From NCBI GenBank assembly GCA_001603665.1, contig LUZN01000005.1, positions 21,406 to 85,405 on the forward strand: a stretch of 64,000 nt of DNA, given 5' to 3'. Within the stretch, counting starts at the first letter, position 1. Each line of letters starts with the position of its first letter. The translations under genes were made by a program, and so were the position numbers. This stretch comes from Bacteroidales bacterium Bact_22 (lineage in GTDB: Bacteria; Bacteroidota; Bacteroidia; Bacteroidales; F082). Below, piece after piece: positions 1 to 64,000 of this stretch. Below the pieces are notes generated by a model. It saw only the letters and a program-made list of their open reading frames with translations, ran no database searches and was not told the DNA's origin.

Positions 1-456
1 AAGAAAATCACTTTCACATTCTTAGGCCTGACCGACGTGACTGAGTTCTGGGTCGAAGGTATCGGCAGCAACCGCGGCTTCATGAACGTGGGCATGTGGG
101 AAGCGTCACCCGACAGCGACGGCGAGATGTACCATCTGCTCTGCTATCACGAGGGTAACAACGTGGTGTTTGTCAACCCTGAATACAACGAGTGCAACCT
201 CCCTTACGGCATCGAAGAGAACCTTGTCGAAAACAACATCAATATCTATCCTAACCCTGCAAGTCAAGAGGTTAACATTCTGATTAACAATGGTTTAAAT
301 ATCTCAAGCATTGAAATCATCGACCTCACAGGCCGCGTCATGCTGAAGAGCGAGAAGGCTGTTGGCATCGACATCAGCGATCTCCCTGAAGGCCAGTATT
401 TCGTGAAGATCATCGGTGAGACGACCATCGTTAGAAAACTATTCATCATCAAATAA
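1..456 (+). CDS. C-terminal part of secreted protein with T9SS type A sorting domain (5' truncated by window edge)
   Basis: Frame open from base 1; C-term 'NINIYPNPASQEVNILI...IEIIDLTGRVMLKSEK...DLPEGQYFVKIIGETTIVRKLFIIK' is a typical Por/T9SS sorting domain. Confidence 0.85.
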   Translation, partial: KKITFTFLGLTDVTEFWVEGIGSNRGFMNVGMWEASPDSDGEMYHLLCYHEGNNVVFVNPEYNECNLPYGIEENLVENNINIYPNPASQEVNILINNGLNISSIEIIDLTGRVMLKSEKAVGIDISDLPEGQYFVKIIGETTIVRKLFIIK

Positions 457-468
457 AAATTCGCGATT

Positions 469-1176
469 ATGCAGAAAGTCTGGCGAGCATTCACATCGTT
501 CATCCTCATGCTGACGCTCATCCTGTGCGCCTTTGAGGTCTACAGATGCACGCTCTATGTAATTGATTCAGTCAAAACCGGCACCTATCAGGGCTACCTC
601 TGGCTCGCGATAGGCATGGCGGCGTTCCTCATCTTCACGGCTCTTTTCTTCAAGAAAAACCGCCATCTGGTCTACACCCTGACCCACGAAGGCGCCCATT
701 TCCTTGTCGGAGCACTGTTCCTGCGTCGTAAAATCACCGAATTCAACGCGAAAGCCATCGAATACATCAAATCGGGCGAAAACCTCGGCGAGGTATGGTC
801 GGTGGGCAGCAACAACGTCTTCATGTCGCTGGCACCTTACATGCTGCCTTATTTCACCTTTATATTCGTCTTCATGCGCCTCATGATCAAGCCGGATTGC
901 CTCCCGATAATCGACTTCATCATCGGCTTCACCCTGATGTTCCACTTCGCCTGCTGGAAGAGCTACATGGGCTCATACCAGGGCGACCTTAAGGTGTGCG
1001 GACTCTTCCGCTCGTATCTCTTCATCTGGACTTTCATCTTCTTCAACGTGACGATAATTCTTTATTCGCTCGGCGGCGGGATGACGGCTCCGGTCGACAT
1101 CATCCAAGCTAATGTGAACTGGTTCACCCAGGCCTGGAACGACATCCTTTGGGTAGTATCATTGATAACAAAATAA
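469..1176 (+). CDS. Multi-TM membrane protein with HEGAH (HExxH) motif, M50-like putative membrane metalloprotease
   Basis: ORF 235 aa, hydrophobic segments, 'LTHEGAHFLVG'. Confidence 0.55.
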   Translation: MQKVWRAFTSFILMLTLILCAFEVYRCTLYVIDSVKTGTYQGYLWLAIGMAAFLIFTALFFKKNRHLVYTLTHEGAHFLVGALFLRRKITEFNAKAIEYIKSGENLGEVWSVGSNNVFMSLAPYMLPYFTFIFVFMRLMIKPDCLPIIDFIIGFTLMFHFACWKSYMGSYQGDLKVCGLFRSYLFIWTFIFFNVTIILYSLGGGMTAPVDIIQANVNWFTQAWNDILWVVSLITK

Positions 1177-1187
1177 ATTTTAAATAT

Positions 1188-2825
1188 ATGAAAATCAAAT
1201 ACTTAGCTATGGCAATAGCACTTACTGCAGCACTGTTCAGCTGTGGCGAAAAGCAGGATAAGAAATCTTGCGAAGAGAACTACGAAGCCCTTGCAAATCA
1301 ATATGCTAAGGTGACTTTGACCACCGACATCAGTCATCTCTCCGACAACGAGGTGAAGATGCTCGACTTGCTTTTTAAGGCAGGTAAGATAATGGATAAC
1401 ATCTATTGGACTGAAAACTTCAATGGCGATAAGGACGAGTTCCTCAACGGAATAGAAGACCCGAACGCCCGTAAATATGCCGAAATCAACTACGGTCCAT
1501 GGGATCAGCTCGACAACCGTCGCGTGTTCATCCCTGGTTACGGTCCGAAGCCGGAAGGAGCAGGATTTTATCCTACCGATATGACAAAAGAAGAGTTCGA
1601 CGCTTGGGAAAACCCAGATAAGACCAGCCAATACACTCTGGTGCGCCGCGATGAGAACGGTAACCTCAAAACCGTTTGGTACCATGAGGCATACAAAGAC
1701 GAGATCCGCAAGGCAGCAGAGCTTCTTGTCGAAGCTTCGCAACTCGCCGAGGATAAAGAGTTTGCCGATTATCTGCAATTCCGCGCAGTCGACCTCCTCA
1801 TCGACGACTACTACCATTCAGACATGGCTTGGATGGATGTCCGCAACAACAATATCGACTTTGTGGTAGGTCCTATTGAGAACTACACCGACGGCCTCTA
1901 CGGCTACAAAGCCGCTCATGAGTCGTTTATCCTTATAAAAGATAAGGAATGGACCGAAAAACTTACACGATACGTGGCATTGCTGCCTGAACTTCAGACA
2001 AAATTGCCTGTCGACGACAAATATAAACAGGAAAAACCGGGTAGCGACGCCGATTTGGCAGCCTACGACGTGATTTTCTACGGTGGCGACTGCAATATGG
2101 CATCGAAGACCATCGCCATCAACCTGCCTAACGACGAGAGAGTACAGCTGCAGAAAGGCACCCGCAAGCTCCAGCTGAAGAACGCCATGAAGGCTAAGTT
2201 CGACAAGATCGTCGTCCCGATTTCAGAGGTCCTGGTAGCTCCTGAAGCCCGTCAGAACGTGAAGTTCGACGCATTCTTCGCCAACGTGATGTTCCACGAG
2301 GTGGCTCACGGTATGGGCATCAAGAACACCCTCGACGGCAGCGGCACAGTGCGTCACGCCTTGAAGGAACAGTATTCAGCCATCGAAGAAGCTAAGGCCG
2401 ACATCCTCGGACTGTTTCTCGTGACCAAGCTCCACGAGATGGGCGAATACAACAACAGCACTCTCGAAGAGAACTACACCACATTCATGGCTGGCATCTT
2501 CCGTTCGGTGCGTTTTGGCGCCGCCTCGGCACACGGAAAAGCCAACATGATCGAGTTTAACTTCCTCGCCAACGAAGGAGCCTTCACCCGCGATGAGAAT
2601 GGCCTGTATAACATCGACCTCCCGAAGATGAAGCTCGCGGTCGAGAAACTCGGCGGCGCTATCCTCACGGCACAGGGTGACGGCAACTACGAGTATGTGA
2701 AGGAGTGGATTGCCACCGACGGCGTCATCAAACCAGAGCTCCAGGCTGACCTCGACAAGCTCGCCGGCTGCGGCATCCCGAAGGATATCTGGTACGAAAT
2801 GGGAATGGAATACCTCGAGCGTTAG
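1188..2825 (+). CDS. Exported lipoprotein zinc peptidase, M49 (dipeptidyl peptidase III)-like
   Basis: Lipobox 'ALFSCGEK' after MKIKYLAMAIALTAA; 'FHEVAHGMG' and 'EEAKADI' zinc motifs; internal ATG at 1188 preferred over 1149. Confidence 0.7.
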   Translation: MKIKYLAMAIALTAALFSCGEKQDKKSCEENYEALANQYAKVTLTTDISHLSDNEVKMLDLLFKAGKIMDNIYWTENFNGDKDEFLNGIEDPNARKYAEINYGPWDQLDNRRVFIPGYGPKPEGAGFYPTDMTKEEFDAWENPDKTSQYTLVRRDENGNLKTVWYHEAYKDEIRKAAELLVEASQLAEDKEFADYLQFRAVDLLIDDYYHSDMAWMDVRNNNIDFVVGPIENYTDGLYGYKAAHESFILIKDKEWTEKLTRYVALLPELQTKLPVDDKYKQEKPGSDADLAAYDVIFYGGDCNMASKTIAINLPNDERVQLQKGTRKLQLKNAMKAKFDKIVVPISEVLVAPEARQNVKFDAFFANVMFHEVAHGMGIKNTLDGSGTVRHALKEQYSAIEEAKADILGLFLVTKLHEMGEYNNSTLEENYTTFMAGIFRSVRFGAASAHGKANMIEFNFLANEGAFTRDENGLYNIDLPKMKLAVEKLGGAILTAQGDGNYEYVKEWIATDGVIKPELQADLDKLAGCGIPKDIWYEMGMEYLER

Positions 2826-2837
2826 GAGGAACAGAGC

Positions 2838-3914
2838 ATGACGACGGCGGAAATCATATCGCTGATAGCGACGAAAGAGCTCAACGACCTCGACCTGAGC
2901 GGCATCACCCTCGAAGGGCTTGACTTCGGCGGATGCACCTTGACGAAAGTGAATTTCAAGGGCTCCACGCTGAGACACTGCTCATTCGAAGAGGCGGTGC
3001 TGGACTGCTGCAGTTTTGAGTGTTCGGGTAAGACCGACACCCCTAACCTGCAAAGCGTCTCGTTTAAGAAAGCTACGCTGATCAACTGCCGTTTCCGTTA
3101 CGCCAACATCGCGTGGAGCGACTTCCGCTATGCGCGTATCGACCAGGCCACTTTTGAAGACTCAACCATCGATTTCTGCGATTTTTACCGCTGTTTCTTC
3201 GAAGGCGTGGTGCTGTTTAAACATGCGAAGATAAGCAACTCGAGCCTGTATTACACCTATTTTGGCGACGCCACCAACCTGCGTCGCGAAAACCTCGTCG
3301 ACGGCCGTATCTTACAGCAAAACAAGAAAAACTACACCAAGTTTTTGGTCGACTGGCACACATACGGCACCGGTGTGCGCACCAACGACATGAAGGTCGT
3401 CTCCGACTGGAGTCCCGATGCGGCAGTGAAGGCCCGCTGGTCGGATGCTGAAGATATCTACAAGACTCTCACGGGCTTATGGAATGAGCGCGGCTTCAAC
3501 GCCGACGCCAACTGGGGCTACGTGCAGGGACGGCGCATGGAGCGTCGGCGTATGATGACCGACCTCACCGACAAGAAACTGGGCATCTGGACTAAAATCG
3601 GAAGAGTGTGGCATATCATCGGCAACAGCCTGTCGGACCTGTTTTTCGGATACGGCGAGAGCATGTTCAAGATGATTCTCACCTATATCTTCACGGTGCT
3701 GCTGTTCGCATTCATATTCAGCTCGGAGGTGTCACCGCTTCATTATCTGGAGGCGTTGGGCATCAGCTTGAAAAACATGGCAGGCGTCGACTCGGAAGTG
3801 CTTCACGACGTTTCGCCATTGGTCGACATGCTTAACCTCGTGCAGACCACCATCGGAGTGCTACTTACAGGTATCTTTGGATTTATTTTAGGAAATAAAA
3901 TTAGAAATCAATAG
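2838..3914 (+). CDS. Pentapeptide-repeat protein with C-terminal two-TM (ion-channel-like) domain
   Basis: N-term A(D/N)LxX-type repeats ('LDLSGITLEGLDFGGCTLTKVNFKGSTLRHCSFEEAVL'); C-term TM 'YIFTVLLFAFIFS' and 'VQTTIGVLLTGIFGFILGNKI'. Confidence 0.75.
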   Translation: MTTAEIISLIATKELNDLDLSGITLEGLDFGGCTLTKVNFKGSTLRHCSFEEAVLDCCSFECSGKTDTPNLQSVSFKKATLINCRFRYANIAWSDFRYARIDQATFEDSTIDFCDFYRCFFEGVVLFKHAKISNSSLYYTYFGDATNLRRENLVDGRILQQNKKNYTKFLVDWHTYGTGVRTNDMKVVSDWSPDAAVKARWSDAEDIYKTLTGLWNERGFNADANWGYVQGRRMERRRMMTDLTDKKLGIWTKIGRVWHIIGNSLSDLFFGYGESMFKMILTYIFTVLLFAFIFSSEVSPLHYLEALGISLKNMAGVDSEVLHDVSPLVDMLNLVQTTIGVLLTGIFGFILGNKIRNQ

Positions 3915-3940
3915 TAATATCAAATCAAATTTTAAAAAAA

Positions 3941-6160
3941 ATGAAAAAATTATCAGTGTTTTTTGCCATCATCTTTGCGATGATGGGCATCGTGCGCGCT
4001 GACGAAGGCATGTGGTTGCCAATGTTCGTCGAGCGTTTGAATTATGTCGACATGCAGAAAATGGGTCTCCAGCTCACACCTGAAGAACTCTACAGCATCA
4101 ACAACAGCAGCTTGAAAGACGCCATCGTGGGTCTCTCAAACGGCGCTCACCCACGCGGGTTCTTCTGCACAGGCGAGATCGTGTCGAAAAACAGCTTGCT
4201 TTTCACCAACCACCACTGCGGTTACAGCTCAATAGCCGCCCTCTCGACGGTTGAACACGACTATCTCAACGAAGGATTCTGGGCCAGAAGCTTCGAGGAA
4301 GAACTCCCGGCAGAAGGCGTTTCAGCATCGTTCCTCGTGAGAATGGAAGACGTGACCGAGGCAATCCTTGGCGTCGTCACCGACGACATGGACTACATGG
4401 CACAGCAGCAGGCCATCAACGCCAAGATTAAAGAACTCGAAGAGGCAGCATCGGAAGACGGCAAGCTCAACCCTGTCATCAAAGGATTCTTCGAGGGCAA
4501 CGAGTATTACATGTTCGTCTACAAGACCTACACCGACGTGCGTCTCGTGGGAACAGCACCTCAGTCGATTGGTAAGTTCGGCGGCGACACCGACAACTGG
4601 ATGTGGCCTCGTCACACCGGCGACTTCTCGATTTTCCGTGTCTACGCTGACGAAAACGGCGAGCCGGCCGAGTTCAACGAGAACAACAAGCCTCTCACTC
4701 CTAAGCACTCACTGCCAATCAGTCTCGACGGCGTGCAGCCTGACGACTTCACCATGATCTGGGGCTTCCCAGGCTCGACAGAGCGTTACATGACATCATT
4801 CGGCATCAACTACAACGTCGACGTGTTCTACCCAATCGTTTACGAAGTGTTCAAAGCCGAGACCGACGTCATGGACGAATATATGAAGGTCGACAAGAAC
4901 ATCAACATCATCTACGCAAGCAGCAAAGCAGGTTTGGCCAACACATGGAAGAACTTCGAAGGCCAGATCACCATGCTCCGCAAGAATAAAGTCGCTGAGC
5001 GTAAAGCCGCTCTCGAGGCCGACTTCGCAGAATGGGTCAACGCCAACGAGGAACGCCAGGCCGAATACGGCGAGGTGCTCAGCACTCTCGACGACATGTA
5101 CAGCATGCTGAGCGAGGTGGCAGCCGGACTGTTCTATCCTAACTTCCTGGCACAGCTTTACCCGATGGGAACAGCAACAGAGTTTGTCCAGTACTATCAG
5201 ATCGCAAGCAGCAAGGAGTCAACAAAAGAAGATAAGCTGGCAGCAGCCGAGGCTTTGAAGGAAATCGACGTCGATGCTTTGTTCAAAGACACCGACCCGC
5301 GCGTGCAGAAAGACATGCTCGTGGCAGTGATGAAGATCTACGGCAGTAAGTTCGAAGCCGATGAATGTCCTGCTTTCGTCCAGAAACTCCTGAAGAAGAA
5401 CAAAGGCAGCTGGGAAGCTGTGGCAAACTACATCTACGACAACTCGATGTTCAGCCAGGCCGAGACAATGAAGGCCTTCATCGAGAAACCAAGTGTCGGA
5501 AAACTCAGAAAAGACCCTGCTTTCCTCATGCTTGGTGGCTTGATGAACCAGCTCTACGGCTCAGTTCCGGGCTACAGAATGGCTAACAACGAGATTGCTC
5601 AGGCCGACCATCTCTTCGTGAAGGGACTCCGTGAGTTCTACGCCGAGACACAGCCTGAAAAGGTTCTCTATCCTGATGCAAACTCAACACTGAGAATGAG
5701 TTACGGTTCGGTGAAAGACTATCAGCCGGCCGACGCTATCTCTTACGACTATGTGTGCACCGCCAACGGTATCCTCGAGAAATATATCCCTGGTGACTTC
5801 GAGTTCGACGCTCCTAAGGAGCTCCTCGACCTCATCGAGAAGAAAGACTTCGGTCAGTATGCCGACAAAAACGGCGAACTCATCACCTGCTTCCTGTCGA
5901 CCAACGACATCACAGGCGGTAACTCGGGCAGCCCTATCATGAACGGCAAGGGCGAACTCCTCGGACTCGCTTTCGACGGCAACTGGGAGGCTATGAGCGG
6001 CGACGTTAACTTCGAGCCGAAACTCCAGCGCACCATCAACGTCGACATCCGTTACGTGCTCTTCATCATCGACAAGGTCTACGGCGCAACCAACCTCATC
6101 GATGAATTAGAGATTCACAAGGCAATGCCGGAACCGATTCGCGTTGAAGAAGTGAAATAA
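3941..6160 (+). CDS. S46 family serine peptidase (DPP7/DPP11-like)
   Basis: Signal peptide; 'LLFTNHHCGYSSI' and 'GGNSGSPIMNGKGELLGLAFDGNWEAMSGD' motifs. Confidence 0.93.
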   Translation: MKKLSVFFAIIFAMMGIVRADEGMWLPMFVERLNYVDMQKMGLQLTPEELYSINNSSLKDAIVGLSNGAHPRGFFCTGEIVSKNSLLFTNHHCGYSSIAALSTVEHDYLNEGFWARSFEEELPAEGVSASFLVRMEDVTEAILGVVTDDMDYMAQQQAINAKIKELEEAASEDGKLNPVIKGFFEGNEYYMFVYKTYTDVRLVGTAPQSIGKFGGDTDNWMWPRHTGDFSIFRVYADENGEPAEFNENNKPLTPKHSLPISLDGVQPDDFTMIWGFPGSTERYMTSFGINYNVDVFYPIVYEVFKAETDVMDEYMKVDKNINIIYASSKAGLANTWKNFEGQITMLRKNKVAERKAALEADFAEWVNANEERQAEYGEVLSTLDDMYSMLSEVAAGLFYPNFLAQLYPMGTATEFVQYYQIASSKESTKEDKLAAAEALKEIDVDALFKDTDPRVQKDMLVAVMKIYGSKFEADECPAFVQKLLKKNKGSWEAVANYIYDNSMFSQAETMKAFIEKPSVGKLRKDPAFLMLGGLMNQLYGSVPGYRMANNEIAQADHLFVKGLREFYAETQPEKVLYPDANSTLRMSYGSVKDYQPADAISYDYVCTANGILEKYIPGDFEFDAPKELLDLIEKKDFGQYADKNGELITCFLSTNDITGGNSGSPIMNGKGELLGLAFDGNWEAMSGDVNFEPKLQRTINVDIRYVLFIIDKVYGATNLIDELEIHKAMPEPIRVEEVK

Positions 6161-6191
6161 TCCCTCGCTTCGCTCGGATTAATTGCTGACG

Positions 6192-6260
6192 TTGCGGCGG
6201 CATTAAAGTTCTTAGAGTCCTTAAAGCGCTCAGAGAGCTTAGTGCCGCCGCAATTTTTTT
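6192..6260 (+). terminator. Rho-independent terminator-like hairpin with long loop
   Basis: TTGCGGCGGCA (6192-6202) / TGCCGCCGCAA (6243-6253) followed by TTTTTTT. Confidence 0.65.
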
Positions 6261-6320
6261 AAATGTTTTTGTAAATCTACAAAAAAAATCGTATATTTGC
6301 AAGATTAATATCATCATAAA

Positions 6321-8609
6321 ATGAAAAGAATCTTTGCAATACTCCTCGTTTTCGTAGCATTTCTTGCAAAAGCCCAGACTCCGGGCGAAAATTTCGATGT
6401 CACTCATTACGAGATTCATATCAATAATATCGACTTTACTGGTCATACGATTCAAGGTGAAACCACCGTCACCCTGACAGCCTTAAGTTCGACAAATGTT
6501 ATCAATCTTGAGCTTAAGTCGTTGACAGTCAGCGTTGTAACAGCGACTGGCGCCAGCGTAAGTAATTTTGTGCAAAACGGCGATGTGCTGACGATAAACC
6601 TCTCGTCAGCTTTAGCAGCCAATGCGAGCGCTTCATTCACAATAACTTACGGTGGAAACACCTTCAACGAGAGCTGGGGCGGCGTAATGTGGACTAACGG
6701 CTACGTCTGCAACATGGGCGTCGGATTCGAGTCAATACCGCACAACCTCGGTAAATGCTGGTTCCCATGCGTCGACAACTTCACCGACAAGGCGACATAT
6801 TACCTGTGCGTCGTTGTTCCAAACGACAAAAAAGCCATCTGCGGCGGCAACTTCATCAACACTTACGACAATGGCGACGGCACCACCACTTGGCACTGGG
6901 AGATTCCTCAGGAAGTGGCGACCTATCACGTCTCGTTTGCGGTAGGCGACTACGTCGAGTGGACCGACACCTATAACGGCATCGAGCGCGACATTCCGAT
7001 TACAGTTTATGTAAAACCGAGTCAGATCAACAACGTGCCGGGCACCTTCGTGCATGTGAAAGACATCGCCAGCTTCTACGAAAACTGCTTCGGTCCGTAT
7101 CCTTTCAACCGTATCGGATATGTAGTGACAAGCGTCGGATGCATGGAACATGTCGATAACATCGGCATCACCAGCGGCATCGTGACCGGCAACACCTCTC
7201 AGGAGGAATATGTGGCGCATGAGATGTCGCACATGTGGTTTGGCAATAAAGTCACCTGCTCGACGGCCGAAGATATGTGGCTCAACGAAGGTTTTGCGCA
7301 GTTTTGCGGAGTTTTCTACCGCTCGGCAGTCTACGGCGAGGACGACTTCCAGCAGGCCATGAGCACCAAAATCAACACCATAACAAGCTGGTGCAAGAGC
7401 GAGAACAACTGGATTCCGCTCAACAATATCCCGCAAACCATGACCTACGATGGCAGTGCCGTTTATAACCGCGGCGCTGTAGTCGTCAACACCCTGATGA
7501 ACTACCTCGGCCGCGACACGTTTTTAGCTGCTTTGCGGAGCTATCTCAACGCTTACAACTACAGCGCCGCGTCGTCGGAAGCACTGCGCGACGCCCTCAC
7601 TGCAGCCACTGGCATCGACATGAGCGGATTCTTCGACACCTATGTGTTCACTGCGGGAATGCCGCACTATGGCGTTGATATTCTTAATGTTACACCAAAC
7701 GGGAACCAATACGACGTTACCGTGAGGATGACTTATCAGCACATCGGACCTGAGCATGTCGGACTGAACAATAGGGTGGAGGTGACCTTCGTCGACAACG
7801 CAGGCGAGCTGCAGACTGTGCTGATCAACTGGGACGGAGCGGAGGCTAACTGGACCTTCCCGCTCGACATCAACCCAATAGCAGCATTTGCTGACTATTA
7901 CAACCACTTCCTGGATGCCAAATTCGATAAAAACCTGATGGCTACCACAACCCAGAATTGGTCGGTCAACCAGCAGCTTGCACTTACCGTCAACAGCGTT
8001 GCCGACTCGGTGATGCTGCGCGCCGAAGACCATTATGTGGCGCCCGACAACGACCCTAACATCCCCGCTTTAACGCTTTCTACCAAGCATTTCTGGAATG
8101 TCTTCAGACATGATTTCGGCGATGCCGATGTCACCGGAAAATTCACTTATTCAAACAATGCCAGCATGGACGGCGACATCATCCACACCGAAAACGACTC
8201 GGCGGTACTGCTCTACAGGGCTAACATCCACGATGTGTGGCACAGCATCCCTTACACCCAGCAGGGCAACTGGAAAATCGGCTATTTCATAGTGAGCGAC
8301 CTCCCGAGCGGACAATATACCGTAGGAGCCATCGACAAGACGCAGCTCGGAACAGGCGAATTGTCAGAAGTCGTTGATTTCTTTACAGTTACGCCAAATC
8401 CAGCAAGCGACAGAATCAAGATTAATACCACAATTGAAGATGGTAAAATATTGATAGTCAATAATTTAGGACAAACCATCGGCTCGTTTTCCGTTAAGGG
8501 AAAAGAAATGACAATACCTGTAAGTGATTATAAATCAGGTGTTTACTTCGTATATTTAATGGACGGGAAGAAAAAATTCATTTCGGTAGAAAAATTGATA
8601 AAGAATTAA
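6321..8609 (+). CDS. M1 family aminopeptidase with T9SS type A sorting domain
   Basis: 'VAHEMSHMWFGNKVTCSTAEDMWLNEGFAQF' (HExxH-x18-E); C-term 'FTVTPNPASDRIKI...YKSGVYFVYLMDGKKKFISVEKLIKN'. Confidence 0.92.
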   Translation: MKRIFAILLVFVAFLAKAQTPGENFDVTHYEIHINNIDFTGHTIQGETTVTLTALSSTNVINLELKSLTVSVVTATGASVSNFVQNGDVLTINLSSALAANASASFTITYGGNTFNESWGGVMWTNGYVCNMGVGFESIPHNLGKCWFPCVDNFTDKATYYLCVVVPNDKKAICGGNFINTYDNGDGTTTWHWEIPQEVATYHVSFAVGDYVEWTDTYNGIERDIPITVYVKPSQINNVPGTFVHVKDIASFYENCFGPYPFNRIGYVVTSVGCMEHVDNIGITSGIVTGNTSQEEYVAHEMSHMWFGNKVTCSTAEDMWLNEGFAQFCGVFYRSAVYGEDDFQQAMSTKINTITSWCKSENNWIPLNNIPQTMTYDGSAVYNRGAVVVNTLMNYLGRDTFLAALRSYLNAYNYSAASSEALRDALTAATGIDMSGFFDTYVFTAGMPHYGVDILNVTPNGNQYDVTVRMTYQHIGPEHVGLNNRVEVTFVDNAGELQTVLINWDGAEANWTFPLDINPIAAFADYYNHFLDAKFDKNLMATTTQNWSVNQQLALTVNSVADSVMLRAEDHYVAPDNDPNIPALTLSTKHFWNVFRHDFGDADVTGKFTYSNNASMDGDIIHTENDSAVLLYRANIHDVWHSIPYTQQGNWKIGYFIVSDLPSGQYTVGAIDKTQLGTGELSEVVDFFTVTPNPASDRIKINTTIEDGKILIVNNLGQTIGSFSVKGKEMTIPVSDYKSGVYFVYLMDGKKKFISVEKLIKN

Positions 8610-8671
8610 GATTTTTTCGTAATTTTGCATCGAATTCGAGTTTAATTTTAATTATAAATAACGTTATTTTT

Positions 8672-9088
8672 ATGAATCCAACTCATATTGAACACATTGG
8701 AATTGCCGTCGTAAGCTTAGACGAGTCGATTCCTGTTTTCGAGAAGATGCTCGGAACAAAATGCTACGCCATCGAAGAGGTTAAAGATCAGAAGGTTAAG
8801 ACTGCTTTCTTCAAAGTAGGTCAGACCAAGATCGAGCTTCTCGAGCCAACATCACCTGAGAGCACCATCGCCGCTTTCATCGAGAAAAACAACGGTAAGG
8901 GCGGTATGCATCACATCGCATTTGCAGTGGAAGGCATTGAAAATCAGCTTGCTGACGCCAAGGCAAACGGCTTCCGTCTCATCGACGAGACTCCACGCGG
9001 CGGCGCTGAAGGCCTGACCATCGCTTTCCTGCACCCGAAATCAACAGCCGGTGTCCTCACAGAACTTTGCGAAAATAAGAACAAATAA
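8672..9088 (+). CDS. mce: Methylmalonyl-CoA epimerase
   Basis: VOC-fold ORF 'HIEHIGIAVVSLDESIPVFEKMLG...KGGMHHIAFAVEGI'; next to mmdA. Confidence 0.93.
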   Translation: MNPTHIEHIGIAVVSLDESIPVFEKMLGTKCYAIEEVKDQKVKTAFFKVGQTKIELLEPTSPESTIAAFIEKNNGKGGMHHIAFAVEGIENQLADAKANGFRLIDETPRGGAEGLTIAFLHPKSTAGVLTELCENKNK

Positions 9089-9102
9089 TAAATATTCAGA
9101 AA

Positions 9103-10662
9103 ATGATAATCGAACAGAAAATTCAGGAGTTGTTAGACAAGCGCGCTCTTGCACGTCAGGGTGGCGGTGAGAAGCGTATTGCTGCACAACACGAAAAGGG
9201 AAAGTACACTGCTCGTGAGCGCATCGCCATGTTGCTCGACGAGGGTAGCTTCGAAGAATTCGACATGTTCCTCACACACCGCACCACCGACTTCGGTCTG
9301 GAGAAGCAGGTGTTTCTCGGCGACGGCGTCGTGACAGGCTACGGCACCATCGACGGTCGTCTGGTTTACGTGTATTCACAGGACTTCACGGTGCTCGGCG
9401 GCTCTCTTTCAGAGACTATGTCGAAGAAGATATGCAAGGTGATGGACCAGGCCATGAAGGTCGGCGCTCCTATCATCGGCATCAACGACTCAGGCGGCGC
9501 ACGTATCCAGGAAGGATCACGCTCATTGGCAGGTTTTGCTGAGATTTTCCAGCGTAACATCAACGCCTCGGGTGTGGTGCCACAGATCAGCGCCATCTTC
9601 GGACCATGCGCAGGCGGCGCAGTCTACTCACCGGCATTGACCGACTTCATCCTCATGACCGAACAGAACAGCTATATGTTCCTCACCGGCCCGAAGGTAG
9701 TGAAGACAGTGACAGGCGAAGACGTCAGCACCGACCAGCTCGGCGGCGCTTTGGTACACAACCAGAAGTCAGGCGTGAGCCAGTTTATGACAGCAACAGA
9801 AGAAGAAGGTCTGCAGCTCATCCGCGACCTCATCTCGTATCTGCCACAGAACAACCTCGAAGAGGCTCCGCGCATCGAATGCAACGACCCTATCGACCGT
9901 AAGGAAGACTCACTCAACGCCATCATCCCGGATAACCCGAACAAGCCATACGACATGAAGCACATCATCCACGCCATCGTGGATAACGGCGAGTTCCTCG
10001 AGGTCGCACAGGACTTCGCGAAGAACCTTATCGTCGGCTTCGCACGTTTCGACGGCAAACCTGTCGGCGTGGTCGCCAACAACCCGGCCTTCCTCGCCGG
10101 CGTGCTCGACATCAACTCATCACGTAAAGGTGCTCGTTTCGTCCGCTTCTGCGACGCATTCAACATCCCGATTGTGACATTGGTCGACGTCCCTGGCTTC
10201 CTGCCTGGCACAGTGCAGGAATACGGCGGCGTGATCACCCACGGTGCTAAGATGCTGTTCGCCTACGGCGAAGCCACAGTGCCAAAGGTCACCATCACCA
10301 TCCGTAAGTCATACGGCGGCTCACACCTCGTCATGGGTTGCAAGCAGCTCCGCGCTGACATCAACTACGCATGGCCGACAGCAGAAATCGCCGTCATGGG
10401 TCCTTCAGGAGCTGTCGAGATACTCAACGGTAAAGAGATCTCAGCCATCGAGAACCCAGAAGAACGCGCTGAGTTCGTAGCCAAGAAAGAACAGGAATAC
10501 CGCGACAAGTTCGCAAATCCTTACGACTCAGCGAAATATGGCTACATCGACGATGTCATCGAGCCTCGTAACACACGTTTCCGCGTCATCAGAGCCCTCC
10601 AGGCACTCGAGACAAAGAAAGACACCAACCCACCGAAGAAACATTGCAACATACCATTGTAA
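9103..10662 (+). CDS. mmdA: Methylmalonyl-CoA decarboxylase alpha / propionyl-CoA carboxylase beta-type carboxyltransferase
   Basis: Carboxyltransferase motifs 'GGARIQEGSRSLAGFAEIF', 'GPCAGGAVYSPALTDF'; operon context. Confidence 0.93.
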   Translation: MIIEQKIQELLDKRALARQGGGEKRIAAQHEKGKYTARERIAMLLDEGSFEEFDMFLTHRTTDFGLEKQVFLGDGVVTGYGTIDGRLVYVYSQDFTVLGGSLSETMSKKICKVMDQAMKVGAPIIGINDSGGARIQEGSRSLAGFAEIFQRNINASGVVPQISAIFGPCAGGAVYSPALTDFILMTEQNSYMFLTGPKVVKTVTGEDVSTDQLGGALVHNQKSGVSQFMTATEEEGLQLIRDLISYLPQNNLEEAPRIECNDPIDRKEDSLNAIIPDNPNKPYDMKHIIHAIVDNGEFLEVAQDFAKNLIVGFARFDGKPVGVVANNPAFLAGVLDINSSRKGARFVRFCDAFNIPIVTLVDVPGFLPGTVQEYGGVITHGAKMLFAYGEATVPKVTITIRKSYGGSHLVMGCKQLRADINYAWPTAEIAVMGPSGAVEILNGKEISAIENPEERAEFVAKKEQEYRDKFANPYDSAKYGYIDDVIEPRNTRFRVIRALQALETKKDTNPPKKHCNIPL

Positions 10663-10696
10663 TTTTGAATTTTAAATCTTTAAATTTTGAATTGAA

Positions 10697-11080
10697 ATGA
10701 ATATGTTAATGATATTATTATCGGCTGTCAGAGAGCCTATCGCTACTCACGACTGGGTGGTCACCGTCGGTGGCTTCTGTATCGTGATCACGGCATTGGT
10801 GGTGCTGTTCCTCATCTTCACAGGATTCTCGAAGCTCGTGAACCACGACTTCAAGAAAAGCAAGAAGACTACTACAACCACAACGCCAAGCACCTCTACA
10901 GCAGCGGGCTGGAAGGTCGACGACGACCTCGCAGTGGTCATCGGACTGGCTCTCGCACTGGCGAAAGACGTCCACGACGAAGAGTCGGGATTCGTGACCA
11001 TTCAGAGAGTCGAGCGCCGCTACTCCCCATGGAGCTCGAAGATTTACGGATTAAATGGTTTAAACAGAAGAAATTACTAA
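10697..11080 (+). CDS. OadG-family decarboxylase gamma/delta subunit
   Basis: Single N-terminal TM small protein between MmdA and BCCP. Confidence 0.75.
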   Translation: MNMLMILLSAVREPIATHDWVVTVGGFCIVITALVVLFLIFTGFSKLVNHDFKKSKKTTTTTTPSTSTAAGWKVDDDLAVVIGLALALAKDVHDEESGFVTIQRVERRYSPWSSKIYGLNGLNRRNY

Positions 11081-11083
11081 GCT

Positions 11084-11521
11084 ATGAAGAAATTTAAATT
11101 CACAGTCAACGGAAAAGAGTACGAAGTCGAGGTGAAGAACTACGAAGGCGAACATGCCGAAGTAGTCGTCGACGGTACTCAATATAATGTAACAGTCCAG
11201 CGTGAAGAGGAAGCCATTCCTACCTTCGTCGCTCCTAAGCGTCAGGCTCCAAAGCCGGCAGCAGCACCTAAGGTCGAGGCTCCGGCAGCCACATCGGCAC
11301 CTGCCGACGGCTACAAGTCATTGGCACCGCTTCCAGGCACCGTCATGCAGATCTACGTCAACGTGGGTGACGTCGTGAAACGCGGCGACAAGCTCATGAT
11401 GTACGAGGCCATGAAGATGGAAAACAACTTCCTCGCTGAAGTCGACGGAACAATCAAAGAAGTCAAAGTCAGAGTGGGCGACAACATTCTGCAAGGCGCT
11501 GTTTTATTTGTAATTGGATAA
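11084..11521 (+). CDS. mmdC: Biotin carboxyl carrier subunit of Na+-translocating decarboxylase
   Basis: Biotinylation motif 'YEAMKMENNF', Ala/Pro-rich linker. Confidence 0.92.
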   Translation: MKKFKFTVNGKEYEVEVKNYEGEHAEVVVDGTQYNVTVQREEEAIPTFVAPKRQAPKPAAAPKVEAPAATSAPADGYKSLAPLPGTVMQIYVNVGDVVKRGDKLMMYEAMKMENNFLAEVDGTIKEVKVRVGDNILQGAVLFVIG

Positions 11522-11523
11522 TT

Positions 11524-13143
11524 ATGAAGAAGAGATTCAACGTTAAAAAGAAAGCTCTGCTCATCGTCGCTTTGATTGCCATGCTGCTCGTGCTTCACGG
11601 CATCATGACGTCGAGTCCTGCTATGGCCGAACATGTGTTCGACAGCACGCAGACCGTCACCCCCGAGATGGTGACGACAGAGCTCACGCCTGAGGCTCAG
11701 GACGCTGAGATACAGACTCTCTCGGCGGGACAGGCCATCGGCGACGGAATGTATTCGTTCTGGCAGTTTACGGGCTTCAGGAACTGTACACGAGGCAACC
11801 TCATCATGATATTGGTGGCATTTGTGTTTATCTTCCTCGCCGTGAAATACGACTTCGAGCCTATGCTGCTCATCCCTATCGGAGTGGGTATCATAGTGGG
11901 TAACATCCCGTTTATCCAAGACTCGTATACCTTTGACCTTCAAGGCGCTCTCGCAGCCTTGTCGAAGATCGAGATACAAGGAAATCTCACTTTCGACTTG
12001 ACGGAAGCCCAGAAGTTCTTTGTAGGCCTCTTTGCCGGACAAGGCGAGATGAACTGTACGCAGGCTCTCGAGCACTTCCACAGCATGACTCCTGAGCAGC
12101 TGCAGGCGTTCCTGCCAGCCGGCATGGACCCGACAGCACCCAACACAGCGAAGTTCTTCGACGGCTTAATCAGCCAGGTGTTCAACATGAACATCCAGAC
12201 TGGCGTCTACCAGAAGGGCTCAGTGCTTAACTACCTGTATTTCGGAGTGCGTCAGGGTATTTATCCTCCTTTGATTTTCTTGGGAATCGGCGCTATGACC
12301 GACTTCTCGTCGCTTATCTCACAGCCTCGTCTGATGATCCTCGGCGCCGCCGCTCAGCTCGGCGTGTTCATCACGTTCATCAGCGCGCGTGCGTTAGGCT
12401 TCGACCCGCATGAGGCAGCCGCTATCGGTATCATCGGCGGCGCCGACGGTCCTACCGCTATCTTCATCTCCACCAAGATGGCTCCACACCTCCTCGGTGC
12501 AATCGCTATCGCGGCATATTCGTACATGGCCTTGGTGCCTGTCATCCAGCCGCCTATCATGCGTCTGCTCACCACCAAGGAAGAGCGCTTGATCAAGATG
12601 AGAGAGCCACGTGCCGTAGGCAAGACAGAGAAGGTCATCTTCCCTATCGTCGGCCTGCTTCTCACCACCTTCATCAGCCCGTCAGCCTTGCCGTTGCTCG
12701 GTATGCTGTTCTTCGGCAACCTGTTGAAAGAGAGCGGCGTGACGAAACGTCTGGCTAACACAGCAGCTAACCCGCTCATCGACATCGTGACCATATTGTT
12801 AGGTCTCACCGTCGGTGCCTCAACGCAGGCCGACGTGTTCCTGACAACAGACTCGCTCATCATCTTCGCTTTGGGTGCTTGTTCGTTTGCTGTCGCAACC
12901 TTCGGCGGCGTGTGCGGTGCCAAGCTGATGAACGTCTTCTGCAAGGAAGGTAACAAAATCAACCCTCTCATCGGTAACGCTGGCGTGTCGGCAGTGCCTG
13001 ACGCAGCACGTGTCTCCGAGGTCGAGGGACAGAAATACGACCCATCGAACCACCTCCTCATGCACGCCATGGCACCAAACGTTGCAGGTGTTATCGGCTC
13101 GGCAGTGGCAGCTGGTATCTTGATGAGCTTCATTGGAATTTAA
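11524..13143 (+). CDS. mmdB: Na+-translocating decarboxylase beta subunit
   Basis: Polytopic; 'GIIGGADGPTAIFISTKMAPHLLGAIAIAAYSYMALVPVIQPP' hallmark of OadB/MmdB. Confidence 0.95.
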   Translation: MKKRFNVKKKALLIVALIAMLLVLHGIMTSSPAMAEHVFDSTQTVTPEMVTTELTPEAQDAEIQTLSAGQAIGDGMYSFWQFTGFRNCTRGNLIMILVAFVFIFLAVKYDFEPMLLIPIGVGIIVGNIPFIQDSYTFDLQGALAALSKIEIQGNLTFDLTEAQKFFVGLFAGQGEMNCTQALEHFHSMTPEQLQAFLPAGMDPTAPNTAKFFDGLISQVFNMNIQTGVYQKGSVLNYLYFGVRQGIYPPLIFLGIGAMTDFSSLISQPRLMILGAAAQLGVFITFISARALGFDPHEAAAIGIIGGADGPTAIFISTKMAPHLLGAIAIAAYSYMALVPVIQPPIMRLLTTKEERLIKMREPRAVGKTEKVIFPIVGLLLTTFISPSALPLLGMLFFGNLLKESGVTKRLANTAANPLIDIVTILLGLTVGASTQADVFLTTDSLIIFALGACSFAVATFGGVCGAKLMNVFCKEGNKINPLIGNAGVSAVPDAARVSEVEGQKYDPSNHLLMHAMAPNVAGVIGSAVAAGILMSFIGI

Positions 13144-13155
13144 TTTGAAATAACC

Positions 13156-13191
13156 GTAGAGACGTCATAATATGGCGTCTCTACATTTTTT
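13156..13191. terminator. Terminator-like palindrome GTAGAGACG...CGTCTCTAC + T-run
   Basis: Arms 13156-13164 / 13176-13184, then ATTTTTT. Confidence 0.7.
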
Positions 13192-13200
13192 ATCGGTATT

Positions 13201-13833
13201 ATGTTATTAATCGGTATCGCCGGCGGCTCAGGGTCCGGCAAGACAACAGTGGTAAAAAAATTGATTGAGGCGCTTCCTGAGGACTCAATCAGCGTGGTGT
13301 CGCAGGACGCCTATTACTGGGACAACGGCAGCTTGTCGCCGGAGGCCAAGAAAGAGATCAACTTTGACCATCCCGATGCTATCGAATGGGATCTTTTGGT
13401 AAAGCATCTCGACATGTTGAAACGCGGCGAGACCATCCCTATGCCTATCTACACCTACGTTACCTGCGCCCGCTCGAAGGAAGTCATACCGGTGAAGCCG
13501 ACAGAGGTGGTGATAGTCGAAGGCATCCTTATCATGACATGCCCTGAGCTCGTGAAACGCTTGGATATCAAGATCTTCGTGGATACCGACGGCGACGACC
13601 GCCTGATGCGTATCATCAAGCGCGACATCGAGGAACGCGGCAGAACAGTGTCGGACGTATTAAGACATTACGAGACCTTCGTGAAGCCGATGCATAACCA
13701 GTTTATCGAGCCCACAAAACGTTTGGCCGACATCATCATCCCGCAAGGCGGCAGCAACCAGGTGGCTATCGACATCATGGCGAGCCGCATCAGGATGCAG
13801 CTGTCACAAATGAAAAAACAGGAAAACAACTAG
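13201..13833 (+). CDS. udk: Uridine kinase
   Basis: 'IGIAGGSGSGKTTVVKKL', 'QDAYYWDNGSLSPEAKKEINFDHPDAIEWDLL'. Confidence 0.93.
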   Translation: MLLIGIAGGSGSGKTTVVKKLIEALPEDSISVVSQDAYYWDNGSLSPEAKKEINFDHPDAIEWDLLVKHLDMLKRGETIPMPIYTYVTCARSKEVIPVKPTEVVIVEGILIMTCPELVKRLDIKIFVDTDGDDRLMRIIKRDIEERGRTVSDVLRHYETFVKPMHNQFIEPTKRLADIIIPQGGSNQVAIDIMASRIRMQLSQMKKQENN

Positions 13834-14228
13834 CGAAGCGTATAGGCATATCCTCTTCCTTGGAATTTTACCTTCTTCAAATCTGAACGGCGACTCGAAA
13901 GCTTCACGAGCACCTGATTGATTTTTGCCTTCATCTTAGCCTCATCGATATTGATATTCAACGATTTAGCCTTAGCCATCGCCTTGGTGTATATCTCATT
14001 GCTGGTGGTCGGCTTGCCGTTTTCCTTAATCACATCGAGCACTATGGTGTCCCACTGCGACAGCGGATACGGCTTGCGCGGGGTGGTTTTATTTTCGCTT
14101 AAAAGCCGCGTCAGCTCATCGATTTTCTCGTTGAAAAAGTCGATTTTAGCCTGATTTTTATTGATTTCCGACTTGAATTCAGCTATCAATCCTAATATCT
14201 CATCCTTCGTGAGTTCGCGCTTTTCCAT
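13830..14228 (-). CDS. Coiled-coil plus winged-helix-like (HARE-HTH-like?) small protein
   Basis: N-term heptad coiled coil, C-term 'LSQWDTIVLDVIKENGKPTTSNEIYTKA...GRGYAYTLR'. Confidence 0.55.
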   Translation of the reverse strand: MEKRELTKDEILGLIAEFKSEINKNQAKIDFFNEKIDELTRLLSENKTTPRKPYPLSQWDTIVLDVIKENGKPTTSNEIYTKAMAKAKSLNINIDEAKMKAKINQVLVKLSSRRSDLKKVKFQGRGYAYTLR

Positions 14229-14309
14229 AATTCTCAGATATTTTATTATTGTTTTGCAAATTTAAAAACAATTTTGAATAAAATGCTATATTTGCAAAAA
14301 ATAAGTTTC

Positions 14310-14987
14310 ATGAAAGAGATATTAGACTTTCTTAACCTCATCGTTGAAAATAACAACCGTCCATGGTTTCAGCAACATAAGAACCTGTACCAGAATGCGC
14401 AAAATAAGTTCAATGCCATCGCGGAACAGATATTAATAGGTGTACAGAAATTCGACCCGCTCACCCGCGGATTGACCTTGAAAGACTGCACCTACCGCTT
14501 TTATCGTGACACGCGTTTCTCGCCCGACAAGAGTCCGTATAAGCGTCATTTCGGCCTGTTTATCTGTCCGAACGGCAAAAAATCGGGTCTGGCGGGCTAT
14601 TATTTCCACGTTGAGGGCGAAGGAGCCGAATATCTCGGTCATCATGGGCTGTATCCGGGCATGTATATGTGCGAGCCGTTCATCACGAAGAGTGTGCGCG
14701 AGGATATCAGCACCAAAGGCGATGAGTTTGTGAAGGCTCTGAAGAAAGCGAAGAATTTTACGATGGATTTTTCTTCAAAACTGAAAAAAGTGCCGAAGGA
14801 ATATCCTGTCGACCATCCTTACGCTGAGTATTTGAAGCTCAAGGACTTCTGTCTTTATGAAAACATCTCCGACGACATGATTTATTCCGACCACCTGGTC
14901 GAATGGGTCGTCGATGAGTTCCGCTCGTGCTACGACTTCAACTCGTTTTTGAACCGCGCGGCGCTTTTCGCAATGGAAAATGAATAA
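14310..14987 (+). CDS. DUF2461 family protein
   Basis: 'NNNRPWFQQHKNLYQNAQ...FYRDTRFSPDKSPYKRHFGLFI...AGYYFHVE'. Confidence 0.88.
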   Translation: MKEILDFLNLIVENNNRPWFQQHKNLYQNAQNKFNAIAEQILIGVQKFDPLTRGLTLKDCTYRFYRDTRFSPDKSPYKRHFGLFICPNGKKSGLAGYYFHVEGEGAEYLGHHGLYPGMYMCEPFITKSVREDISTKGDEFVKALKKAKNFTMDFSSKLKKVPKEYPVDHPYAEYLKLKDFCLYENISDDMIYSDHLVEWVVDEFRSCYDFNSFLNRAALFAMENE

Positions 14988-15050
14988 TTTTTCTTTTTTT
15001 GATGCAGCAAAAACGGTTTTTCTTCGTTAAAGAGATGTAAAACGGATGAA

Positions 15051-15677
15051 ATGTTAGGATTTGGCATTGTTTTGGACATGGCAAGAAAAGGCAACCAGCG
15101 CTCGATGATGAGGCTCTACGACCTCTGCTGCGACGCCGTCTTCAACGCCTCCTACCGGATAGTGCTGAACGCCCAGGACGCTGAGGAGATCACGCAAGAC
15201 TCCATCCTCAAAGCCTTCGCAAATCTTGACAGTTTCAGCGGTTCGGAACGCGACTTTACGGCGCTGGTCAAGACCATAGCCATCAACAAGAGCATCGATA
15301 TGTTCAGGAAACGCAGCAAAGAGCCGTTTTACGAGGAAATCGACAACACAGCTGACCGTATCGATGACGACGACACCGATTTTGAAGATTTCCCGATAGA
15401 AAAGATAAAAGAGGCATTGAATAACCTTCCCGACGGCTACCGCCTGACGATAACAATGAGATTGATAGAAGGAATGGAATTCAGCGAGATAGCGGAACAA
15501 ATGGGAATAAAAGAGTCGAGCGTAAGGTCACAATACGCCAGAGGGCTCGAAAAGTTGAGAAATATAGTAATTGCTAATGACAAGGGGGTTCCTCGTCCCT
15601 GTGGGACTCGGAATGACAGGGATCACACAATAGGGGAGTGTCATTCCGAGCGAAGCGAGGAAACTCCTGCAAATTGA
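15051..15677 (+). CDS. RNA polymerase sigma-70 family (ECF) factor
   Basis: 'YRIVLNAQDAEEITQDSILKAFANL' sigma2, 'IKESSVRSQYARGLEKLR' sigma4; last ~25 codons derive from a REP-like repeat. Confidence 0.9.
   Translation: MLGFGIVLDMARKGNQRSMMRLYDLCCDAVFNASYRIVLNAQDAEEITQDSILKAFANLDSFSGSERDFTALVKTIAINKSIDMFRKRSKEPFYEEIDNTADRIDDDDTDFEDFPIEKIKEALNNLPDGYRLTITMRLIEGMEFSEIAEQMGIKESSVRSQYARGLEKLRNIVIANDKGVPRPCGTRNDRDHTIGECHSERSEETPAN
15584..15669. repeat. REP-like inverted repeat overlapping 3' end of sigma factor gene
   Basis: Arms TTCCTCG (15588-15594)/CGAGGAA (15655-15661) and CTCGGAATGACA (15606-15617)/TGTCATTCCGAG (15638-15649). Confidence 0.8.
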
Positions 15678-15694
15678 ACGAAAACTATTAAACT

Positions 15695-16210
15695 ATGAAT
15701 ATAGAAAACAAAATACAAAGCAACAGATCGTCATTCGATGACGTGAAAATGCCAGCCGGAAGCAGGGCGCGTTTCGAGGAACGACTCCGCAAAGATGCCG
15801 CGCGTTACGTCCGCCGCGACGACATCGCCATCCAAAAGCTCCGCATCATGACATGGACCTCGGTGGCGGCGGCAGCGATAACCGTTTTCATGGTGATTTC
15901 GGGCATTTTCTTAGATGGAAGATTATCAACAAAATCGCCGCAAGTGGCTGAGAATAAATTAGTTACGATGCGTCAATTTTACGACGAAAAGATGGATGAA
16001 GCCATCATGAATCTGGAGGTTGTGATGCAAAATGTCGACGACTCGACACGCATGCAGATCAACGCGGTGATTGACGGACTGACAAATATGGGCGATATTT
16101 TTGCCGAGATGGCTCCTCTTCCGGAAGAGAAACAGATGGCTATAGCCGAACAGATGTACGACAGCAGATTAAAAACAATAGAGTTAATAACAGAAAAGAT
16201 AAACAAATAG
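15695..16210 (+). CDS. Single-TM protein, putative anti-sigma factor/sensor of the preceding ECF factor
   Basis: N-terminal soluble part, one TM 'TSVAAAAITVFMVISGIFL', position in sigma operon. Confidence 0.5.
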   Translation: MNIENKIQSNRSSFDDVKMPAGSRARFEERLRKDAARYVRRDDIAIQKLRIMTWTSVAAAAITVFMVISGIFLDGRLSTKSPQVAENKLVTMRQFYDEKMDEAIMNLEVVMQNVDDSTRMQINAVIDGLTNMGDIFAEMAPLPEEKQMAIAEQMYDSRLKTIELITEKINK

Positions 16211-16214
16211 AATT

Positions 16215-17255
16215 ATGAAAAGGTATTTAGTTTTAACAGCATTATGCCTGATGGCTTTGGTTGGCACAGCCAACGACTATAGAGGCGAGGGCGGAAAATA
16301 CAGATACGAAGCCCAGAAACTTATCGAACAGACCTACAGCGTCGACGCTAACCCCGTCCTCGAGATGGTCGGAAAATACAGCGATTTCATCATCACTCCA
16401 TGGGATCAGCAGATGATCGACTTCAAGGTGAAAATCATCGTGAAGAGCAACGACGAAGACAAACTCAAAGCGAAATTCAACTCTATCGACGTGAAATTCG
16501 ACAAATTCGGCAACAAAGTGACCGCCGAGACGGTGTTTGGCGACTACAAATACAGGACTTTCAACGGCACGATGATCATAAAATACTACGTGAAAGTGCC
16601 GAGAGACGTCTTCATGGAACTTGAGACAAAATACGGCGACATCAAGGTGGAGACCGTGGCCAAGAGACTCGAAGTCGACATTAAATACGGCGACCTGAAG
16701 GCCGACAGTCTGCTCGCCGACAACAGCATCGACATAAAATATGGCGACATCAACATCAACTACGCAAATAATATCGAGTTGGAACTCGACTACGGCGATG
16801 CAAAAATCAGAAATTGCGACAAGCTCAGTGCTGAGCTGAAATACAGCAATATCTATGTCACTAATCTCAACGAAGGTAATATCGAAAACAAATATTCGAC
16901 AGTGAAGATCGAGAAGGTGGCGAAGATCGACCTCGACGACAGCGCCTATTCCGACATCAAGATTTCGAACGTCACCAACAGCATGATTGTCGAGATGCGC
17001 TACTGCGACCTCAAGGCCACGTTCAGCACGCTGAAGCCTATCGTCGACATCGACGGACAGTATTCCGACGCGACGCTGTACATCAAGGAAGACGCCTCGT
17101 TTGACTACAACCTCAAGTCGACCTACAGCGACATCATCTTCAAGGGCTTCTTCGACACTAAGGTCATCAAAGGAGCAGGCTCGTATGGCGATGGCGAACG
17201 CGGAAGGCTCTATATCACTACCGCCTACGGCGACGTGAAAATCAACAAAGAGTAA
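16215..17255 (+). CDS. Exported beta-solenoid-like protein (DUF4097-like) with periodic YGD/YSD motifs
   Basis: Signal peptide; repeated 'KYGDIKVE', 'KYGDLKAD', 'KYGDINI', 'DYGDAKI', 'KYSNIYV', 'AYSDIKI', 'RYCDLKA', 'QYSDATL', 'TYSDIIF', 'AYGDVKI'. Confidence 0.65.
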   Translation: MKRYLVLTALCLMALVGTANDYRGEGGKYRYEAQKLIEQTYSVDANPVLEMVGKYSDFIITPWDQQMIDFKVKIIVKSNDEDKLKAKFNSIDVKFDKFGNKVTAETVFGDYKYRTFNGTMIIKYYVKVPRDVFMELETKYGDIKVETVAKRLEVDIKYGDLKADSLLADNSIDIKYGDININYANNIELELDYGDAKIRNCDKLSAELKYSNIYVTNLNEGNIENKYSTVKIEKVAKIDLDDSAYSDIKISNVTNSMIVEMRYCDLKATFSTLKPIVDIDGQYSDATLYIKEDASFDYNLKSTYSDIIFKGFFDTKVIKGAGSYGDGERGRLYITTAYGDVKINKE

Positions 17256-17286
17256 TTATCTTTTTTTCATACTTTGAATTTTTAAT

Positions 17287-17314
17287 GCCGAAAATGCAAA
17301 TTTTCGGCTTTTTT
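17287..17314. terminator. Bidirectional terminator hairpin
   Basis: GCCGAAAA-TGCAAA-TTTTCGGC + TTTTTT. Confidence 0.8.
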
Positions 17315-18317
17315 ATTCATTGTATACCACCTCCAGCATCACGTTTCCGACCATCTGCAACGTCTTGACATCGATGCAGTCGATGTTATCCTTCAACGTG
17401 TGCCAATATGGGAAGAAACACGAGGTGCGGTCGGGGTCGCCGACGAGGTCGATGATGTCGATTGACGGTATTCCGGCGTAGTGAATCATATAGATATGGT
17501 CGTCGTTGATCGGGTCGCCGAGCTCGTTCACAAAATGCTCGTCGTAGCCCATCTCGCGGGCTGTGCGCCACACCTTATTCAGCACCCATGCTGAGTTGTT
17601 TTGCGAGTAATATTCCTTCGGAAAACGTGGATTTGAGGCTCCGACCATGTCGAGAAGTATGCCGTAATAAGCTGAATAATTGCTTACATGCGGCTTTTTC
17701 GACCAATACTGTGAGCCGAGACCCCAAGAGAGGTCTTCGCGTTCGCTTACGTCCATCCATTTTGGTGAGCCGTAGTCTTCCAAGTCGAAGAAAATCAAGT
17801 CGATACCGACGCTTTCGTCGATGCGATGGTTTTTCATCACACGTGCCATCTCCATCATGATGCCGCAGCCCGAGGCGCCGTCGTTGGCTCCGTCGATAGG
17901 TTTGCGCCAGTTGGCTTCGTCGGGGTCGTTGTCGGCGTAAGGCCTTGAGTCCCAATGCGCTGCGACGATGATGCGCTTCTTTGCATCGGGGTTGAACGCC
18001 GCGATGATGTTTTTGCCATTCATCACTTTGCCATCGTAGATGCGTGATTTGAATTCCTGTACGAAGACGGTGTCGGCGTAGCCGTTCAGAGTGTTTACTA
18101 GCCACTCGGCACATTGCTGATGCGGCATCGTACCGGGAACGCGCGGACCGAAGTCACACTGGGCTTTCACGAAATAATAAGCCGAGTCGCCGTTGAAAGC
18201 CGGGACAACCACGGTTTTCTTAGTTGTCTTCGGCGCCGAGGGCTGCTTCGGGTTATTATTCCTTTCGCAAGAAATAAAAATAATCGCAATAGCTAAAACA
18301 AAAAATATCTTTTTCAT
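17313..18317 (-). CDS. M28 family peptidase / glutaminyl-cyclase-like lipoprotein
   Basis: Lipobox 'IIFISCERN'; 'AAHWDSRPYADNDPD', 'GANDGASGCGIMMEMARV', 'IDLIFFDLEDYG'. Confidence 0.88.
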   Translation of the reverse strand: MKKIFFVLAIAIIFISCERNNNPKQPSAPKTTKKTVVVPAFNGDSAYYFVKAQCDFGPRVPGTMPHQQCAEWLVNTLNGYADTVFVQEFKSRIYDGKVMNGKNIIAAFNPDAKKRIIVAAHWDSRPYADNDPDEANWRKPIDGANDGASGCGIMMEMARVMKNHRIDESVGIDLIFFDLEDYGSPKWMDVSEREDLSWGLGSQYWSKKPHVSNYSAYYGILLDMVGASNPRFPKEYYSQNNSAWVLNKVWRTAREMGYDEHFVNELGDPINDDHIYMIHYAGIPSIDIIDLVGDPDRTSCFFPYWHTLKDNIDCIDVKTLQMVGNVMLEVVYNE

Positions 18318-18362
18318 ATTTGGAAACCACCTAATTGTCAATTCTCAATTTTCAATTGTCAA

Positions 18363-19706
18363 TTATTTAACGTATTTTTCCCCGTTTCTGATATACACTC
18401 CTCTGAAATTATCAGGGACTTCATCACCTAAATATCGCCCTTCAATATCGTATGTCTTATTATCTATCAACGAGTTATTTTCTGGGATTTCTTCAATTCC
18501 TTCATATCCCACGTATGGCACGAAGGTAACAAGACCTAGGCTCGGGTCGTCGTTTTTATGATAAATATGATCCTCGATGCGCTCGATGCTGTGAGCGTCC
18601 CAGTCGTTGCCGACAGCCGTGAGGTCGCAGGCCGAGTTGTTGTACAGGTCGTACACTACGCCGCCATTGCCGTTGTCGTGAATCTCGTTATGACCCCAGT
18701 CGTCCTCGGTACCCATGTCGATATCGTGCTGATAAATCGCCGTGATGCCCCAGAGGTTGTCGGTAATCACGTTGTTGCGCAAGATGGCCTTGTTGTTGGT
18801 CGTGTAGCCGTAAATCGAGATGCCGCTGCCGCCGTTCATCGGGTTGTCCTCGTGGTTGTTGTCGGTAAACTCGTTGTCAACGATGACCGACGAGATGGTG
18901 TAGCCCTGCTGGTTGTAGCCGTAACGGTTTTCGCGAATCTTGTTGTTCTTCAGCAAAACCTTGGTCGAGCCGGTGTTCATGATGTCGGCTACCGAGATGC
19001 CGCCCACATACCACTGCGCCATGATGGTGTAGACGTCGTTGCCCACGATGCGGATGGTGTCGTTGCCGCCCGGACCGAGGTTGATCTGCGGAGCGTTGAC
19101 CTGGTCGGTGCCGTTGGTGTCGAAGTCACAGTTCAGGATCTGCGGCGAGGCCTGGCCGTTGGCCGGCGAGCTGATGGCCGAGCCGCAGTTAAGCATGAAA
19201 TAACAGTTTTTAATCACCGGGTCGCAGTTGAAGATGTCGATGACGGCATTGCTGTAATCCCTAGTGAAATAAACGAATTTCACGTCGTCGAAGGTCACTT
19301 CCGACTCAATGACTTTGATGCCTGCGCCGTCGGAGAAATACATCTTCTTCAGCAAGCAGTTGGTGGCGTTCTCAAAACGCATGCTGAAATGGTTGGTCTC
19401 GTTCAAGCCGTAAAACTTGGTTCTGGTGCTTGAATTCGTGCAAACCATTGAGCCATTGATAGTTAGGAGCACCGTGGCAAAATCGACTCTCGACGTCTGG
19501 TTATCGATTTGCAGCACGTCGCCTGTCGAAATGGTGAGGTCGGCGTTGACAACATAGCCGTTTTCACCGACAGTGACAACTCCGCCTGTGATATCAACAA
19601 GGTCAGCAAAGGTGTAGGTGACGCCTTCGCCCGGACTTGTCCACTGAGCACGGAGTGTAGTCGCTATTGTCATAATAACGACTAAAAACAAAAATGACTT
19701 TTTCAT
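18363..19706 (-). CDS. Secreted right-handed beta-helix protein with T9SS-like C-terminus
   Basis: Signal peptide; Asn-rich helix repeats ('NNKAILRNNVITDNLWGI'); C-term 'TYDIEGRYLGDEVPDNFRGVYIRNGEKYVK'. Confidence 0.7.
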   Translation of the reverse strand: MKKSFLFLVVIMTIATTLRAQWTSPGEGVTYTFADLVDITGGVVTVGENGYVVNADLTISTGDVLQIDNQTSRVDFATVLLTINGSMVCTNSSTRTKFYGLNETNHFSMRFENATNCLLKKMYFSDGAGIKVIESEVTFDDVKFVYFTRDYSNAVIDIFNCDPVIKNCYFMLNCGSAISSPANGQASPQILNCDFDTNGTDQVNAPQINLGPGGNDTIRIVGNDVYTIMAQWYVGGISVADIMNTGSTKVLLKNNKIRENRYGYNQQGYTISSVIVDNEFTDNNHEDNPMNGGSGISIYGYTTNNKAILRNNVITDNLWGITAIYQHDIDMGTEDDWGHNEIHDNGNGGVVYDLYNNSACDLTAVGNDWDAHSIERIEDHIYHKNDDPSLGLVTFVPYVGYEGIEEIPENNSLIDNKTYDIEGRYLGDEVPDNFRGVYIRNGEKYVK

Positions 19707-19722
19707 TATATGACACGATACT

Positions 19723-19776
19723 TTGGCCATTGGCCATTAGCTTTTTTGCCAACAGCCAACAGCCAATAGCCGAAGT
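19723..19776. repeat. Tandem 7-mer word array (GGCCATT / GCCAACA / GCCAATA)
   Basis: GGCCATT GGCCATT AGCTTTTTT GCCAACA GCCAACA GCCAATA GCCGAAG. Confidence 0.8.
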
Positions 19777-21027
19777 TTACTTCTTAATTGCAGCAATACC
19801 TGGAAGTTCCTTACCTTCGATGGCCTCGAGCAAGGCACCGCCGCCTGTCGACACGTACGACACCTGGTCGGCCAGGCCGAACTTGTTGATGCAAGCCACC
19901 GAGTCGCCACCGCCGATGAGCGAGAAGGCGCCGTCTTTGGTAGCCTCAGCAATTGCTACAGCAATGGCCTTTGAGCCCTGTGCGAAGGTGTCGAACTCAA
20001 ACACGCCGCTCGGACCGTTCCAGAGTATTGTCTTTGAGCCTTTGATGACCTTGGCGAAGAGCTCGCGGGTCTTTGGACCGATATCCATGCCTTCCCAGCC
20101 GTCGGGGATGTTCATCGGGTCAACTACCTGAGTATCAGCGTCGTTGGCGAATTTATTACCTGCCAAAGTATCGATTGAGAGAACCAAATTCACACCTTTT
20201 TCCTTGGCTTTTGCCAGGATGTCGAGGGCGAGGTCGAGCTTGTCGTCTTCGCAAATCGAGTTACCGACTTTGCCGCCGAGAGCTTTCTTAAATGTGTATG
20301 TCATGCCGCCGCAAAGGATGAGGTTGTCGACCTTTGTGAGCAGGTTCTCAATGATTTCAATCTTTGTCGACACCTTCGAGCCGCCCATGATAGCCGTGAA
20401 CGGGTGTTTGATGTCGTTCATCACCTTGTCGACTGCCGCCACTTCCTTGCCCATGAGGTAGCCATACATCTTATGGTCGGCATCGAAATAATCGGCGATG
20501 AGCGCTGTCGAAGCGTGAGCGCGGTGTGCTGTTCCGAAAGCGTCGTTGATATAGTAGTCGGCGTACGAAGCGAGGGTCTTGGTGAACTCTTTCTGAGCCG
20601 CTTTTACCTCTTTCTTTGCCTCGTCGTAGCCTGGCTCGCCCTTCTCAACGCCACGTGGCTTGCCCTCTTCTTCCGCATAGAAACGGAGGTTTTCGAGCAG
20701 CATCACGTCGCCGTCTTTCATATTTTTGATAGGCTCAGCGGCCTTCATGCAGTCGTCGACGAAGATCACCGGTTTGCCGATGAGTTCCTCGAGGTGTTTT
20801 ACTAACGGCTTCACCGAATATTTCGGATCGGGGTTCTTTTTCGGACGGCCGAGGTGCGACATGATGATGAGTTTGCCATTGTCTTTCAACACTTTTTGCA
20901 ATGTCGGCATTGCCGCACGCATACGGGTGTCGTCGGTGATGTTGAAGTTGTCATCCAACGGAACGTTGAAGTCGACGCGCACAATGACGCGTTTTCCAGA
21001 GAAATTAGTTTTGTCAATGTTAACCAT
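19777..21027 (-). CDS. pgk: Phosphoglycerate kinase
   Basis: '[33 protein letters not shown]', 'SHLGRPK', 'IGGGDSVA'. Confidence 0.97.
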
Positions 21028-21052
21028 GATTGTAATTTTTTAATTGTTATAT

Positions 21053-21146
21053 AATCTTTTAATCCTTTAATCTTTTGAACCTCTTGAACCCTTTAAACCC
21101 TTTGAACTCTTAAACCAATTATCAATTGTCAATTCTCAATTATTCA
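21053..21146. repeat. Two adjacent word arrays: 9-mer CTTTGAAC-like then 7-mer NTCAATT
   Basis: TCTTTTAATCCTTTAATCTTTTGAACCTCTTGAACCCTTTAAACCCTTTGAACTCTTAAACC then ATCAATT GTCAATT CTCAATT ATTCAATT. Confidence 0.75.
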
Positions 21147-22043
21147 ATTTCCGAAGCACGCAAAAATCCTCTTGATTAACTGCTTGATACTGTTCGGCTT
21201 AGGTAATTTATCTTCCTCCACTGCCGTGAAATCGGTATCACCTCTTTTTAGGTATTTTTCGGTGAAAGTGCCTGAGCTGATGCCCCATTTGAGGATAAAC
21301 ATCTTCTTGCCTTTATTTTTGCGCATCCTCTTGGTCGATTTGCTTCCGAAATGATAAACCAGACTGTTGCCAACGCCAATAAAATCGCGCACTCCAGCAT
21401 GCCATAGCTTACGCGAGATGTCGGGGTCGGAGTACCATCCGGGATGAAACTCCACGCTCATGCCGCCGACGAGGTCCCAGCAGTCTAGAGGCATCACATT
21501 AGGTGGCCAGGTGCTTCCACGCCAGTCGCTGCGCACCAGGTTTTGCTGCTCTTTCAGCAGTTCATCCTCGCGAAAACTCTCGATATCGGTACCGAAGTCG
21601 CGCACCACCACGCACGGATTGTTGCCTGTCGGCTCGACGAGGGTACTCGAAATCATGAAATATTTATGTGTATCACGCTGGTTATCAGTCAGTTGGTTGA
21701 TTCGCTCGAGAATCGGCACATCCCAGTTCGGCATGAAATACATGTCGTCGTTGGCGTAGAACACAAACTTAGTGTCGATGAGGCTGCGGCAGGCATTCAG
21801 AGCGTAGCAGATGCCGATGTTTTCCTTCGCATAGATGTAGTCAATCGCTTGATTTTCAATCCATTGAAGCGTACCATCGGCGCCTTCGTTGATAGCCACG
21901 ATAATCTGATGCTCGTAAGCCGAGTTTTTGCGGATGCTGTTCACGCAAAGGTCCAGATACTTCAGATTATTCCACGTCGGGATGATGATCGTGAAGCAGT
22001 AATCCTTTTTTTCGGCACGTTTATATTTCTCAAAGCTAATCAT
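21144..22043 (-). CDS. Glycosyltransferase family 2
   Basis: 'FTIIIPTWNNLKYLDLCVNSIRKNS', 'YANDDMYFMPNWD'. Confidence 0.85.
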   Translation of the reverse strand: MISFEKYKRAEKKDYCFTIIIPTWNNLKYLDLCVNSIRKNSAYEHQIIVAINEGADGTLQWIENQAIDYIYAKENIGICYALNACRSLIDTKFVFYANDDMYFMPNWDVPILERINQLTDNQRDTHKYFMISSTLVEPTGNNPCVVVRDFGTDIESFREDELLKEQQNLVRSDWRGSTWPPNVMPLDCWDLVGGMSVEFHPGWYSDPDISRKLWHAGVRDFIGVGNSLVYHFGSKSTKRMRKNKGKKMFILKWGISSGTFTEKYLKRGDTDFTAVEEDKLPKPNSIKQLIKRIFACFGN

Positions 22044-22798
22044 AACTTCTTGTCTGTCAATTCTTTAAGTGTTTTATATTTCATCCTTGTGGCCTTGGCG
22101 GTGGTAAGGCAGATATGCCATCCGTCGGCGCCGTCGAGAAAGCCTAGCTGGAAGAAATAATGCTGTATGAAGCTGAAGATAGGCGACACCACCATGTAAA
22201 ACGAGGCGTGTTTCTTGCCTTTCATAAAATAATGCTGTCCGCGCATCTTGGCGAACTTAAACTGCTGATTCTCATAGTCTTGCGCCGTCTCAAAAGAGTA
22301 GTGGAGCAGGTCGCCTTTCAACACTTTTTCTCTTACCTTGGTCGAAAACTCCAGCGTCTCGTGAATCTCGCCCTGCCATTGTCCCACGGTGCGGTTCCAG
22401 ATACGGATCTTCCTGTCGGGATACCAGCCGCAATGACGGATCCAGTGACCGCAATAATTCGTTAAGCGGTTCATACTGAACACTATATCGTGCGGCATGT
22501 GCTGGTTTTTATACTTGAAAATCGACTGCTTCAGCTCATCCGACAGCTCTTCGTCGGCGTCGATGCTTAAAATCCAGTCGTTGGTGGCCAGACTGTTGGC
22601 AAAGTTCTTCTGTTCGGAATATCCGAGCCAGTCCTGATGCACAAACTTAACGCCGAATTGCTCGCAGATGGCGGCGGTGTCGTCGGTCGAGCCCGAGTCG
22701 ACAACAACGATCTCGTCGGCCACATCCTGCACCGAATTGAGGCATCTCAGGATGTTGCGCTCCTCGTTTTTCGTTATTATCACCACCGAAATCTTCAT
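22040..22798 (-). CDS. Glycosyltransferase family 2, WaaE/KdtX-like
   Basis: 'ISVVIITKNEERNILRCLNSVQDVADEIVVVDSGSTDDT', 'WILSIDADEELS'. Confidence 0.87.
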   Translation of the reverse strand: MKISVVIITKNEERNILRCLNSVQDVADEIVVVDSGSTDDTAAICEQFGVKFVHQDWLGYSEQKNFANSLATNDWILSIDADEELSDELKQSIFKYKNQHMPHDIVFSMNRLTNYCGHWIRHCGWYPDRKIRIWNRTVGQWQGEIHETLEFSTKVREKVLKGDLLHYSFETAQDYENQQFKFAKMRGQHYFMKGKKHASFYMVVSPIFSFIQHYFFQLGFLDGADGWHICLTTAKATRMKYKTLKELTDKKL

Positions 22799-22799
22799 G

Positions 22800-24731
22800 C
22801 TATTCAACGTTTTGCAGTCGTTTTTTATAGATATAATTGAACGATTGGAAATTCGATTCGCCGTAATTCTTCATTCGTTGCACCACCTCCGGCTTCTCTT
22901 CGGCATAATTCTTGCCGTCAAAGTCTTGATAATGATAGAGTTGCGGAGGTTTGTTCTTACTTCCGATGAAATACCAGTCGTCGTCAAACACGCAATATTC
23001 GGTATCGCCACTCGAGAAAACCATCGGTCGTTTTTCTTGTAACAGATTGATACCCATCGTGTTATTCACAAATGATATGTCGAGCATGCTCATCAGTGTC
23101 GGGTAGATGTCGACTTGCGACACGAAGCCGCTGTTGATCTCGGGCTGCAGTCTCGATGGCGCGTAAAACACCAGCGGGATGTGGAAATAGCTCACTGGCG
23201 GGATGTACGACTTCACGTAGTCCTTGCCGTGGTCGCCTACCAAAACGAAGATGGTATTGTCGAACCATTCAGTCTTTGCTGCCGTTTCGAAGAAATGACG
23301 CAGCGACCAGTCGGCGTATTCCACAACCGCGTCCTTGTCGTTTTTAAAATGACTTTGGAACGACTTCGGGATGATATACGGCTGATGGTTGCTCACCGTC
23401 ATGATGACGCCGAAAAACGGCTTCTCGCAGTTGTTAAAGGTATTCGCGGCATATTGCAGCAGATAGTCGTCGCACACGCCCCAGTTCGACTTCTCGGCAT
23501 TAGGGTCATAGTCGAGCGACGAATATATGCGGTCGATATGGTTTTTGTTTAAAAACACGTCGAGTTTCTCCCATGTGGCCTCGTGCGAGAGGAAGAACAT
23601 GGTGTGATAGCCGTTGTCTTTCAACGTCTTAGGCATACTGTTGTATGTCAGCACGGGTTCTGACTTCACGGGGTTGAACTGATACGTCGGGTCGTCGTTG
23701 AAGGTGTTGGCATAGCCGCATGTCGAGGCGAAGATGCCGCTGATGGTGTGTTTTCCGGCCGAGAAGCAGTTCTCGAAGTACAGACTCTGGTTGACGAGGC
23801 TGTCGAGGAATGGCGTAAGTCCTTGATAATGACCGCTTCGCGTAAGCAGGTCGGCGCTCATGCTCTCCATCAGGATGAGGACCACGTTGCAGTTGTTAGG
23901 AACGGTGTCGGCGACAAATCTCCGCGAAAGCGGATTCTGAAACTCGCTATCTTCTTGAATATCCAGATATTGGCGCATATTTGCTATCGCCAGCTCGTCG
24001 TCCATCAGGGTGACGTCGGTGAGGTAACTCGTTATAAATGTGTAAGTTGGGTTATGTCCCATCTGGTTGAGGAACGAATTCTCGCAGTAGAACGAGTCGT
24101 AGACGCTTATCGGCCGCTCGCGGGTAACGTAGCCGCGCATTCCGAAGAAGATAAGCACCAGCATCACTAAAGTTGAGATGCTTTTTACGATGTAATGCTT
24201 TGATTGCCAGACAGTTGTGTTTCTTACAATCTTTTTGCTCACGTAATAAATGCCGATGATGACCAGCACCAGAGGGATGAAGAACAGCCACAGACTCGGG
24301 TCGCCGATGATCATATTTGTGACGTCGGCCAGACCGTTGTCGCCCTTGAACCAGTCCATCGCCGTGAGGTTGATATGGTCGGCAAACTGGTTGTAATAAG
24401 GGATATCCGAGACGCAGGCGAAGGTCAGGATTGACAGCAAAACGGTCATCACGACGGTCATAATCTTCTCGAAAACCACGTTTTTCTTACCGATGAAATC
24501 GAAAATGGTGAAGATGATGAACGGCAGAGCCAGCACGTAGCTCGACGTCACGGTGTCGAAATGCAGTCCGACGAAAAAGCCCTTGATTACTGTGAGAAGC
24601 GGCACTCCGGCAATCTCGTCGAGGTGACAAAACATCAGTCCGAGGCGGTAAAGCAGCGAAATCACCACGATGACAAGATAAAACTTCAATGTTATCTTGA
24701 CGCTCACCGGAATATCGACCTTTTTCGACAT
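22800..24731 (-). CDS. LTA synthase family / alkaline-phosphatase-superfamily membrane sulfatase
   Basis: N-term TMs, 'NVVLILMESMSADLLTRSG', 'FVLVGDHGKDYVKSY'. Confidence 0.88.
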   Translation of the reverse strand: MSKKVDIPVSVKITLKFYLVIVVISLLYRLGLMFCHLDEIAGVPLLTVIKGFFVGLHFDTVTSSYVLALPFIIFTIFDFIGKKNVVFEKIMTVVMTVLLSILTFACVSDIPYYNQFADHINLTAMDWFKGDNGLADVTNMIIGDPSLWLFFIPLVLVIIGIYYVSKKIVRNTTVWQSKHYIVKSISTLVMLVLIFFGMRGYVTRERPISVYDSFYCENSFLNQMGHNPTYTFITSYLTDVTLMDDELAIANMRQYLDIQEDSEFQNPLSRRFVADTVPNNCNVVLILMESMSADLLTRSGHYQGLTPFLDSLVNQSLYFENCFSAGKHTISGIFASTCGYANTFNDDPTYQFNPVKSEPVLTYNSMPKTLKDNGYHTMFFLSHEATWEKLDVFLNKNHIDRIYSSLDYDPNAEKSNWGVCDDYLLQYAANTFNNCEKPFFGVIMTVSNHQPYIIPKSFQSHFKNDKDAVVEYADWSLRHFFETAAKTEWFDNTIFVLVGDHGKDYVKSYIPPVSYFHIPLVFYAPSRLQPEINSGFVSQVDIYPTLMSMLDISFVNNTMGINLLQEKRPMVFSSGDTEYCVFDDDWYFIGSKNKPPQLYHYQDFDGKNYAEEKPEVVQRMKNYGESNFQSFNYIYKKRLQNVE

Positions 24732-24789
24732 GATGCAAATTTTTGCAAAGGTACGAAATGATTTTTAGAAAAGCAAGAAAAAAACGTCC

Positions 24790-25356
24790 CTACGACAGCG
24801 ACCACTTCTTCACCACTTTATAAACTGCTCCCTCCGGTCGCAGTATGCTCTGGAACAGTACGATTTCGTTCACTTCCTGGTGGATGTACGACTTTTGTTC
24901 GATGGCTTGGACAACTTTTTGGAAATACTGTTTCTCGCAGAGGTCTTTGATGCGCCCGAGGGTGAGGTGAGGCACGAAATTCTGGCTGTCGCGGAGGTAT
25001 CCGATGCTGTCGAAGGCTGTCAGCACGGCTTCTTCGAGCTTGAGAAGCTCGTCGGGAGTTTGTTGCATGCCGAGCCAGAGCACTCGCGGGGCGTAACGGG
25101 CTCCGAAGATGCCGGTTCGGTTGAAATCGATGGTGAAACTCTTTTGATTTTCAAGCACTTTCGTGACGGCGTCGATAATCTTGGGCTCATCCTGCGGCGG
25201 CGTCTCGCCAATGAATTTCAAGGTTAAATGTATGTTGACGGGCTTCACCCAGTTGATCATCTTCTCGTGCGACAGACGCCGCCGCAGATCGTCAACCAGC
25301 GGCGCGAAGCCGTTGCCTTCAGTCTGAATCGGAATCGCTAAAAATAATCTCTTCAT
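24790..25356 (-). CDS. thpR: RNA 2',3'-cyclic phosphodiesterase
   Basis: 'NIHLTLKFIGETP', 'FVPHLTLGRIK' (two HxTx motifs). Confidence 0.93.
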   Translation of the reverse strand: MKRLFLAIPIQTEGNGFAPLVDDLRRRLSHEKMINWVKPVNIHLTLKFIGETPPQDEPKIIDAVTKVLENQKSFTIDFNRTGIFGARYAPRVLWLGMQQTPDELLKLEEAVLTAFDSIGYLRDSQNFVPHLTLGRIKDLCEKQYFQKVVQAIEQKSYIHQEVNEIVLFQSILRPEGAVYKVVKKWSLS

Positions 25357-25423
25357 CTCAAACCTCTTGAACCTCTTGAACCAAAATAATTGTCAATTAT
25401 CAATTCTCAATTGTCAACTATTT
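25357..25423. repeat. Word arrays: 9-mer CCTCTTGAA x2 then NTCAATT x4
   Basis: AACCTCTTGAACCTCTTGAACC ... TTGTCAATTATCAATTCTCAATTGTCAA. Confidence 0.75.
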
Positions 25424-25981
25424 ATTATTGTATTTCGTCATCGTGAGCTCTGGCCCTATCGCAACAAAGCTCTTCACAAACTCCACTGCCGCGTCGAGGC
25501 GAGGCTGTATCGCGTCGATATCCTGCTGTTTCCATTCCCCGATGACGTAGTCGACCTGCTGTCCCTTAGCAAAATCGTTGCCGATGCCGAAGCGCAGCCT
25601 GCAGAAGTCGCTGCTGCCGAGCGCCTCGATGATATCCTTGAGGCCGTTATGACCGCCGTCGGAGCCTTTTTTACGCATTCTGAGCGTGCCTACGGGTAAT
25701 GCTAGGTCGTCGCACACCACGAGGATGTTTTCCATCGGGATCTTCTCCTGTGTGGCCCAATATTTCACGGCCTTGCCCGAGAGGTTCATATACGTCGTGG
25801 GCTTGATCACAATCATCTGGCGGCCCCGGTATTTCATCTCCGACACCATAGCCAGCCGCTTGGTGGTGAAGGTGCCTTCGAGGTTTTTGGCCAGATGGTC
25901 GGCGACCATAAAGCCGATGTTATGCCGTGTGTTGGCGTACTCGGCTCCGATGTTTCCCAGACATGCAATCAAGTATTTCAT
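25418..25981 (-). CDS. pth: Peptidyl-tRNA hydrolase
   Basis: 'MKYLIACLGNIGAEYANTRHNIGFMVAD', 'KPTTYMNLSGKAV', 'GGHNGLKDI'. Confidence 0.96.
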   Translation of the reverse strand: MKYLIACLGNIGAEYANTRHNIGFMVADHLAKNLEGTFTTKRLAMVSEMKYRGRQMIVIKPTTYMNLSGKAVKYWATQEKIPMENILVVCDDLALPVGTLRMRKKGSDGGHNGLKDIIEALGSSDFCRLRFGIGNDFAKGQQVDYVIGEWKQQDIDAIQPRLDAAVEFVKSFVAIGPELTMTKYNNK

Positions 25982-25989
25982 GCTGCAAA

Positions 25990-26021
25990 AATAAAAAAAA
26001 GCCTTCAATTGAAGGCTTTTT
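25990..26021 (-). terminator. Terminator hairpin downstream of rplY
   Basis: GCCTTCAATTGAAGGC palindrome flanked by A/T runs. Confidence 0.75.
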
Positions 26022-26046
26022 CAACATAAATTTCTTAAAATTTACA

Positions 26047-26676
26047 TTATTTTGCTTCTGCTGCTGGTGCTGCTGCGCCTTCAGCTGCCGGAGCTGCTGC
26101 CTCTTCGGTTGACTCTTCCTCAGCTGCTGCGTTACGAGGAGCCTTGACGTCGACGACGATGGTGTTCTCTGCTACGAGGACAGTCATCTTCTCGAGGTTG
26201 AGGTCCTTAACCTTAATCGACTGGTTCATCTGGAGTGATGTGACGTCGACAACGATGTTATCAGGAAGATCGTTGACATAACCACGTACTTTCAACTTCT
26301 TGAGGTTCATGTTCATACGGCCGCCACGCATAACGCCCGGGCATGTGCCCTGAGTGCGGATAGGAAGCATGACAGTAATCGGGTTGTCTTCATTCACATC
26401 GAGGAAATCGGCGTGAAGGACTTCGTCGGTAATCGGATGATACTGAATGTCTTGAAGGATTGTGTGGTAAACTTTACCCTCGATTTCGAAATCGATGATC
26501 AAGGTCTCAGGTGTGAAGAGGATCTTCTTGAAGCTTCTTGCATCTGTTGCAAACTTCACCTGTTCGATGTTGTTACCGTAAATGACGCATGGCACCAAGC
26601 CTTTTGCGCGCAATGCTTTAGCATCTTTTTTCCCTACGTTCTCGCGAAGAGAACCGCTCAATGATACTGAATTCAT
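26047..26676 (-). CDS. rplY: 50S ribosomal protein L25/general stress protein Ctc
   Basis: 'GSLRENVGKKDAKALRAKGLVPCVIYG', L25 C-terminal domain, Ala/Glu tail. Confidence 0.95.
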   Translation of the reverse strand: MNSVSLSGSLRENVGKKDAKALRAKGLVPCVIYGNNIEQVKFATDARSFKKILFTPETLIIDFEIEGKVYHTILQDIQYHPITDEVLHADFLDVNEDNPITVMLPIRTQGTCPGVMRGGRMNMNLKKLKVRGYVNDLPDNIVVDVTSLQMNQSIKVKDLNLEKMTVLVAENTIVVDVKAPRNAAAEEESTEEAAAPAAEGAAAPAAEAK

Positions 26677-26703
26677 TTTTGTTAATTTTAAAAAATTTGT
26701 TAA

Positions 26704-27642
26704 TTACTTTTTATTGAAGAATTCGCTTAATGACTCGTAATTCTCCACCTTCTTGATGACCTCGGCGAAGAGTTCGGCTGTCGAAAGCACGTGAATCTTC
26801 TTGCTTGGGTTCTTCAGCGGGATGGTATCTGTTACGACCACTTCGTCGAATACTGAATTATCTATACGTTCCATTGCCTGGCCCGAGAAAATCGGGTGTG
26901 TGGCGAAGGCGCGGACGCTGCGTGCACCGTTGTCTTTCAACAGCTGGCCTGCACGTGTGATGGTGCCTGCCGTGTCGATGATGTCGTCGAGGAGGATGAC
27001 ATCGCGGTCTTTTACGTCGCCGATGAGGAGCATCTTCTCGATCTCATTCGGTTTCGAGCGCTGTTTGTGGCAGATGCAGAACACTGTGTCGAGCATCTTG
27101 GCATACGAGGCGGCGCGGCGTGTACCACCGGCGTCGGGCGATGCTGTGATGATGTCTTTCAGGCCTAAGCTCTGGATATATGGTACAAAAATCTTTGATG
27201 CGTAGATGTTGTCGACCGGGATGTCGAAGAAACCTTGTATCTGGTCGGCGTGGATGTCCATGGTGATGACGCGCGTGACGCCTGCGGTCTGAAGCATGTT
27301 GGCCACGAGCTTGGCGGCGATGCTGATACGCGGACGGTCTTTACGGTCCTGACGGGCGAATCCGAAGTAAGGCATGACGGCGATGATGCGGCGTGCCGAG
27401 GCGCGCTTGGCGGCGTCGACCATCATGAGGAGTTCCATCAGGTTTTCTGTCGGCGGGAATGTCGATTGAATCAAAAATACGTCTCTTCCGCGTAAGTTTT
27501 CTTCAAACGAAGGCTGAAATTCGCCGTCGGAGAACACCGTTACGTTGCATGTTCCGAGAGGTTTTCCGTAATATTTGGCTATCTCGTCGGCCAAGTATTG
27601 CGTTGCTCTACCTGAAAAGATTGATACTATAGGCTCTTGCAT
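26704..27642 (-). CDS. prs: Ribose-phosphate pyrophosphokinase
   Basis: 'FSDGEFQPSFEENLRGRDVFLIQST', 'LLDDIIDTAGTI'. Confidence 0.97.
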   Translation of the reverse strand: MQEPIVSIFSGRATQYLADEIAKYYGKPLGTCNVTVFSDGEFQPSFEENLRGRDVFLIQSTFPPTENLMELLMMVDAAKRASARRIIAVMPYFGFARQDRKDRPRISIAAKLVANMLQTAGVTRVITMDIHADQIQGFFDIPVDNIYASKIFVPYIQSLGLKDIITASPDAGGTRRAASYAKMLDTVFCICHKQRSKPNEIEKMLLIGDVKDRDVILLDDIIDTAGTITRAGQLLKDNGARSVRAFATHPIFSGQAMERIDNSVFDEVVVTDTIPLKNPSKKIHVLSTAELFAEVIKKVENYESLSEFFNKK

Positions 27643-27694
27643 AACTCAAATGTGTTTGTTAAATTTTCCGGGTGCAAAATTATGAAAAAAAATG

Positions 27695-27724
27695 TTGCGT
27701 GTAACAAAAAATGTATTAATTTTG
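27695..27724 (+). promoter_or_regulatory. Bacteroidota-type promoter (TTG -19- TAATTTTG) for tRNA-Leu
   Basis: TTG 27695-27697, TAATTTTG 27717-27724. Confidence 0.7.
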
Positions 27725-27755
27725 CAGCCGAAAAAAAGTTCATTGAAAATCTAAG

Positions 27756-27839
27756 GCCTAGGTGGCGGAATTGGTAGACGCGTCGGTCTCAAAAACCGAT
27801 GAGGTAACACTCGTGCCGGTTCGATCCCGGCCCTGGGTA
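27756..27839 (+). tRNA. tRNA-Leu (CAA)
   Basis: Acceptor GCCTAGG/CCTGGGT, anticodon stem TCGGT-CTCAAAA-ACCGA, T-arm GCCGG-TTCGATC-CCGGC, long variable arm. Confidence 0.95.
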
Positions 27840-27844
27840 CGAAA

Positions 27845-27880
27845 AAAAGAAGAGGCGATTATTCGCCTCTTCTTTTTTTG
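27845..27880 (+). terminator. tRNA-Leu terminator
   Basis: AAGAAGAGGCGA-TTAT-TCGCCTCTTCTT + TTTTT. Confidence 0.85.
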
Positions 27881-27947
27881 TTTACCGTTTACTGTTTACT
27901 GTTTACAGCCTGCGGCTCATTAAAAAAACCATAAACCGTAAACTACT
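27880..27947. repeat. 7-mer word array GTTTACY and its near-complement RTAAACY
   Basis: GTTTACC GTTTACT GTTTACT GTTTACA ... CCATAAA CCGTAAA C. Confidence 0.8.
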
Positions 27948-28197
27948 CCTCGCGTTTGCGTCTTGCGACAGCATATCCGGCGCCGAGGGCACCAAGGATG
28001 ATAAGGCCACTGCCGAGAGGTGATGTACCCTGGTCGGTATACTCACCATGTGCGCTTGGCAATGCTATAGTTGGGTCGCTACCACTACCACCTCTATCCA
28101 TGAAGCCACCGTCGTTTGATTTGAACCAACCATCACTCTGGGCGTTGGCGATAACCATCATCATTACGAATGCGATTGCGAATAATATCTTTTTCAT
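27943..28197 (-). CDS. Small exported protein with PLGSG-TM-RRKREE C-terminal anchor-like signal
   Basis: Signal peptide MKKILFAIAFVMMMVIANAQ; C-term 'TSPLGSGLIILGALGAGYAVARRKREE'. Confidence 0.7.
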   Translation of the reverse strand: MKKILFAIAFVMMMVIANAQSDGWFKSNDGGFMDRGGSGSDPTIALPSAHGEYTDQGTSPLGSGLIILGALGAGYAVARRKREE

Positions 28198-28260
28198 TTT
28201 ATTTCTTTTTTTAAGTTGTTTCTAATTTGTTTATTATTGCTTCTTTTCGTGTCTTCTGAC

Positions 28261-28316
28261 TTTGGCCGTTGGCCTTTAGCTGTTGGCAGCCAATGGCCAA
28301 TAGCCAATAGCCAAAG
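28261..28316. repeat. 7-mer word array (GGCCRTT/GGCCAAT/AGCCAAT)
   Basis: GGCCGTT GGCCTTT AGCTGTT GGCAGCCAAT GGCCAAT AGCCAAT AGCCAAAG. Confidence 0.8.
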
Positions 28317-28317
28317 T

Positions 28318-31300
28318 TTATCTCACAACTATCTTCTGAACGTTACCATTTAACTTGAAGATATAAACGCCCTGTGGCATTGCGATGGCCTCGACACCGT
28401 TGATCACAGTGTTCTTAACCATGCGTCCCATGACGTCGAAGATCTGAAGTTCGCCTTCGCCGCTGACGATGAGGTCGTTGCCGCTCTGGTAGACGAATAT
28501 CTCGTTGTCGTGTGCGTCGTAACCCTTCTCAGTGAACGAAAGGATGAAGCGTTCCTCGCTGTCGTTATTCGATGCGATGAATGAATACTCGCTGTCGAGG
28601 AGAAGGTTGACGTCTTCGCCTGTCAAACGGTCGATGAGGTGCAGATAGCTCATGTCGAGACCTTCCGTGTTGACGCTGATGGTGTATCTTCCCAACTCTT
28701 TTGCCTTGAAGTTGAGAGGCATGCTGCCATGACCGTCGCTGCTGACGATAGCGTAGTCTTTACCGTTTTGTGGTATATATAGTTTTGAATCATTATCAAA
28801 TAACGTAAACTTAGGAAGACCTGCATTCCCGTTAAATGTTACGACAGCATTGTCAATAGCTTTTGTATTTATAGTGTTGCCATCTCTGCTGACAACCTGC
28901 TGAGCTAATACGATATTCATCTGACTTGGTGTTGGCATGGCAGCCTGTTGAGTCTCAGCTATAGTGAATTCGACTACCTCATCTTTTTCGCCATATACTG
29001 CGATACCCGCACAAGGAGTGATTAGGTTGCCGCTTGTTTTATTGGCGACTGCCGAACCATTGTTTAATTCACCAAAATCCTTGTTAACAGTAACCAAGCA
29101 ATTAAATGGATTGCTGATAAGATTCCAGCCGGTTTGATAAAGAGTAATAGTATTGTTTTCAGTTGATCTGATACTTGTACCGCTAAAATGCAGTGTAACA
29201 TCGTTTTTGTTTGCGTAGAGATAACCTACACCATTGGCAATATTGAATGGATGCTGACGGTAATTCTCCCACGTGTTGCCACTTAGTCTGTAGAGGTCGT
29301 ACGTGCGAATCTCTTCTTCGTTAGGAGTTATCATACCTACTTCAGATGGTGTTAGGTCGCTGTTAATCGGTGATGCGATGAAGTACCATCCGTCGGTTTT
29401 TTCTGTTTCGTCATTTGGATTATTCTCATCGACTGTCCAAGCTGCGATATCCATGTAGAAATCGTATTGTGGAGTGACTTCATCCTTCATGTATAAATAG
29501 ATAGCACTTTGACCACTTGCATAGCAACTGAATAATGTACTACCTGAATTATACATAATGGTTGGCCTATTACTGTTTCCATAAGATGTAATAGTAGCCT
29601 TATTATCATTATCAAATGTAATAGTCCATTGGCCCGTGGTATTATTATTAGTTTGAGTTCTTAAGTAACTATTGTTAGAAGTTGAGGCATTGTACAGGTA
29701 ACCAGGACGCTCTGCATCGTAAATCGTATATTTCCCATTGGCATCCGGGCCATTGATAACGAATTCATAAACATCCGTGCCAGTTACAGTAGCCACGTCA
29801 TTTTCAATCTCAACAGCTACAGCAGAGCGGTTGTTACTACCTTGTGCACCCATAGCCTTGTCAGAACCGTTGGCGATGATATAGTGGCGACCATTCTCGA
29901 TGCTGGTGGCCAAAGTATAAGTGACTGGTGCAACATATACTGATTGTGTGAAAGTAACAAGATTTGAATAGACGTTTTCGGTGCCATCCGAAGCGTACAC
30001 TTTAAATGTAGCTGTGCGATTTGTGCCGTCGTTTTGAGCTATGGTGTAATTAATCACATAACCGCTTGTTGCGCCTGCTGCAACTGAAACATTGCTCATC
30101 CATGCAGGAGCTGAAATTGTCTGGTTATTGTCATCATAATATTGAATTGTGATGGCTGCTGCATTAGCTATTGTCATGTTGTCGTAATCAATGGCGAGAC
30201 TGCCACTTCCGCCTGTCGAAGGAACGGTAACCTGATCTGGAGCAACTGTAATGTAAGGCTCTGTTGGGGCTTCGCCGAGTTTGTAGAGGGTCAGTTTTGC
30301 ATTTGCATTGGAGCTAGCATACGTTCTGAATGAAGTATTGGTGCTGTAGTATGCAATGCATCTGCTTCCTGAAGTTGATTGGAAGATGTATGCATCATTA
30401 GATAAACTAACACTATAACTTGCTGCAGCACTTTCTCCTAAACTAAAACCTGTTGATCCCGTTCCTGTGTTATAGCAATATTTTTCTGCATTCTCATTAT
30501 ACAAATTCCAATTATCAGAATTAGCTTCTAACTTCCATACGATGTCTGTTGCTGGATTATTAATTTGGTTGCTAGAATTGGCTGTTACTTCTGAACTCGC
30601 CATTTCATTAGTAGTACTGCCATAATAACTTGCTTTTAAAGCATGCCCAGAATTAACCAGTACATAATACCCGCCATCTTCAAGGTCGGCCAAAGTAGTC
30701 ACCTTGGTAAACGTGCCTTGACCATTGTAGGTGTTAGTTTGTCCGGCTTGTGTAACTGTTACAGTTTTTGTAACTGTTTCATTGGTATTGTAAGTATAGG
30801 TGAGAGTAACAGTTGCAGTACGAGCTGTTGTAGTGTTGTTAGCTTCGCAAATGAATTCTATTGTTCCCGATGAGGTGGTTTGGGCATTATCATCAACTTC
30901 GAGCCATGTGTCTTCGGTTGATGCCACTATGCTGCCGCCTGTTACTGGATTATTGATGGTGTATGCAATTTCACCATCTTCATCATCGTAAGCAATATTA
31001 ACGTCCGATGCAGTGATTGTTGTTGGACGAGCGAATTCAACAAGGTAGTTGCCTTGTTCGAATTCTTTGGCGTCATTATATATCTTTACATTACCGAAGA
31101 TAGTAACCTGATCGCCCACTTGGATATCGATTTGATTTGCAAAGGCCGTATTGTTAATGTTTTTTCCTTTGTAAACCTCAAGTTTATTGGTAGCTTCACC
31201 GTCTACTGAGATGTAATAAGTAAGCTCGCCATTGCTTGTCGGAGCATCAGTTGGAGCTGTGCAAACGATACCGTTGACGAAGATATTGTTCTGAGGATAG

Positions 31301-33432
31301 GAGTTGAAAGCAAGGGCTTCAGTCACCGTATAAGTGTTGCTGGACGATTTGATGTAATAGTCGGCAGTGGCAATGGTGCTTTCATCACTACCTTTTATTG
31401 CAATAGCTTTGATGGTTGTTGTTGTACTCACAGAAATAGCACCAGTGTATTGAGTGCTTGAGCTACTTGGCGTTGTGCCGTCGGTGGTATAGTAAATGGT
31501 AGTACCTGATGTTTCACAGGCGAGGGTCACGCTTTGTGTTGTTGCATAACCGCCGGCAGCAATGCTGAATGTAGGGGCTTCGACGGCAACTGAAGGATGA
31601 GTTAAGGATTGCAAGACGCAACCTGATGAAAACTCATATAAAGATTGAGCGTTGAAATAAGTCAAATCGCCAGAGACCACAACGATATCGCCAACTTCAA
31701 CATTGGCGGCATCGGTACCGGTACAACGATAAGCTCTCAAGAAATCTGTATCGCCGGATTCATCCACAATATCAAACGAGATGTTACTGTACTGTGCGTT
31801 ATAAGCTTCCGAGATATTGGAAACAATGCCAGTGACATACACGTCTGTTACACCTATATTGCCGTCAATAGCGGCGCGGGCTTCGGCAACGGTGTAAGGA
31901 TTGTTCAGTGTGCCAGGAGCGTCTGGATCGCTGTTAGTAACCGAAACAGTAAATGTAGCTGTACCAGCGTAATAGTTTTCATCGGCCTCTTGGCTAATGG
32001 TGACAGTTTGTGCGCTCGGAGTCACTGCCAAAGGAGTGACTGTGATGGTCTTGTTGGTTGCGTCATGAACATAGCTGAAATAGCTTGTTGGGGTGGCAGG
32101 TTCGATGGTGATGGCGCCTGTGCTGGAAGTGGTATAGCTTACTGTTTGTGCTGAGCTATTGTTGTATAGGTCAAAGCTAAGAGCAACAGGAGCACCAGTA
32201 ATTGCAAGGTCACTTGGATCTAATGAACTGCCGCTTATTGAGTAAGTGACAACTATGGTAGTCCAACGAATCTGTTTGCTATGCTCAATAGTAAAATTAG
32301 TTGAGGCAGAGCCTGTCCAAGTTACTGTCGCGCCATTTGCGGAAACAGATCCTGTTGAAGGAGTAACGGTTCCACTATTTTGATAGCCATTATAACTTTC
32401 GCCTGATGCCGTTAAAACTATTTTAGTGATAGTAACTCCAGTACCAGGCATAATGGTAGTAGTTCCACCTGCATAGAATTGTGCATAAGAAGTATTCCCA
32501 TAAAACTTGGTGTCTTTAATAGAAACGTCAGGCTTTACCATAGTGTACTCTGATCCACTGGATGAAGTTCCCTGTCCTGTGTAGTCAGAATAAGTAAAGG
32601 TCGCAGTTGTTCCCGTCGAAGGGGTGCTATCATCAACTTCAACTGTAAAAGACACTGAACCAGCAGCATAAGTAGCATCAGCATCTTGTGAGATGGTGAT
32701 GGTTTGTGCACTTGGGGTAACGGCAACAGGAGTAACTGTGATGGTATTGCCGCTAACGGATGTAGTAACATAGCCAGTGCCACCGCTTACAGTCACCGCA
32801 CCAGTGCTGGAGGTCGTGAAGTTGACCGTTTGAGCAGAGGAGTTATTGTAGAGGTCGAAACTGAGAGCGACGGGAGCGCCTGTGAGAGCGAGGTTACTGG
32901 GGGTTAACTGGGAACCGCTTCCGCTATCTTCCTCGGAATTCACACCCCATATCACGAAACGTTTTGCTGTACTTGTCGTGAAAGTAAACGTTGTCTCCTC
33001 AGTGAGAGCGTTTGTAAATGTGATGACTTTATAAAAATCCGTACTGCTGGCTGTTCCATTTAATGTAAAGTCAGTACTTGATCCAGCAATACCACTATCC
33101 GCTGTTAAACTAATGCTTGCTGGGGAAATATTGGTATTTGGAGTTATGTTAACGGAAAGTCCAGAAACACCATTCCATGCAGCAACATGTATGTGAAGAT
33201 ATTTAGCACCGGATGGGACAGTAACAGTCATAGTTCCACCAGCTTTGCTAGTTCCGACCTTGATACCTGCATTGGTATTAACGGTACAAGAAGAACCATT
33301 GGTTCCAGCAGTAAGCGTACAATTACTCGTTTGAGTAGCTGAATAATTACTTTGTCCCCATCCCACCATACTCGGCGTCATGAAGACCAGCAGCGCGAGC
33401 GCTGCAAACAATTTTGTAAATGTTTTTTTCAT
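28318..33432 (-). CDS. Very large (1704 aa) modular secreted T9SS protein: duplicated Ig-like modules, chitobiase-like C-term repeat, BACON-like, T9SS sorting domain
   Basis: Signal peptide; duplicated 'APVALSFDLYNNSSAQTV..TTSSTGA'; 'GTTIYYTTDGTTPSSSSTQYTGAISV'; C-term 'LQIFDVMGRMVKN...MPQGVYIFKLNGNVQKIVVR'. Confidence 0.85.
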   Translation of the reverse strand: MKKTFTKLFAALALLVFMTPSMVGWGQSNYSATQTSNCTLTAGTNGSSCTVNTNAGIKVGTSKAGGTMTVTVPSGAKYLHIHVAAWNGVSGLSVNITPNTNISPASISLTADSGIAGSSTDFTLNGTASSTDFYKVITFTNALTEETTFTFTTSTAKRFVIWGVNSEEDSGSGSQLTPSNLALTGAPVALSFDLYNNSSAQTVNFTTSSTGAVTVSGGTGYVTTSVSGNTITVTPVAVTPSAQTITISQDADATYAAGSVSFTVEVDDSTPSTGTTATFTYSDYTGQGTSSSGSEYTMVKPDVSIKDTKFYGNTSYAQFYAGGTTTIMPGTGVTITKIVLTASGESYNGYQNSGTVTPSTGSVSANGATVTWTGSASTNFTIEHSKQIRWTTIVVTYSISGSSLDPSDLAITGAPVALSFDLYNNSSAQTVSYTTSSTGAITIEPATPTSYFSYVHDATNKTITVTPLAVTPSAQTVTISQEADENYYAGTATFTVSVTNSDPDAPGTLNNPYTVAEARAAIDGNIGVTDVYVTGIVSNISEAYNAQYSNISFDIVDESGDTDFLRAYRCTGTDAANVEVGDIVVVSGDLTYFNAQSLYEFSSGCVLQSLTHPSVAVEAPTFSIAAGGYATTQSVTLACETSGTTIYYTTDGTTPSSSSTQYTGAISVSTTTTIKAIAIKGSDESTIATADYYIKSSSNTYTVTEALAFNSYPQNNIFVNGIVCTAPTDAPTSNGELTYYISVDGEATNKLEVYKGKNINNTAFANQIDIQVGDQVTIFGNVKIYNDAKEFEQGNYLVEFARPTTITASDVNIAYDDEDGEIAYTINNPVTGGSIVASTEDTWLEVDDNAQTTSSGTIEFICEANNTTTARTATVTLTYTYNTNETVTKTVTVTQAGQTNTYNGQGTFTKVTTLADLEDGGYYVLVNSGHALKASYYGSTTNEMASSEVTANSSNQINNPATDIVWKLEANSDNWNLYNENAEKYCYNTGTGSTGFSLGESAAASYSVSLSNDAYIFQSTSGSRCIAYYSTNTSFRTYASSNANAKLTLYKLGEAPTEPYITVAPDQVTVPSTGGSGSLAIDYDNMTIANAAAITIQYYDDNNQTISAPAWMSNVSVAAGATSGYVINYTIAQNDGTNRTATFKVYASDGTENVYSNLVTFTQSVYVAPVTYTLATSIENGRHYIIANGSDKAMGAQGSNNRSAVAVEIENDVATVTGTDVYEFVINGPDANGKYTIYDAERPGYLYNASTSNNSYLRTQTNNNTTGQWTITFDNDNKATITSYGNSNRPTIMYNSGSTLFSCYASGQSAIYLYMKDEVTPQYDFYMDIAAWTVDENNPNDETEKTDGWYFIASPINSDLTPSEVGMITPNEEEIRTYDLYRLSGNTWENYRQHPFNIANGVGYLYANKNDVTLHFSGTSIRSTENNTITLYQTGWNLISNPFNCLVTVNKDFGELNNGSAVANKTSGNLITPCAGIAVYGEKDEVVEFTIAETQQAAMPTPSQMNIVLAQQVVSRDGNTINTKAIDNAVVTFNGNAGLPKFTLFDNDSKLYIPQNGKDYAIVSSDGHGSMPLNFKAKELGRYTISVNTEGLDMSYLHLIDRLTGEDVNLLLDSEYSFIASNNDSEERFILSFTEKGYDAHDNEIFVYQSGNDLIVSGEGELQIFDVMGRMVKNTVINGVEAIAMPQGVYIFKLNGNVQKIVVR

Positions 33433-33619
33433 TTTGTTTTGTTTAGTTTTGTTTATTATTTATTTTACCTATTTTTTACGCTTTTTAATTACGCTTTTTT
33501 GCAAATTTTTGCGATGCAGCGCCCCAATTGATTTACATTCAACAATCATAATCCACTGTAAATCAACACATTAAAACAAAAATACCTCTTCGCACGGAAT
33601 CTCTTTCAAAATGGTCCGC

Positions 33620-33658
33620 AAAAATACACAATTAATTAATATGGTGGAAGATTTTTTT
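33620..33658. repeat. Copy 1 of AAAAATACACAATTAATTAATATGGTGGAAGATTTTTTT repeat
   Basis: Near-identical to 35421-35459, partial at 34833-34871. Confidence 0.75.
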
Positions 33659-33755
33659 GAAAAAAAGTTTTTTGGCTTATAAGCTTATGAGATTAGAAGC
33701 TTAGAAGATTATAGGATTAGAAGGGGATTGAGAGGTTATTATTTAAAACGAAACA

Positions 33756-34769
33756 TTATTTTGGTAAAAGTTTTTTGAGTTCGTAGCGTGTAATGGCTAT
33801 TGGCTGTTCGTTCTTTTCGACAGTCCATTGTGCAACTAGATCATTCTTTTCTTTGCAAAACAAAAGACCTATGGTGTCACCATCCAAATCTGTTTTGAAA
33901 AGATGGTCAACAGCAGTACAATAGAGATTTAATTTGCTAACATATTCGGGTTCAAATTTGCCTGTTTTCAGTTCAACGACAATATATCTTCGCAATCGCA
34001 GATGATAAAACAACAAATCGCAGAAAAACTCATCCCCGTTAATCTCGAGCCTAATTTGTCTGCCTACATAAGCGAATCCAGCGCCCAATTCAATCAGAAA
34101 CCGTGATATATTATCTTCTAATCCTTTTTGTAATTCTTTTTCTTTAAAGTCATTGTTTAGATTAAGGAAATCCAAATGATAAGGATTCCTTAGCATTTCT
34201 GTGGCATAATCGCTGTCGTCTTTAGGTAATGTGGTCGGAAAATTGTTTATGGCCTTTCCTTCAGATTCGTATAATTCAGCTGCCATCATATTAAGCAGCA
34301 TGTTTCTGCTCCAGCCGTGTTCTATTGTTTTTAAGATATAAAAAAACGATTTGTCAGGACCAAACTTCTTATCAAGTATAAAACGGATATGCCCCCAGGG
34401 AACAAGCGAAACATAATCTACTACCGAATTGGTATGTCCTATTTGTGCCACAACTTGTGGCGTAATTGTAATTGATGAAAATGTGTCGTACATCTGCTTG
34501 ATATACTGTAAGTTTCGAGTTGAGAACCCCTTCATGTCAGGGAAAGCACTCATCAAATCATGGCTGAGTTGGGTGAAGAATTTGCTGCCCCATTTTGTGT
34601 CAATTTTTAAACGGGTTATTTCTTCGCCGATAAACCAATAAAGCCTAATTAGTTGTTGATTGACGCCAACAGAAGTCCTAAATCGTGTCGCTTTTGCCTG
34701 CTCGATTACACTTGTTAATAGTTTTTGATACTGCGAGTCATACGCTGAATTATGAATTATCGATTCCAT
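33756..34769 (-). CDS. PDDEXK nuclease / DUF1016 (YhcG-like) protein
   Basis: 'SVGVNQQLIRLYWFIGEEITR', 'FIDLLFYHLRLRRYIVVELKTGKFEPEY'-type core (here 'FFCDLLFYHLRLRRYIVVELKTGKFEPEYVSKLNLY'). Confidence 0.9.
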   Translation of the reverse strand: MESIIHNSAYDSQYQKLLTSVIEQAKATRFRTSVGVNQQLIRLYWFIGEEITRLKIDTKWGSKFFTQLSHDLMSAFPDMKGFSTRNLQYIKQMYDTFSSITITPQVVAQIGHTNSVVDYVSLVPWGHIRFILDKKFGPDKSFFYILKTIEHGWSRNMLLNMMAAELYESEGKAINNFPTTLPKDDSDYATEMLRNPYHLDFLNLNNDFKEKELQKGLEDNISRFLIELGAGFAYVGRQIRLEINGDEFFCDLLFYHLRLRRYIVVELKTGKFEPEYVSKLNLYCTAVDHLFKTDLDGDTIGLLFCKEKNDLVAQWTVEKNEQPIAITRYELKKLLPK

Positions 34770-34882
34770 AATTTTGATAATTAGTAAAACAATAAAGAAA
34801 ATATTTAGTTTTTAAGGTTCTAATGCAATTGCAAAGATACACAATTAATTAATATGATTGATAAAAAAATTGAAAAATTTTT

Positions 34883-34955
34883 GGACGCATTCAATGCGAC
34901 AATGTCGGACGCATTCGATGCGTTATTGTCGGACGCATGCGATGCGTCCCTACGG
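34883..34955. repeat. Three tandem 24-nt REP-like palindromic units ending at the RAYT stop codon
   Basis: GGACGCATTCAATGCGACAATGTC / GGACGCATTCGATGCGTTATTGTC / GGACGCATGCGATGCGTCCCTACGG. Confidence 0.85.
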
Positions 34956-35393
34956 ATTGTTGCGGTCACGGTGCCAAATCAATGGGTTGTTTTCAATATA
35001 ATCCGCAATGCGATTCATTTCCAATTGGTTGCGAATTATATGGTCGTTGTAACGTTCCTGCCATGAAAACGTTCTGTCAGATTGAACGGACGTGGCGCGC
35101 CGCGTCCCTACATTTGTTCGATCATATGGTATTTTGTTACCGTCAACAGACACAATCAAATGTATGTGGTTCGGCATTATTGTCGATAACAATATTTTTG
35201 CGTATGGATAATGCGTTTCTGTATTTTCAATCTGTGTTTTCAAATATTCGCCAATATCGGTCAAATGTATTTTGTCATCGGCGATTTCGCCGAAATAATG
35301 AATTCTGTCTTTTGTGCAGATTGTGACGAAATATTCGCCACCATTGTATTGGTGCCAATTCGCCCTAGGCGTTTTTCGGTTTGATAAATTCAT
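34950..35393 (-). CDS. REP-associated tyrosine transposase (RAYT; Y1_Tnp/IS200-like HUH)
   Basis: 'YFVTICTKDRIHYFG', 'IMPNHIHLIV' (HUH), 'WQERYNDHIIRNQLEMNRIADYIENNPLIW'. Confidence 0.9.
   Translation of the reverse strand: MNLSNRKTPRANWHQYNGGEYFVTICTKDRIHYFGEIADDKIHLTDIGEYLKTQIENTETHYPYAKILLSTIMPNHIHLIVSVDGNKIPYDRTNVGTRRATSVQSDRTFSWQERYNDHIIRNQLEMNRIADYIENNPLIWHRDRNNP
35088..35107. repeat. REP-like 20-bp palindrome inside the RAYT coding sequence
   Basis: GGACGTGGCGCGCCGCGTCC followed by CTAC; one mismatch. Confidence 0.75.
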
Positions 35394-35420
35394 GTTTTCA
35401 GTTCTTAAAATTAACAAACC

Positions 35421-35459
35421 AAAAATACATAATTAATATATGGTGGAAGATTTTTTTTT
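35421..35459. repeat. Copy of AAAAATACATAATTAATATATGGTGGAAGATTTTTTTT repeat
   Basis: Near-identical to 33620-33658. Confidence 0.75.
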
Positions 35460-35482
35460 AATTTTGCAGAAAAATTCTCAGC

Positions 35483-36487
35483 ATGAAAGCATTACTTGGA
35501 ATGTCGTTGAGCGAGCTGCAAGACGTTGTGGCTCAACATAATCTGCCGAAGTTTACCGCCAAACAGCTCGTCGACTGGCTCTACCGCAAACGTGTCACCA
35601 CCTTCGAGGAGATGACAAACCTGTCGAAGACCACACGACAGCTGCTATCGGAAAATTATGTCACCGGCTACCGCGACTTCGAGAACGTGCAAGAGTCGCA
35701 TGACGGCACCAAGAAATACCTTTTCCCGACCGAAAACGGACATGTCGAGACGGCGTATATCCCTGAGCGTGAACGCGCTACGCTATGCGTGTCGTGCCAG
35801 GTAGGATGTAAGATGAACTGTCTCTTCTGCCAGACCGGAAAACAAGGCTTCCAAGGCAATCTTTCCGCTGGCGACATTATAAACCAGATACTTAACCTGC
35901 CGGAATACGAGACGCTGTCGAACTTCGTGTTTATGGGCATGGGCGAGCCTATGGACAACTACGACAACATCATGCGAGTGCTCGAAATCATGACCTCCGA
36001 CTGGGGATTGGCGATGAGTCCGACAAGAATTACGGTGTCCACTGCGGGCGTCATCCCCAACATGAAACGCTTTATCAACGAGTCGAAATGCAACCTCGCC
36101 GTCAGTCTGCACAGCCCGTTCCACGATGAACGTGCCAAGATCATGCCTGTCGAGAAGTCGTATCCGATAAATGAAGTCATCCATGCCATCCGTCAGCACG
36201 ACTGGAGCGGACAAAGGCGTGTATCGTTTGAATATATAGTTTTCAAAGGCCTTAACGATACTCCTAAGCACATCAACGAGCTGGCCCGTCAGTTGGGGAG
36301 TCTGCGCTGCCGAGTGAATCTGATAAGGTTCCACGCGATACCGAATATCGATTTGCAGAGCCCGTCGATGGACGACATGGTCCGTTTCCGCGATAAATTA
36401 AATGATAAAGGAATTATCGCAACAATCAGGGCTTCAAGAGGTCAGGATATCGATGCCGCCTGCGGCTTGCTATCAACGAAAAGATAG
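35483..36487 (+). CDS. rlmN: 23S rRNA (adenine2503-C2)-methyltransferase
   Basis: 'CVSCQVGCKMNCLFCQTGKQGF' radical SAM CxxxCxxC, 'VFMGMGEPMDN'. Confidence 0.97.
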   Translation: MKALLGMSLSELQDVVAQHNLPKFTAKQLVDWLYRKRVTTFEEMTNLSKTTRQLLSENYVTGYRDFENVQESHDGTKKYLFPTENGHVETAYIPERERATLCVSCQVGCKMNCLFCQTGKQGFQGNLSAGDIINQILNLPEYETLSNFVFMGMGEPMDNYDNIMRVLEIMTSDWGLAMSPTRITVSTAGVIPNMKRFINESKCNLAVSLHSPFHDERAKIMPVEKSYPINEVIHAIRQHDWSGQRRVSFEYIVFKGLNDTPKHINELARQLGSLRCRVNLIRFHAIPNIDLQSPSMDDMVRFRDKLNDKGIIATIRASRGQDIDAACGLLSTKR

Positions 36488-37225
36488 TCTCACTAAAAGC
36501 GGCCTATGGTCTGAAGCCTCTTTCTCTTCTATTACTATAGATTCCAGCGTTTTTGCTTGGCAATTGTTGAATGTCGCCACGTAGTCGATACATTCTGTAG
36601 GCTCATCGGCAGGGAAGGTGGGCTCGTTTTCTGAGTTTATAGTAAAATATTTCTTTAACTCCAGTAAAAGCTGAGAGTTTGGAGCATCGTTCCAGTCGCC
36701 GGCGAGAATAAAAGGCTTCTGCCATTGCTCGGCTTCATTAATTATTAATGGTATGGAAGCCAATCTGGCATCTTCTTCCAAATCCAAGTGTGTGCAAGCA
36801 ATCACGTAATCTTTCAATTCCACGACAAGCAACACTCTGGGCTCATCGCCTGGAAGAGGAATACGTTTCGTGCTTAAAGGCTGCTCTTTGGTCAAAACTC
36901 CAACTCCATAGCCACCTCCGTCATAATCGATGGCTTTGCCAAAAGTAGGATAAAAATTGGTGCGGTTTGCCAATTCTTCAAGTTGATATTTCCGTCCGCT
37001 TCTGCTCGTCATACTATCAAGCTCCTGAAGTGCCACAATATCAGGTTGGTTCTTGATAATCACATTTGCAGTCCTATCATAATCCACAACCAAATCCATT
37101 CCTGCACAATGTCTAACGTTGTAACTCATGATTTTCACTTCAAGATCCACGTTCGGCTTGCAAAACCAGATTGAGCAAAAGATTCCAGTTATCAGCGCAA
37201 TCGCAAAAAATAAAGTCCTTTTCAT
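36473..37225 (-). CDS. Endonuclease/exonuclease/phosphatase family protein, exported
   Basis: 'IMSYNVRHCAGMD', 'VALQELDSMTSRSG', 'LAGDWNDAPNS', 'ASDHRPLLVRL'. Confidence 0.88.
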   Translation of the reverse strand: MKRTLFFAIALITGIFCSIWFCKPNVDLEVKIMSYNVRHCAGMDLVVDYDRTANVIIKNQPDIVALQELDSMTSRSGRKYQLEELANRTNFYPTFGKAIDYDGGGYGVGVLTKEQPLSTKRIPLPGDEPRVLLVVELKDYVIACTHLDLEEDARLASIPLIINEAEQWQKPFILAGDWNDAPNSQLLLELKKYFTINSENEPTFPADEPTECIDYVATFNNCQAKTLESIVIEEKEASDHRPLLVRLSFR

Positions 37226-37321
37226 ATCTTTCAAAAAACTACCCCAAAGATATGAAAATTAAACTATTAAACTACGTAAACTATTAAACTTTTTTGTATC
37301 TTTGCAAAAAATTGTATCAAA

Positions 37322-38929
<1,608 letters not shown>

Positions 38930-38931
38930 TT

Positions 38932-39699
38932 ATGGAATTTACCACACTTCAAATAGGAATAGAGAAAAACGTCGCGCGCGTCGCGCTGAACCGTCCCGAG
39001 GTCCGCAACGCCTTGAACGCCATGATGATACGTGAGCTAACGGAAGCCATCGACTGGCTCGACGCGCGCGAGGATATCCGTGTGATTGAGATCTGCGGCA
39101 ATGGTAAGAGTTTCTGCGCCGGAGCCGACCTCAACTACATGAAAGACATAGCAAAATATGGCTATGCGCAGAATCTGGATGACGCAAATAAGCTGTCGAA
39201 GCTGTTTCAAGCCATCTATTTCTGCAACACGCCAGTCATCGCTCTGGTGCACGGTCACGTGATAGGAGGCGGCAACGGCATCATAGCGGCTTGCGACGTG
39301 GTGCTGGCAGAAAACGATACTGTTTTCGCCTTCAGCGAGGTGAAACTGGGGCTCACTCCAGCCACTATTTCGCCTTTTGTCATTGCCCGTTGCGGTGAAA
39401 CTATGGCTCGCGACACAATGTTGAGCGGTCGTAAGTTCACGGCTCAGGAAGCGTTGAGATTCAACCTTGTGAACTACGTCGGCACGATGGAGGAACTCAA
39501 CAAACGTCTGGATTTCTACACCGAGCACTACCTCGCAGCATCGCCATATGCCATCCGCGACTGCAAGCAGCTGATCCGCGGTGTCTGCGGTCACGGCGAC
39601 CCTTACAGCGAAGTCTTCGTAATGACATCATCCCTCATCGCCAACGAACGAATGGGGAAGGATGCCCAGGAGAGAATGAAGGAATTCTTTGAAAAGTAA
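38932..39699 (+). CDS. Enoyl-CoA hydratase/isomerase (methylglutaconyl-CoA hydratase candidate)
   Basis: 'NRPEVRNALNAMMIRELTEAI', 'GKSFCAGADLNYM', 'GHVIGGGNGIIAACDVVLA'. Confidence 0.88.
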   Translation: MEFTTLQIGIEKNVARVALNRPEVRNALNAMMIRELTEAIDWLDAREDIRVIEICGNGKSFCAGADLNYMKDIAKYGYAQNLDDANKLSKLFQAIYFCNTPVIALVHGHVIGGGNGIIAACDVVLAENDTVFAFSEVKLGLTPATISPFVIARCGETMARDTMLSGRKFTAQEALRFNLVNYVGTMEELNKRLDFYTEHYLAASPYAIRDCKQLIRGVCGHGDPYSEVFVMTSSLIANERMGKDAQERMKEFFEK

Positions 39700-39747
39700 C
39701 TTTGGCTATTGGCCGTTGGCTACTTTTATACAAAAAAACAATAAGAT

Positions 39748-40218
39748 ATGTCACAATTTGAAATCAGACCAGCTCGCGAAAACGAAGCGGCATTAGTTCT
39801 CGATTTCATCAAGAAACTCGCTACATACGAGAAGATGATTGACGAGGTCGAAGCCACTGTCGAGTCTATTCATGATTCCCTTTTTGTGAAGCATGAAGCC
39901 GAGGTTGTCTTTGGTTGCGAAGACGGCGTTCCTGTCGGTTTCGCCTTGTTTTTCCACAACTTCAGCACTTTCGTCGGTCGAAAAGGCCTGTATCTCGAAG
40001 ACCTCTTCGTCATTCCCGAAAAACGTGGCTTAGGCTACGGCAAAGCGTTGTTACTCTACCTCGCCCGCCTCGCCAAAGAGCGCCACTGTGGCCGCATGGA
40101 GTGGGTCTGCCTTGACTGGAACCAGCCTTCAATAAACTTCTATAAATCCCTCGGTGCCAAGCCAATGGATGACTGGACGATTTATCGTCTGGATGAGAAG
40201 AGGCTAGGGGAGATGTAG
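39748..40218 (+). CDS. GNAT family N-acetyltransferase
   Basis: 'LYLEDLFVIPEKRGLGYGKALLLYLARLA', 'WNQPSINFYKSLGA'. Confidence 0.92.
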   Translation: MSQFEIRPARENEAALVLDFIKKLATYEKMIDEVEATVESIHDSLFVKHEAEVVFGCEDGVPVGFALFFHNFSTFVGRKGLYLEDLFVIPEKRGLGYGKALLLYLARLAKERHCGRMEWVCLDWNQPSINFYKSLGAKPMDDWTIYRLDEKRLGEM

Positions 40219-40220
40219 AA

Positions 40221-40556
40221 CTACATCACAGCTCTCATTAAACTTTCTTTAACAAAAGCGTTAAGCGAGATACCCTCAGCTTGCGCCATGGCAGCAGCTT
40301 TAGCGTGCAGTTCAACAGGAATTCTAACATTGAAACTTCCGCTGTAAGATTTGTGAAGTTCAATTCCATTGGCTTTGCAATGTTCGATGTAATCGTCAAC
40401 AGCATTGACAAAATCGGCCTTAAGCTCTGATAAAGTCTGCCCCTCATAGGTTATCAAAACGCCTTTATCAAGCCCGAGAACTTTTCCGTAGAGGGTGTCG
40501 TCCTCCAGCTCGGCTTCAATGCTCCCAATAAATCCTTTATACTTTAGTGTTTCCAT
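40221..40556 (-). CDS. hicB: Type II toxin-antitoxin system HicB family antitoxin
   Basis: 'YKGFIGSIEAELEDDTLYGKVLGLDKGVLITYEGQTLSELKADFVNAVDDYIEHCKANG', RHH 'KSYSGSFNVRIPVELHAKAAAMAQAEGISLNAFVKESL'. Confidence 0.92.
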   Translation of the reverse strand: METLKYKGFIGSIEAELEDDTLYGKVLGLDKGVLITYEGQTLSELKADFVNAVDDYIEHCKANGIELHKSYSGSFNVRIPVELHAKAAAMAQAEGISLNAFVKESLMRAVM

Positions 40557-40557
40557 A

Positions 40558-40815
40558 TTAAATCAGGTCGTTATTTTGTAAATATATTACGATGTCTTTC
40601 AATGCATTAGGTTTGATTATCGATGTGGGATGAGGCTTGTGTGCCAAATATTGCAACTGTTTTTCGCGATTATAAAACCTTATCCTTGATCCTGATGTTT
40701 TTCCCTTGTTGTCAATCTCAAATCCTAACTGAACTAGCAATGACTCCAATTCCGCAAACGTAAAATCCTTCGGCAACATCAACAACCGCTGTACCAACTT
40801 CTCTTTCTTACTCAT
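40558..40815 (-). CDS. hicA: Type II toxin-antitoxin system HicA family toxin
   Basis: 'FTFAELESLLVQLGFEIDNKGKTSGSRIRFYN...LAHKPHPTSIIKPNALKDIVIYLQ'. Confidence 0.92.
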   Translation of the reverse strand: MSKKEKLVQRLLMLPKDFTFAELESLLVQLGFEIDNKGKTSGSRIRFYNREKQLQYLAHKPHPTSIIKPNALKDIVIYLQNNDLI

Positions 40816-40889
40816 ACTTCTTGTAACTATATTTCAGTTGCAAAATTAAGAATAATTTTTGAATTGTCAACCATTTTTTCAAAATATTT

Positions 40890-40919
40890 TTGTTTTTTAC
40901 CAAAAAATCATTACCTTTG
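40890..40919 (+). promoter_or_regulatory. Bacteroidota-type promoter (TTG -19- TACCTTTG) upstream of R-M operon
   Basis: TTG 40890-40892, TACCTTTG 40912-40919. Confidence 0.65.
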
Positions 40920-40979
40920 CATCGTAAACAAACACATAAACGAAGAAACAGAGAAAAATAATTAACATAATGTAAATCA

Positions 40980-41199
40980 TAGCGTTTGCTATTTGTCTAT
41001 TCGCAGTGAAACGTAGGAAATTTCAAGAATATGCAAATAAAGAAAGAAGCAAGAGCAAGCACCCGTTATGCGGGCATCTTGTCTTTCTTTTGGCATGTCC
41101 TACGGCCACACTGCGAGCAAGTTTGCCCGCAGTTGTTTTTATTGGTCGTAGATAATGAATATGAAAGATGGCATAACGCGCAAATAGCAAGCTTATGCC
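40980..41199 (+). ncRNA. Highly structured leader / candidate cis-regulatory RNA abutting the methyltransferase start codon
   Basis: 12-bp closing helix 40984-40995/41181-41192; inner compound hairpin 41001-41116; start-codon hairpin 41170-41176/41193-41199. Confidence 0.55.
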
Positions 41200-42280
41200 A
41201 ATAGAAATTCAAAAAGACATTATTCTTAAAGGCGATTGCCTTGAAATTCTAAAATCGTTTCCGGATAATTCTGTAGATTTGGTTTTTGCTGATCCACCTT
41301 ATAATATGCAAACTGAAGGTGAACTGCTTAGAACTGATGGATCATCATTTAATGGCGTTACAGACAAATGGGATAAATTCGAAGATTTGCACGCTTACGA
41401 TGATTTTTCTATAAAATGGCTCCAGGAATGTAAAAGAGTTTTAAAAAAGGACGGTGCAATATGGGTGATTGGTTCTTTCCAGAATATATTCCGTTTAGGA
41501 TACATCATGCAAGATTTGGGGTTTTGGATACTTAACGATGTTATTTGGTCAAAGCCCAATGCAGTACCTAATTTTGGCGGGACTCGTTTTCAAAACTCGC
41601 ACGAAACATTGATATGGTGCTCAAAAAGCAAAAATGCGAAGTATCATTTCAACTACAAAACGATGAAACATATCAATGGTGACAAGCAGATGAAAAGCGT
41701 ATGGGATATTGGAATTTGCATCGGAAATGAAAGATTAAAAGACTCTGATGGAAGGAAGATACATTCTACGCAAAAACCGGAGCAATTGTTGTATAATGTG
41801 ATATTATCTTCTACCGAAAAAGGAGATTTGGTTTTGGATCCATTTTTTGGAACAGGGACAACAGGTGTTATAGCAAAACGTCTTGGTCGTCATTATATCG
41901 GAATCGAAAGAGAGGATGCATACATTGAAGCCGCAACAAAACGGCTTAATAGTGTTCAGCTGGACTTAGATACAGACTTGATAGATAACACATATGAAGC
42001 CAAACCACCACGTTACTCTATTAAAAAACTTATTGATTTGGGTTTCTTGTCTGTTGGGCAAATGCTTTATAGCAAAGACAAAAAGTATTCGGCTGAAATC
42101 TGTCCAAATGGAAATGTTAAAGTTGGAGATTTTGAGGCCTCAATACATAAGGCTTCAGCAAAGTTTCTTAATAGAAGCAATAACAATGGCTGGGATTATT
42201 TCTGGTGTGAGTATAAGGGTAATTTTGTTGACATCAACTCACTTCGCTATTTAGCTGATAAGAAAGGAGGTCTGAAATGA
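41195..42280 (+). CDS. Site-specific adenine DNA methyltransferase, M.HinfI-like (predicted GANTC) with C-terminal RAMA-like domain
   Basis: 'ILKGDCLEILKSFPDNSVDLVFADPPYNMQTEGELLRTDGSSFNGVTDKWDKF', 'DPFFGTGTTGVIAKRLGRHYIGIERE', C-term 'NNNGWDYFWCEYKGNFVDINSLRY'; strong recognisable resemblance to M.HinfI. Confidence 0.92.
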   Translation: MPIEIQKDIILKGDCLEILKSFPDNSVDLVFADPPYNMQTEGELLRTDGSSFNGVTDKWDKFEDLHAYDDFSIKWLQECKRVLKKDGAIWVIGSFQNIFRLGYIMQDLGFWILNDVIWSKPNAVPNFGGTRFQNSHETLIWCSKSKNAKYHFNYKTMKHINGDKQMKSVWDIGICIGNERLKDSDGRKIHSTQKPEQLLYNVILSSTEKGDLVLDPFFGTGTTGVIAKRLGRHYIGIEREDAYIEAATKRLNSVQLDLDTDLIDNTYEAKPPRYSIKKLIDLGFLSVGQMLYSKDKKYSAEICPNGNVKVGDFEASIHKASAKFLNRSNNNGWDYFWCEYKGNFVDINSLRYLADKKGGLK

Positions 42281-43149
42281 TTCTGGATTATGAATATTTT
42301 AAAAAGACCTTGAATGAAAAGTTGTTTGAGGATAGTTATAGTGATTTGATTAAGAAAATAGCGGAATATCCAGAGAGATACATAGGTTTATTCCGTCCGA
42401 CTAAACCTAAAACGAAACTAATCCAGAACATCACACAATCCCATGAAATCCGTTTCGGAGACGCTTTGGAATTCATATTCGAGAGGTATTTTGAAGCTTC
42501 TGGGTTTAAATTACACGACAAACGTTTCTATTCTTATGACAATAAAGATTTAAGTATTGACCAACTTTTTAGCAAAGGTGATACGCTTTATATGATAGAA
42601 CAGAAAGTTCGTGATGATCATGATAGTACTAAAAAGGCAGGACAATTTGATAATTTTGAAACTAAATATTACGCATTAACCAGACGCTATAGCGGAGTCA
42701 ACATTATTCCGATAATGTGGTTTATAGATGATTCGCTTACCAAAAACAAGCGATACTATATTGGTAGGATGGAGAGTATGGCATCGGATTACGGTTGCTC
42801 GCCAAAACTATATTACGGTGAATCAATGTTTAATAGATATGGCGGAATTAGTGATTTTGACAGTGATATATGGGATGAAACCATAGAGTATTTGGAGAAA
42901 TGGAAACAAACTTTGCCAGATATGCCTGAAATAAATTTCGATAGTAATGCTGAAACTGTATTTGAAGAAATAAAAGATTTGTCTCCAGTAATCTATCGTA
43001 AATTGTTGCAGAATGAAGACGTTATACAACAAATATTCCCTATAATCTTTCCGGACAATAAAGTGTTAAACATGCTTTGTGACTATTTTATGTCAAAACG
43101 AGAGCATGTTTATCATTCATTGGCAAGATATGTAACTATGTGTGTATAA
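42277..43149 (+). CDS. Cognate type II restriction endonuclease (HinfI-like by partner)
   Basis: ATGA overlap with methylase; 'TLYMIEQKVRDDHDSTKKAGQFDNFETKY' nuclease-like core (E-x-K). Confidence 0.8.
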   Translation: MILDYEYFKKTLNEKLFEDSYSDLIKKIAEYPERYIGLFRPTKPKTKLIQNITQSHEIRFGDALEFIFERYFEASGFKLHDKRFYSYDNKDLSIDQLFSKGDTLYMIEQKVRDDHDSTKKAGQFDNFETKYYALTRRYSGVNIIPIMWFIDDSLTKNKRYYIGRMESMASDYGCSPKLYYGESMFNRYGGISDFDSDIWDETIEYLEKWKQTLPDMPEINFDSNAETVFEEIKDLSPVIYRKLLQNEDVIQQIFPIIFPDNKVLNMLCDYFMSKREHVYHSLARYVTMCV

Positions 43150-43189
43150 TTCTAGGCTTCGCCCCCACGTCGCTATGCGGCGCGTTGGG

Positions 43190-43340
43190 AAGGGCCCGAA
43201 TAGCGGGGCAGCGGTGGCCCAAGAGACGGACTAAGGCGTTGATACTCAAGGATGGTCGATTTCGAAGAAATCTCTACACACAGCCATGAGAATCACCGCC
43301 TTAGGACGGCTGCAGCGGGGGTCCGTTTTATTCGGGCCTT
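43190..43340. repeat. Large imperfect inverted repeat / structured element 3' of the restriction gene
   Basis: GGCCCGAATA (43193-43202)/TATTCGGGCC (43329-43338); ACGGAC (43226-43231)/GTCCGT (43321-43326); CTAAGGCG (43231-43238)/CGCCTTAG (43297-43304). Confidence 0.7.
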
Positions 43341-43349
43341 GACTTTTTG

Positions 43350-43388
43350 GATACTTTTTTGTCAAGAAAAAAGTATCTCTTTTTCTTC
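43350..43388 (+). terminator. A/T-rich terminator-like hairpin
   Basis: GATACTTTTTT-GTCAAG-AAAAAAGTATC then TCTTTTTCTT. Confidence 0.6.
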
Positions 43389-43419
43389 TTGCATAATCAA
43401 TATAATTTTTGTAATTTTG
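43389..43419 (+). promoter_or_regulatory. Bacteroidota-type promoter (TTG -20- TAATTTTG) for the biotin carboxylase operon
   Basis: TTG 43389-43391, TAATTTTG 43412-43419. Confidence 0.6.
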
Positions 43420-43435
43420 CAACGAATTATATACT

Positions 43436-45418
43436 ATGCCATCGAAGAAGATTCATAAAGTGCTTATTGCAGGCCGCGGAGAGATTGCGGTGAGGGTGAT
43501 GCGTACGCTCAAGAAGCTGAGTATCAACTCGGTAGCTATCTACGCCGACAACGACGCCGACGCATTGCACCGCCGTATGGCCGACGAGGCACGTCCTCTC
43601 GGAAACGGCGCATTAAAAGATACTTACCTCAATATTCAGAAGATTATCGACGCAGCTTTGGATACCGGAGCCGACGCTATACATCCCGGCTATGGATTTT
43701 TGTCAGAATCTCCAGAACTTGCCGAGGCTTGCGCGAATAACAACATCATCTTCATTGGTCCTGACGCCGCCACCATGCGCCTCATGGGTAACAAAATAGC
43801 TGCCCGCGAGTTTGCGAAATCGCACGGAATACCAGTGACTACTGGCGTTACAGGCACTATGGATGACATAATGCGTCAGGCCGACAAACTTCCGTATCCC
43901 GTGCTGATAAAAGCAGCGGCAGGCGGCGGCGGGAAAGGCATGCACATAGTCAGAAGTAAAGAAGACCTTCGTGATGAACTCGAGAAAGCGTCGCGCGAGG
44001 CGCAGAAATACTTCGGCGACGGCGAGGTTTACGTTGAGAAATATGTCGAGAACCCGCGCCATATCGAAGTGCAGGTGCTTGCCGACCATTATGGCCACGT
44101 GATTCATCTCTACGAACGCGAATGCTCAGTGCAACGTCGTTACCAGAAGATTATCGAAGAATCGCCGTCGCCGACACTCACTCCCGAGAAACGTCAGGCG
44201 ATATGCGAGACTGCTGTAAATCTCTGTAAAGCAGTGGGTTACAAAAACGCTGGCACAGTGGAGTTTTTGGTCGACAAAGACCTCAACTTCTACTTCCTCG
44301 AGATGAACACCCGAATCCAGGTGGAGCATCCTGTCACTGAACAGCGCACCGGCATCGACATCGTTGAGGAGCAGATCCGTATCGCCCGCGGCAAGGAGAT
44401 GGGCTGGACTCAGGACATGATTCAGGACAAGGGTCACGCCATCGAATGCCGTGTGTATGCTGAGGATGCGGAGAATAACTTCCTTCCGGCTGCAGGCGAG
44501 GTGACGCTCTATCATGAGCCACAGATGCGCGGCGTGCGTATCGACAGCAGCATCGACGGTCCATGCACAATCAGCGACAGCTACGACCCGATGATCGCCA
44601 AGCTCATCTGCTTCGGCAAGACCAGAGATGAAGCTATAGAAATTACCCGCAGAGCGTTGAAGGAATATATCGTCCAGACTGAGAAGACGAATATCCCTTA
44701 TCTGCAAAGTATCATTGATAATCAAGACTTTACAAATAATAAAATCGACACTTCCTATTGCGGAAAGCATCAGGAGGAGCTGATTGAGACCATGCGTCAG
44801 GCTCGCCAAAACATCAAGAAAGAAGATGTGGCGGCGATGTTCCTCTTCCACAATTTCAACAACCGTCAGAGCACTGCAAATGTCTGGAACTCAATAGGTT
44901 ACTGGCGTTTCCAGATGTCGCTGAACGTCACGGTGGAAGACCAGTCGATGAAGGTGCAGATCAACCATCTTTCGGGCACTAACCTCGAGTGCGTCATCAA
45001 CGGAAAGCCTTATTCTGTCATGCTTTCGCAAAATGGCGAAGTACAGAAGGTGATCATCAACGGAAGGACTGAACCTGTATTTGTGTCGTGCACGACATAT
45101 CATGATTTTTGCGTGCATTTACGCGGCTTGGACTTCATCTGCCGTCGCGACGACCAGCTCAATGACATGAAAGACTATTCGCATACCGACGTGGCTGGCG
45201 ACGACTTGAAATTTTTCTCGCCAATGCCTGGTAACGTGATGAAAATCAATGTGAAAGAAGGCGACGAGGTACATTATGGCACTATACTTTGCATCGTGGA
45301 GGCTATGAAGATGGAGAATAATATTGTGGCGAAAAGCGATGCTAAGGTCTTGAAAATCAATGTTAAAGAAGGTGAAAAAGTAGATACGAAAACAGTTTTA
45401 ATTGAACTTGGAATATGA
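43436..45418 (+). CDS. Biotin carboxylase + BCCP fusion (acyl-CoA carboxylase alpha; methylcrotonyl-CoA carboxylase type)
   Basis: 'KVLIAGRGEIAVRVMRTLKKL', ATP-grasp 'AAAGGGGKGMHIV', C-term 'VEAMKMENNIV' biotin site. Confidence 0.92.
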   Translation: MPSKKIHKVLIAGRGEIAVRVMRTLKKLSINSVAIYADNDADALHRRMADEARPLGNGALKDTYLNIQKIIDAALDTGADAIHPGYGFLSESPELAEACANNNIIFIGPDAATMRLMGNKIAAREFAKSHGIPVTTGVTGTMDDIMRQADKLPYPVLIKAAAGGGGKGMHIVRSKEDLRDELEKASREAQKYFGDGEVYVEKYVENPRHIEVQVLADHYGHVIHLYERECSVQRRYQKIIEESPSPTLTPEKRQAICETAVNLCKAVGYKNAGTVEFLVDKDLNFYFLEMNTRIQVEHPVTEQRTGIDIVEEQIRIARGKEMGWTQDMIQDKGHAIECRVYAEDAENNFLPAAGEVTLYHEPQMRGVRIDSSIDGPCTISDSYDPMIAKLICFGKTRDEAIEITRRALKEYIVQTEKTNIPYLQSIIDNQDFTNNKIDTSYCGKHQEELIETMRQARQNIKKEDVAAMFLFHNFNNRQSTANVWNSIGYWRFQMSLNVTVEDQSMKVQINHLSGTNLECVINGKPYSVMLSQNGEVQKVIINGRTEPVFVSCTTYHDFCVHLRGLDFICRRDDQLNDMKDYSHTDVAGDDLKFFSPMPGNVMKINVKEGDEVHYGTILCIVEAMKMENNIVAKSDAKVLKINVKEGEKVDTKTVLIELGI

Positions 45419-46557
45419 ATTTCGGATTGACTGAAAAACAAATCGAACTGCGCGCTAAAGTTCGCGAATTCGCTGAAAAAGAAGTGAAACCGGTGGCGGC
45501 GTTCAACGACGAGCACGAGAAATTCGACGTCGAGCTGACGAAGAAGATGGGAAAACTTGGACTTCTGGGCATGTGCGTGCCTCAGGAATACGGCGGACAA
45601 GGACTCGACACTTTGTCGTATATCATTGCTGTTGAGGAACTTGCACGTGTCGACGGCTCCACGGCAGCTACCATAGCGGCGGACAACTCGCTGGGTATCG
45701 GCCCTATCAAAGAGTACGGAACCAAAGAACAGAAGGAGAAATATCTCCCGAAACTCTGCAAAGACCATCTCTGGGGCTTCGGTCTCACCGAGGAGACGGC
45801 CGGCAGCGACTCGAGAGGAACAAAATCGACTGCAAAGAAAGTTGATAATCAATGGGTTGTCAACGGAACAAAGATATTCATCACCAACAGCGCCACCCCG
45901 ATGACACTCGGAAGCACTATCCAGGTGATATCCGGCGAGAGCAACGGAAAGCCTGAGTTTACGGCTTTTCTCATCGAAAACAGCACTCCGGGCTACACTC
46001 AGCGCCCGATGGACCGCAAGATGATGTGGCGCGCCTCGAACACTGGTGAGTTGAAGTTCAACAACGTGAAACTCAACGATGAGAACATCCTCGGAAAACC
46101 AGGCGACGGCTCGCATATCATGCTTGCCACTTTAGATGGCGGACGTCTCTCCATCGGCGCTATGGGTCTCGGCTGCGCTCAGGGTGCCTTCGAGATGGCT
46201 CTCGAATATTCGAAACAGCGCGAGCAGTTTGGCAAGCCGGTGTGCAAGTTCCAGGCTGTCAGCTTCATGCTTGCCGAGATGGCGATGAAGATTGAGGCGG
46301 CACGCGAGCTGCTTTACAAGGCCTGTAGAATGAAAGACGCTCATCTGCCTTACGGAAAACAAGCCGCGATGGCGAAACTCTATTGCTCACAGGTCGCTGC
46401 TGAGGTCTGCGACAAAGCCGTCCAGGTGATGGGAGGCCACGGCTTGCTGAAGGATTTCAACATGGAACGCTTCTATCGCGACCAGCGAATCCTGCAAATC
46501 GGCGAGGGCACGAGCGAAATATTGAAACTCGTCATATCAAGATATATTGGGTGTTAA
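45415..46557 (+). CDS. Acyl-CoA dehydrogenase (isovaleryl-CoA DH candidate)
   Basis: 'GFGLTEETAGSDSRGTKSTAKK', 'QVMGGHGLLKDFNMERFYRDQRILQIGEGTSEI'; ATGA overlap with preceding gene. Confidence 0.92.
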   Translation: MNFGLTEKQIELRAKVREFAEKEVKPVAAFNDEHEKFDVELTKKMGKLGLLGMCVPQEYGGQGLDTLSYIIAVEELARVDGSTAATIAADNSLGIGPIKEYGTKEQKEKYLPKLCKDHLWGFGLTEETAGSDSRGTKSTAKKVDNQWVVNGTKIFITNSATPMTLGSTIQVISGESNGKPEFTAFLIENSTPGYTQRPMDRKMMWRASNTGELKFNNVKLNDENILGKPGDGSHIMLATLDGGRLSIGAMGLGCAQGAFEMALEYSKQREQFGKPVCKFQAVSFMLAEMAMKIEAARELLYKACRMKDAHLPYGKQAAMAKLYCSQVAAEVCDKAVQVMGGHGLLKDFNMERFYRDQRILQIGEGTSEILKLVISRYIGC

Positions 46558-46596
46558 ATTTTAAATTTTGAATATTAAATTTTAAATCATAAAATC
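46555..46596. repeat. 7-mer word array AATTTTR/AATATTA
   Basis: AATTTTA AATTTTG AATATTA AATTTTA AATCATA. Confidence 0.75.
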
Positions 46597-47499
46597 ATGG
46601 AAATTACAAAACTCAATCAAATGTTCGACGTGCTGAAGAGCCGTCCTAAAAAACGTCTCGTAGCAGCTTTTGCTATGGACGACCACACTGTTTGCGCTGT
46701 CAACGACGCTGTCGACAACGGTCTTATCGACGCCACCCTCATCGGTGACCCTGCGCGTATCGCTGAGATCTGCAAGGCAGAAAACATCGACATCAACAAG
46801 TTCCGCATCGTTGAGGAAAAAGACGATGTGAAGGCTGCTGCTTTGGCATGCGACCTCATCAACCGCGGCGAAGGCGACATCCTCATGAAGGGCCTTCTCC
46901 CAACCGATAAATACATGCGCGCCATCCTCAATAAGGAACGCGGTCTCTGCCCACCAAACGTCACTTTGGCACACGTCGCAGTTATCCAGAACCCTAACTA
47001 CCACAAGCTTCTCGTGGCATCTGACTGCGCCATCATCCCGTTGCCAGACCTCAAGCAGAAACAGACAATCTTGAAATATGTCACCACAGTGTCGAAGGCT
47101 CTCGGCGTGAAGACCCCGAAAGTCGCCCTCGTGACAGCTACCGAGCAGATGAGCGCCGGCATTCCGGCATGCGTCGACGCAGCTATCATCTCGAAGATGG
47201 CCGAACGCGGTCAGATTAAGGGTTGCCTCGTCGAAGGTCCTATCTCTCTCGACCTCGCTTGCGACGCTGAGACAGCACAGATCAAAGGTATGAACAGCCC
47301 AGTGGCCGGCGACGCCGACTGCCTCGTGTTCCCTAACCTCGAAGCATCGAACGTGTTCTACAAATGCTGCTCGAAATTCGACAAGTCGGAGATTGGTGCA
47401 ATGCTCATGGGCGCCAAGGTCCCTTGCGTCCTCTCATCACGCGGCGACACCTCGCTCACGAAGTTGTATTCAATCGCTCTTGCAGCTCTGATAGCATAA
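46597..47499 (+). CDS. ptb: Phosphate butyryltransferase-type phosphate acyltransferase
   Basis: 'VEGPISLDLACDAETAQIKGMNSPVAGDADCLVFPNLEASNVFYK'; followed by butyrate kinase. Confidence 0.9.
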   Translation: MEITKLNQMFDVLKSRPKKRLVAAFAMDDHTVCAVNDAVDNGLIDATLIGDPARIAEICKAENIDINKFRIVEEKDDVKAAALACDLINRGEGDILMKGLLPTDKYMRAILNKERGLCPPNVTLAHVAVIQNPNYHKLLVASDCAIIPLPDLKQKQTILKYVTTVSKALGVKTPKVALVTATEQMSAGIPACVDAAIISKMAERGQIKGCLVEGPISLDLACDAETAQIKGMNSPVAGDADCLVFPNLEASNVFYKCCSKFDKSEIGAMLMGAKVPCVLSSRGDTSLTKLYSIALAALIA

Positions 47500-47528
47500 A
47501 AACTAATAACATAAAAAACTGATACATA

Positions 47529-48602
47529 ATGAGTTATAAACTTTTAATCGTCAATCCAGGCTCGACATCAACGAAGGTCGCCGTGTTCAATGACAAGGAA
47601 CAGGTTTTCAAGAAAAACATCAAACATTCTGTTGAAGACCTCGCCAAATTCGATAAGATTGCTGACCAGTTTTCTTATCGTAAAGAAGTGATTCTCAATG
47701 AGTTGAAAAACGAAGGCGTTGATATCAACGGTCTCAGCGCTGTCGTCGGCCGCGGCGGTCTGCTTCACCCGCTCACATCAGGTGTCTACGAGGTGAACGA
47801 ACCTATGATGCGCGACCTTAAGGCTGCAACATACGGTGAGCACGCCTGCAACCTCGGCGGTCTCATTGCCAACGACATCGCCAAGGAATACGGCGTGAAG
47901 GCATTCATCGCCGACCCTGTCGTCGTCGACGAGATGGAAGACCTGGCACGTTTCTCGGGTCACCCGCTGTTCCCGCGTATCTCTATCTTCCACGCCCTCA
48001 ACCAGAAGATGATCGCTCGTCAGCATGCTGAGGCTGTTGGCAAGAAATACGAAGACCTCAACCTCATCGGTGTGCACCTCGGTGGCGGCATCTCGGTGGC
48101 GGCTCATAAGAAAGGTCGCGTGGTGGATGTCAATAACGCTTTGAACGGCGATGGTCCATTCACACCTGAACGCTCGGGCGCTCTTCCGTCAGGACCATTG
48201 ATGAAAGCCTGCTTCAGCGGCAAATACACCAAGAAAGACGTCGACCTGATGCTTAAGGGACAAGGCGGTTTTGTGGCTTATCTCGGCACCAACGACGCTC
48301 TCGAGGTTGAAAACGCAGTGAAGGCCGGCAACAAGGAATGGGAGAAGGTGTATCGCGCCATGGCATACCAGGTCGCTAAGGAGATAGGCGGTCTCGCAGC
48401 AGCGGCTCTCGACATGAAGGTCGACGGCATCTTCATCACAGGCGGTATGGCCTACGACAAGATCTTCTGCGGCATCGTGACCGAACATGTCGAGAAGATA
48501 GCTCCAGTGTACCGTTATCCTGGTGAAGACGAGATGCTCGCCCTCGCTCTGAACGGCATCATGGTGCTCGACGGCAAGGCTGAAAATAAGAAATACGAAT
48601 AA
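47529..48602 (+). CDS. buk: Butyrate kinase
   Basis: 'LIVNPGSTSTKVAVFNDKEQVF', 'NLIGVHLGGGISVAAHKKGRVVDVNNALNGDGPFTPERSG'. Confidence 0.96.
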   Translation: MSYKLLIVNPGSTSTKVAVFNDKEQVFKKNIKHSVEDLAKFDKIADQFSYRKEVILNELKNEGVDINGLSAVVGRGGLLHPLTSGVYEVNEPMMRDLKAATYGEHACNLGGLIANDIAKEYGVKAFIADPVVVDEMEDLARFSGHPLFPRISIFHALNQKMIARQHAEAVGKKYEDLNLIGVHLGGGISVAAHKKGRVVDVNNALNGDGPFTPERSGALPSGPLMKACFSGKYTKKDVDLMLKGQGGFVAYLGTNDALEVENAVKAGNKEWEKVYRAMAYQVAKEIGGLAAAALDMKVDGIFITGGMAYDKIFCGIVTEHVEKIAPVYRYPGEDEMLALALNGIMVLDGKAENKKYE

Positions 48603-48614
48603 TTGTCGTTATAT

Positions 48615-48642
48615 GTAGAGACGCGCCCTGGCACGTCTCTAC
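48615..48642. repeat. GTAGAGACG...CGTCTCTAC palindrome (terminator/REP-like)
   Basis: 9-bp arms identical to those at 13156-13184. Confidence 0.7.
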
Positions 48643-48654
48643 AATTGTATATTT

Positions 48655-50223
48655 ATGCGTCGAATTAAATATTTAATCCTGACAATTTTTGCCTTTATCT
48701 GCTTGACTATCAATGCCCAGCAGAATGGTAAGACGTTTGTCCATATCGTCCATGCCGACCATCAGGTGTATGATGAGACGTTTGGAAAAGACGTGGAGCG
48801 ACTGCTCGGCAACGTGGCACTGCGTCAGGATTCGGCGTATTTTTACAGCGACAGCGCGCATTTCAACGAAAAGACGCGTTATTTCGACGGATATGGCAAC
48901 GTTCATATCGTGGTGAACGACAGCACCGACATCTTTAGCGACAAATGTAAGTATTCGGGCGACATAAAATTCGCAGAATTATTTGACAATGTCATCCTAA
49001 AAGATGATTCTACAGTGTTGAAAACCAATTACATGACCTACGACCGCAACCAGCATCTGGCCATGTATCCGAACCATGGAACGATAACGCGCAACGACAA
49101 GAATCTCGTTTCCCGAAAGGGTTATTATCGCGATGACATCCAGGTGGCATATTTCCGTACGGATGTGGTGGTGACAACGCCGAAAAGCCGAATGATTACT
49201 GACACTTTGGTGTATAAGATCAAAGAGGAAAAAATGTATTTTTACGGTCCGACGACCATCTTTTATGAAGATAATGTCCTTCATGGAAACTACGGCTGGT
49301 ACGACGCAAAAAACGATGTGGCATACCTCGACAGAGGCGCCACTTTGAGCAACAAAGGCTACTCAATCACTTCAGACACAATGTTTTACGATAAAAAAGC
49401 CGACTACGCGAAGGCGATGAGTAACGTTTTTATCGAGGACACTGTCAACAAGGCGATTGTGGAGGGTAATTTTGCGGAGATGTGGAAGAAGCTTGGCAAG
49501 AGCTATGTCACCGACAGCGTGCGAGCCCGCTATTTTGCTGAGCGCGACACGCTATATCTGCATTCCGATACCCTGTTTTTCTTCATGGACACAGCTACGC
49601 AGAAGGCCGAGCGTATGCTGGCATATTACAACGTGCGGTTCTTCAGGAGAGATATTCAAGGGAAATGTGATTCTTTGAATTATTACGTCAGCGACTCGTG
49701 TGCGAAGATGCGCCGCGACCCTATCATCTGGGCCGAAAACAGCCAATTACGCGGCGATTCGATCAATATCGTGATTGCGAATAAGTCGATCGACACGGTG
49801 CTGCTTTATCCGAACGGTTTCATCATCCAGAAGGACACCATCGAGGGCTTCAACCAGATCAAAGGCAAGACGATGATAGCTTATTTCAAGGATAACGAGC
49901 TCGACCATGTTTATGACGACGGCAATGCTGAGACGGTGTACTGGCTGCGTGAGGAGGACGGCTCGATGATTGGCATCAACGTGTCGCAGAGCGTGGCGAT
50001 GGACATCACCATCGAGAAGAATCAGATTGTAAGAATCAAATATTTCAAAAAGACGACCGAGACCTTGTATCCGAAGGAGAAGATGAAGCCCGGCATGGAG
50101 TATTTGAAGGACTTCGAGTGGCTCGACGAGCTGCGTCCGGTCGACCCGAACGACATCTTCCGCAAGGCGAAAAAGACTGAGCCAGACAGCGGAAAAGCCC
50201 GCCGAAGAAGCCGTCGGAAATAA
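48655..50223 (+). CDS. OstA-like (LptA/LptD N-domain) exported protein
   Basis: Signal peptide; 'LLGNVALRQDSAYFYSDSAHFNEKTRYFDGYGNVHIVVNDSTDIFSDKCKYSGD'. Confidence 0.85.
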   Translation: MRRIKYLILTIFAFICLTINAQQNGKTFVHIVHADHQVYDETFGKDVERLLGNVALRQDSAYFYSDSAHFNEKTRYFDGYGNVHIVVNDSTDIFSDKCKYSGDIKFAELFDNVILKDDSTVLKTNYMTYDRNQHLAMYPNHGTITRNDKNLVSRKGYYRDDIQVAYFRTDVVVTTPKSRMITDTLVYKIKEEKMYFYGPTTIFYEDNVLHGNYGWYDAKNDVAYLDRGATLSNKGYSITSDTMFYDKKADYAKAMSNVFIEDTVNKAIVEGNFAEMWKKLGKSYVTDSVRARYFAERDTLYLHSDTLFFFMDTATQKAERMLAYYNVRFFRRDIQGKCDSLNYYVSDSCAKMRRDPIIWAENSQLRGDSINIVIANKSIDTVLLYPNGFIIQKDTIEGFNQIKGKTMIAYFKDNELDHVYDDGNAETVYWLREEDGSMIGINVSQSVAMDITIEKNQIVRIKYFKKTTETLYPKEKMKPGMEYLKDFEWLDELRPVDPNDIFRKAKKTEPDSGKARRRSRRK

Positions 50224-50285
50224 TTTTGAAAAATAATTGTCGGGCGTATCAAAAAAAGCTGTAATTTTGCAGCGCAAAAATCAAT

Positions 50286-50358
50286 GGGGTATTAGCTCAG
50301 TTGGTAGAGCGTTTGAATGGCATTCAAAAGGTCAGGAGTTCGATTCTCCTATGCTCCA
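50286..50358 (+). tRNA. tRNA-Ala (GGC)
   Basis: Acceptor GGGGTAT/ATGCTCC, anticodon TTTGA-ATGGCAT-TCAAA, T-arm AGGAG-TTCGATT-CTCCT. Confidence 0.95.
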
Positions 50359-50360
50359 CA

Positions 50361-50394
50361 AAAAAAGGTTGCAACGTGCGTTGCAACCTTTTTC
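50361..50394. terminator. Bidirectional terminator
   Basis: GGTTGCAAC-GTGC-GTTGCAACC flanked by A and T runs. Confidence 0.85.
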
Positions 50395-50395
50395 A

Positions 50396-53300
50396 TTACT
50401 TTACATTCGCTTTCAGCGAATTCGAAATGATTTTCTTCAGTTCGATTATCTTTTCCTCCTTGTAGTCGCGCTTCTCAGGCACAAATATGTTTCTGTGCTT
50501 GCTTTTCCTGACTTTGAACTTCATGTTGTCGAAGTCGGGTCCCATGATCTCCATGCCAAGTCGGTTGAGGACCGGCGGTTCGAGCACCGAGATGTGGTAG
50601 TCGTAGCTCATGTCGAGGTTATGCCGGCCGTAGAGCATGGCTGAGTATTTGTCGAGCGTGACGGCGAACGGGTAGACGTCGATTTCGTTTTTGAACACCG
50701 TAAACTGCACGCTGAGACTGTCGATTTTGTTTTCGGTAGTGTTTTTAAACAGCAGCAGTTTCTTGATGGTGTTGAATGTCTCGCTGTCGAGCACCACGAG
50801 GTCGGCGCCTTCGATGCTGCAGGCACCTTTGAGGGTTGAATATTTCGGTGTGTAGTCCGATTTCAGGTTTGTCTCGGCTGCGAAGTGGAACTCGGCTTTG
50901 CCGGCAAACTCCTTCAGCATTGGGACGATGGTGTCGAGGTCGGGGATGATGCGTATCATCTCGGCGATGTCGATGTCGAGCAGATGGAAGTCGAAGCCGG
51001 CGTATAAGTGATTCCTTCTCTTCGACTTATACAATGCTGTGAGCTGCATCTTGGCTGCGTCGCTGGTGAAACCCATCTCCTGGAGCACCAGCACGCCGTC
51101 TTTGATGGTGAGGTCGCCGCCCACGTTACGTATCTCCATCTCGCCTGCGAGGGCGTTACGGATGTCGGTATGAAGTATGACTTCCACGCCCATAGGCACC
51201 ATAAACGGGTCGTCTTCCACCGCCGTCGAGTCGGCTGCTGCAGTCGTCTCTTCTTCGGTTCCCATGCCGTTGAAGATGTCCATCAGCTGGTTGACGTCGG
51301 TGTAGTTCGACGTGAAGTTGAACTCGCCGATGAGCAGGTCGCCGTTTTTGAAGTGCTCGTAAAGGTTGGTGAGGTCGCCTTCCAGCTCGAAGTCGGAATT
51401 ACCCAGCGTAATCTGGCTGTTGTCGATATGCAAGCCGGGCTCGCCGTAGGTGAGGTTTATCTCGGGTATTACGACGGTCTCGCTCAGGTCGCTCATCTCG
51501 AACGCCGCGTTGCTGAGTGCGAGGGTTACCGAGGGCTTCCACTGCAGGATGAAGTCTTCCTCTTTCTCGTCGTAGTCGGCGCTGAGGTCGACGGCGAGAG
51601 CCTCGGTGGCGAAATACATCTCATCGCCCATGCCGAAGACCAGCGAGTCGCTGTTGTAGACCGCGGCGTACGAGATGTTGCCGTCGTTGCACGACGGAAG
51701 CATGAAGGCGCTGCCTCCGCCGTAGTTGGAGTGCAGCACCATGTCGTCCATCGTGAAGTCGACACGGCTGAAGGTGAAGTCGGCAATGGCGGCGGTGTTG
51801 TCGTTCTCGTCGAGGACGTTCGACACCTGCGCGTCGATGTTGAAATCCTTGAGTGCTGCGGTCATCATGCCGGTGATGTCGGCGTCGAGGTCAGCGCCTT
51901 TCAGCTTGACCTGAGCGAGGCCGTTATTCATCGTCTTGTTAGGATTCGGCAGCACAAAGTCGACCTTCAGGTCTGATGACTTGATGTTGATGGTGTCAGC
52001 GTATACGATGTCGAGGTTGCGGCATTGCAGATTGCCGTCGAGCTTAGTGTTCATGAGGTCGAGCTCGCTGAGCTGGTCGACAGTGCCTTTCACGTTGACA
52101 TCGGCCTTGACTGCGCCTTTGGCTAGGAGCTCATCAGGAAAAAAAGACTTTACATCATCAAAATAAAGGTCGGTCTTGACGCTGAGGTCGCAATCCATCT
52201 TATCCATAAAGTCGTTGACGGTGCCGTTGGCGGCCACGACGGTGTTGTTCATCTTCAGACTCAACGAACGAAGGTCGAGATTCGATTTCCCGTTAAGGTC
52301 TACATTGGCGTGAAGCGTGGTGTTGAGGTTATGGATAGGATAGGGGAGTTCCTCCGGCATCTCGAAGTAGCCGTCTCTCAGCATCACGTCGGCGTCGATG
52401 ACTGGCATGTGCTCGTCGTCGTAGGTGCCTTCGATGTGCGAGTTGAGTATCAGCTCACCGTTAATCTTGATTCCACTAAGCAACGCATTTCTCAAACGAT
52501 TCGGAATGAGTCGGATTATGTTATTGATAATCATCGCGTTAGTGTGGAAATCCATGTTGAGCGTGATCTCATCTCTGATGATGGCTTCGCCAATGAATTC
52601 AATTTCTATGTCGTTATAGCTGATCTGCGACTTGTCGAATTTGGCATGAATCTCGTTGAGGTCGAACTCAAGCGGTATCTCGAGGTTGATGGAGGCGCTG
52701 TCGACGTATTTCTCGTCGTCCATAAACAGCGTGGTGCCGTTGGCCGTCATGTTGAGGATTCCTTTAATAAACTTGTAGTTGTTGATGTCGCCTTTATACT
52801 TGAAATCGAGGTTGTCGAGGAATGCCGTGATGTTGTCGCTGCCTGTCATGAGGAAGTTGATATCGTCGCTGGCGAGGTTGGCGTCGGCGTTGATGTTGTC
52901 GCCCTCCATCTTGACGATGCCGTTGAAGGCAAAGTCCTTCACCGAGGCGTCCATGGCGGTGCTGTCGTCGGCGATGCTAGCCTTTAAGTCGCTGATATTC
53001 AAGTCGATATCTCCATCGATGATGTCGTCGATGATGCTCGCCTTAGCCAACAGTGACAGTCCGTTGATGGTGGCGACGGTATTCTCGGCTAAGTCGGTGT
53101 AGTTGAGACGTAAGTTGTTGATTTTCACCTTGTCGATATTGATGGCATACGAGCTCTCGGCCTCTTCAACCTCGGGTTCCACCTCTTCCGCCTCACTAGG
53201 TGGCATGATGTCGAGGTTGGTGTTGCCTTCGGTGTCGAAGAAGGCGTTGACGAATCCGCCGTTGAGCATGCAGGTGTTCACGATGATCTCGTCGCCGAAC

Positions 53301-53614
53301 AGCAGCTTGCGCAGGTTGACCGACACAATGCACTCGTCGATGTAGGCGAGAGTGTCGGAAGTCCAGCCCAGTGTGGGGTTCATGAGCAACAGGTCGTTGA
53401 TCTCGATACCCGCATCGGGGAAGGTCTTAAACAACGTGAGGTCGACCTTGCCGACGTTGACATCGCAGGTGACGTAATCCTCTGCGTATTTGTTGACCAG
53501 TGAGGTCAGGCGTTTCGGAGTGAGCACCAGGTAGAGTGCCAGCAATACTACGACGATAATCACGCCCAGCAGAGAGGCGAGACTTATCCAAGTGACCTTA
53601 TAAGCTTTTTTCAT
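50396..53614 (-). CDS. AsmA-like C-terminal region protein (1072 aa, N-terminal TM)
   Basis: 'WISLASLLGVIIVVVLLALYLVLTP', repetitive beta-rich, AsmA-like 'LRNALLSGIKINGELILNSHIEG'. Confidence 0.82.
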   Translation of the reverse strand: MKKAYKVTWISLASLLGVIIVVVLLALYLVLTPKRLTSLVNKYAEDYVTCDVNVGKVDLTLFKTFPDAGIEINDLLLMNPTLGWTSDTLAYIDECIVSVNLRKLLFGDEIIVNTCMLNGGFVNAFFDTEGNTNLDIMPPSEAEEVEPEVEEAESSYAINIDKVKINNLRLNYTDLAENTVATINGLSLLAKASIIDDIIDGDIDLNISDLKASIADDSTAMDASVKDFAFNGIVKMEGDNINADANLASDDINFLMTGSDNITAFLDNLDFKYKGDINNYKFIKGILNMTANGTTLFMDDEKYVDSASINLEIPLEFDLNEIHAKFDKSQISYNDIEIEFIGEAIIRDEITLNMDFHTNAMIINNIIRLIPNRLRNALLSGIKINGELILNSHIEGTYDDEHMPVIDADVMLRDGYFEMPEELPYPIHNLNTTLHANVDLNGKSNLDLRSLSLKMNNTVVAANGTVNDFMDKMDCDLSVKTDLYFDDVKSFFPDELLAKGAVKADVNVKGTVDQLSELDLMNTKLDGNLQCRNLDIVYADTINIKSSDLKVDFVLPNPNKTMNNGLAQVKLKGADLDADITGMMTAALKDFNIDAQVSNVLDENDNTAAIADFTFSRVDFTMDDMVLHSNYGGGSAFMLPSCNDGNISYAAVYNSDSLVFGMGDEMYFATEALAVDLSADYDEKEEDFILQWKPSVTLALSNAAFEMSDLSETVVIPEINLTYGEPGLHIDNSQITLGNSDFELEGDLTNLYEHFKNGDLLIGEFNFTSNYTDVNQLMDIFNGMGTEEETTAAADSTAVEDDPFMVPMGVEVILHTDIRNALAGEMEIRNVGGDLTIKDGVLVLQEMGFTSDAAKMQLTALYKSKRRNHLYAGFDFHLLDIDIAEMIRIIPDLDTIVPMLKEFAGKAEFHFAAETNLKSDYTPKYSTLKGACSIEGADLVVLDSETFNTIKKLLLFKNTTENKIDSLSVQFTVFKNEIDVYPFAVTLDKYSAMLYGRHNLDMSYDYHISVLEPPVLNRLGMEIMGPDFDNMKFKVRKSKHRNIFVPEKRDYKEEKIIELKKIISNSLKANVK

Positions 53615-53623
53615 GGCGAAAAA

Positions 53624-54022
53624 TTATTGAACTCTTGTCAATGTTACTTCTCTTTTCAATGCGTCGTTGTTGTACTTCAACGTTGTCTCGTTGAGTATGA
53701 GGATGTTACACAGCTGTGGCACGTCGCCCTGACCGCCTTGGAAGTGAACGATTTGCGTAAACTGCTTATGCGCCTCGTCCATCGTCCAGTCGAAATGGTC
53801 GGCTTCTTCTTCCTGCACGTCGTCGGCAGTGTCCCACATGTGGCCTGTGCCATTGGAGTCGTAGACTTCGAAGTACGGCTCGGCAGCGTCGGTCTTCCAA
53901 CGTCCGACGATCAACTCGGCATAAGTCTTTGTCGGCTCCGGCTCGTCTTTCTTACCGCAGGAAACCATCATCAAAGTGATGATAACCGCCGAAATTGTTA
54001 GTAATAATGCAATTTTTTTCAT
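53624..54022 (-). CDS. Small lipoprotein (lipocalin-like)
   Basis: Lipobox 'LMMVSCGKKDEPEP', 'LIVGRWKTD'. Confidence 0.6.
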   Translation of the reverse strand: MKKIALLLTISAVIITLMMVSCGKKDEPEPTKTYAELIVGRWKTDAAEPYFEVYDSNGTGHMWDTADDVQEEEADHFDWTMDEAHKQFTQIVHFQGGQGDVPQLCNILILNETTLKYNNDALKREVTLTRVQ

Positions 54023-54030
54023 ATCTTATA

Positions 54031-54067
54031 ATTCAATAACCAATAACCTATAACCAATAACCATTAA
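54031..54067. repeat. 7-mer word array CCAATAA, copy A
   Basis: ATTCAATAACCAATAACCTATAACCAATAACCATTAA; identical 37 nt at 55677-55713. Confidence 0.9.
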
Positions 54068-54441
54068 ATGGCTGCTATCATCTCAATCTCGACCATCACC
54101 TCTTTTGGCAGCGTTCTCACTGCAAAAGCAGCTCTCGCTGGAGGGTCTTGCTTGAAGTATTTGCCGTAGACGGCGTTCATGGCGCCGAAGTTGGCGATAT
54201 CGCTGAGATAGCATGTCGATTTCACTACGTTGTCGAAGGTGCATCCTGCCTCTTTGAGGATGGCCTCGAGGTTTTTCATGACCATTTCGGTCTGCTCGGT
54301 GATGCCGCCGTCGACCACGTTACCTGTGGCTGGGTTCACTGGCATCTGGCCTGAGATAAACAAAAATCCGTTTGCTGCGATAGCCTGGCTGTATGGGCCG
54401 ATGGCTCCTGGAGCGTTGTTTGTTGCGATAGCTTTTTTCAT
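54064..54441 (-). CDS. RidA family protein (enamine/imine deaminase)
   Basis: 'APGAIGPYSQAIAANGFLFISGQMPVNPATG', 'DPPARAAFAVRTLPKEVMVEIEMIA'. Confidence 0.95.
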   Translation of the reverse strand: MKKAIATNNAPGAIGPYSQAIAANGFLFISGQMPVNPATGNVVDGGITEQTEMVMKNLEAILKEAGCTFDNVVKSTCYLSDIANFGAMNAVYGKYFKQDPPARAAFAVRTLPKEVMVEIEMIAAI

Positions 54442-55619
54442 TTTATCCAAGTTTTAAAATTATTCATTCTTTCGGTTACCTTGCGGATATAGTTTTGAGT
54501 CTCCGGAAGGAGTTTTCTCTCGTAGTATTTGAACAGCTGCTCGTAGGTCATGCTGTTGATTTGCGGTATGGCCTTCGAGATGTTGTAGTCGCCGCGAAGA
54601 GCCTTGGCCACGTTGCCTGCGCCGGTGTTGTACGACGCTATGATGCAGAGGTTCTGGCTCCGCACGTCGGTGACCTTGGTGTAGTATCTCTTCTTCAGCA
54701 AATAAAGGTAATGCACGCCCATCTCAATATTGTTTTCAGGCTCGTAGAGGTAGTTGGCCGTCGGGGCCGAAAACGATTTGTTAAGACTCTTTGCGCAGTC
54801 GGCACCCGCCGAGCGAGGGACAATCTGCATCAGACCGTAGGCTGGCACATATGACTTGGCTTTGGGGTTGAACGACGACTCGGTCTGCATGATAGCGAAG
54901 GCGAGTGCCGGGTCGACATCCCACTTCTGGCAGTATTTCTGCACTTCCTTGATATAGTTGCTGGCGCGAGTCTTGATATGGTCGGGTGCAAGGTCGAGCT
55001 TCACGACCACCACCTCGCGTTCTACCTTGTCTTCGCCCTTGATCGGCTTCACCTCGGGCTTGGCGTTTTCGACGATCTCTTTCACGCCTTGGTCGATCTT
55101 TTTCTCGGTGATGACCTCGCCTTTAGGCGTAACCACTTGATTTTCAAGCACCGGCTTCTCCTGAAGCGGAGCGGCTTTCTCCACCTCACTGTCGTAGTCT
55201 TTTGTGGTTCCCTGCGTCGTCAGCAGGAATTTAAGCTGTTTCTCAAGTTCTTTCTTATCGACGGGAGTGCCTTTTTCTTGAATAATTTCGATGGTGGCCT
55301 GGCCTGTCTCAAAGTCGACATTGGTGCGCACGTTGCCGTTGTCGGTGTATTCAACCCAGTCTTTCTGGGTGCTTTCAATCACATTGCCTTTGCCCCATTT
55401 TTCTTCTCTTTCCTTAAGAAACTTATTGTAAGCCTCCTGCTCAGCCTTCACGTAGTCTTCGTATTCTTTCTGCAGTTTTTTGATGCCTTCGTTCTGGTCC
55501 TGCTTCATCTGCTGCATCTTCTCGTTCTGCTCACGGACATATTTCTCATATTCCGATTCAACCTGCGCAAAACAACCTAAGCAACTGAATATCAATGTTA
55601 TAAGAATAATATTTTTCAT
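54438..55619 (-). CDS. Lytic transglycosylase (SLT domain), coiled-coil N-terminus
   Basis: 'AIMQTESSFNPKAKSYVPAYGLMQIVPRSAGAD', 'IASYNTGAGNVAKAL'. Confidence 0.92.
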   Translation of the reverse strand: MKNIILITLIFSCLGCFAQVESEYEKYVREQNEKMQQMKQDQNEGIKKLQKEYEDYVKAEQEAYNKFLKEREEKWGKGNVIESTQKDWVEYTDNGNVRTNVDFETGQATIEIIQEKGTPVDKKELEKQLKFLLTTQGTTKDYDSEVEKAAPLQEKPVLENQVVTPKGEVITEKKIDQGVKEIVENAKPEVKPIKGEDKVEREVVVVKLDLAPDHIKTRASNYIKEVQKYCQKWDVDPALAFAIMQTESSFNPKAKSYVPAYGLMQIVPRSAGADCAKSLNKSFSAPTANYLYEPENNIEMGVHYLYLLKKRYYTKVTDVRSQNLCIIASYNTGAGNVAKALRGDYNISKAIPQINSMTYEQLFKYYERKLLPETQNYIRKVTERMNNFKTWIK

Positions 55620-55676
55620 GTTATTATATTTTTATCTCTGCAAAATTAAAACTTATTTTTCAAAAATCAAATAAAA

Positions 55677-55713
55677 ATTCAATAACCAATAACCTATAAC
55701 CAATAACCATTAA
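55677..55713. repeat. 7-mer word array CCAATAA, copy B
   Basis: Identical 37 nt to 54031-54067. Confidence 0.9.
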
Positions 55714-58250
55714 TAATTATCGCGATAATCCTTCTTCTTCGTCAACTTCAGATCCTGCAACGCCGACGCCTTCACGTTGATCTGGAAGTTCCACGATTTA
55801 TACGTTCCGTAAGGGATTACGTTGAATCGCATCTCCCAGCAGTGGAGGTCGCGGTAGAGCGTGAGCGAGGTGTAGGAAATCTTCTTCGTCTCGAAGTCCC
55901 AGCCGGTCTGCGCCGACACCTTCCATTTCGGCGAGAGACTAATCTCGCCTCGCAAGCCGAGCGTCTGCACGGTAGTCCGGTTGTCGTGCAAGAGCCAGTT
56001 GATATACGTGAGATTATTGGATAATCGCAGGTTATAGCTTAGCGACAGCGACCAGCTCGTCGACCAGTCGATGTAGCCGTTAGGGTTGTTGTGAATCTCG
56101 TTGAGCTCCTCTTCCGAGGCGTTAGGCGACGACACCAACGGTTTCTCTTCTTTTTCCTTCTTTTTCTTGCCGAATGTCTGGTCGTTGATGGTGTAGCTGG
56201 CGCTGAAGTTCCACGTCACACTCTTTTTCCTGAAAAGCCGGTGGTTGACGTCCCATTCGAACTTGTTGAGCTGCTTCGTGCCTGCCGAGTCGAGGACGTA
56301 AGGGTCCCACATGCTCGAATACTGAATGCTCATGTTTTTGAAGAGGGTGGTACGTCCGCTGACGCTCATATACGACCAGTTGAGCGAGTCTTTCGCCACG
56401 TCGTAATTGCCTGAGAATGTGAGGTTTTCGATGAGAACCACCTTCTTCAGGCCTGTTATGGTGTCTTTTCGCGACGGCACCTTGATCTCGAGGTTGTTGC
56501 CGAAGCTGTACGTTATCCTTCCTGATTTTTGTCCGGGCGGAGCGCCGAAGATGCCGCCTTGATAATAGCTGTATTTCTGCTCCACGCCGTTGCCGTCGAT
56601 GTAGCTCGAATAATAGTTCCAGAAGCTGTCGCTGTAGTCGGGGTTATACGAGAAGCCGACCGTAGGGGTGAACACGTGGCGGATAGCTCTGATAGGGCCG
56701 CGCTTGAAGCGGAACATGCCGTAAATCTTGGTGGTTATGTTACTCGACATGTCGTAGGTAAACACGTTACCGAACCGGTTGATGGTGTCGGTCTGCACAT
56801 GTCCGTAGTCGGTTGAATCCCATATCCAGTCTTTCTCGTAGCGCTGCAGATACATCTTGTCGGTGAGGTTGAGCGAGGTGGTCCAGGTGAAGTGCTTAAA
56901 CAGCTTGATAGGCAGGTTGATGGGCACACGGTGCTGCATGCCATTCTGCATGTGGTCGAGCCATCCGTCTTTGAAGAATAGGCTGTCGGCCATGCTGATG
57001 TAGTTCTTTGCGTTGGTCGAATAGCCCACGTTGAGTTCGCTGTACCAGTGCTTTTTACCCGATTTTCCTATGTTTTTCAAAGGATAGATGCGGTTCATCG
57101 ACAGTGTTACCTCGGGCAGCGTTATCGTCATCTGGTGTGTGAGGGTGTTCTGGCTGTGACTGCCGTTGACAGTGAGGTGGAACTTGCTTCCGAAGCTCGT
57201 CTGGTAGGCGATGCTCGACTGGAAGGTGTTGCTCAGATACTCCGTCGTGCTGATGGCGTTGTATTTGTTGTAGTTGTTACTCACGATGTAGACGTCGGCT
57301 GAGAACGACGACTTCGGACGGGCCTTGGCGTCTTGCTTATGCACCCAGCGGATCTTGAAGTCGGTGCTCTCGGTGTAGTCGGCCGAGCCTTCGACGCCCA
57401 CCTTGTTGATGGCGTAGCTGGCTGTCAATGAGCCGTTGTACTTATATCTGTTCACATAACGGAAGGTCGGCTTCAGCGCCCAGCTGCCTCGGGTGTAGAT
57501 GTCGCCGATGAGCTGCAGGTCCATATAGTTGTTGATGGCCCAGTAATAACCGCCGTTTTCGAAGTAGAAGCCGCGGTTGGCCGACTCGCCGAACGATGGG
57601 ATGATGATACCCGAGCGTTGTCCTTTGGCATTGGGTATCAAGGCGAAAGGAATGGCTACCGGCAGCGGAGTCTCCTCAATCTTCACGTAAAGCATCTTGG
57701 CCACAATTTTATCGTCGGGGATGACGATGGCTTTATTGAAGTGGAACTCATAGTGCGGGTGCTCGCGGTTGCTGCAAGTGGTGAACGATCCCGATTTGAT
57801 GTGGATCTTGCCGTCGTCCATCTTCTTGATGCGGTCGCCATGCAGGTAATTCTGGTTGTCTTCGGTGAAGACCTTGCGGATGATACCTTTTTTAGTGTCG
57901 AAGTTAAACGACATCTCGTCGGAATAGTATTTCTGTCCGGCCTGCGTAAAGACTGGCTTTCCGACTATCTTACCCGTCGAATCGGGCATTCCCTTGGCGA
58001 AGATGGTATGTTTCTCGAAGTCGAATTCGATATAATCTGCCTCCACCTCGATGTCGTCGTATTTTATGACGGCGCCGCCATAGTAGAAAATCTTGTTGTT
58101 TTTGAAATCCTGAACGGTTGAGTCGTTACAGGTACGGTCGATCTGGGCCTCCAACGGCGATTTCTTGTCTTGACCTCTGGCGACGACCGAAAAAATCATC
58201 ACAAGGAAGAAAAAAACAAGAAAAAAGCGATATGTCGGCTGCTTGTACAA
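55710..58250 (-). CDS. LptD-like outer-membrane protein
   Basis: 'FYYGGAVIKYDDIEVEADYIEFDFEKHTIFAKG', 'FTTCSNREHPHYEFHFNKAIVIPDDKIVAK', beta-barrel C-term. Confidence 0.85.
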   Translation of the reverse strand: MYKQPTYRFFLVFFFLVMIFSVVARGQDKKSPLEAQIDRTCNDSTVQDFKNNKIFYYGGAVIKYDDIEVEADYIEFDFEKHTIFAKGMPDSTGKIVGKPVFTQAGQKYYSDEMSFNFDTKKGIIRKVFTEDNQNYLHGDRIKKMDDGKIHIKSGSFTTCSNREHPHYEFHFNKAIVIPDDKIVAKMLYVKIEETPLPVAIPFALIPNAKGQRSGIIIPSFGESANRGFYFENGGYYWAINNYMDLQLIGDIYTRGSWALKPTFRYVNRYKYNGSLTASYAINKVGVEGSADYTESTDFKIRWVHKQDAKARPKSSFSADVYIVSNNYNKYNAISTTEYLSNTFQSSIAYQTSFGSKFHLTVNGSHSQNTLTHQMTITLPEVTLSMNRIYPLKNIGKSGKKHWYSELNVGYSTNAKNYISMADSLFFKDGWLDHMQNGMQHRVPINLPIKLFKHFTWTTSLNLTDKMYLQRYEKDWIWDSTDYGHVQTDTINRFGNVFTYDMSSNITTKIYGMFRFKRGPIRAIRHVFTPTVGFSYNPDYSDSFWNYYSSYIDGNGVEQKYSYYQGGIFGAPPGQKSGRITYSFGNNLEIKVPSRKDTITGLKKVVLIENLTFSGNYDVAKDSLNWSYMSVSGRTTLFKNMSIQYSSMWDPYVLDSAGTKQLNKFEWDVNHRLFRKKSVTWNFSASYTINDQTFGKKKKEKEEKPLVSSPNASEEELNEIHNNPNGYIDWSTSWSLSLSYNLRLSNNLTYINWLLHDNRTTVQTLGLRGEISLSPKWKVSAQTGWDFETKKISYTSLTLYRDLHCWEMRFNVIPYGTYKSWNFQINVKASALQDLKLTKKKDYRDNY

Positions 58251-58311
58251 GATTTTTATCTAATTTTGTAAAAAATTCTAATCAGTTCAAACTGCAAAGA
58301 TACGGTTTTTT

Positions 58312-59430
58312 ATGAACGCCAGACTTATATTTTTTATTATATTAATGAGTTTTTTTGGTTTTTTGTCGAAGTCTGAAGCCCAAAATGCTAAGATTCAGAC
58401 CGTTGTCATCGACGCGGGACATGGCGGGAAAGACGCGGGAGCGGTAGGAAAGAAGGCGAAAGAGAAGGATATCACCCTCGCTGTGGCGAAAAAAGTGGGC
58501 GCAAACATCAAAAAACAGTATCCCGACGTGAAGGTTTACTACACCCGCACCACCGATGTGTTTGTCGAGCTGATGGAGCGCGCCAGGATTGCCAACCGTA
58601 ACAATGCCGACCTATTCATCTCGATACACTGCAACGCCGTGGCTAATGCGCCGAAGACCTGCGGAGCCGAGACGTTTATCATGGGTGACCATAGAAACAG
58701 CGCCAATCTGGCTGTCGCAAAGCGCGAAAACGCCTCTATCCTCTACGAAAGCAATGCCGATGAGAACTATGGAGGCTTCGACCCTAACAGCACCGAGGCT
58801 TATATCGCCTTCAGCTTCATTCAGAGTGAGTTTAAGCAGCGTTCGCTGGAGTTTGCCGAACTAGTTCAGAATCAGTTGGTTAGCTCGGCAAACAGAAACG
58901 ATAGGGGAGTGCAGCAGGCGGGATTTCTGGTGCTTTACAAGACCGCTATGCCGTCGGTGCTCGTGGAGCTCGGTTTCATCTCCAATCCTACTGAGGAAGC
59001 TTACATGATGTCGGCCGACGGACAAGCCACCTTAGCCTCAGCAATTGCAAGGGCTTTCAGCACTTATAAGACCAATTTTGAGAAAAACTCCGTCGACATG
59101 CAGCAAGAGACGGTTGCCGCTGAAGAAAATATTGCTGCTCCAGTGGTTTCTGAAGCTCCGGAAACGCCAGTCGTGCCGCCTGTTGTCGACAAAAATAAGG
59201 GCATTGTATATAAAGTGCAGTTCACAACTCGCAATCGTGCTGTCGACAATGCGCAGAGCGTTTACAAAAACCTCCGCGACGTCGACTATTACGAGCACAA
59301 CGGGATGTTCAAATACACCGCGGGATGCTTCGCCACCAAAGCTGAAGCTGATGCCTATCTAAAAGAGGTAACTTCCAAAGGCTACGACGGGGCCTTCGTC
59401 GTGAAGTTCGAAAATGGCGTGAGGAAATAA
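58312..59430 (+). CDS. N-acetylmuramoyl-L-alanine amidase with C-terminal SPOR-like domain
   Basis: 'VVIDAGHGGKDAGAVGKKAKEKDITLAVAKK', 'FISIHCNAVANA', 'SVLVELGFISNPTEE'. Confidence 0.93.
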   Translation: MNARLIFFIILMSFFGFLSKSEAQNAKIQTVVIDAGHGGKDAGAVGKKAKEKDITLAVAKKVGANIKKQYPDVKVYYTRTTDVFVELMERARIANRNNADLFISIHCNAVANAPKTCGAETFIMGDHRNSANLAVAKRENASILYESNADENYGGFDPNSTEAYIAFSFIQSEFKQRSLEFAELVQNQLVSSANRNDRGVQQAGFLVLYKTAMPSVLVELGFISNPTEEAYMMSADGQATLASAIARAFSTYKTNFEKNSVDMQQETVAAEENIAAPVVSEAPETPVVPPVVDKNKGIVYKVQFTTRNRAVDNAQSVYKNLRDVDYYEHNGMFKYTAGCFATKAEADAYLKEVTSKGYDGAFVVKFENGVRK

Positions 59431-59434
59431 AAAC

Positions 59435-59462
59435 GTTGGGGCGAATGATAATTCGCCCCAAC
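59435..59462. terminator. Convergent-gene terminator / REP-like palindrome
   Basis: GTTGGGGCGAAT-GATA-ATTCGCCCCAAC, 12-bp perfect stem. Confidence 0.8.
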
Positions 59463-59470
59463 ATTGTTTT

Positions 59471-61612
59471 TTACAGATTGTCTTTAAAATATTCAGTGAT
59501 CTTCGTGATCAGATGCGCTCTGTCCATGCCGTAGACGTTGTGGTCGTGGCCTGGGTAAACAAAGTAATCCATCTGTTTCTGGTTATGGATGGCCTGCTCA
59601 AGGAACGAGAGGCTGTTCTGCCATACCACAGTCGGGTCGGTGGAGCAGTGGATGATGAGCAGCTTGCCCTCGAGCTTGTCGGTCTTGTTGTCGAGAGCAG
59701 TCAACTCATAGCCTTCAGGATTTTCCTGCGGGGTGTCCATGTAACGCTCGCCGTACATTATCTCGTAGTATTTCCAGTTGATGACAGGTCCGCCGGCGAC
59801 GCTGACCTTGAACGTCTCAGGGTAGTTGATCTTGAGCGATGTCGACATGAATCCGCCATAGCTCCAGCCGTCGCTGCCGATACGGTCAGCGTCGACGTAA
59901 GGCTTCGTCTTGAGGTATTCGATGCCTGTCATCTGGTCGTGCATCTCCATCTGTCCACACTGGCGGTGTATGATCTGCTCGAAGGCCTCGCCACGGTCGG
60001 CCGAACCGCGGTTATCGACAGTAAACACTATGAATCCCTCTTGTGCAAGGTAGTTGAGGTAGATGCCTGCGCCGGCCAGCCAGGTGTCGGTGATGAGCTG
60101 AGCGTGCGGTCCGCCGTAAACGTAGACGATGACAGGGTATTTCTTGTTTTCATCGAAGTTGTAAGGCTTGATGATACGGGTGTAGAGGAGCTGTCCGTCC
60201 TCGGCCTCGATGCTGTCGATCTCGGTAACGCCGATGTTGTAGTCTTTGATAGGATTTTCGGCCTGATACAGATAGTCGATGAAACGTCCGTTAGCGTCGA
60301 CGATCTCGGCTGCTCTAGGCACATCGATGCTGGTGTAGTTGTCGATGAAATATCTGCCGCTCTTGCTTGGAAGCACGCTGTGAGTGCCGTGTTTCTTGGT
60401 GATTTTCACCTTCTTGCCGTTCTTTATGCTCACCTTATAAAAATGACGCTGCAGCGGGCTGACCTCGGTGGAGGTGTAGTAGGCGTTGCCCTTGCCGTCG
60501 AAGCCGTTGAATGAGGTTACCACATAGTCGCCTTTCTCGATTTGACGGGCGTTGAGGGTCTTGGTGTTATGCAGCCAAAGGTGGTAGTAGCCGTCGCGCT
60601 GGGCGAGCCACACAAACTCGGTGGTGCTGCCTGGCAGGAAATGTGCAGGTCCTTGAGGCTCAACATATTGCTCGTCGATGTCTGTAAAGATGGTCTGCTT
60701 GAACTCGCCGCTCAGGGCATCGTATTCGTTGAAGTTGAGCGTGTCCTGGCCGCGGTTCAGGATGCCGATGTAGATGTTTTTGTTGTCGTTGTTCCATGTG
60801 ATGGCGGTGAGGTAATGCTCCTCAGGCTCGCCGGTCTGCATCACCACGTCGGTGCCTTCAGCTATGTCGTAAACATGCAGCTTCACTATGTGCGACGTCA
60901 TTCCGGCCATTGGGTATTTGATAGGTTTCTCTGTGGCGATACGTGTGGTGATGTCGACGAGCGGGTAGTCGGTCACCATGCTCTCGTCCATCAGGTAATA
61001 GGCTAGCTTGCTGCCGTCGGGCGACCAGAAGATACCTCCGTCGATGGCAAACTCGTTGCGATGCACCGACTGTCCGGCGATGACGTGCTCAGGGTTCTCG
61101 GTGATACGGATCTGCTTGCCGCCATTGGCGATGTAAAGGTCGTTGCCTATGGTGTAGGCTATGCGCATCGTCTTCGCGTCGAGGGTCATGTTCTCGGCGT
61201 TGGCAGGATATGAGTTGATGTTTTTAATACTTTTATCCTTGATATTCAACGTGTTAAGCGTGATGTTGCCATCTTCACCCATTCTGAAGAAATAGCCGCC
61301 GTTTTCGGTGGTCCAGGTGATGTTTGGCATACGCTTGAACTCGCCGACGCCGTTGCCCTTGGCGATGCTGTTGATCATGTCGAGGGTTAACAAGGTGTGC
61401 GACGACTTCTCGCCCGGACTGCGGAAGCGGATTTCGTTGTCTTCGTTGAAGACGAATTTGTCGGATGAGCCCAGCCATTTGAAGCTCTTGGCTTTAGCGT
61501 AGACTTCGCGGTTGTTGTACGAGGCGTCTTCCGGTGTAAACATTTTCTTTTCCTGTGCATAAGATGTCATCATGAGCATCATTGCAATTGCTGATAATAA
61601 TAATTTTTTCAT
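59471..61612 (-). CDS. S9 family peptidase (dipeptidyl peptidase IV-like)
   Basis: 'IGSDGWSYGGFMSTSLKINYPETFKVSVAGGPV', 'VYPGHDHNVYGMDR'. Confidence 0.94.
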   Translation of the reverse strand: MKKLLLSAIAMMLMMTSYAQEKKMFTPEDASYNNREVYAKAKSFKWLGSSDKFVFNEDNEIRFRSPGEKSSHTLLTLDMINSIAKGNGVGEFKRMPNITWTTENGGYFFRMGEDGNITLNTLNIKDKSIKNINSYPANAENMTLDAKTMRIAYTIGNDLYIANGGKQIRITENPEHVIAGQSVHRNEFAIDGGIFWSPDGSKLAYYLMDESMVTDYPLVDITTRIATEKPIKYPMAGMTSHIVKLHVYDIAEGTDVVMQTGEPEEHYLTAITWNNDNKNIYIGILNRGQDTLNFNEYDALSGEFKQTIFTDIDEQYVEPQGPAHFLPGSTTEFVWLAQRDGYYHLWLHNTKTLNARQIEKGDYVVTSFNGFDGKGNAYYTSTEVSPLQRHFYKVSIKNGKKVKITKKHGTHSVLPSKSGRYFIDNYTSIDVPRAAEIVDANGRFIDYLYQAENPIKDYNIGVTEIDSIEAEDGQLLYTRIIKPYNFDENKKYPVIVYVYGGPHAQLITDTWLAGAGIYLNYLAQEGFIVFTVDNRGSADRGEAFEQIIHRQCGQMEMHDQMTGIEYLKTKPYVDADRIGSDGWSYGGFMSTSLKINYPETFKVSVAGGPVINWKYYEIMYGERYMDTPQENPEGYELTALDNKTDKLEGKLLIIHCSTDPTVVWQNSLSFLEQAIHNQKQMDYFVYPGHDHNVYGMDRAHLITKITEYFKDNL

Positions 61613-61616
61613 TATT

Positions 61617-61685
61617 TAAACTTTTAACTTTATAACTTTCAACTTTAAAACTACTCTAAACTCTACACTCTAAACTCTACACTTT
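61617..61685. repeat. Word arrays AACTTTN then ACTCTAM
   Basis: AACTTTT AACTTTA TAACTTTC AACTTTA AAACT ... ACTCTAA ACTCTAC ACTCTAA ACTCTAC ACTTTG. Confidence 0.85.
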
Positions 61686-62405
61686 GTGTATCGCCTCCGC
61701 AAATTTGTTTAGTAAATCAGGTTCTTTCTCGAACGCTGTCCCGATGACGATGACGTCGGCTCCGGCTTTGACGGCCTCTGCTGCCATCTCAGGAGTCTTG
61801 ATGCCTCCGCCGACGATGAGCGGGATGTTAATCATCTGTCGTACCTTCGAGATCATGCTTGTCGACACCGGCATCGCGGCGCCCGAGCCTGCCTCGAGGT
61901 AGATGAGCTTCAGACCCAGCATCTCACCGGCGATGGCGGTGCACATGGCGATGTCGTCCTTGTCGTGCGGGATAGGCGTGGTGTCGCTCATATACGTCAC
62001 CGAGGTGGCCTTACCGCTGTCGATGAGCATGTAACCCGTCGGGATGATCTCGTTGCCATAGAGTTTGAGGTAGGGCGCCGCGATGACGTGACGTCCGATG
62101 AGCATCTCGGGGTTCCTTCCTGAGATCAACGATAAAAGCAGGAATCCATCGCAATACTTGCTGATTTGCAATGAGTTACCCGGGAATATCAATACCGGAA
62201 TCTTCGAGTGTTCCTTGATGAGCTTGATGCAATGGTCGAGGCTGTCGGTGACCAGCAGGCTGCCTCCCACGAAGAAGAAATCGACGTCGGCGGCGTTGGC
62301 CTTCTCAACCATCGACAGGATCTGCGCATCCGATGGCTTGTCGGGATCGATTAAAACCGCAAGTTTCTTGCGTTTCTTGTCATTGAAATTGTCGTAAATC
62401 GCCAT
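61677..62405 (-). CDS. Geranylgeranylglyceryl/heptaprenylglyceryl phosphate synthase family protein
   Basis: 'KLAVLIDPDKPSDAQILSMVEKANAADVDFFFVGGSLL', 'YLEAGSGAAMPVSTSMISKVRQMINIPLIVGGGIKTPEMA'. Confidence 0.92.
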   Translation of the reverse strand: MAIYDNFNDKKRKKLAVLIDPDKPSDAQILSMVEKANAADVDFFFVGGSLLVTDSLDHCIKLIKEHSKIPVLIFPGNSLQISKYCDGFLLLSLISGRNPEMLIGRHVIAAPYLKLYGNEIIPTGYMLIDSGKATSVTYMSDTTPIPHDKDDIAMCTAIAGEMLGLKLIYLEAGSGAAMPVSTSMISKVRQMINIPLIVGGGIKTPEMAAEAVKAGADVIVIGTAFEKEPDLLNKFAEAIHKV

Positions 62406-62408
62406 ATT

Positions 62409-63914
62409 TTATTTTTTAAGAATTATCCTGAATGTAGTGCCTTGTCCGACCACGCTGTTCTTAACGAAAATCTTGCCTTTGTGATAGTTTTCGATGATGC
62501 GCTTGGCCAGCGAGAGTCCCAGTCCCCATCCGCGTTTCTTCGAGGTGTAGCCCGGCTGGAAGATCTGCTTGTACATGCTTCGTGGCAGTCCCTTTCCCGT
62601 GTCGCTGATGTCGATAAACACGTTGTCGTCATCCTCAGTGAGCTCCACCGTGATCTTACCTTTGTCGCTCATCGCGTCGATGGCGTTCTTGGTGAGGTTC
62701 TCCAAAACCCAGCTGAACAGAGCGGGGTTGAGAGGTGTAACTATCTCACGCACAGGCAGTTGCACATCGAATTCAAACTTCGACGAAAACCTGTGCTGCA
62801 TGTATCTCATGGTCTTGTCGACGACGGCCACCACGTCGGTTCTCTCCAAGGTAGGGATGGAGCCTATCTTCGAGAAACGCTCGGTTATCGTCTTCAACCT
62901 GTCGATGTCGATCTCCATCTCCGTCGTGCCCACGAATGGCTTTTCTTCCATCTTCAACAGCTCGACCCAGCCCATCAACGAGCTCAGCGGCGTGCCGATC
63001 TGGTGTGCAGTCTCCTTCGCCATGCCAGCCCACACCTGGTTTTGCTCCGAACGGCGCACATAGCTGAACATAAGGTATGCCAGAAGCACAAACAAGCCGA
63101 AAATCAAGATCTGAACCAAAGGGAAATATCGCATCTGCAGAAGCAAATCAGAGCGACGGTAATAGATGTAAACCTTGTTGTCGTCGAGATAGTTCACCTT
63201 TATCGGGACGCATTCTTCCTGCATCGCATGTATCTGATTTTCAACGTATTTTGTGTCTTTCATCTTTATTGAATCGAGATTGCCGTAGGCCAAGACGCTG
63301 TTGTCGGTACTGTCGATGATGATGACCGGCGCACCCACCGCGTTGTCGGTAACGTCGTTGATAAAAAGCTCGAACAAGCCGTCGAGAACGCCTTTCAACT
63401 CGGTGAAAATCAACGATTCTTTATAGTAAAGCCATTTTGTCTTTCCGAAAAGGTCGATTTTTATAGGCTGATAAACGTTGAATTCGCCCATCATCTCCTT
63501 GTCGAACTTGGTTTTATCCTTGAGATGCTCCGGCATGTTGATGGAGAGGTCGATCTTTGCGGAATTATCAGTAATTACTACTGGAATGCTTATATTACTC
63601 TGAATGATGTCGAGATAAATGGAGGTGTTCTCCTCCGGACCGGCTTCGAGGAAGCTCTCGTAGGCCTTTGCCAGCAACTGCACGCGTTTCTGCTCTTGTT
63701 CGCCCACCTCGTTGAAAAACACCTTGGTGTAGTTCATCAGCTCGGCATGGCTCTGCACCGCCTCGGCCCACATCTCGATCTGCTTCGACTCCTGCGCCGC
63801 GAACCTCTTCACCAGTCGGTTTGTGTAGTAAATAGAGATGGTTATGATGATTACAGCCAGCACGGTGAGCGCCAGATTCCACCATCTTTTTCGCGTATAA
63901 ATGTTGTTTTTCAT
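62409..63914 (-). CDS. Membrane sensor histidine kinase
   Basis: Two TMs, 'MAKETAHQIGTPLSSLMGWVELL', 'DTGKGLPRSMYKQIFQPGYTSKKRGWGLGLSLAKRII'. Confidence 0.93.
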   Translation of the reverse strand: MKNNIYTRKRWWNLALTVLAVIIITISIYYTNRLVKRFAAQESKQIEMWAEAVQSHAELMNYTKVFFNEVGEQEQKRVQLLAKAYESFLEAGPEENTSIYLDIIQSNISIPVVITDNSAKIDLSINMPEHLKDKTKFDKEMMGEFNVYQPIKIDLFGKTKWLYYKESLIFTELKGVLDGLFELFINDVTDNAVGAPVIIIDSTDNSVLAYGNLDSIKMKDTKYVENQIHAMQEECVPIKVNYLDDNKVYIYYRRSDLLLQMRYFPLVQILIFGLFVLLAYLMFSYVRRSEQNQVWAGMAKETAHQIGTPLSSLMGWVELLKMEEKPFVGTTEMEIDIDRLKTITERFSKIGSIPTLERTDVVAVVDKTMRYMQHRFSSKFEFDVQLPVREIVTPLNPALFSWVLENLTKNAIDAMSDKGKITVELTEDDDNVFIDISDTGKGLPRSMYKQIFQPGYTSKKRGWGLGLSLAKRIIENYHKGKIFVKNSVVGQGTTFRIILKK

Positions 63915-64000
63915 ACCACAAAAATACAAAATTTTTATTTAAATAAGGTGTGTAGCAAAAAATGTTGTAATTTTACACGTTTTTTCAAACGCGAAACTTT

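Follow-up and report, generated by a model that had tools for sequence, protein, structure and literature searches.

Riboswitches for c-di-GMP (GEMM) occur in multiple copies per genome ahead of diverse surface and accessory genes, as does the leader family described here. Restriction-modification (R-M) operons are known to be controlled by C proteins, by autoregulation by the MTase and by antisense RNAs, as in EcoRI and Eco29kI (PMC3874152); that review deals with antisense RNAs, and a term search of its text gave no structured leader. Among the Bacteroidota, new 5' elements of F. psychrophilum without an Rfam hit have been described, and the flavobacterial sRNA Rfp18 was reported to act in trans on protease mRNAs (PMC9723704). 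The open-access literature gave no description of the present leader family; preprints and subscription papers were outside this scope and a prior account is possible. As far as we found, structured leader RNAs controlling R-M operons are apparently undescribed.

The window is the whole stretch of DNA that was analysed, 64,000 nucleotides of a Bacteroidales contig. Its leader, at 40980-41199, lies immediately 5' of a HinfI-like methylase gene that starts at 41195, as an earlier note on this DNA had proposed. The methylase ORF (41195-42280) and the restriction-enzyme ORF (42277-43149) overlap, and the regulated unit in the window is probably the entire methylase-restriction operon. The suggestion of the same note that the RNA times methylase against nuclease expression did not hold up: the leader precedes the whole M-R operon, and its relatives precede HsdR, type I/IIG/III, XRE, TonB receptor and secreted-protein genes. 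A HicA/HicB-like toxin-antitoxin pair lies upstream of the R-M unit on the minus strand (window 40221-40815). On the 3' side of the restriction gene, window 43151-43377 is a structured tail of ~225 nt, a separate repeat element, found beside unrelated genes, with four full or partial matches in the window's genome and further ones in two other genomes (G048 and G121). A 57-codon ORF (41031-41204) crosses the leader into the start of the methylase gene; it was rejected as a leader peptide, being not conserved in relatives, where frame and starts differ.

The minimum free energy of the leader in RNAfold was -74.5 kcal/mol, against -53.7 +/- 4.0 kcal/mol for the shuffled leader (z = -5.15), and 0 of 200 dinucleotide shuffles were equally good. 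All helices listed in the earlier note were found where it had placed them, and so was the promoter-like TACCTTTG at 40912-40919. Both strands of its outer 12-bp helix are present, but covariation is neither for nor against this helix because the 5' strand is invariant; the TATTTG half of that strand has an alternative pseudoknot with CAAATA (41034-41039). The hairpin CCCG-TTATG-CGGG is a covarying pairing but not the sole one, since GCGGGC (41070-41075) also pairs with GCCCGC (41125-41130). Similarly, TCCTACG (41098-41104) pairs with the upstream CGTAGGA as had been described, and has an alternative partner downstream, GGTCGTAG (41144-41151). The features referred to below are the following, with the basis of each in brackets.

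40912-40919, plus strand: -7 element TACCTTTG of a Bacteroidota-type promoter (sequence; TAnnTTTG counts in relatives)
40964-40988, plus strand: conserved, lineage-specific 5' box, consensus AACATATTATWAATCATAGCGTTTG (relatives; missing in distant members)
40979-40992, plus strand: P1, small 5' hairpin ATAGC-GTTT-GCTAT (sequence; similar hairpins in distant members)
40990-40995, plus strand: X, TATTTG, pseudoknot strand with partner Y0 (X:Y0 covariation)
41001-41008, plus strand: P2 5' strand TCGCAGTG (P2 covariation in both sets)
41012-41018, plus strand: A, the P3 5' strand CGTAGGA (A:B covariation, swap tests)
41034-41039, plus strand: Y0, CAAATA, partner of X (sequence; swap tests)
41039-41054, plus strand: P4 5' strands AAAGAAAGA and CAAGA (sequence; P4 covariation)
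41062-41065, plus strand: t5, CCCG, 5' strand of the P4 tip hairpin (t5:t3 covariation)
41070-41075, plus strand: t3, GCGGGC, strand common to the t5 and p3 pairings (t3:p3 counts, swap tests)
41077-41090, plus strand: P4 3' strands TCTTG and TCTTTCTTT (sequence; P4 covariation)
41098-41104, plus strand: B, TCCTACG, pairing with A upstream or C downstream (swap tests, folding)
41109-41116, plus strand: P2 3' strand CACTGCGA (P2 covariation)
41111-41132, plus strand: P5 hairpin CTGCGAGC-AAGTTT-GCCCGCAG (p5:p3 pairing; bases common with the P2 3' strand)
41125-41130, plus strand: p3 core GCCCGC within P5 (t3:p3 covariation)
41133-41140, plus strand: U-run TTGTTTTT of the terminator-like end (U-run counts in both sets)
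41144-41151, plus strand: C, GGTCGTAG, alternative partner of B (B:C covaries in the rumen set only)
41170-41199, plus strand: start-codon hairpin GGCATAA/TTATGCC (loop contains CAAATAGCAAGC, complement of the 5' strand)
41195-42280, plus strand: regulated gene 1, CcrM/HinfI-like N6-adenine methylase (N6_N4_Mtase and RAMA)
42277-43149, plus strand: regulated gene 2, HpyAIV-family restriction endonuclease

Relatives of the leader were identified by BLAST in 60 of 173 genomes of the window's taxonomic family and have the ~25-nt 5' box in common. Exact box patterns were present in 112 stretches of Bacteroidales genomes, mainly ruminant and horse-gut MAGs. The viral contigs searched had no such pattern, and the plasmid and phage collections searched yielded no relatives of note. 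About 109 of the 152 box sites carry the long structured leader, and a short form, with the box immediately 5' of the gene, is found mainly ahead of YhcG/DUF1016-type genes. Boxes without the structured part also form tandem units of ~1.1 kb before YhcG/DUF1016 nuclease-like genes (L032, L033, L034, L035, L071 and others), often upstream of an R-M gene bearing the full leader. YhcG was rejected as a trans-factor, its presence in 88 of 99 genomes of the genus making co-occurrence uninformative. One relative (L006, 122-336) has an intact core and lacks the AT-rich box, which is thus replaceable, and near one leader-family member there is an rteR sRNA (Rfam RF04181; L277, 30-112). The genes after the relatives encode M, HsdR, type I/IIG/III and XRE proteins. 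Pfam assignments for the 91 proteins encoded after non-redundant long leaders (N6_N4 methylase 24, N6_Mtase 13, HsdR N-terminus 7, Eco57I 7, C5 methylase 5, ResIII 2, MmeI 2, and others) indicate that about half or more are restriction-modification proteins, in a set that was gathered via the window's own 5' box and is biased to its sub-family. The families found in these 91 proteins include no reverse-transcriptase domain, which goes against the retron-like reading of the earlier note.

Covariation was measured in alignment A1, which consists of 94 related leaders from rumen and gut Bacteroidales, and in a largely separate distant set, A4, fitted to the covariance model. In A1, 85.1% of cells were paired, 38 of 42 pairs had two-sided changes, two-sided cells numbered 779 against 285 shuffled, and the score was 0.499 against 0.226 shuffled, with slid controls at or below 0.164; in A4, 90.6% of cells were paired and the score was 0.657 against 0.198. 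P2 was paired in 94.6% of cells in A1, with double changes in every pair, and in 98.3% in the distant set; P3 (A:B) reached 95.3% and 99.8%, the tip t5:t3 94.9% (A1), and p5:p3 73% in the rumen set and 64% in the distant set. A direct count for t3:p3 gave 95.2% paired, double changes in 6 of 7 pairs and 41 two-sided cells against 8.2 shuffled, and was weaker on the looser distant alignment. We also used partner-swap tests, for which rough regions suffice for the tested strands and in which partners are swapped among any members or among near relatives alone. In the rumen set the z values (any/near-relative) were -19.9/-9.8 for A:B, -13.8/-6.7 for Y:Z, -9.6/-4.6 for t5:t3, -6.6/-4.6 for p5:p3, -11.4/-6.5 for t3:p3 and -10.5/-4.7 for B:C, each with 0/200 in the near-relative swap control, while A:C, X:Z, D:A, t5:p5 and t3:p5 gave no signal. 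Swap tests on 56 distant members confirmed A:B, P2, Y:Z, t5:t3 and t3:p3 (-9.6/-2.8 for the last) and gave -12.0/-7.8 for the X:Y0 pseudoknot, which is weaker in the rumen set; B:C showed no covariation there (z -0.6). Covariation was weak for the start-codon hairpin (swap z -5.0/-2.4, rumen set) and for the H_A hairpin (TGAAA/TTTCA). The earlier note had named covariation and the occurrence of homologous leaders as tests of its reading; both tests were run, strong covariation and homologues were found, and the reading was not refuted.

A covariance model of the core alone (R1, P2 to P5, without the box) extended the family beyond the relatives with the box. Members were present in 97 of 172 genomes of the window's taxonomic family and in 25 of 297 genomes sampled over the phylum Bacteroidota (13 of 141 genera), the carriers in this sample belonging mostly to other families of the same class and two of them to other classes. 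On 163 kb of unrelated loci R1 gave three matches, all strong, and no weak ones up to E = 10. A finer scan found 24 members in one genome (G061), 21 in another (G132) and 2 in the window's genome; the second member there (L285, G000:C61:4939-5062, minus strand) precedes an unknown ORF and a secreted-protein gene of the LEVKEGSFKEVPGFVNIN family, which also follows other copies. The distant members lack the 5' box and have hairpins such as TAGC-GTTA-GCTA, AAGC-GTTTTT-GCTT and GAAGC-ATTC-GCTTT at the P1 position. The genes after them encode SusC/TonB receptors (8 of 55 with Plug), response regulators, FecR, OmpH, CsgG and lipoprotein-like ORFs, with R-M genes in the minority. In G061 and G132, which were fully scanned, 27 of 28 members have the following gene on their own strand, usually at most 150 nt away. 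Rfam 15 gave no match over the window leader (gathering; E <= 10) or over 40 related loci (E <= 1). On this comparative evidence, the leader is a member of a covarying RNA family, absent from Rfam, that occurs across the Bacteroidota.

The promoter motif TAnnTTTG was found upstream of the box in 56 of 94 leaders, mostly at 42-70 nt (reverse-strand control 17), and between p3 and the ATG in only 2 of 90. Because the motif lies ~50 nt upstream and none lies between the leader and the start codon, the gene would be reached by read-through. A TTTT occurs within 10 nt after P5 in 69 of 94 leaders (control 6%) and a T-rich stretch at the 3' end of 50 of 56 distant members (control 26%); roughly one rumen leader in four has no U-run, and P5 was not picked up when the window was scanned with a simple terminator search. 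Homologous leaders, strong covariation, upstream promoters and none after the leader all bear out a cis-acting structured RNA in the 5' UTR, as the earlier note had suggested, and the general conclusion that this is a cis-regulatory leader RNA is strongly supported.

The core fold derived from comparative sequence is comprised of P2, P3 (A:B), P4 with its tip hairpin t5:t3, and the X:Y0 pseudoknot. Strand t3 can pair either with t5, inside the fold, or with p3, which lies against the U-run. The two pairings exclude each other, both covary, and they are nearly equal in energy (-11.4 and -11.6 in the rumen set; -13.5 and -12.8 in the distant set). The trait common to both sets is this sharing of t3 by t5 and p3, with p3 abutting the U-run. 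We consider it probable that the leader, pseudoknotted, cis-acting and of a family outside Rfam, is a riboswitch-like transcription attenuator. The folded core would hold t3 in the tip (t5:t3), leaving p3 free or weakly paired, and the polymerase would go on; once t3 is released, transcription would be halted by t3:p3 together with the U-run, or in some members by p5:p3. In the window's lineage the later strand C would take B from A and lock in the read-through fold, and the balance would be tipped by some signal, which may be a small molecule, a protein or an RNA. Thermodynamic folding of nascent RNAs up to the U-run gave A:B in 99% of 88 leaders, and full-length leaders preferred B:C in 76 of 88, with a median difference of 3.4 kcal/mol; the window's full-length leader, in which P2 and P5 overlap in bases, is an exception and keeps A:B by 2.9 kcal/mol. 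The B:C exchange was rejected as a general mechanism, B:C being absent from distant members. The stretch inside the t3:p3 pairing is about 50 nt or longer, an uncommon length in an intrinsic terminator; since thermodynamic folding alone does not favour the pairing, it may be a pseudoknot instead of a terminator stem. It is also possible, although we hold this only tentatively, that the family is a Bacteroidota-wide riboswitch class (up to 24 copies per genome) that senses one global signal, such as a nucleotide second messenger, to which a self-contained t5/t3/p3 exchange couples surface receptors, secreted proteins and R-M defence.

Control could instead act on translation, with the 5' strand GTTTGCTATTTG pairing beside the start codon in competition with the start-codon hairpin and the A/B/C exchange setting ribosome access. 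When the complementarity of the 5' strand was scored against the 45 nt before the ATG, its partners were stronger than at control genes (80% against 30% below -8 kcal/mol), the window has the start-codon hairpin, and pre:ATG covaries weakly. We regard this as unlikely, since start-codon accessibility showed no difference between the A:B and B:C states (86 leaders, p = 0.15), the invariance of the 5' strand puts its pairing beyond a covariation test, and distant members reach the U-run well before the gene. A small RNA ending at the U-run and acting in trans, either free-standing or 5'-UTR-derived and with the gene behind it incidental, would agree with the terminator-like 3' end and with those distant members that lie 240-440 nt ahead of a gene and could be free-standing sRNAs. 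The same-strand gene directly behind nearly all members, the failure to find a promoter motif between leader and gene in the window's set and the strong differences between paralogue helices within one genome make it a distinctly unlikely reading. Processive antitermination in the manner of phage put or EAR/LoaP, where the fold recruits or modifies RNA polymerase past terminators and polarity with no ligand, is suggested by a promoter-proximal, pseudoknotted element ahead of accessory operons (R-M, surface proteins) that may be prone to Rho-dependent polarity; with no matching Rfam model, and with covarying alternative pairings that suggest a switch and not a single fixed fold, we judge it very improbable.

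The remaining alternative is an element acting as DNA: a recombination site, a cassette site or a mobile-element terminus (an integron attC-like or Xer/dif-like box). It would be in keeping with the tandem boxes ~1.1 kb apart before YhcG-type genes and with the differing places of the R-M unit in different genomes: the unit (40883-43377, 2.5 kb) shares 94.9% identity with a counterpart in G139 that lies at an unrelated position between different flanks, and in G073 the flanking genes are adjacent and the unit is missing. The HicA/HicB pair is also missing at the G073 site. Homology with G139 begins at window 40883, ~80 nt upstream of the box with the promoter included, and not at the inverted repeat, so that the leader is not the boundary of the moving unit and the mobile-element relic offered in the earlier note finds no support. 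From these alignments, the leader moves with its genes but is not the unit boundary. The homology boundary, the position of the promoter and the lack of the box in distant members led us to reject a dif/attC-like box. In addition, the tip helix changes via G-U (168 cells) and hardly via A-C (6 cells), an excess that indicates an RNA of this strand, the asymmetry being confined to the tip and not seen in other helices. We therefore give a DNA-level role almost no credence and retain transcription attenuation as the preferred reading.

A previously undescribed RNA family that reaches 24 copies per genome, in a phylum dominant in gut and environment, would lay open a regulon. Through it one could learn how defence and surface genes are tuned in Bacteroidota, and it would pose a ligand-identification problem that mutants and probing can address immediately. 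Like the retron msr-msd, the leader stands before an ORF and has an inverted repeat that closes an inner hairpin, but no reverse transcriptase is downstream and the genes are R-M, TonB and others. It shares with Rfp18, compared by description only, and with the F. psychrophilum 5' elements (PMC9723704) a conserved structure in Bacteroidota. As in the R-M control covered in PMC3874152, it would act on an R-M operon near its start; it differs from the systems found there in being a cis-acting structured leader common to unrelated genes. The architecture of the c-di-GMP (GEMM) riboswitches is different, and the leader has no Rfam match. There is also a likeness to transcription-attenuating riboswitches, which have the same 5'-UTR position, covarying core with pseudoknot, mutually exclusive pairings, and hairpin strand with U-run ahead of the gene. 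No Rfam 15 riboswitch class matches the leader, its downstream genes point to no single metabolite, and it is the tip of P4, itself part of the core, that competes for the terminator half.
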